Origin: Bacilli bacterium
GTDB taxonomy: Bacteria > Bacillota_I > Bacilli_A > RFN20 > CAG-826
DNA length: 33,511 bases
Assembly: GCA_024695405.1 (NCBI GenBank)
Contig: JAILIF010000103.1
Coordinates: 1-33,511, forward strand
Direction: 5' to 3'
Shown in pieces: positions 1-33,511 of the stretch. The translations under genes and the position numbers were made by a program. The notes below the pieces were generated by a model. It saw only the letters and a program-made list of their open reading frames with translations, was not told the DNA's origin and made no database searches. Every line of letters begins with the position of its first letter. The first letter of the stretch is position 1.

Positions 1-1
1 T

Positions 2-283
2 CATCGTGTGAATTTATTGAAGGATATCTTAGTATCGTTCAATTCCTTATGTAATTCATACAGAGGAATTACTGAAGGTATGTTATTTAGTGCTTTTGCA
101 CTAGATAAGAAAACTATCGCTGATATTGAATTAGCGATTAGCAAAAAAGAAGGTAGAAAAGTATCTTTAATTTTTAAAATTGATCCATCTTTAATTGGTG
201 GAGTAAAAGTTGTTATTAATAACCACATCTATGATGGAAGTGTTAAAAACAAACTTGTAGAAATGAAACAAAGTCTTTCTTAA
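2..283 (+). CDS. atpH: ATP synthase F1 delta subunit, C-terminal part (5' truncated by window edge)
   Basis: Frame 2 is open from the window edge to TAA at 281-283. The C-terminal pattern '[25 protein letters not shown]' is typical of AtpH, and the gene lies directly upstream of atpA. Confidence 0.9.
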
Positions 284-297
284 AAGGAGGAAAGTTT

Positions 298-1800
298 ATG
301 AAGATAAACGCAAATGAAATCAGCGCTCTTATTAAAGAGCAGATTAAAAGTTATCGTCACAAAGTTGATTCTTCTAACGTTGGCAGCGTTGTCTCTGTTG
401 GAGATGGTATCGCTACTGTTTACGGCCTTGATAAGGCAATGTTAGGAGAATTATTAGAGTTCCCAAACGGTATTTTTGGTATGGCAATGAATCTCGACAA
501 TGATTCTGTTGGTGCTGTTTTACTTGGTGACGCTTCTTTAATTAAGGAAGGCGACGTTGTTAAATCTACTGGTGAAGTTATGAAAGTTCCAGCTGGAGAA
601 GCTATGCTTGGTAGAGTAATTAACGCTTTAGGCCAACCAATTGACGGAAAAGGCGATATTAAAACAACTGCATATCGCCCAATTGAAGTTATTGCGCCTG
701 GTGTTATGACTAGAAAATCAGTCGATACTTCTTTAGCAACTGGTATCACAATGATTGACGCAATTACTCCAATTGGTCGTGGCCAAAGAGAATTAATCAT
801 TGGTGATAGACAAACAGGTAAAACTGCAATCGCTATTGATACAATCATCAACCAAAAAGGCAAAGATGTTATTTGTATCTATGTTGCAATTGGCCAAAAG
901 AATTCAACAGTTGCTCAAATCGTTGATAAATTAAACACATTCGGTGCTTTAGATTACACAGTTGTTTTAGCAGCTACTGCTTCTGAAGAAGCTCCAATGC
1001 TTTATATCGCGCCTTATGCAGGTGTTGCTATTGCAGAAGAATTCATGTCAAAAGGCAAAGATGTACTTATCGTATATGACGATTTAAGTAAACACGCCGT
1101 TGCTTATCGTACTCTTTCACTTCTCTTAAAGAGAAGCCCAGGACGTGAAGCTTTCCCTGGTGATGTCTTCTATTTACATAGCAGACTTCTTGAAAGAGCT
1201 TGTAAGTTAGCTCCTGAATATGGTGGTGGTTCTATTACTGCTCTTCCAATTGTAGAAACTCAAGCAGGTGATATTTCTGCATATATTCCTACAAACGTTA
1301 TTTCTATTACAGATGGTCAAATCTTCTTAACTACAGATGCATTTAACGCTGGTCAAAGACCTGCTATTGATTCTGGTTTATCAGTATCCCGTGTTGGTGG
1401 TGCTGCTCAAACTAAAGCTATGAAGAAAGTTGCTGCATCTTTAAAGATTGAATTAGCTAACTTTATGGAAATGAAATCATTCGCTCAATTCGGTAGTGAT
1501 TTAGATGCTTCTACAGTATCAATTTTAAAACATGGTGAAGCTTTAATGGCAGTGCTTAAACAAGCACAATACTCTCCTTATCAATTAGATAAACAAGTAT
1601 TTGATTTATTTGTTGCTAAGAATAAATTCTTAGATGACATACCTACAAACAAAATAAGACACGTATTAGATGAAGGATATAAATTCGTTAATAATTTAAA
1701 TCCTGAAATCTTTGCAGTTATTAATAAAACTAAAGTATTGGATGATGATACATCTAATAAACTATTAGCAGCAGTAAAGGATTACTTTAAGAGCTTATAA
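298..1800 (+). CDS. atpA: ATP synthase F1 alpha subunit
   Basis: 500 aa; '[15 protein letters not shown]' P-loop and '[15 protein letters not shown]'; RBS aaggaggaaagtttATG. Confidence 0.98.
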
Positions 1801-1802
1801 TT

Positions 1803-4050
<2,248 letters not shown>

Positions 4051-4051
<1 letters not shown>

Positions 4052-4446
4052 TGAAACAGTTACATCTGGAAATTCTTACTCTATACGGAAAATATTTTGC
4101 TGGTGATGTTGATTGGATTCAAATCAAAAGCGAAGATTTTCTTATGCAGATTTTGCCAAATCACGCTCCATTAGTGTCTTCTTTAGTTGTTTCAAAAATG
4201 GTTATTAAAAATGGGATGCATGAAGATTTATACGCTATCGGTGGAGGAATAGTAAAAGTAGAAAAAGGTGTAACTACTTTATTACTTAATTCAATCGAAG
4301 GAAAACACGATATTGATATTAATAGAGCCAACGATGCTAAGGATAGAGCAGAGAAACGTTTATCTAATAAAGATGAATATGATGAAGCAAGAGCTAAATC
4401 AGCCTTAGAGAGAGCCCTTAATAGAATATCTGTTTATAATTCTTAA
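4051..4446 (+). CDS. atpC: ATP synthase F1 epsilon subunit
   Basis: 131 aa; 'ILPNHAPLVSSL', 'AIGGGIVKVEKGVTTLL'; ATG overlaps the atpD stop (taATG). Confidence 0.95.
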
Positions 4447-4447
4447 T

Positions 4448-4966
4448 ATGATTCATATAGTTTTATATAGACCTGAAAAACCACAAAATACTGGAAATAT
4501 TATGAGAACTTGCGTAGCAATTCACGCAATGCTTCATATTATTGGTCCTTTAACTTTTTCTATCGATTCAAAAGATCTTAAAAGAGTTGGTATGGATTAT
4601 ATTGATGATCTTAAATATGATTATTTTCCAACATACGAAGATTTTAAGAATAAATATGGAAATAAAAGCATTTACTATGTAACTAGATATTCAAAAACTA
4701 CTTATTCCGAATTTGATTTCACAAATCAATTAGAAGATGTATTTTTAATGTTTGGTAGAGAGTCTACTGGTATTCCACATGATATTTTAAGAGAACATCA
4801 AGATAAACTTTTAAGAATCCCTATGGTTCCAGAAGCTAGAAGTTTGAATCTTTCTAACTGTGTTGCGATAGTGGCTTATGAAGTTCTTAGACAACAAAAA
4901 TTCCCTAATCTTTCTACTCAAGAAGAGATTAAGGGAGAAGATTTCTTATTTAACGAAAAGAATTAA
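4448..4966 (+). CDS. trmL: tRNA (cytidine(34)-2'-O)-methyltransferase, SPOUT family
   Basis: 'PEKPQNTGNIMRTCVA', 'MFGRESTGIPHDIL', 'IPMVPEARSLNLSNCVAIVAYEVLRQ' SPOUT motifs. Confidence 0.93.
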   Translation: MIHIVLYRPEKPQNTGNIMRTCVAIHAMLHIIGPLTFSIDSKDLKRVGMDYIDDLKYDYFPTYEDFKNKYGNKSIYYVTRYSKTTYSEFDFTNQLEDVFLMFGRESTGIPHDILREHQDKLLRIPMVPEARSLNLSNCVAIVAYEVLRQQKFPNLSTQEEIKGEDFLFNEKN

Positions 4967-6336
4967 ATATTCTTATAATTTTTAATTATAGATTTAGACT
5001 CTTCTCTAACATTTTGTACAAGAATAGTCTTATATGAAAGCATGTTAACAAGGCCGGGTTTCCTGCCTTTTTTAACATCTTTAACAATAGTGTAATATAC
5101 TTCACCAGTTTCTTTACCTGCTAAAACTAATGCGAGTTCTGCTGCAAATAACAAAGTATCGCTATTAGGATTAGAGTTTCTAACAATTATATGAGAACCA
5201 TGATAGTCTTTAATGTGCAAAAATGTATCGTTTTTATTCGCGATAGAGAAAGTTAATTTATCGTTAGTTGATGAATTCTTTCCAAAACAAATTTGAGTCC
5301 CTTTATAATCTAATAAACCTATTGAAACTGTTTTTATATGTTTTTTATCTTGAGCGTATTTATGAGGCAGTAATTCATTTGCTAATGCAAACATTTCTGA
5401 TTCGTCCATATATGCGCAAGAATTTAATATATAGGTTAAATAAGATATTTCGTTTCTACATTTCTCAATTTCAATATTGTTCATCTCAATTGTACGTTTA
5501 GATTTTTTGTAAATTTTAAAACAATTATTAGCATTTTCTCCACTTGATAAAGAATCATCATATTTAATATTGTTTTCTTTAACATATTTCTTAATTTGTT
5601 CTATATCATCAGCTAACATCAAGATAGTGTTTCCATGATTGATATAAATCTTTTTCTTGGTAGCATCTTCTATTGAATCGTTTAAGACACCAAGCTTCTT
5701 TTCCAAAGACTTAATCCTTATTTTAATATGTTTAAATAGTGGTTCATATTTTTCTTGAGCTCTTTTTTTAACAGCGGTTTCATAATCACTAACTGCTAGA
5801 ATTTTTATGTCATTTAAAGGCTTTATTTCTTCTTCTCTTAACTGAATTGGACTAGGTGCAACATATTCAAAATTTTGAATAATACTTCTTTGAGCGGCGA
5901 GGCCTGTATAGTGAGAAGCATAAAGAATAATATTTTTATCATTAGTAATGATTAAATTTGGTCTTTGTGGAATGCACTCTATAATAAGGATATATTTTTC
6001 TTTTTCGAATAAATCATTAGATTTTTGTAGGGTAAATTTAAAAATACGATCATTGTTAACTTGTTCAATGTTTACAATATAAGACTCTCTAATGTACTTT
6101 CTTAAGACATCATTGGTATTACAAATAACTGTGGAAATTGAATCAACTTTACCAATAAGAGAAACATATGAATTCTGGTGTTCTAAAGAAATAAACAATT
6201 GTTCATTTTTTATCATCGAAAATGAAAATAAAAAACATCTGGAGTTGATGATTGTGGTTTGATTTATCTTAGCTCCAATAAGTTGCTTTAAGTCGCCATA
6301 TATTGTTTGGAAGTCACGAGCGTTTATTTTTTTCAT
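4963..6336 (-). CDS. Rqc2/RqcH-like NFACT-domain protein (FbpA family), shortened
   Basis: NFACT-N signals ('NNDRIFKF', 'ECIPQRPNLIITNDKNIIL') and NFACT-R signals ('FLHIKDYHGSHIIVRN', 'VKDVKKGRKPGLV'); 457 aa. Confidence 0.88.
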   Translation of the reverse strand: MKKINARDFQTIYGDLKQLIGAKINQTTIINSRCFLFSFSMIKNEQLFISLEHQNSYVSLIGKVDSISTVICNTNDVLRKYIRESYIVNIEQVNNDRIFKFTLQKSNDLFEKEKYILIIECIPQRPNLIITNDKNIILYASHYTGLAAQRSIIQNFEYVAPSPIQLREEEIKPLNDIKILAVSDYETAVKKRAQEKYEPLFKHIKIRIKSLEKKLGVLNDSIEDATKKKIYINHGNTILMLADDIEQIKKYVKENNIKYDDSLSSGENANNCFKIYKKSKRTIEMNNIEIEKCRNEISYLTYILNSCAYMDESEMFALANELLPHKYAQDKKHIKTVSIGLLDYKGTQICFGKNSSTNDKLTFSIANKNDTFLHIKDYHGSHIIVRNSNPNSDTLLFAAELALVLAGKETGEVYYTIVKDVKKGRKPGLVNMLSYKTILVQNVREESKSIIKNYKNI

Positions 6337-6395
6337 GCAAACTTATCTTATCAAAAACTTGACCTATTATAAAATAGGTATATGATATTCATGGT

Positions 6396-6971
6396 ATGAA
6401 AAAAGGATTATTGATTATTCTTTCTGGGCCATCTGGAGTCGGTAAGGGAACTGTTAGAAAATATATTTGCAGTAAAAAAACCGTTGATTTTGAATATTCA
6501 ATATCAATGACTACTAGAGCACCAAGAGATAACGAAAAAGATGGTGTTGAATATTATTTTGTTTCCAAAGAAGAATTTTTAAAGAGAATCGAAGAAGATA
6601 AATTCTTAGAACACGCTGAGTTTGTTGGAAATTATTATGGTACTCCAAAAGATAAAGTTGAAGAATTAAGAAACGAAGGTAAAAACGTCTTACTTGAAAT
6701 CGAAATAAATGGTGCTACTCAAGTACTTGAAAAAACAAAAGATGATGATGGCGTTATTTCATTTTTCTTAGTTCCACCTTCATTAAAGAAACTTGAAGAA
6801 AGAATTAGAGCAAGAAAATCTGAACCTGAGGAAGTAATTAAATTACGCTTAGAAAAGGGCAGAAAAGAAATGGAAAATGCTAAATTCTACGATTACACAA
6901 TTAAAAACGATAGAGTAGCAAACGCCGGTAATAAAATTATTGAAATCTTAAAAAAGAAAATGAGTGAATAA
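6396..6971 (+). CDS. gmk: Guanylate kinase
   Basis: 'LIILSGPSGVGKGTV', 'SISMTTRAPRDNEKDGVEYYFVSKEEF'. Confidence 0.97.
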   Translation: MKKGLLIILSGPSGVGKGTVRKYICSKKTVDFEYSISMTTRAPRDNEKDGVEYYFVSKEEFLKRIEEDKFLEHAEFVGNYYGTPKDKVEELRNEGKNVLLEIEINGATQVLEKTKDDDGVISFFLVPPSLKKLEERIRARKSEPEEVIKLRLEKGRKEMENAKFYDYTIKNDRVANAGNKIIEILKKKMSE

Positions 6972-6992
6972 GGCCGTAAGGTCTTTTTCTTT
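6969..6992 (+). terminator. Intrinsic terminator after gmk
   Basis: AAGGCC-GTAA-GGTCTT hairpin with GNRA-like loop, followed by TTTTTCTTT, overlapping the gmk stop. Confidence 0.7.
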
Positions 6993-7068
6993 ACTATTAA
7001 TGCACTTTTATACAATTTTTATATAAAAATGTATCTTGGTATATTATAATTTTCATTGAGGTTTCATT

Positions 7069-7560
7069 ATGATTACAGTTACTATTTATGGCTTAGACCA
7101 ATTCGTTGTTGGTCGTTTATCACAAGAAATGACACCTTCATTAGCTAGACTTTATGAAGTTGATGAAGATGAAATAAATTTTGTTGCACCTGAAAATATG
7201 GTTTTCCATAAAGGTGTAGAACAAACTTCTTGGAATGTTATCGTTCATGTTAACGCTCCTATGAAAGTAAGCGTATTACAAGATGACGTTGCTCGTTTTA
7301 TTCTTACTTCAATTGGAGATGTAGGAATTCATAAAACTATCGAATTCTATTACTATTCTCAAGATAATCGTTACACAAAATATAACGATGATTATCCAAG
7401 ATACATTACAGAAGAAAATACCGTTGGCTATGAAGAAGAATATGAAGATGATGATGAATGTGATGATGAAGATTGCGACTGCCATCACCATCACGATGAA
7501 GACGAACTCTTCACCGGCGACATTTTTGAAGGTATTGATTTAGATAAAAAGGGTAGATAG
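7069..7560 (+). CDS. DUF1904-like small protein with acidic/Cys/His-rich C-terminal tail
   Basis: Complete ORF with 'gaggtttcattATG'. The N-terminal ~110 aa follow a DUF1904-like pattern (weak, by eye). Tail: 'EEEYEDDDECDDEDCDCHHHHDEDELF'. Confidence 0.5.
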   Translation: MITVTIYGLDQFVVGRLSQEMTPSLARLYEVDEDEINFVAPENMVFHKGVEQTSWNVIVHVNAPMKVSVLQDDVARFILTSIGDVGIHKTIEFYYYSQDNRYTKYNDDYPRYITEENTVGYEEEYEDDDECDDEDCDCHHHHDEDELFTGDIFEGIDLDKKGR

Positions 7561-8798
7561 TGGAAACAATTAAATTAGCAAACAATATTCTTAAAGAAGT
7601 AGTGTTTAAAGGAACACCTTTTTCACTTGCTTTAAAAAACGAATGGAAATATAAAAACGTAGATATCAAAGAAAGAAGTTTAGTAACAGCTATCGTTGGC
7701 TGTTCCTTAAGACATTATTATTTATTCCAAAACGGATTAAAGAAATTTGTTGAAAATCCTTCTGAAGATCTTTTCTCTTTAACATTTATTGGCCTATCAA
7801 ATTCTATTTTCTTGAAGAAAATTGAAGAAAACGATATCAAAAAACATGTTCAAAAAGTATTAAGCCAAGAGGAATTTGATATCTATAAAGAAATCGTAGA
7901 AAAATGCAAAGAAACTTCTCAACTATTACCAGATAACATTAATGTTAATTCTTTAGAATATCTTTCATTTAGATATAACACTCCGCTTTGGTTAATCAAA
8001 ATGTGGAACAAGCATTTTGGGTTGAATGTTGTTTATAAACTTTTAAGAAACAATAATTCTCCACTTAGAACATTTGTTAAGTCTTTAACTAATGAAGAAA
8101 TAATGAATCCTGATTTTTCAAAGAAGGATGAAAATTTCTATGAATATTTAGGACAAGGTGCTGCTAAAAATAATCCACTTTTTGAAAGTAAGAAATTATT
8201 TGGCTATTCAATCGCGATGAACGATATGAATAAAAACGTAGATATTGATGCTGTTAGAGGTATCGCTATTTATCAAGGATATCCAAACAATATCTTATTA
8301 GACATTGTTAGTAGAACTAGCAAGTATATTAGACTTGATATTGTTACACCTAGTTTCCAAGTTTTATACGAAACTAGAAGAAATATAACTAACTTTGGTT
8401 TTGAAAACGTTGCTATTTATGAAGCAAATGCCGAATCAATGATTACTTGTATTTCTAAAAAAGTTCATACTCTTTTTGTAATGCCTAATAACTCTAGATT
8501 CGCATTACTTAGAAGTACTCCAGATTATTTCTTAAAAATTGATCAAAATAAATTAGATGAATATCTCAAAGAAGAAAAAACCGCTTTATATGAAGGCGCT
8601 AACTTTGTAGAAGATGGTGGTAGTTTAATTTACTGCATTAATACTGTTAACCAAAAAGAAGGTAGATTAATGATAGAATCCTTCTTAAATGAACATCCTG
8701 ATTTCTCCTTAACTGAAGAAAAACAAAAGTTCGGATTTGGTGACGGAGATGCATGCTTTTACTATGCAATATTAGTTAAGGGAGTTTCTCGTGATTAA
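7560..8798 (+). CDS. RsmB/Sun-like 16S rRNA m5C methyltransferase homologue, catalytic motifs degenerate (likely pseudoenzyme)
   Basis: Position directly upstream of rlmN. N-terminal NusB-like segment, 'GGSLIYCINTVNQKEGRLMIESFLNEHPDFSL' and C-terminal 'GDGDACFYYAILVKG' align by eye with RsmB; GTG start overlaps the upstream stop. Confidence 0.75.
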   Translation: METIKLANNILKEVVFKGTPFSLALKNEWKYKNVDIKERSLVTAIVGCSLRHYYLFQNGLKKFVENPSEDLFSLTFIGLSNSIFLKKIEENDIKKHVQKVLSQEEFDIYKEIVEKCKETSQLLPDNINVNSLEYLSFRYNTPLWLIKMWNKHFGLNVVYKLLRNNNSPLRTFVKSLTNEEIMNPDFSKKDENFYEYLGQGAAKNNPLFESKKLFGYSIAMNDMNKNVDIDAVRGIAIYQGYPNNILLDIVSRTSKYIRLDIVTPSFQVLYETRRNITNFGFENVAIYEANAESMITCISKKVHTLFVMPNNSRFALLRSTPDYFLKIDQNKLDEYLKEEKTALYEGANFVEDGGSLIYCINTVNQKEGRLMIESFLNEHPDFSLTEEKQKFGFGDGDACFYYAILVKGVSRD

Positions 8799-9834
8799 TC
8801 TTTACGGTCAAGAAATGGAAAAACTTAAAAAGTTAATGGTCGAAGAAGGCCAAAAACCATTTCGCGCTGTTCAACTATATACTTGGATTTATGAAAAGAA
8901 AGCTACATCATTTGATGAAATGAGTGACATTTCTTTGAAATTCAGAGAAGTTTTAAAAGAGAAATATTGTTTAGATATTCCTAAGATTTTCACAAAACAA
9001 GTTAGTAGTGATGGCACTATTAAACTTTTATTAGAACTTAAAGATAGCAAGAAGGTTGAATGTGTTTTAATGCGCTATAACTATGGGTGCGCTGTTTGCG
9101 TGTCTTCACAAGTTGGGTGTAATATGGCATGTTCATTCTGCTCTTCAGGAATATTAGGCAAACAAAGAAATCTTGAACCAGAAGAAATGGTTGGGCAAAT
9201 CTTAGTAATAAATAAACTTCTTGAAGAAGAAGGAAAAGGACAACATGTAACTCATATTGTTGTTATGGGCACTGGTGAGCCTTTTGATAATTATGATAAT
9301 GTTATGGATTTTATACGTATTGTAAACAATCAAAAAGGTTTAGCGATTGGTGCTAGACATATAACTGTATCAACATGTGGATTGATTGAAGGAATAAAAA
9401 AATATGCTAGAGAAGGACTACAAACTAATTTAGCTATTTCTTTACATGCTCCAAATAACGAACTTAGAAATCAATTAATGAAAGTTAATAAAGCATATCC
9501 TTTAGAAGTTTTAATGGAAGCTGTTAGAGAATATGAATCAATCGCAAATAGAAGAGTAACTTATGAATATTTACTAATTCAAGATGTTAACGATAATAAA
9601 GAAAATGCAGAACAATTAATTAAATTAATTAAAGGAACTATGGGATATGTTAATTTAATCCCATATAACGAAACAAATAAAAATGATTATAAAAGACCAA
9701 GTGGTAATAGAATTCATGCTTTCTTAGACTGGCTAATTAAAAGTGGAGTTAATGCTACTATTAGAAAAGAATTTGGTAGTGATATTGACGCAGCTTGTGG
9801 CCAACTTAAGGCGAAAGTGGAGGAATCATTATGA
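8791..9834 (+). CDS. rlmN: 23S rRNA (adenine2503-C2)/tRNA methyltransferase, radical SAM
   Basis: 'CNMACSFCSSGILGKQRNL' (CxxxCxxC), 'VVMGTGEPFDNYDNV', 'AISLHAPNNELR'. Confidence 0.97.
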   Translation: MINLYGQEMEKLKKLMVEEGQKPFRAVQLYTWIYEKKATSFDEMSDISLKFREVLKEKYCLDIPKIFTKQVSSDGTIKLLLELKDSKKVECVLMRYNYGCAVCVSSQVGCNMACSFCSSGILGKQRNLEPEEMVGQILVINKLLEEEGKGQHVTHIVVMGTGEPFDNYDNVMDFIRIVNNQKGLAIGARHITVSTCGLIEGIKKYAREGLQTNLAISLHAPNNELRNQLMKVNKAYPLEVLMEAVREYESIANRRVTYEYLLIQDVNDNKENAEQLIKLIKGTMGYVNLIPYNETNKNDYKRPSGNRIHAFLDWLIKSGVNATIRKEFGSDIDAACGQLKAKVEESL

Positions 9835-10580
9835 GAAAAGGTGATTTGAGAGGTAACTTTGCTGAAAGAGTAGATATTGGTAAAGTTAGAAGAACTAACG
9901 AAGATCGTACATTAGCGTTAGTAAATGCATATGGCGATGTTATTCTTGTTGCTTGCGATGGAATGGGCGGAGAAAATAAGGGCGATTTTGCTGCTTCTTT
10001 AACTATTGAAACAATCGATGAATTATTCTCAAAAGTAAAAAGATTCAAAACCGCTTTAGGTGCTAAAAAGTTTGTTAGAAAATGTTTAAGAACCGCTAAT
10101 AAAATTGTTTTTAATGAAAGTCATACTCATGAAATGTACAAAGACATGGGAACATGTGTTTCTATTGTTATTGTTACTGAAAACTTCTTTGTTATAGGAC
10201 ACATGGGTGACACTAGAGTATATAAATTTGGTAGAGGAAGTTTTGAACAATTAACAATAGATCATACTCTTGCTCAACGTGATTATAGAATGGGCAAGAT
10301 TACCAAAGAAGAAATGTCTACATATAGAGATAGACATGTATTAACTAATGCTTTAGGTTTACATAGAGCAGTTGCTTGCGATATTGAACAATTTGATTAT
10401 CATGGAGAATCTATTCTTGTATGTAGTGATGGCTTATATAATAACGTTTCAGAAACAGAATTATTTACTGTTTTAAAGGGAAATGATAATACTTCTCAAA
10501 AGGTAAATGAATTGGTACACCAAGCAAACGCTAATGGTGGAAGTGATAATATAGCTGTTGTTCTTTGGGAGAATAAATAA
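9831..10580 (+). CDS. PP2C-family Ser/Thr protein phosphatase (Stp/PrpC)
   Basis: 'GKVRRTNEDRTLA', 'VACDGMGGENKGDFAA', 'IGHMGDTRVYKF', 'VCSDGLYNNVSE', 'GGSDNIAVVL'. Confidence 0.95.
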   Translation: MRKGDLRGNFAERVDIGKVRRTNEDRTLALVNAYGDVILVACDGMGGENKGDFAASLTIETIDELFSKVKRFKTALGAKKFVRKCLRTANKIVFNESHTHEMYKDMGTCVSIVIVTENFFVIGHMGDTRVYKFGRGSFEQLTIDHTLAQRDYRMGKITKEEMSTYRDRHVLTNALGLHRAVACDIEQFDYHGESILVCSDGLYNNVSETELFTVLKGNDNTSQKVNELVHQANANGGSDNIAVVLWENK

Positions 10581-11464
10581 TGCCAATAGAAGTCGGCACA
10601 TTATTAGAATCTAGATATAGAATTATAAAAACAATCGGACATGGTGGTACTGCCGATGTTTTTCTTGCTAATGACATTATTAATAAAACCGACTTGGCTA
10701 TTAAAGTTTTAAAGGATGATTTAATCGAAGATCAAGAAGTACTAGAAAACTTTAGAAAAGAAGTTACTATCCTTTCTTGCTTATCTTCTGCTCATATTGT
10801 TAAGGTTTATGGATATTATTTGTATGAAAATAGGCCTTATATTATTAATGAATACGTTAAGGGAAATACTCTTAAAGATTTGCTAGATTTAAGAGGATAT
10901 TTGCCAATAGAAGAAGCAATCGATTATATGATTCAATTAACACAGGCTTTAATGCCAGCACACGCAAAAGGCGTTATTCATAGAGATATTAAGCCTCTTA
11001 ATATTTTTATATTAAATGATGGTACTCTTAAACTTGCTGATTTTGGTATTGCTCAAATTGGAAAAGCAAATTCTATAGAAAACCCTACATCAATTGTGGG
11101 CAGTGTCCATTACTTAGCGCCAGAAATAGTCAAAGGTAAGCCAGCTTGCCTAGCAAGTGATATTTATGCATGTGGAATTGTTTTCTATGAAATGCTAACT
11201 GGACAAGTTCCTTTTAGGGCAGATAATGCTGTGGATACAGCAGTGGCTCATGTAAAAGAAAAATTCCCATCAATTAGAAAAATATTACCTACATGTCCAA
11301 AAGAAATTGAAGCAATTATCAATAAATGCACGATGAAAGAACCTAATAATAGATATTTGAATGTAGAAGATTTTTATAATGCATTATGTAGTGTAAAAAG
11401 AATCGACTTTAATAAAAGCAAAAAGAAAGGCTTCTTTGCCAGATTGTTTGGGAGAAAAAAATGA
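10580..11464 (+). CDS. Ser/Thr protein kinase, PrkC-like catalytic domain only (no TM or PASTA)
   Basis: 'IGHGGTADVFLA', 'HRDIKPLNIF', 'ADFGIAQ', 'APEIVKGKPACLASDIYACGIVFYEMLTG'; ends 'KKKGFFARLFGRKK'. Confidence 0.94.
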   Translation: MPIEVGTLLESRYRIIKTIGHGGTADVFLANDIINKTDLAIKVLKDDLIEDQEVLENFRKEVTILSCLSSAHIVKVYGYYLYENRPYIINEYVKGNTLKDLLDLRGYLPIEEAIDYMIQLTQALMPAHAKGVIHRDIKPLNIFILNDGTLKLADFGIAQIGKANSIENPTSIVGSVHYLAPEIVKGKPACLASDIYACGIVFYEMLTGQVPFRADNAVDTAVAHVKEKFPSIRKILPTCPKEIEAIINKCTMKEPNNRYLNVEDFYNALCSVKRIDFNKSKKKGFFARLFGRKK

Positions 11465-12324
11465 GAGGTCAAATAATTTCATCAAGTTGTGGCGTCTTCA
11501 AAATTCTTACAGACAAAGGTGAATTTGAAGGAAAAGCTAGAGGTGCATTAAAAAATAAGTTTGGAAGACTTTTTGTTGGCGATTTTGTCGAATTTAATGA
11601 AATTGATAATGTGATAGAAAATGTTGAAGAAAGAAAATCATTATTAAAACGTCCTCCAATTTCTAATATCGATCAAATAGTTATTATTCTTTCGTATGTT
11701 AAGCCTGAATTTTCATATGAATTAGTGTTTAAATATTTAACCTATGCAAACATGAATAACGTAAGAACTTCTCTTGTTGTTACTAAGGTTGATTTATGTG
11801 AAAACAAAACTAATTTAGATGAAATAAAAGAAACCTTTGAAACATTAGGAATTAATACATATTTTGTTTGCAATAAAACAGGTGATGGCCTAAAAGAGGT
11901 TAAAGAAATATTTAAAGATAAAATCTCATGTTTAATGGGCCAATCGGGTGTAGGAAAGTCATCTCTATTAAACGCAATCAACGGAACTTATAAAAGAAAC
12001 GTTGGGGAATATTCCAAAGCTTTAGGAAGAGGAAAACACGAAACTAAAGAAGTGGTTTTGCTACCTTTTGAAGGTGGATATATTGCAGATACTCCTGGGT
12101 TCTCTTCTCTTGAACTCGATCTATATAAAGAAGACCTAGCGCATTATTTCCCGGGATTTGAAGACTACAATAAATGCTTTTTTTCAAATTGTTTACACGT
12201 TTCAGAGAAAAAATGTGCTATAAAAGATAAGGTTGATTTAGGATTAATTCCTAAAAAGGCTTACGAAACATACTTATCTTTATCTAATAATTTATTACCT
12301 AGAAATCAGAGGTTCTCAAAATGA
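11461..12324 (+). CDS. rsgA: Ribosome small subunit-dependent GTPase A
   Basis: 'GQSGVGKSSLLNAING', circularly permuted GTPase, C-terminal Cys/His zinc motif 'CFFSNCLHVSEKKCAI'. Confidence 0.96.
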   Translation: MRGQIISSSCGVFKILTDKGEFEGKARGALKNKFGRLFVGDFVEFNEIDNVIENVEERKSLLKRPPISNIDQIVIILSYVKPEFSYELVFKYLTYANMNNVRTSLVVTKVDLCENKTNLDEIKETFETLGINTYFVCNKTGDGLKEVKEIFKDKISCLMGQSGVGKSSLLNAINGTYKRNVGEYSKALGRGKHETKEVVLLPFEGGYIADTPGFSSLELDLYKEDLAHYFPGFEDYNKCFFSNCLHVSEKKCAIKDKVDLGLIPKKAYETYLSLSNNLLPRNQRFSK

Positions 12325-12980
12325 AATACATTATTGCTCCTAGCATATTAACAGTACAAAAGAGTGACATCGTTGCTAGCATCAAGGAAATTGAAAATTG
12401 CGGTGCTAGATGGATTCATTTTGATGTTATGGATGGAAAATTTGTTCCAGCTACAACTTTTGATATCGATGAAATTAGAAGTCTTTTATCTCAAACTAAA
12501 GTTTTTAAAGATGTTCATTTGATGATTAATAACCCTAGATCAATGGTTAAAGCATATATTGATGCAGGCGCTAATAATGTTACTTTCCATTTTGAAGCAT
12601 GCAAAGATTACATCGAAGTTTCAGCAATAATAGATATGATTCACCAATATGGTGCTAAGGCAGGTTTATCTATAAAGCCTGGATCTGATATTAATGCAAT
12701 TTTGCCTTTCTTAAGCAAATTAGATTTAGTTTTAGTTATGTCTGTCGAACCTGGAAAAGGTGGACAAAAATTTATTGATAAATCATTGAAGAAAATTAAC
12801 CTACTCTATAAATATAAGACAAAGAATAAATTAAATAATCTTTTAATTGAGGTTGATGGTGGTATTAACGATAAAACATTACAAAGCTGTGTTAAAAAAG
12901 GTGCTAATGTTTTAGTTGTTGGTTCATACTTATTCAACCATCCAGACTTTGCTGATAGGTTTAAGAAAATCAATGATTAA
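12321..12980 (+). CDS. rpe: Ribulose-phosphate 3-epimerase
   Basis: 'APSILTVQKSDI', 'HFDVMDGKFVPATTF', 'DVHLMINNP', 'VMSVEPGKGGQKF', 'VDGGINDKT'. Confidence 0.97.
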   Translation: MKYIIAPSILTVQKSDIVASIKEIENCGARWIHFDVMDGKFVPATTFDIDEIRSLLSQTKVFKDVHLMINNPRSMVKAYIDAGANNVTFHFEACKDYIEVSAIIDMIHQYGAKAGLSIKPGSDINAILPFLSKLDLVLVMSVEPGKGGQKFIDKSLKKINLLYKYKTKNKLNNLLIEVDGGINDKTLQSCVKKGANVLVVGSYLFNHPDFADRFKKIND

Positions 12981-13608
12981 ATTTCTTCCAACTTTGTTAT
13001 TTTTCTTATCTTTAGGGTTTGTGATTTTATATGTTGCTCTAAAGTTTAAAGCTAATAAAGAATTTAGTTTTGCTAATTCTTTTCCTTTTGAATCTAATAA
13101 GACATCATTAGCAATTAGAACATCATTTATTTTAATTTTTGCTTTTTCGCTTTGTAGTATATTTTTCTATCTAAATATTTACTTCAATATTTTCAAAAAT
13201 AACTACATTTTAATTGCAACAATAGCAACTTTTGCAATATGTATCTTGTTTTTATTTCTTAACATTGTTAATTTGGTTAATTTAAAAGTACACTTTTTAT
13301 TGTTCTCTGCCTTTGCGGCAATTGTAACTACATCATCCGTAGTATTAGGCTTTCATGCAATAAATGCATATAAGATTGATAGCACTATTTGGATGTATAT
13401 AGTGGTAGCAGTCATACATTTTATCAAAGCTCTTTTTGAATTAATTCTTGTTAGTCCATTATTTAAATTTTCATTTTTAATGGATGTTAATGTTGATGAT
13501 GGGACATTAAAAAGGCCTAAGTTCATTAGGCTCGCATTCTATGAATGGTTATATCTATTCTTTTTTATAATAAATAATTTTTTATTATTAATAGTTCAAA
13601 TGGTATAA
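12973..13608 (+). CDS. Hypothetical multi-pass membrane protein
   Basis: The ORF track starts at 12916 inside rpe. The in-frame ATG at 12973 (ATGATTAA overlap with the rpe stop) is a more likely start. Several hydrophobic helices. Confidence 0.7.
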   Translation: MIKFLPTLLFFLSLGFVILYVALKFKANKEFSFANSFPFESNKTSLAIRTSFILIFAFSLCSIFFYLNIYFNIFKNNYILIATIATFAICILFLFLNIVNLVNLKVHFLLFSAFAAIVTTSSVVLGFHAINAYKIDSTIWMYIVVAVIHFIKALFELILVSPLFKFSFLMDVNVDDGTLKRPKFIRLAFYEWLYLFFFIINNFLLLIVQMV

Positions 13609-13640
13609 AAAAACAGCCATCAATTTGGCTGAATTTTTTA
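13606..13640. terminator. Bidirectional intrinsic terminator (membrane protein gene / rpmB)
   Basis: ATAAAAAAA-CAGCCA-tcaatt-TGGCTG-AATTTTTTAT: inverted repeat flanked by A-run and T-run between convergent genes. Confidence 0.85.
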
Positions 13641-13832
13641 TCTTTCTTTATATTGCTTGTTTAAGCTTCTATAAGCACGTGTTGACATCTTAACGCGCAT
13701 TGGCTTGCCGTCTACGACGATTGTGCGAACTTGGAGGTTGCAATTCCATCTACGACGAGTAGCTCTTAACGAGTGTGATCTATTATTACCTGTTAATGGG
13801 CCTTTTCCTGATACTGGACATACTCTTGCCAT
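13638..13832 (-). CDS. rpmB: 50S ribosomal protein L28
   Basis: 'MARVCPVSGKGPLTGNNRSHSLRATRRRWNCNLQ', 'RVKMSTRAYRSL'. Confidence 0.96.
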   Translation of the reverse strand: MARVCPVSGKGPLTGNNRSHSLRATRRRWNCNLQVRTIVVDGKPMRVKMSTRAYRSLNKQYKER

Positions 13833-14007
13833 TTCACTCTTCCTCCTTATTTAGCGTTGTATATACTACCACACGAAAAAGTTTATTTCAATAAATAATC
13901 GTGATATTTTTTCACTTTTTTCAAATTGAATATAAAAAGATAAGTAATAAATTACTTTTTCTTTTTTTCTCGGGTTCACGCGTGTAATATTAAATACGAG
14001 GTGTTTT

Positions 14008-15135
14008 ATGAGTAAGAATGTAGTCGCGATGATTCTAGCAGGGGGCAAAGGCACCCGACTCGAATCTTTAACAAAGAAAACTGCGAAACCTGCAGTTAGT
14101 TTTGCTGCAAAATATCGTATTATTGATTTTCCTCTTAGCAACTGCGCTAATACTGGAATCAATAAAGTAGGTGTTTTGACACAATATGAATCTATTGATT
14201 TAGATAGATATATTGGCAATGGTGAAAAATGGGGATTGAATGGTGCAAGAAGTTATACAACTTCATTAGCTCCAAGACAAACAGAAAAAGGTGCTCAGTG
14301 GTATAAAGGTACTGCTGATGCTATTACACAAAATATTGATTTCTTAGATAATCTTCATCCAGATTATGTCTTAATTCTTTCTGGCGATCATATCTATAAA
14401 ACAACATTTAATGATATGATTGAACTCCATATTTCTAGTGGAGCAGACGCAACAATTTCAGTAATTGAAGTTGATTGGAAAGAAGCTTCAAGATTTGGAA
14501 TTATGGCGGTCAATAATGATGACGTTATTACTGAATTTGCTGAGAAACCAAAAGAACCAAAGAGCAATCTTGCTTCTATGGGCATTTATATTTTCACTTG
14601 GAAAACATTACGTGAATATTTAATTGCTGATGCAAAAGATCCTGACTCAGAACATGACTTTGGTAAAAACATTATTCCTAATTATTTAAATACAGGCAAG
14701 AAACTCCAAGCATTTAGATTTAAAGGCTATTGGAGAGATGTCGGTACTTTAGCAAGTTTACATGAAGCAAATATGGATGTTGCTTTAAATAGAAGTACTT
14801 TAAATATTTTTGAACGTGGTGAATCAAGAATTTATACAGAAGATACATTTAGCGTTCCTCAATATATTGGACCTAATGGTAGTGTTACAAGATCAATCAC
14901 TAACCAAGGTGCAATTATCTTAGGTAAAGTTGATAGCTGTGTTATTTCTAATGAAGTTCTAATTGACGAAGGCGCTATTTGTAATAAATGCGTAATTATG
15001 CAAGGTGCTAGAGTTGGTAAAAATGTTAGAGTTGATAACGCTATTGTTGGACCTAATACAGTAATTGCTGAAGGTGCAAAAATTAATGTCAACGGAAAAG
15101 AAGTTGTTTTATTAACTGGAAAGGTAGGTAAGTAA
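14008..15135 (+). CDS. glgC: Glucose-1-phosphate adenylyltransferase
   Basis: 'AMILAGGKGTRLESLTKKTAKPAVSFAAKYRIIDFPLSNCANTGI', 'YWRDVGTLASLHEANMDV'. Confidence 0.97.
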   Translation: MSKNVVAMILAGGKGTRLESLTKKTAKPAVSFAAKYRIIDFPLSNCANTGINKVGVLTQYESIDLDRYIGNGEKWGLNGARSYTTSLAPRQTEKGAQWYKGTADAITQNIDFLDNLHPDYVLILSGDHIYKTTFNDMIELHISSGADATISVIEVDWKEASRFGIMAVNNDDVITEFAEKPKEPKSNLASMGIYIFTWKTLREYLIADAKDPDSEHDFGKNIIPNYLNTGKKLQAFRFKGYWRDVGTLASLHEANMDVALNRSTLNIFERGESRIYTEDTFSVPQYIGPNGSVTRSITNQGAIILGKVDSCVISNEVLIDEGAICNKCVIMQGARVGKNVRVDNAIVGPNTVIAEGAKINVNGKEVVLLTGKVGK

Positions 15136-15137
15136 TT

Positions 15138-16253
15138 ATGAGTAAAGTTTTAGGTATTTGTAATTTACATGACTGCCCTAGATTAGGAAGATTAACTTCT
15201 AAACGTTCTATTGGTTCAGTTACTTTTTTAGGTAGATATGGACTTATCGACTTCATATTATCAAACTTCTCTAATTCCGATATTGATCAAGTAACTATCT
15301 TAGTCGATAAATATTCTCATTCTATTAGAAACCATGTCGCTAATGGTAATGCTTGGATTAATAATACTAAGACTGGATTCCAAAAGATTCTTTATAACGA
15401 GAAACAATTCTCCAGTCCTAAGTTTAATACTGATATTAATAACATTTTGTATAACAAATTAATTGTTGATGATATTGATGCTGACTATGTAATTATCGCT
15501 GCTCCATTTTTCTTATCAGCAATGGATTTCCGCCCTATGTTAGCGGAACATAAAAAGTCTGGTAGTGAAGTTAGTGTTGTTTACACTCATGCTAAAAACG
15601 CTAACGAAGAATACATTAACTGCGACACATTGAAGATTGAAGACAGTAGAGTAGTTGATATGGGAATTAACGCTGGCAAAAAGAAAACAGCGGACGTTTC
15701 TTTAGAAACATTCATTCTCAATAGAAAAACATTTGATGACATCATTGCTTTATCTAGAAGCATTTCTTCCATCTATAGCTTTAGACAAATGGTTGAATAT
15801 GTCTGCAGAGAAGGAATTTATAAATTAAACGCAATTGAATTTGATGGATTTATTGCGCCAATCTTAACATTCGAAAACTATGTTAAGTACTCATTTGAAT
15901 TATTAGATTATTCCAAACGTAGTAAACTATTTAATCCAAATTGGCCAATTTATACAACTTCACACAATACCCCTCCAGCACTTTATGGGGCAGATGCAAT
16001 TGTATCTAATTCATTCATTGCTAATGGTTCTAGAATTCATGGAACTGTAAAAGATTCCGTTATTTCTCGTGATGTAATCATTGAAGAAGGAGCGGTAGTT
16101 GAAAACTGCATTCTTTTCACAAGAACTACAATTGGAAAAGGTGCAAAAGTTAAAAATGTAGTTACTGACAAACACGCTAAGATTATTCACTCTAAACATG
16201 TTGAAGGTGAAAAAGACGCTTTGATGTTTGTTGATTTTGGAGAAATTATTTAA
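15138..16253 (+). CDS. glgD: Glucose-1-phosphate adenylyltransferase, GlgD subunit
   Basis: GlgC-like but with a degenerate N-terminal motif ('CPRLGRLTSKRSIGSVTFLGRYGLIDFILSNFSNSDI'); lies between glgC and glgA. Confidence 0.93.
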   Translation: MSKVLGICNLHDCPRLGRLTSKRSIGSVTFLGRYGLIDFILSNFSNSDIDQVTILVDKYSHSIRNHVANGNAWINNTKTGFQKILYNEKQFSSPKFNTDINNILYNKLIVDDIDADYVIIAAPFFLSAMDFRPMLAEHKKSGSEVSVVYTHAKNANEEYINCDTLKIEDSRVVDMGINAGKKKTADVSLETFILNRKTFDDIIALSRSISSIYSFRQMVEYVCREGIYKLNAIEFDGFIAPILTFENYVKYSFELLDYSKRSKLFNPNWPIYTTSHNTPPALYGADAIVSNSFIANGSRIHGTVKDSVISRDVIIEEGAVVENCILFTRTTIGKGAKVKNVVTDKHAKIIHSKHVEGEKDALMFVDFGEII

Positions 16254-17681
16254 ATGAATATTGTTATGGTTGCTAGTGAGGCACGTCCTTTCTGTAAAAC
16301 AGGTGGCCTCGCTGATGTTTCCTACTCTTTATCTAAAGAGCTTGCTTCTATGGGAGAAAAAGTCACAATTATTCTTCCGTTCTATGATGTTTGTAAAAAC
16401 AATCCTAAATTTAATTATACTTTTGTGACAGATGTCGATATTCGTATGTCATGGAGACACCAAAAGTTAGGAGTATTCGCTTCTAGTAGTGATGGCGTTC
16501 AATACTATTTTATTGATGCTCCACATTATTTCAATCGTGGACATTTATATGGTGACTTCGATGATGGAGAAAGATTCGCTGCTTTTTGTCATGCTGCAAA
16601 AGCTCTTATGATTAAGCTAGAACTTAAACCTGATATTGTTCACTGCCATGATTGGCAAACAGGTATGATTCCTTTCATAATTAAGAAAGGTGAATATAAT
16701 TCTGCATTTAAAAATACTAAAACAGTCTTAACTATTCATAACCCAGCATTCCAAGGAATCCTTCCTCAATTCTGTTTAGGTGATTTGTATAACATGTCTG
16801 ATGACTATTTCTATAATGGTTCAGTTAGACTTAGAGATCAAATTTCCACACTTAAAGCAGGCATTGTTTACGCTGATAAAATCACAACAGTATCTCCGAC
16901 ACATAGAGAAGAATTATTAACTCCTCAAGGTAGTATGGGTTTGTATGGTGATTTACACCTTAGAGAAGGAGATTTCTGCGGATTCCTAAATGGAATTGAC
17001 TATAACGAATTTAATCCAGGAAATGATAAAAATTTAGCAGAAGAATATACAGTAGAAAATATGCTTACTGCTAAAGCCAAAAACAAAAAGAAATTATTTA
17101 AGCAAATGAATCTTAAGGATTATAAACGTCCTTTATATTCAATTGTTTCTAGAATGACTTGGCAAAAAGGTTTCGATATTATGGAACCTACCATTCATGA
17201 GTTAGCCGCTAGAGGATGCAACATTGTTCTTGTTGGAAGTGGTGAATATGCTCAAGAACAAAAATGGGAATCATTGCGTGCTCAATATCCAGATAAGATT
17301 GGTATTTATATCGGCTATAACGATGCACTTGCTCATTTAGTATATGGATCTAGTGATTTCTTCTTGATGCCTAGTTTATTTGAACCTTGCGGTTTAGGAC
17401 AAATGATTGCTCAAAGATATGGTACTCTTCCAATAGTTCGCAGAACTGGTGGTCTTAGAGATTCTGTAATTAATTTCGATAGTTCTAACGAAAAAACTAG
17501 CAATGGCTTTGGATTTGATAATTACAACGCTGATGATCTTAAATATACAAGTGTTTATGCATATGACACATGGTTTAACAAAAAACTTTTCGAACGATTA
17601 TGTAAGAATGCTATGAATACTGACAATACATGGAAAAAGTCAGCAACATTATATTTAGGTTTATACAAAGGAATGAGATAA
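16254..17681 (+). CDS. glgA: Glycogen synthase (ADP-glucose)
   Basis: 'MVASEARPFCKTGGLADVSYSL', 'HCHDWQTGMIPF', 'PSLFEPCGLGQMIAQRYGTLPIVRRTGGL'. Confidence 0.97.
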   Translation: MNIVMVASEARPFCKTGGLADVSYSLSKELASMGEKVTIILPFYDVCKNNPKFNYTFVTDVDIRMSWRHQKLGVFASSSDGVQYYFIDAPHYFNRGHLYGDFDDGERFAAFCHAAKALMIKLELKPDIVHCHDWQTGMIPFIIKKGEYNSAFKNTKTVLTIHNPAFQGILPQFCLGDLYNMSDDYFYNGSVRLRDQISTLKAGIVYADKITTVSPTHREELLTPQGSMGLYGDLHLREGDFCGFLNGIDYNEFNPGNDKNLAEEYTVENMLTAKAKNKKKLFKQMNLKDYKRPLYSIVSRMTWQKGFDIMEPTIHELAARGCNIVLVGSGEYAQEQKWESLRAQYPDKIGIYIGYNDALAHLVYGSSDFFLMPSLFEPCGLGQMIAQRYGTLPIVRRTGGLRDSVINFDSSNEKTSNGFGFDNYNADDLKYTSVYAYDTWFNKKLFERLCKNAMNTDNTWKKSATLYLGLYKGMR

Positions 17682-17685
17682 AAAT

Positions 17686-20082
17686 ATGAGTTACGATTTT
17701 AAAATTATAGATAAAAAATGGCAAAAATATTGGAAAGAAAATCAAACATTCAAAACTGATGTTTGGGACTTTTCTAAACCAAAATTTTATGCCTTGGATA
17801 TGTTTCCATATCCTAGTGGAGTAGGTCTCCACGTTGGCCACCCAGAAGGTTATACCGCTAGTGACATTGTTTCAAGAATGAAAAGAATGCAAGGATATAA
17901 TGTCCTTCACCCAATGGGATATGATTCATTTGGCCTTCCAGCAGAACAATACGCAATTCAAACTGGCCATCACCCAAATGAATTTACAGTTAAAAATGTC
18001 GCGTTCTTCCAACATCAATTAGAAGAACTTGGTTTTGACTATGACTGGAGTAAAGTTTTATTAACTAGTGATCCAAAGTTCTATCATTGGACACAGTGGA
18101 TTTTTAAGCAACTTTATTTAGATGGATACGCAAAATATGTAGACATGCCAGTCAACTGGTGTGAAGAGCTCGGAACAGTTCTTTCTAATGATGAAATTAT
18201 TGATGGTAAATCTGAAAGAGGTGGATACCCAGTAGTTCGTAAGAATTTAAAGCAATGGGTTATTGATCAACCTAAGTTTGCAGAAGAACTTCTTGATGGT
18301 TTAAATAAAATTGATTGGCCAGAATCTACAAAAGAAATTCAAAGAAACTGGATTGGCAAATCTACTGGTGCTTTAGTTAACTTTAAAGTTGATGGCACTG
18401 ATAAAACTTTTACAGTATTCACAACTAGATGTGACACTCTTTTTGGTGCTACTTACTGTGTACTTTCTCCTGAACATGCAATTGTTAAAAGTATTGCAAG
18501 CAAAGAACAAATGGCAGCAGTAGAAGCATATATTAAAGAAGCAGCAAGAAAGAGTGAACTTGAAAGAACTTCTTTAAATAAAGAAAAAACAGGCGTATTC
18601 ATTGGTGCATACGCAATTAACCCTGTTAACGATAAAAAGATTCCAATTTTCATTTCTGATTATGTTTTAGCTAATTATGGTACGGGCGCTATTATGGCTG
18701 TTCCTGCTCACGATAGTAGAGACTACGCTTTTGCTAAAGCTTTTAACTGTGAAATTATTCAAGTCTTAGAAGGCGGCGATATTTCTAAAGAAGCTTATGA
18801 AGGAGATGGCACTCATATTAATAGTGGTTTCCTTAATGGCTTAAATAAAGAAGATGCTATTGCTAAGATGCTTGAATTCCTCAAAGAAAAAGGTATCGGA
18901 GAACAAAAAGTAAATTATAAATTTAGAGAATGGATTTTCGCCCGTCAAAGATATTGGGGCGAACCAGTTCCTATCGTCCATGGCGATGATGGAAAAGATT
19001 ATGCTCTTGATGATAGTGAACTTCCACTTATCTTGCCTGAAATGGACGATTATAAAGGAAGAAACGGCAAAGCTCCTTTGGAGAACGCTATCGAATGGAA
19101 GAAATATGATAAAAACGGTATCAAAGGTACTAGAGAAACTTCCACAATGCCAGGTAGTGCTGGTTCATCTTGGTATTTCTTAAGATATGTTGACCCTGAT
19201 AACGAAAAGACATTCTGTGATAAAAAACTTGCTGATCACTGGCTCCCAGTTGATTTATATATCGGTGGACCAGAACACGCAGTTGGTCACTTAATCTATT
19301 CAAGAATTTGGACTAAATATCTTTATCATAAAGGTCTCATCAATTTTGATGAACCATTCAAGAAACTTGTTCACCAAGGCATGATTCTTGGTGCTAACAA
19401 CATCAAGATGGGCAAAAGATATCCAGAATTCGTTGTTAATCCAAGCGATGTTGTAGAAGAACATGGCGCTGATACTCTTAGACTTTATGAAATGTTCATG
19501 GGTCCACTTGAAGCAGATAAGCCTTGGAGCAAACAAGGTGTTGAAGGTGCTCATAGATATCTAGATAGAGTCTATAGAATGATTGTTGAAATGGGTATCG
19601 TAGTGGACGAAGAAGTTCCTGAACTTGATATGTCATATAATGTTATGGTTAAGAAAGTTAGCGAAGACTTTGAATCCCTTGCATTTAATACTGCAATTAG
19701 TGCGATGATGATTTTCACTAATGACGTATATAAAGTTGGTAAACTCCCAAGAAAATATGCTGAAGGATTCGTAAAGATGATTTCATGTATCGCTCCTCAT
19801 GTTGGCGAAGAAATGTGGGAAAAACTTGGTCATGATAAGACTCTTGCATTTGAATCTTGGCCAACTTATGACCCAGCAAAGATTGTTTTAAACACAGTCA
19901 AGATGGGCGTTTCTGTTAATGGTAAAGTTAGAGGCACTTTAGAAATTGAAAAAGATGCCGATGATGAAATTGTTAAAGAAAAAGCACTTGCTCTTGAAGG
20001 TGTAGTTAGAAACATTGAAGGCAAAAAGATTATTAAAATAATCGTTGTTAAAAATAGAATTGTTAATATCGTGGTAGCTTAA
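17686..20082 (+). CDS. leuS: Leucine--tRNA ligase
   Basis: 'MFPYPSGVGLHVGHPEGYTASDI', 'REWIFARQRYWGEPVPI', 'YIGGPEHAVGHLIYSR', 'HGADTLRLYEMFMGPLE'; KMSKS-equivalent 'KMGKR'. Confidence 0.97.
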   Translation: MSYDFKIIDKKWQKYWKENQTFKTDVWDFSKPKFYALDMFPYPSGVGLHVGHPEGYTASDIVSRMKRMQGYNVLHPMGYDSFGLPAEQYAIQTGHHPNEFTVKNVAFFQHQLEELGFDYDWSKVLLTSDPKFYHWTQWIFKQLYLDGYAKYVDMPVNWCEELGTVLSNDEIIDGKSERGGYPVVRKNLKQWVIDQPKFAEELLDGLNKIDWPESTKEIQRNWIGKSTGALVNFKVDGTDKTFTVFTTRCDTLFGATYCVLSPEHAIVKSIASKEQMAAVEAYIKEAARKSELERTSLNKEKTGVFIGAYAINPVNDKKIPIFISDYVLANYGTGAIMAVPAHDSRDYAFAKAFNCEIIQVLEGGDISKEAYEGDGTHINSGFLNGLNKEDAIAKMLEFLKEKGIGEQKVNYKFREWIFARQRYWGEPVPIVHGDDGKDYALDDSELPLILPEMDDYKGRNGKAPLENAIEWKKYDKNGIKGTRETSTMPGSAGSSWYFLRYVDPDNEKTFCDKKLADHWLPVDLYIGGPEHAVGHLIYSRIWTKYLYHKGLINFDEPFKKLVHQGMILGANNIKMGKRYPEFVVNPSDVVEEHGADTLRLYEMFMGPLEADKPWSKQGVEGAHRYLDRVYRMIVEMGIVVDEEVPELDMSYNVMVKKVSEDFESLAFNTAISAMMIFTNDVYKVGKLPRKYAEGFVKMISCIAPHVGEEMWEKLGHDKTLAFESWPTYDPAKIVLNTVKMGVSVNGKVRGTLEIEKDADDEIVKEKALALEGVVRNIEGKKIIKIIVVKNRIVNIVVA

Positions 20083-20840
20083 TGAAATTAATTGTTGATG
20101 TTGGTAATACTAGAATTACATTTGCTTTATTTGATGAAGGCAAATTAATTAGACAAAATTCAGTAGAAGAGAAAGAAAAGTACTCTACTAGTTATTTCCA
20201 TAACTTTATTAAAGAGTTTGTAGCGAGTGATTCTTTTGATGCTCTCTATTTGTCTAGTGTTGTTCCTAACATTACTTATTTCTTAAATTACGTTTTAAAA
20301 ATTTATTATCCAAAAGTAAAGATAATAACAATTACTTCAGATTCAAAATCTAATATGGAATATCACACAGATAATCCTAGCGAAATTGGAGCAGATATTA
20401 TTGCAGACTTAGCTATTGGGAAAGAAAAATATGGATATCCTTTATTAGTGTGTGATTTAGGTACCGCTAGTAAAGTATTACTAATTGATAAAGAAGGCAA
20501 TTTTGATAGCTGCGTTATTATTCCTGGTATGACTCTTTCTATGAGAAGTTTAGTAGGAAATACAGCGTTATTACCAGATATTGATATTGATGAATGCAAA
20601 ACCATTTTAGCGAAGAATACGATTGATGCGATGAACGCAGGAATTGTTTATTCTCACCTTTATGGTATAGAAGGAATTTGCCAGCAATTTGAAAAAGAAG
20701 TTGGCTATAAATGCAAACGCATAATTACAGGAGGATGTGCATCAGCGGTGCATACTATGATTCCTGGACATTATATTTATGATGAAGATTTCATACTTTA
20801 TGGAATCGACTATTTAGGTAGAAAAAACGAGGTAGAATAA
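20082..20840 (+). CDS. coaX: Type III pantothenate kinase
   Basis: 'MKLIVDVGNTRITFALF', 'LLVCDLGTASKVLLID', 'IIPGMTLSMRSL', 'IITGGCASAV'. Confidence 0.93.
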   Translation: MKLIVDVGNTRITFALFDEGKLIRQNSVEEKEKYSTSYFHNFIKEFVASDSFDALYLSSVVPNITYFLNYVLKIYYPKVKIITITSDSKSNMEYHTDNPSEIGADIIADLAIGKEKYGYPLLVCDLGTASKVLLIDKEGNFDSCVIIPGMTLSMRSLVGNTALLPDIDIDECKTILAKNTIDAMNAGIVYSHLYGIEGICQQFEKEVGYKCKRIITGGCASAVHTMIPGHYIYDEDFILYGIDYLGRKNEVE

Positions 20841-22204
20841 TGAAAACTGAATACGAATTATTGACCGCTCCTTATATGGATGAGTTAATGAAAAATCTTA
20901 AAGGATTTGTTGCAATTAATTCTGAAAGAGATGAATCTACAATGGATAAGGATAATCCATGTGGTAAAGGAGTAAGTAAAGCACTTAAGTTCTTTGAAGA
21001 ATTAGCAAAGAAAGATGGCTTTGAAGTAACTAATTACTCGAATAAAATTGTTGAAGCTAATATTGGTAAAGGTGATAAAAACATCACAATTATGGCTCAC
21101 GCTGATGTTGTTCCTGCTGGTAGTGGGTGGGATCAAAATCCGTTTGAAGTAGTAGAGAAAAACGGCGTTTTAACAGGTCGTGGTGTTGCTGATGATAAAG
21201 GCCCTCTTCTTGCTTGTTACTATGGCTTAAAAGCTTTAAAAGATAATAATATGCTTGGTAATTACCAAGTCAGATTCCTTGTTGGTGGTGCAGAAGAAAC
21301 TACTTCCGAAGGAATGATGCATTATTTCTATGAATTAAATAAACCTCAACCAACATTAGGATTCTCTCCTGATAGTAGTTGGCCATTAATTTTTGCAGAA
21401 AAAGGTATCTTTAATTTTAAAGTTAGAGACACATTTAAGATTGATAAAGTTTACTCAATCAAAGGTGGCGTTGCTTCTAACGCAGTCATTGAAAGATGCA
21501 AAATTGAAATGGATGAAGATGCTGAATTCGAAGATTATGTTAATTCACAATTTAAAGGTGAAGTAGAATTTTCGAATAACAACGGCCGTAGAGTTGTTAC
21601 ATTTATTGGACAAGCTGCTCATGGTAGCATTCCTTGGGTTGGCAAAAACGCTGCAATGATGGCGGTTTATGCTTTAGGTTGTTTCTATAAAAATGAAAAA
21701 CTTATGTCTTTCTTCTCTAAGTTCATGATGACTAGAGGTGAAGGATTAAATGTTAATATGCACAATGATGAAATGTTTGATAATTCTTTAAACTTAGGAA
21801 TTTTCAAATATGAAAATGAAGAATTATTTGCTATTTTCAACTTTAGATTTATTAATTCAACAACATTTGAAGAATGCAAATCAATTATTGAAGAAAATGC
21901 AAAACCATTTAATGTAGAATTTGGCGGATGCTCTCCATTACTTTATTTCCCAAAAGATTCTGTTTTAGTTTCAACTTTATTAAAAGCATATATTGATGAA
22001 ACTGGAGAAAAGGATGCACAGCCTTTATCTACTGGTGGTGGCACATACGCAAAAGAAGCTCAAAACGTTGTAGCCTTTGGCATGGAAGAAGCTGGATGGG
22101 ATTCAAAAATGCACTCAGCAGGAGAACAAGTTAAAGTTTCTTCTTTAGAAAAAGCTATGGCAATCTATGCTAGAGCAATTGTTGAATTAGGAAAGAAATT
22201 ATAA
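20840..22204 (+). CDS. M20-family dipeptidase (PepV-like)
   Basis: 'ITIMAHADVVPAGSGWDQNPFEVVEKNGVLTGRGVADDKGPLLACYY', 'LSTGGGTYAKEAQNVVAFG'. Confidence 0.9.
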   Translation: MKTEYELLTAPYMDELMKNLKGFVAINSERDESTMDKDNPCGKGVSKALKFFEELAKKDGFEVTNYSNKIVEANIGKGDKNITIMAHADVVPAGSGWDQNPFEVVEKNGVLTGRGVADDKGPLLACYYGLKALKDNNMLGNYQVRFLVGGAEETTSEGMMHYFYELNKPQPTLGFSPDSSWPLIFAEKGIFNFKVRDTFKIDKVYSIKGGVASNAVIERCKIEMDEDAEFEDYVNSQFKGEVEFSNNNGRRVVTFIGQAAHGSIPWVGKNAAMMAVYALGCFYKNEKLMSFFSKFMMTRGEGLNVNMHNDEMFDNSLNLGIFKYENEELFAIFNFRFINSTTFEECKSIIEENAKPFNVEFGGCSPLLYFPKDSVLVSTLLKAYIDETGEKDAQPLSTGGGTYAKEAQNVVAFGMEEAGWDSKMHSAGEQVKVSSLEKAMAIYARAIVELGKKL

Positions 22205-22809
22205 TGAGAACAAAATTTAAGGCTTGGGCAGAACCATATATAAATGAGCATACTGAAGTAATGCTTAAGGGTGAAGACCTTGCTACCATGAAAGACTTTG
22301 TCTTAGAAATTGGTAGTGGCAAGGGTCAGTTCCTAGTTTTAATGTCTCAAAAATTCCCTACCATGCAATTTGTAGGAATTGAAAAGAATGTTACTTGCTC
22401 TGGCTTTACTGCTAAGAAATTAGTAGAAAACGAAGTAAAAAATGCAAAGCTTATTTTTGATGATGCAGAAAGAGTTTTGGTTAATGTAAAAGATAATTCG
22501 ATTGATACAATTTTCTTAAACTTCTCTGATCCATGGCCAAAGAAGAGACATACAAAAAGAAGGTTAACATGTGAAAGATTCTTAAATGAATATTTTAGAG
22601 TACTTAAAGAAGGCGGAAATTTGATTATTAAAACTGATAACGATGACCTTTTTGCATACTCTAAGGAAATGTTTGAAGCTTCTAAATTTACTATTGTAAG
22701 CTGTACAACTGACTATGATGGTAAAGAAGAATTTGACTCAATTACTGAATATGAAGAAAACTTCAGAAGTGTTAATAAGAATATTAATAGAATGGTGCTT
22801 AAAAAATGA
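22204..22809 (+). CDS. trmB: tRNA (guanine-N7-)-methyltransferase
   Basis: 'VLEIGSGKGQFLVLMSQKFP', 'LNFSDPWPKKRHTKRRLT'. Confidence 0.97.
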   Translation: MRTKFKAWAEPYINEHTEVMLKGEDLATMKDFVLEIGSGKGQFLVLMSQKFPTMQFVGIEKNVTCSGFTAKKLVENEVKNAKLIFDDAERVLVNVKDNSIDTIFLNFSDPWPKKRHTKRRLTCERFLNEYFRVLKEGGNLIIKTDNDDLFAYSKEMFEASKFTIVSCTTDYDGKEEFDSITEYEENFRSVNKNINRMVLKK

Positions 22810-23306
22810 TTTCAAAATATGGTTTGATATATTCTTTTTCTAAAACTGAAGACACTTTAGAAGTGTATTTTTCTGATGAAGAAATTATTAAAAACGAAAG
22901 AAAAGAAGATGTTGAACTATTCTATGGAAAAAATAGTTTTGTTAAAGCAAATATCTATGGCATCAAAAAATACGTGAAGATTAGAATCAATGGCTTAATT
23001 TATTATCCAAGCGATGAATTTATCGCGCTTGTAAATGGTTATTTAGGCGCATATGATTTAATGCTTTCTAGCAAATATAAATCTGGATTTGAGATAGCAA
23101 AGAAAGATAATAAATACTACGTTATTGCTAAAAAAGATACTTTGCTACCTGATAGAAAGTTTACTAAGGAAGATAAAATCTGTACTTTCAAAGATTTATC
23201 AATCTCTGAATCTGACAGTGAATTAATAATTGAAGATGGATTAAAAGACGAAGATATCGGAAAAGATTTCTTCGATATGGAGGCTCATGAAAATGTTGGA
23301 AATTGA
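22806..23306 (+). CDS. YtpR-like protein (DUF4479 plus remnant of tRNA-binding domain)
   Basis: N-terminal half is DUF4479-like ('ANIYGIKKYVKIRINGLIYYPSDEFIALVNGYLG'). C-terminal segment 'VIAKKDTLLPDRKFTKEDKICTFKDLSISESDSELIIEDGLKDEDIGKDFF' resembles the end of a tRNA_bind domain by eye. Confidence 0.45.
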   Translation: MISKYGLIYSFSKTEDTLEVYFSDEEIIKNERKEDVELFYGKNSFVKANIYGIKKYVKIRINGLIYYPSDEFIALVNGYLGAYDLMLSSKYKSGFEIAKKDNKYYVIAKKDTLLPDRKFTKEDKICTFKDLSISESDSELIIEDGLKDEDIGKDFFDMEAHENVGN

Positions 23307-24390
23307 GTTAAAAAAACAAGGAAAGATTTCAAGATTAACAAATAAGACTTTCCAATTTGATCAAAGAATTAAGGATGGTTTCTTTAGTGCGAACTACTTT
23401 TTAAAGAGTAGAAAGATTGTTGCTGAAAACGAACCAAACCATATTGTTACAATGCAATGGTTCCAAAGAAGAGATGATTCGATGCTTTGCGGTATTGATG
23501 AAGCAATTGCATTAGTTCATACATTCGCAATTGAACCAGAAAATTTAGTGATTGAAGCTCTTAATGATGGAGATATTATCCAAGCTAACGAGCCTGTCTT
23601 AAAGATTACTGGTAAATATGAGCACTTCGGATTCTTAGAATCAGTTATCGACGGCATTTTAGCTAGAAGAACAAGTGTTGCCACTAATGTAATGAAGGTT
23701 AAAAAAGTAATCGGTGATTATCCAGTGTTTTCAATGGCCGATAGACAAGATGATTACTTAACTCAAGTAGGTGATGGATATGCAACATATGTTGCTGGTA
23801 TTGATAGAGTTTCTACTGACGCACAAGGATTATGGTGGGGCGGAAAAGGTATGGGAACTATGCCACACGCTTTAATTCAAATCTGTGATGGTGATGTTTG
23901 TAAAGCATCTGATATTTATTTAAAATCATTCCCTAATGAAAAAGTAACCGCACTTATTGATTACCATAACAACGTTGTTAGAGATTCTTTAATCTTAGCA
24001 AGACACTTAGGTGAAAAACTTAATGGTGTTCGTATTGATACATCAAAAGCATTAGTTGACCATTATTTTGATGATAAAGATACTAGTGGATTTGATCCTC
24101 ATGGTGTTTGTAAAGAGCTTGTATTTGCTCTTAGAAAAGCTTTAGATGATGAAGGCTTTCACTATGTTAAGATTACTGTTTCTTCAAGCTTCTCAGCAGA
24201 AAAAATTGAAGAATGGGTAAAAGAAAAAGTCCCAGTCAGTATGTATGGCGTTGGAACATATTTTGTTAACAATACAACTTGTGGATTTACAGGTGACTTA
24301 GTTATGAGAGATGGTAAACCTCAAGCAAAAGAAGGAAGAGCAAATTATCCAAATCCTAGATTAAAAAAAGTTAATTATCCAATTTATTAA
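23287..24390 (+). CDS. Nicotinate phosphoribosyltransferase (short form)
   Basis: 'MQWFQRRDDSMLCGIDEAIAL', 'GILARRTSVATNVMKV', 'ADRQDDYLTQVGDGYA', 'GTMPHALIQI', 'GVRIDTS'; RBS atGGAGGctcATG. Confidence 0.88.
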   Translation: MKMLEIELKKQGKISRLTNKTFQFDQRIKDGFFSANYFLKSRKIVAENEPNHIVTMQWFQRRDDSMLCGIDEAIALVHTFAIEPENLVIEALNDGDIIQANEPVLKITGKYEHFGFLESVIDGILARRTSVATNVMKVKKVIGDYPVFSMADRQDDYLTQVGDGYATYVAGIDRVSTDAQGLWWGGKGMGTMPHALIQICDGDVCKASDIYLKSFPNEKVTALIDYHNNVVRDSLILARHLGEKLNGVRIDTSKALVDHYFDDKDTSGFDPHGVCKELVFALRKALDDEGFHYVKITVSSSFSAEKIEEWVKEKVPVSMYGVGTYFVNNTTCGFTGDLVMRDGKPQAKEGRANYPNPRLKKVNYPIY

Positions 24391-24435
24391 AATTGATGTG
24401 AGACTTTTTCCCATTTTTTTTAAAATAAAAAAATA

Positions 24436-24465
24436 TTGTTGAAAAAGCCTTAATTTAAGTATAAT
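24436..24465 (+). promoter_or_regulatory. Sigma-A-type promoter driving the AbiF-associated RNA
   Basis: TTGTTG (24436-24441), 18 nt, TATAAT (24460-24465). An overlapping alternative is TTGAAA with a 15-nt spacer. Predicted start near 24472. Confidence 0.65.
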
Positions 24466-24470
24466 ATATT

Positions 24471-24519
24471 AACAAGTCCAGAGGACGACGGACATATGTT
24501 CTACTCCCTGACTTTTTTT
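24471..24519 (+). ncRNA. Candidate AbiF-associated small structured RNA ending in an intrinsic terminator-like U tract
   Basis: Core 24476-24512 (GTCCAGAGGACGACGGACATATGTTCTACTCCCTGAC) is 20/37 G+C inside AT-rich flanks. Hand fold: GUC/GAC, AG/CU and GGA/UCC outer stem with bulges; inner hairpin GGAC-AUAU-GUUC; then U7 (24513-24519). Preceded by a promoter and directly upstream of the AbiF-like ORF. Confidence 0.7.
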
Positions 24520-24529
24520 ATTAGACAAA

Positions 24530-25453
24530 ATGAAAGAATATAAAACTGTTGAGGAACTTATCAATATTTTGGAAGGTAAAGGCCTTGTTTTTTCGCAAAG
24601 ACAAAGAGCAAAAAGATTACTAATCGAAAACAATTATTATTGTGTAACAGCATATAAGAAACTTTTTTATAAAAATAATGAAAGGGCATTTCTTGATAAT
24701 GTTGATTTCGAAGATTTATTTAATGTTTATTCGTTTGATAAAAGTTTTAAAACAATTATCCTTAAACATTTATTATTCATAGAGCAAAAGATTAAAACTG
24801 CAATTAGTAATAAAATCTCTAAAGAATATGGAATTAAAGAAACAGATTATTTAAAAAAGACAAATTATGATTTAACAAATCGTTATTTGGATGAAAACTT
24901 GCAAAAAATAATTGATCAAAAAAATAAATACGGAAGCAAAAATAGTGCCGTTAGACATTACAAAGAAACTTATGGTTTTGTTCCGTTTTGGGTTCTCAGT
25001 AAGTGCTTAACAATGGGGGCAGTCAGAGATTACTTTACAATTTTAAAACCTTCAGATCAATTTGAAATTATACAAAATTTATTAGAAAAGAAGATTGACA
25101 AAAAACCTGTTAAAAGAGCTAAAGCAATGATTTCTTTATTTGCTGATATAAGGAATATGTGTGCTCATGATGATAAGTTGATAGGTTATGTTCATGAAAG
25201 AATTACTATTGCAGAAACAGATGAATTGGCAAAACTAGGAATAAAAGAAAACAGCAAAGGGAGAAGCGATATTCTTGCACTTCTTATTTCCGTTAAGTAT
25301 TTTGTTAATAGGACAATGTACAATGAATTTATTCAAGACATTACATCAACTATAAAAAAATGCCATAAAAAAATTGCGCGAGTTGTTTCTAAAAAGGAAT
25401 TCTTGTCTTATATTGGACTTCCTGAAAATTACGAAGAACTTAAGAAATATTAA
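24530..25453 (+). CDS. Abi_2/AbiF-family abortive-infection protein, HEPN ribonuclease-like
   Basis: 307 aa. Abi_2-type N-terminus ('KEYKTVEELINILEGKGLVFSQRQRAKRLLIENNYYCVTAYKKLF...'), 'YSFDKSFKTIILKHLLFIEQKIKTAISNKISKEYG', 'VPFWVLSKCLTMGAVRDYF', and 'ADIRNMCAHDDKL' with the HEPN R(N)xxxH motif at 25151-25168. Confidence 0.9.
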   Translation: MKEYKTVEELINILEGKGLVFSQRQRAKRLLIENNYYCVTAYKKLFYKNNERAFLDNVDFEDLFNVYSFDKSFKTIILKHLLFIEQKIKTAISNKISKEYGIKETDYLKKTNYDLTNRYLDENLQKIIDQKNKYGSKNSAVRHYKETYGFVPFWVLSKCLTMGAVRDYFTILKPSDQFEIIQNLLEKKIDKKPVKRAKAMISLFADIRNMCAHDDKLIGYVHERITIAETDELAKLGIKENSKGRSDILALLISVKYFVNRTMYNEFIQDITSTIKKCHKKIARVVSKKEFLSYIGLPENYEELKKY

Positions 25454-25487
25454 AAAACCAGAACCAATTGAATGATTCTGGTTTTTT
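25453..25487. terminator. Bidirectional intrinsic terminator (abiF-like gene / rpsD)
   Basis: AAAAA-CCAGAA-ccaattgaatga-TTCTGG-TTTTTT between convergent ORFs. Confidence 0.88.
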
Positions 25488-25507
25488 GTTTGCTTTGATT
25501 GTAAGTA

Positions 25508-26113
25508 TTAGAGCTTACGGTTATAGAATTCAACGATTTGTGATTCAACAATGTCTTGTGGTAATTCATTACGTTCAACTTCACGAACATATTTACCAGC
25601 AAATTTAGTAGCATCAACTTCGACCCAACCAAATTTAGTAACTTGGCCTTCGAGAGATTCTTTGATTACTTTTAATCCTTGGCTAGCTTCTTTAACTGAG
25701 ATTTCATCTCCAACGTTACAAAGGTAGCTTGGGATGTCGACTTTAGCACCGTTGACCATAATGTGGCCATGGTTGACTAATTGTCTTGCGCCTCTACGAG
25801 TTCTTGCGAAGCCCATACGGTAGACAAGATTGTCTAAACGAGATTCTAATAATTTCATAAAGGCAACGCCTGTAACTTCTTTACTAGATAAGGCAATCAT
25901 GAATAATCTACGGAATTGTCTTTCGTTAACTCCATACATTTGTCTGAGTTTTTGTTTTTCTGTTAATTGTTTACCGTATTCAGACATTTTCTTTTTACGG
26001 TTTGCGCCATGTTGACCTGGGCCATATGGACGTTTAGCTAACTCTTTTTGAGTACCTAAAGTAGAAAAACCTAAACGACGAGATCTTTTCCAATCTGATC
26101 CTGTGTATCTCAT
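25508..26113 (-). CDS. rpsD: 30S ribosomal protein S4
   Basis: '[35 protein letters not shown]', S4 domain '[34 protein letters not shown]'; RBS aaaaggaggatagatATG. Confidence 0.98.
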
Positions 26114-26264
26114 TATCTATCCTCCTTTTCCTTATTTGCACAATAATGAATAGGTGTGAATTCCTGCTCCCGGATGTTTGAATTGATTTCACCGCATAGC
26201 TTTGGTTACTTTGTAATTTGATCAAACATTAGACGGAGTGTATCCACATGCTGCATTACATGCA
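26114..26264 (-). promoter_or_regulatory. Structured 5' leader of rpsD (candidate S4 autoregulatory leader)
   Basis: Complementary segments on the minus strand: CTGCAT/ATGCAG; ATGTTTGA/TCAAACAT; CTCCG/CGGGAG; GTG/CAC. About 150 nt between the predicted start and rpsD. Confidence 0.55.
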
Positions 26265-26270
26265 GTAAAA

Positions 26271-26299
26271 AATATATATGTTTTTATTGCTTAAGTCAA
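26271..26299 (-). promoter_or_regulatory. rpsD promoter
   Basis: Minus strand TTGACT (26299-26294), 17 nt, TATATT (26276-26271). Confidence 0.75.
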
Positions 26300-26358
26300 T
26301 AGGAAATTATCTTCACTTTATATAGCTTTTTCTTTTCTCATTATGATAAGAAAAGTGA

Positions 26359-26386
26359 TTGATATATTCTTAAATACCTTTAAAAT
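26359..26386 (+). promoter_or_regulatory. Promoter upstream of ezrA
   Basis: TTGATA (26359-26364), 16 nt, TAAAAT (26381-26386). Confidence 0.55.
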
Positions 26387-26415
26387 AGAAATATAAAATA
26401 TTTCAGGTGAAACGT

Positions 26416-28176
26416 ATGTTATTAAAAAGTTTATTATCATCATTACTTCTCATAGCAGAAGATATGCTTCTTGAAGAGTTTGTAGTCATTCTTTTTATTT
26501 CTATTGGCTCAGTTATTTTAGTTGGATTTGTTTTATTCATCCTTTTTAAATTCGGTTTTAAAAGAACAAAATGTAAAAGGCAACTTAAAGATTTAGATAA
26601 GAAAGTTAATTATTTAAAAGGCTTACTAACAGGTCAAGATGCTTCAGGAGTTCGTAGACTAGAAGTTATTTCTAGAAGTAATCTTCTTTATGGAGACATC
26701 TATGATGAACATCAAAATGACTTTAAAGTTATTTTAGAAGATTATTCTAAACCTGCTGATTTAGCTATTAATAGATTAAGAACTGCTCTTGCAAGAAAAG
26801 ACTATAAGAGTTTCAAAATTCTTCACACAGAAGCAAAAAAAGTAATTACTTCTTTTGAAGACAAACTTCTATTATTTGATAAAGACCTTTATGAAATTTT
26901 AAAACCTGAAGAAGATTTAAGAAGTGAAGCAGTAAGAATTAAGGAAGACTATAGAAATATCAAGCAAAGATTTTCTAATAACACCAAAGAGTTAGAGATG
27001 ATTGCGGGTATCTTTAACAAAGTATTCTCTAAAATTGATGTTCAATTTGATAAATTTGAACACTTATTAGAATGTGCTGATTATTCAGAAGCAAAAGAAT
27101 TGCTTCCTAAGATTGCTCAAGTTATTACTGCTTTAGGTCGTGCAATTAGTGAACTTCCTAACTTATGCCAACAAATCGAAAAAATCATTCCAGAAAAGAT
27201 TATGCTTTTATCTACTGATTTTATCGATGTAGAAAAAACAGGAATCCCTTTATTCCATTTAGCATATAAGAAAAGAATTGAAGCATGGCAGAGTGAAATT
27301 AAAGGCGTTAAAGATCAATTAAGTGAATTAAAACTTAGTGGTGCTCAAGCAAAACTAGATTCTGTTTCTAATGAGATTGATGACCTACATAAACAACTAG
27401 AAGAAGAAATTACAGATAAGAAGTACTTTGAACAAAATATCAATAATGCTTATGAAAGTGTTCTTATCTTAGAAAAAGATTTTTTAAAGATTGTCGCTAA
27501 ATTACCAGAAATTAATTCTGTCTATGTTGTTAGCCCAACTCAAAAGACCAACTTAGATGTTTTAAAACAAAACATTAATGAATTAGGTGTTGCTAAACGT
27601 GCTTTAGATAATTACATCCATAGCGCTACTAAGCAACCTTACAGTATTTTAAAGAACAAACTCGAGCAATTAATTAACGACTATGAAGTTGCTAAACGTG
27701 GTGTAGATGACTTTAAAGCATATGTTGAAAGCATTAAAGGCAATTCTGAAGATGCTTATGACTTAGTCTTCAATTATTATTACAAACTAAAGAAAGTTGA
27801 AAGTGTCATTAGAGATATGAATATGCCTAATATTACGGGTAAATATTTAGATCCTATTGAAAGATGTTATGGACTATTAAACGCAATTGATGGCGCAGTT
27901 AAAACTCAACCAATCGATGTTAAATTTGTTAATGAAAAAGTTGAAGAACTTAAAAACATAACTAAGAACTTATTTGAAGATGTTGAAAAACAATTATCTG
28001 ATATGAAATTAGCTGAATCCGCGATTGTTTATAATAACCAAGATAGAATTCATCAAAGTGATGTTCATAATAAGTTATTAGTGTTAGAAGATGATTTCTA
28101 TAATGGTGAATTTGCAAAAGTATACAAATACGCTAATGAAATTTATCAAAATAGTCACGTTGAGGACAAAAAATAA
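26416..28176 (+). CDS. ezrA: Septation ring formation regulator EzrA-like
   Basis: Single N-terminal TM followed by a long coiled-coil-rich cytosolic region; order rpsD / ezrA / nifS-like / thiI matches Bacilli. The ORF track begins at GTG 26407, but ATG 26416 is better spaced from AGGTG. Confidence 0.8.
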   Translation: MLLKSLLSSLLLIAEDMLLEEFVVILFISIGSVILVGFVLFILFKFGFKRTKCKRQLKDLDKKVNYLKGLLTGQDASGVRRLEVISRSNLLYGDIYDEHQNDFKVILEDYSKPADLAINRLRTALARKDYKSFKILHTEAKKVITSFEDKLLLFDKDLYEILKPEEDLRSEAVRIKEDYRNIKQRFSNNTKELEMIAGIFNKVFSKIDVQFDKFEHLLECADYSEAKELLPKIAQVITALGRAISELPNLCQQIEKIIPEKIMLLSTDFIDVEKTGIPLFHLAYKKRIEAWQSEIKGVKDQLSELKLSGAQAKLDSVSNEIDDLHKQLEEEITDKKYFEQNINNAYESVLILEKDFLKIVAKLPEINSVYVVSPTQKTNLDVLKQNINELGVAKRALDNYIHSATKQPYSILKNKLEQLINDYEVAKRGVDDFKAYVESIKGNSEDAYDLVFNYYYKLKKVESVIRDMNMPNITGKYLDPIERCYGLLNAIDGAVKTQPIDVKFVNEKVEELKNITKNLFEDVEKQLSDMKLAESAIVYNNQDRIHQSDVHNKLLVLEDDFYNGEFAKVYKYANEIYQNSHVEDKK

Positions 28177-29318
28177 TGTCTTCTAAGAACATATATTTCG
28201 ATAATGCTTCGACTACATTTATTGATGAGTCGATTCTAGAATCTTTTAATAAGGCAGTTAAAACCTACCCAGGTAATCCTAGTAGTATTCATAAATATGG
28301 CCAAGAGTCTTCTAGAATTATAGAAAAATCAAGAGATTTAATATTGTCTTCTCTTTGTTTAAATAACCACGAAGTTATTTTTACTAGTGGTGCTACCGAA
28401 GCTAATAATTTAGCTATTAAAGGATTTGCTCTTGCTCATAAAACAAGAGGAAAGCATATTATTGTAAGCGAAGTAGAACACCCTTCAATTTTAGAAACAG
28501 TAAGAGAACTTGAAAGAGATTTCGGATATAGAGTTTCCTATTTGCATATAAATGCTGAAGGAAAAGTAAGTCTCGAAGAACTTGAATCATTAATAGAAGA
28601 TGATACTTTTTTAGTCTCAATCATGGCTGTTAATAATGAAATAGGCAGTGTTAATAATATTGAAGATATTGCAAAATATTTAAAACAATTTCCAAAAATT
28701 GCTTTCCACGTAGACGCTGTTCAAGCATTAGGAAAAATAGACATTAATTATAAAGATGTTGATATGATTACTATCACTGGTCATAAGATACATGGCTTAG
28801 TTGGCTCAGGTTGCTTAATAAAAAGAAAAGGAATAACCATAGAAGCCATAATTAACGGCGGTGGACAAGAAAATAATATTAGAAGTGGTACTTATTCCCT
28901 TCCGCTTATTTCGACTCTTGCACTCGCGATTTCTAAAGCTATTAAGAATCAAAAGACTTCATTTAACTTAGTTAAAGTGGTTTCAGATAAATTATTAGAT
29001 GAATTAACAAAAATGGATGACTTACTTGTTATTAATTCGAATACAAAAGAAAATCCATTTGTTGTTAATTTCTCTTTAAAAAAACATAAGGCTAGTGTAG
29101 TGGTTGAAGCACTTAGTAATAGAAATATATTTGTTTCATCAATCTCAGCATGCCATTCTAAAGGAGAACCTGTTTCTTATGTAGTGAAAGCACTTAAACA
29201 TGATGATGTTCTTGCTCATAACACTATTAGGGTTAGTTTAGACACTTTGAACACAGTAGAAGAAGTTAAAATATTTATAAAAGAATTTAAAGAAATAATC
29301 GGAGGATTAAAACAATGA
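28176..29318 (+). CDS. Cysteine desulfurase (NifS/IscS family)
   Basis: 'IYFDNASTTFIDE', 'EVIFTSGATEANNLAIKGFA', 'HVDAVQALGKI', 'ITGHKIHGLVGSGCL'; paired with thiI. Confidence 0.94.
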   Translation: MSSKNIYFDNASTTFIDESILESFNKAVKTYPGNPSSIHKYGQESSRIIEKSRDLILSSLCLNNHEVIFTSGATEANNLAIKGFALAHKTRGKHIIVSEVEHPSILETVRELERDFGYRVSYLHINAEGKVSLEELESLIEDDTFLVSIMAVNNEIGSVNNIEDIAKYLKQFPKIAFHVDAVQALGKIDINYKDVDMITITGHKIHGLVGSGCLIKRKGITIEAIINGGGQENNIRSGTYSLPLISTLALAISKAIKNQKTSFNLVKVVSDKLLDELTKMDDLLVINSNTKENPFVVNFSLKKHKASVVVEALSNRNIFVSSISACHSKGEPVSYVVKALKHDDVLAHNTIRVSLDTLNTVEEVKIFIKEFKEIIGGLKQ

Positions 29319-30499
29319 TTACCTACGATCATATAATGGTTAGATTTGGAGAATTATCCACTAAAGGAAAAAATAAAAAAGATTTCATTAATGCTTTAGC
29401 AATTAATATAAAAAACGCTCTTAAAGAATATAGTGATTTAGTTTTTGATGTTAGATATGACCATATCTATATTGAACTAAATGGAACTGACTATAAGCCA
29501 GTCATGGATAGACTCACTGAAATAAGTGGTATCCATGCCTTATCTTTAGTTCATAAATGTGAAAAAGATATTGAAGTAATCAAAGAGCATGCTCTTGAAT
29601 TATTTAAGTTAGAAACTGGCAAAACATTTAAAATTGTCACTAAAAGAAGTGACAAAGCATATCCACTTATTTCTGATCAAATCAATAGATTGGTTGCTAC
29701 ACATTTATTCAAAAATGTTCCAGATATTAAAGTAGATGTTCATAATCCAGAAATTGAATTAGGAATTGAGATTAGAACAGAAGCAGCCTATATCTTTGCT
29801 AGCACTGTAGAAGGTGCTGGAGGATATCCTTTAGGAGTAGGTGGTAAGACAATGCATCTTCTTTCTGGCGGAATCGATTCTCCAGTAGCGGCTTATTTAA
29901 TGATTAAAAGAGGCATTCAGATTGAATGCATTCATTATGCTTCTCCTCCATATACTCAAATGGCGGTCATCTATAAACTTGAAGACTTATTAAAGAAATT
30001 AAATAGATATCAACCAAGAATTAGACTTCACATCATTCCATTTACTAAGATTCAAGAAGCAATCTATGATAACGCTCCTGAATGTTATTGCATTACTATT
30101 ATGAGAAGGATGATGTACCGTTTAGCAGCTAGACTAGCTAAACGTAGGCATTGTCCAATTATCTCTTCCGGAGAATCATTAGGGCAAGTCGCAAGTCAAA
30201 CATTACAATCTATTAATGTAATTAATGAAGTCACTAATATGCCTGTTATTCGTCCTCTTGCATGTAGCGATAAATTAGATATTATAAAAATAAGTAAGAA
30301 GATTGATACATACGATATTTCAATTAGACCTTATGAAGATTGCTGCACTATATTCACTCCTAAAAATCCTAAGACTCAGCCTAAATTAGAAGAAGTAGTT
30401 GAATATGAGAAAAAATTTGATTACGAATCATTAATTAATGAAGCATTAGGAAATATAGAAGTAAAGATAATTGATTCATCTAGCGAAGATTTATTATAA
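29315..30499 (+). CDS. thiI: tRNA uracil 4-sulfurtransferase
   Basis: 'MVRFGELSTKGKNKKDF', THUMP region, 'LLSGGIDSPVAAYLMIKRG', 'ISSGESLGQVASQTLQSI'. Confidence 0.96.
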   Translation: MITYDHIMVRFGELSTKGKNKKDFINALAINIKNALKEYSDLVFDVRYDHIYIELNGTDYKPVMDRLTEISGIHALSLVHKCEKDIEVIKEHALELFKLETGKTFKIVTKRSDKAYPLISDQINRLVATHLFKNVPDIKVDVHNPEIELGIEIRTEAAYIFASTVEGAGGYPLGVGGKTMHLLSGGIDSPVAAYLMIKRGIQIECIHYASPPYTQMAVIYKLEDLLKKLNRYQPRIRLHIIPFTKIQEAIYDNAPECYCITIMRRMMYRLAARLAKRRHCPIISSGESLGQVASQTLQSINVINEVTNMPVIRPLACSDKLDIIKISKKIDTYDISIRPYEDCCTIFTPKNPKTQPKLEEVVEYEKKFDYESLINEALGNIEVKIIDSSSEDLL

Positions 30500-30500
30500 G

Positions 30501-30535
30501 AAAAACGCGAGCCTTAAGGTTCGCGTTATTTTTGA
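30501..30535. terminator. Bidirectional intrinsic terminator (thiI / lipoprotein gene)
   Basis: AAAAACGCGAGCC-TTAA-GGTTCGCGTTATTTTT: long, nearly perfect hairpin between convergent genes. Confidence 0.9.
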
Positions 30536-31594
30536 TTACATTTCAAAGCTTGATAACCAGTCAGCAAATTCGTAATAAACATCATCTGCTTTAGTTGATA
30601 ATGTAGTGTCATTAAGTGTGAAGACATAATCTTCGGTTCCGAATTTTTCAACATATTTTTTTTCACTTGTATAATGTTCTTCGTCAAGTTCGCTAAGAGC
30701 ATAAGCTGCTAGTTCTTTTGCTTTATTAATGATAGTGATTAACTTTTCAAAACCGGTAGTAGATATTTTATTTATTCTATTAATGAATTTATCAAAATAT
30801 CCGTCTTTATATCCGTAATTGTATTGACCGCCATCTTTCTTAATAAAGTTAATAGCGTCACCTGGATATAAATAGAATCCTGGAACAGTTTCTCCATCAG
30901 CGTTTGTGTAAGAATTAACAAAATATGTTGGCCATTTACATACAAAGTCAATGTAATCAAACATTTGATATAAGTCTGTAATTAAAGTAGTATTAGCAAA
31001 TTTTTGCCATAAGGCTAACTCTTCTGATAAGTCAGATTCTTTTAGAATCTTATATTCAGCGTTAATAATTTTGAAAACAAATTCATATCCAAATGGATCG
31101 GTGAAAGGCTTACTAGTGTCTTCTGCAACAATAAGAGTTCCAACTATTTTAATAGCGCTAGAAGTGTATGAGAATTTTTCGTTTTTTTCTGGATATGCTT
31201 CTAGAGTATTAGATAGTTGAGAAGTATTTGGCTTACAGAATGGACAATTTTGGTATGGCATATTCATTAAGAATATAAATGAACCATCTACTGGACTCGA
31301 TGTGGCCATATAGCCATTAATAGTTACTTGTTTGTTATTTAATGTTTTTAAATAATCAAAACTAGCCGCACTTTTAAAAGATAATTTAACAGCGTTTGAG
31401 CCAAAATCATCAGTTGCTTCGCCTATATCTTCATTATTGTTATTAGAGCCTTCTTCCTTGTTACCTTCATTAGAATTATCTATAACATCATTGTTATTAT
31501 TATAATTATTTTTAATAGTAGGAACGCCTCTAATTTCGCAAGCACAAAGTGATAATAAGCAACCTATAAAAAATAATAAGCCTTTCTTTTTCAT
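30536..31594 (-). CDS. Lipoprotein with possible DUF3299-like/OB-fold domain (ABC cassette partner)
   Basis: Signal peptide and lipobox 'MKKKGLLFFIGCLLSLCAC', Asn-rich linker, then 'ITINGYMATSSPVDGSFIFLMNMPYQNCPFCKPN' and 'IKIVGTLIVAEDTSKPFTDPFGYEFVFKIINAEYKIL'. Confidence 0.6.
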   Translation of the reverse strand: MKKKGLLFFIGCLLSLCACEIRGVPTIKNNYNNNNDVIDNSNEGNKEEGSNNNNEDIGEATDDFGSNAVKLSFKSAASFDYLKTLNNKQVTINGYMATSSPVDGSFIFLMNMPYQNCPFCKPNTSQLSNTLEAYPEKNEKFSYTSSAIKIVGTLIVAEDTSKPFTDPFGYEFVFKIINAEYKILKESDLSEELALWQKFANTTLITDLYQMFDYIDFVCKWPTYFVNSYTNADGETVPGFYLYPGDAINFIKKDGGQYNYGYKDGYFDKFINRINKISTTGFEKLITIINKAKELAAYALSELDEEHYTSEKKYVEKFGTEDYVFTLNDTTLSTKADDVYYEFADWLSSFEM

Positions 31595-31595
31595 A

Positions 31596-32834
31596 TTATT
31601 CTAACCCGTCCTTTTTAGATTGGACCAATGTCCAAATAAGTGTTGGTAATATGTTGATAACAAATACACCTACCAACAAAATAATTTCAGTAAAGTATAT
31701 GACTGAATTATTTAATACAACACCTTTTCCTAATGCATAACTACCCATTGCGAGAAGGCCAATTCTAGATAAGCCAAATGCTAAGATAACTGAGAATAAA
31801 CCAATTATTGCGTTTTGAATTAGATAAATAAGATTAATCTTACCCATACTAATACCAATTAAACGCATTAATTTAATTTCTTTTTCACTAGCTTTCATAT
31901 TGAGCAATGTAACAACAGAAATAACTAAAACATTCATTAAAACAATAACAACAGTTAAAGCATAAATAATGTATTGGTTTTGGTCTGTATCCTCCAAAAC
32001 GTTTCTCATTACAGACATTGGTTCAATTGCTTGAATTGAGAATTGTTTAGCTTCTCCTTCAACGTTATAAGTAGCAATTTTTGTATATTCATCTTTAAGT
32101 TGCATTGCTGCAGAAGGTGTTTTAGTTTTTACAAGAATTGCGCATACCATTTCGTTCATATCTTCGTGTTCGTGTTCTTCATGCTCATGATCATGTTCTT
32201 CGCCTTCTTCATGCTCGTGTTCATGAATTTCCCAAATAGATTTAAGTTGGGTGAAACAAATATTATCAAAAGAAGAATAAGTTCTATCTAAAATACCTGT
32301 AACAGTGAATGGAGTGTGGTGTTCTTCACCTTCTGAATGGCTAGTGTAAATTGAATCACCAATCTTAAGATCACAAGTTTTAGCAACTGTATAACCAACA
32401 ACAACTTCAAATACACCAGTTTTTTCAAACATCTTGCCGTCTTTAAGTCCTTTACCATCTAAGTATTCAGGAGTAGTCCCAACCATCCTATAGCCGTTAT
32501 ATTGATCAGCCATAGCAAATGGAATAGCTAAGTTAACTCTAGAATCTTTTTCTAAATCAGTTTTAACTTCAAATGGAATAGTTCCTAATGGATCATCAGT
32601 AAAATACATCGTATTCATAGCGAGTTGAGTAGAACTACCGCTAGGACCTACAATTAATGAATAGTATTGAGCATTACTAGTTAATCCATCACTAATTTGA
32701 TTTGATACGTTATAAGACAAAATAGCAACAGCACTAGAAGCCATAATTGACAAAACAATTAAAATTGTTTGTATCTTTTTAATTAAGAGGTTTTTAATAG
32801 CAAACTTAAACATACTATTTTGCCTCCTCTTCAT
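31596..32834 (-). CDS. MacB/FtsX-like ABC transporter permease with His-rich extracellular loop
   Basis: N-terminal TM, large extracytoplasmic domain, three C-terminal TMs ('MKASEKEIKLMRLIGISMGKINLIY' is FtsX-like); insert 'HEHEHEEGEEHDHEHEEHEHED'. Confidence 0.9.
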   Translation of the reverse strand: MKRRQNSMFKFAIKNLLIKKIQTILIVLSIMASSAVAILSYNVSNQISDGLTSNAQYYSLIVGPSGSSTQLAMNTMYFTDDPLGTIPFEVKTDLEKDSRVNLAIPFAMADQYNGYRMVGTTPEYLDGKGLKDGKMFEKTGVFEVVVGYTVAKTCDLKIGDSIYTSHSEGEEHHTPFTVTGILDRTYSSFDNICFTQLKSIWEIHEHEHEEGEEHDHEHEEHEHEDMNEMVCAILVKTKTPSAAMQLKDEYTKIATYNVEGEAKQFSIQAIEPMSVMRNVLEDTDQNQYIIYALTVVIVLMNVLVISVVTLLNMKASEKEIKLMRLIGISMGKINLIYLIQNAIIGLFSVILAFGLSRIGLLAMGSYALGKGVVLNNSVIYFTEIILLVGVFVINILPTLIWTLVQSKKDGLE

Positions 32835-33462
32835 AAGATGAAGTCATATCGTTCATATTAATGATTACATCAAAATATTTAGTTAATCTTTCGTCGTGGC
32901 TAACAACGATTAAAGTTTTTGCTTTTGATACTTCTGTTAATTCTTTAATAACAGTTTCGCCAATTGAGAAGTTTAAGTTACCAGTTGGTTCATCTGCCAA
33001 GATAATATCTGGGTTTTTAACAAGCGCTCTTACAATAGCAACTCTTTGCTTCTCACCACCTGATAATTCCTTAATCTTTTTATTTCTCTTATTGTACATG
33101 CCTAATTTCTTAAGAAGTTCAGTAGCTCCACTAGTGTCAACTCCTTCAATTCTTAAGACATTGATATTATCCATAATTGACATATCTTCGATTAATTTAA
33201 AATCTTGGTAAATATAACCAATATTTTTAATTCTGAATATATCTTTGGCGTGTTGAGATTCACTGGTGACTTCTTTTCCATCAATGAATACTTGGCCTCT
33301 AGTAGGGGAGATAATTCCGCTAATCATATTTAAAAGAGTGGATTTACCACAACCGGAAGCGCCTAACAAAATATATTTTTTATTATCTTCGAACTTATAA
33401 TCTTTATATTTAATAACAAGTTCGTTCTTAAATTTCTTCTCTAAATTCTTAATTTCAATCAT
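32815..33462 (-). CDS. ABC transporter ATP-binding protein (LolD/MacB type)
   Basis: 'LLGASGCGKSTLLNMISG', 'LSGGEKQRVAIVRALVKNPDIILADEPTGNL', 'VVSHDERL'. Confidence 0.96.
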   Translation of the reverse strand: MIEIKNLEKKFKNELVIKYKDYKFEDNKKYILLGASGCGKSTLLNMISGIISPTRGQVFIDGKEVTSESQHAKDIFRIKNIGYIYQDFKLIEDMSIMDNINVLRIEGVDTSGATELLKKLGMYNKRNKKIKELSGGEKQRVAIVRALVKNPDIILADEPTGNLNFSIGETVIKELTEVSKAKTLIVVSHDERLTKYFDVIINMNDMTSSYEEEAK

Positions 33463-33511
33463 AAAAAACTCCTTTCAAAAAATTAAGACATTTTGAAAAG
33501 AGTGTTTCTAT

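Follow-up and report, generated by a model that had tools for sequence, protein, structure and literature searches.

The window, i.e., the whole stretch of 33,511 nucleotides of an uncultivated Bacilli genome analysed here, contains a compact insertion of ~1.05 kb between pncB and rpsD, the neighbourhood of core genes being as the preliminary description of this DNA had reported. The inserted unit combines a gene for an Abi_2 family protein with a short structured RNA encoded directly upstream, and the features are arranged as follows (positions of the window; G016 and G043 are genomes of the same genus):

24391–25451, no strand assigned, inserted segment from the end of pncB (24390) to the rpsD terminator, with an empty site in G016 and another insert in G043
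24436–24465, plus strand, putative promoter of the RNA with a weak -35-like element TTGTTGAAA (24436–24444) and -10 element TATAAT (24460–24465)
24474–24519, plus strand, structured RNA of about 46–49 nt with U7 end, candidate antitoxin and terminator according to its fold and conservation
24530–25453, plus strand, gene for an Abi_2 / AbiD-AbiF-type HEPN ribonuclease of 307 aa, assigned by Pfam, PADLOC AbiD and 8vz6 matches
25151–25168, plus strand, HEPN catalytic motif RNMCAH (R208–H213), aligned with RNSCCH of PbAbiF (R210/H215)
25452–25487, no strand assigned, inverted repeat of the rpsD intrinsic terminator, conserved in G043 and usable in reverse by abi

The pncB–rpsD interval is a variable site between core genes. 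In G016 the site is empty and the gap between pncB and rpsD comprises 68 nt; neither of the two other genomes of the genus searched (G016 and G043) yielded the abi gene, and the insertion, considered together with the empty congener site, demonstrates the mobility of the abi–RNA unit. In G043 (L119/L051) the same interval carries a different insert with ORFs of unknown function and one lipoprotein-like signal. Since the inverted repeat at 25452–25487 is kept beside rpsD in this abi-less genome, it is the terminator of rpsD and lies outside the module proper; thus the bidirectional terminator initially ascribed to the module is real as an inverted repeat but has to be reassigned to the neighbouring gene.

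The ORF at 24530–25453 (+) codes for 307 aa, and its product is an Abi_2 family protein with a HEPN Rx4H motif, as initially proposed: the Pfam model Abi_2 (PF07751, curated cut-off 25.6 bits) matches residues 30–218 with 117 bits and E 1.6e-33, and RNMCAH occupies residues 208–213. NCBIfam search with this protein returned no match, and the PADLOC model AbiD (E 1.7e-47, 160 bits) spans residues 1–306, a likeness to lactococcal AbiD/AbiD1/AbiF. These phage-resistance genes were first found in lactococci, AbiF being located on plasmid pNP40. The closest solved relative is PDB 8vz6 (phmmer E 2.4e-12), with the chain titled Abi family protein and corresponding in the literature to PbAbiF with its ncRNA. 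The profile built from 21 relatives matches 8vz6 over the full length (E 4.5e-42) with the HEPN motif in register, and positions R, N, C, and H of this motif are invariant in the alignment of 21 rows; the scan for Rx4H in the window protein detected one motif and no second. Residues R202/H207 of AbiFCd, equivalent to R208/H213 of the window protein, are required for toxicity, and the double mutant R210A+H215A of PbAbiF is inactive (PMC12373285). The AlphaFold2 model of the Abi_2 protein generated from a two-row alignment had pLDDT 39 and was discarded. No clear Shine–Dalgarno sequence precedes the abi gene, whose ATG is placed 11 nt past the upstream U-run.

The RNA encoded between pncB and the abi ORF (24474–24519), 5′-AAGUCCAGAGGACGACGGACAUAUGUUCUACUCCCUGACUUUUUUU, runs from AAGUCC to CUGACUUUUUUU, with U7 at 24513–24519, and the ~45-nt structured RNA with U7 noticed at the outset is in place. 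The predicted fold includes an outer stem AAGUC/GACUU, a bulged middle part, and an apical hairpin GGAC-AUAU-GUUC (24490–24501). Its MFE of -11.1 kcal/mol (z -1.6) is not significant, 13 of 200 shuffles folding equally well, and this RNA is considered more than a chance product because of conservation rather than folding energy. Thus, the 46-nt block 24476–24521 is identical in 42 of 46 positions upstream of the homologue L003 (UBA2450; the same locus as L031/G066), which belongs to another genus of the family and has an abi protein 62% identical to that of the window, and the 4 differences are confined to the predicted apical loop, all of whose bases are exchanged (AUAU to UGCG), bases otherwise predicted as unpaired or bulged being likewise identical. 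The genomic setting and the flanks of the two loci differ, RNA-to-ATG spacing being 11 nt in the window versus about 50 nt in L003, and ViennaRNA predicts the inner stem as GGAC/GUUC in the former and AGGAC/GUUCU in the latter. The pattern GAGGACGACGG-N3-14-CTACTCCC is present in 2 of 273 genomes of the order, each time upstream of these abi genes. Ten RNA-pattern matches in viral contigs, having neither U-run nor abi gene, were rejected as chance or coding matches, and protein scans of viral contigs revealed no relative. The direct-repeat search of 24391–24540 found none; the RNA is present in single copy with no array at the locus. The locus links one conserved RNA of this kind to a gene for an Abi_2 protein with the HEPN motif. 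As for the putative promoter at 24436–24465, it is plausible only: of the promoter proposed earlier the -10 TATAAT is present, while -35 candidates are poor (TTGAAA at 15-nt spacing or TTGTTG at 18) and the region contains about as many promoter-like sites as its shuffles do (8 observed versus 7.6).

In the tree of 77 Abi_2 proteins, obtained by quick search, the window protein is grouped with L003, L052, L081, L082, and L084 (SH-aLRT 100), and a hairpin RNA with U-run is located upstream of the abi gene in all six members of this clade, doubled in L052, L081, and L084 and single in the window. A single alignment of all RNA units of the clade did not bring the stems into register, and changes were counted within copy pairs instead. 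Both sides of the stem are changed in 3 of 7 pairs between copies of L081 and in 2 of 9 between copies of L052, with none broken; comparison of L084 with L082 gave 1 of 8 pairs, also with none broken, which is weak, as 169 of 500 shuffles of three sequences did as well. Since the pairs were picked by eye from predicted stems, these counts are supporting rather than independent. Conservation of the RNA beside homologues takes the form of loop-only changes relative to L003 and some paired stem changes in sister loci. Near codon 18 the reading frame of the homologue L030 (66% identical) is shifted, and no RNA could be recognised at this locus; an assembly error may account for the shift, which was given no weight. 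In L092 (G885) the Abi_2 frame is apparently shifted near the N-terminus, and both upstream RNA copies look intact.

A check of the upstream region against Rfam abiF models was proposed in the preliminary description, but the covariance search with RF03085 gave no match at E<=10 in the region or in the whole own genome, whereas positive controls scored 37.6 bits (phiC2 RNA) and 44.7 bits (L043). Hence the window RNA is of a divergent type, and the module has AbiF-system architecture with an RNA outside the described Rfam family. Low-scoring matches to MicC and SNORA in the Rfam search of the window and the region were dismissed as chance. RF03085-type RNAs were observed in L040, L042, L043, and phiC2 and, by eye, in L037, the score being over the gathering one in L043 (2419–2455, minus strand) and under it in L040 and L042. 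These last three loci come from the window's own bacterial family, where the classical RF03085-type RNA accompanies other Abi_2 genes; this family thus has both RNA types. One more Abi_2-linked RNA, GGUCAG...CUGGCC, with the pattern UUAGGUCAG(G/U)AAGC...CUGGCCAUUUUU, was noticed in L074, L075, L078, and Streptococcus phage Javan119 (L122, 530–600), i.e., in uncultivated Bacilli and a Streptococcus phage; the abiF RNA scan found no match in L074 and L075 (E<=10) or in L122 (E<=1).

The strong Abi_2/HEPN match and the RNA conserved beside homologues leave the candidate RNA-guarded AbiF-like module standing, and we consider it probable that this is an AbiF/AbiD-type (Abi_2) toxin–antitoxin and abortive-infection module with the short upstream RNA as antitoxin. 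In such a system the promoter would drive synthesis of the ~46-nt hairpin RNA ending mostly at its own U7, and toxin mRNA would arise from occasional read-through past U7; with most RNA terminated and read-through being rare, the RNA would be in excess. The RNA would bind the HEPN protein, which probably forms a dimer carrying one RNA on each subunit, and would block the composite RNase site formed by R208/H213 of each subunit. A phage stopping or diverting transcription would cause the RNA to be lost first, and the HEPN site set free would cut cellular RNA and arrest growth. Dimer formation, RNA binding, RNase activity, neutralisation, and phage trigger are all borrowed from studied relatives, and it is by this analogy that we infer antitoxin function and phage defence for the window module.

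Several observations count against the RNA-antitoxin model: the exact RNA is shared by one close homologue only (L003), RF03085 is not matched and the RNA is single in the window, predicted folds of the window and L003 RNAs differ inside the outer stem, and an RNA-less Abi_2 clade exists. If the RNA were a mere transcription attenuator, i.e., a leader terminator hairpin holding abi mRNA low without protein binding, the U7 end 11 nt upstream of the abi start codon would be readily explained, as would the U-run hairpins of unrelated sequence preceding many Abi_2 genes, and abiFCd transcription is indeed also lowered by RCd22 (PMC12373285). However, what a terminator requires is complementarity rather than a given sequence, yet bases predicted as unpaired or bulged are the same in L003, and a pair of RNA copies one after the other, as in L052, L081, and L084, exceeds the need of attenuation. 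Conserved bases outside the predicted stems, as judged from one close homologue, argue against a pure attenuator, which appears rather unlikely; most likely, by analogy with AbiFCd/RCd22 and PbAbiF, the RNA has two effects, neutralisation of the HEPN dimer and a reduction of its expression through termination.

Much less probable is domestication of the protein as a cellular HEPN RNase with no part in toxicity or defence. The RNA-less and nearly fixed clade of family f17, a family of the same class, does present Abi_2 as a stable chromosomal gene, and the window copy also resides among core genes, but it belongs to a different, patchy clade, is absent from the two congeners searched, with an empty site in G016, and the RNA is kept by its five intact clade mates. 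The evolutionary line from AbiF to Cas13e proposed in PMC12737573 brings in the idea of the RNA as guide or activator of a complex that would recognise its target RNA through base pairing in the manner of Cas13e-type systems. This is scarcely credible, since the only RNA is short and has no obvious free guide segment, variation is confined to four loop bases, the locus lacks a repeat array, and the protein has a single RxxxxH motif.

Systems of this kind have already been published (AbiFCd/RCd22; PbAbiF), and the novelty lies in the host lineage and in the divergent single-unit RNA. AbiFCd of C. difficile (prophage phi027 / phage phiC2) is toxic alone and neutralised in cis and in trans by RCd22, the RNA co-purifying with it (PMC12373285). 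The window module resembles it in having an Abi_2 HEPN protein with Rx4H and a directly upstream structured RNA with its own terminator and read-through into the toxin gene, but the window protein is 26% identical to the phiC2 copy, and RCd22 contains two RF03085 motifs in about 100 nt, whereas the window has one RNA of about 46 nt that RF03085 does not match. PbAbiF–AbiFr (PDB 8vz6; Zilberzwige-Tal et al., Cell 2025), an RNA-neutralised toxin for which PMC12737573, citing Zilberzwige-Tal et al. 2025, gives a proposed Cas13 origin, was compared at the protein level and is distant in sequence. RNA antitoxin logic and the terminator between RNA and toxin are shared with type III toxin–antitoxin systems (ToxIN, TenpIN, and CptIN), though their toxins are ToxN-like rather than HEPN Abi_2 and their antitoxins are tandem repeats, in contrast to the single copy of the window and the two copies of its clade mates L052, L081, and L084. 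Cas13 of type VI CRISPR shares the HEPN RNase motif and proposed common ancestry, but has two such motifs and a CRISPR array, while the window has one motif, no array at the locus, and no evident guide. Both the abiF-associated RNA and the Cas13 ancestry mentioned in the preliminary description agree with the literature (PMC12373285; PMC12737573, citing Zilberzwige-Tal et al. 2025). It is conceivable, albeit doubtful, that RNA of the window clade constitutes a separate Abi_2-guarding class unrelated by sequence to RF03085, in which one ~46-nt hairpin acts as antitoxin and terminator, and that, in the course of Abi_2 evolution, RNA classes were repeatedly exchanged or invented anew, furnishing raw material of Cas13 direct repeats.

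AbiF-type RNA-guarded toxins are hereby extended to uncultivated Bacilli with an RNA missed by Rfam, and since the public RNA library misses it, surveys relying on RF03085 undercount such systems. Being a single RNA of about 46 nt, it is a compact candidate for finding the guarding part of AbiF RNA, one stage of the route by which RNA antitoxins are proposed to have become Cas13 crRNAs.

The window's own genome (G000 C35:9246–9917, L002) contains a second, very divergent Abi_2 with the motif RNIIHH and no obvious upstream RNA. In family f17, Abi_2 homologues, mostly 30–37% identical to the window protein, are present in 224 of 243 genomes, a count including rarer RNA-bearing copies. The 39 sampled rows (L053–L068, L083, L085–L091, and L093–L107) form one clade (SH-aLRT 99), where no hairpin RNA was found at the gene start of any of the 39 sampled proteins and yet the motif RN(L/V)CAH is kept, implying that not every Abi_2 protein requires an RNA partner. 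Directly downstream, 31 of 36 rows of this clade with enough sequence have a gene for a membrane-anchored HtrA-like trypsin–PDZ protease; the clade gives the impression of an AbiF relative that was domesticated and shares an operon with HtrA, and this RNA-less Abi_2–HtrA gene pair may merit separate study.
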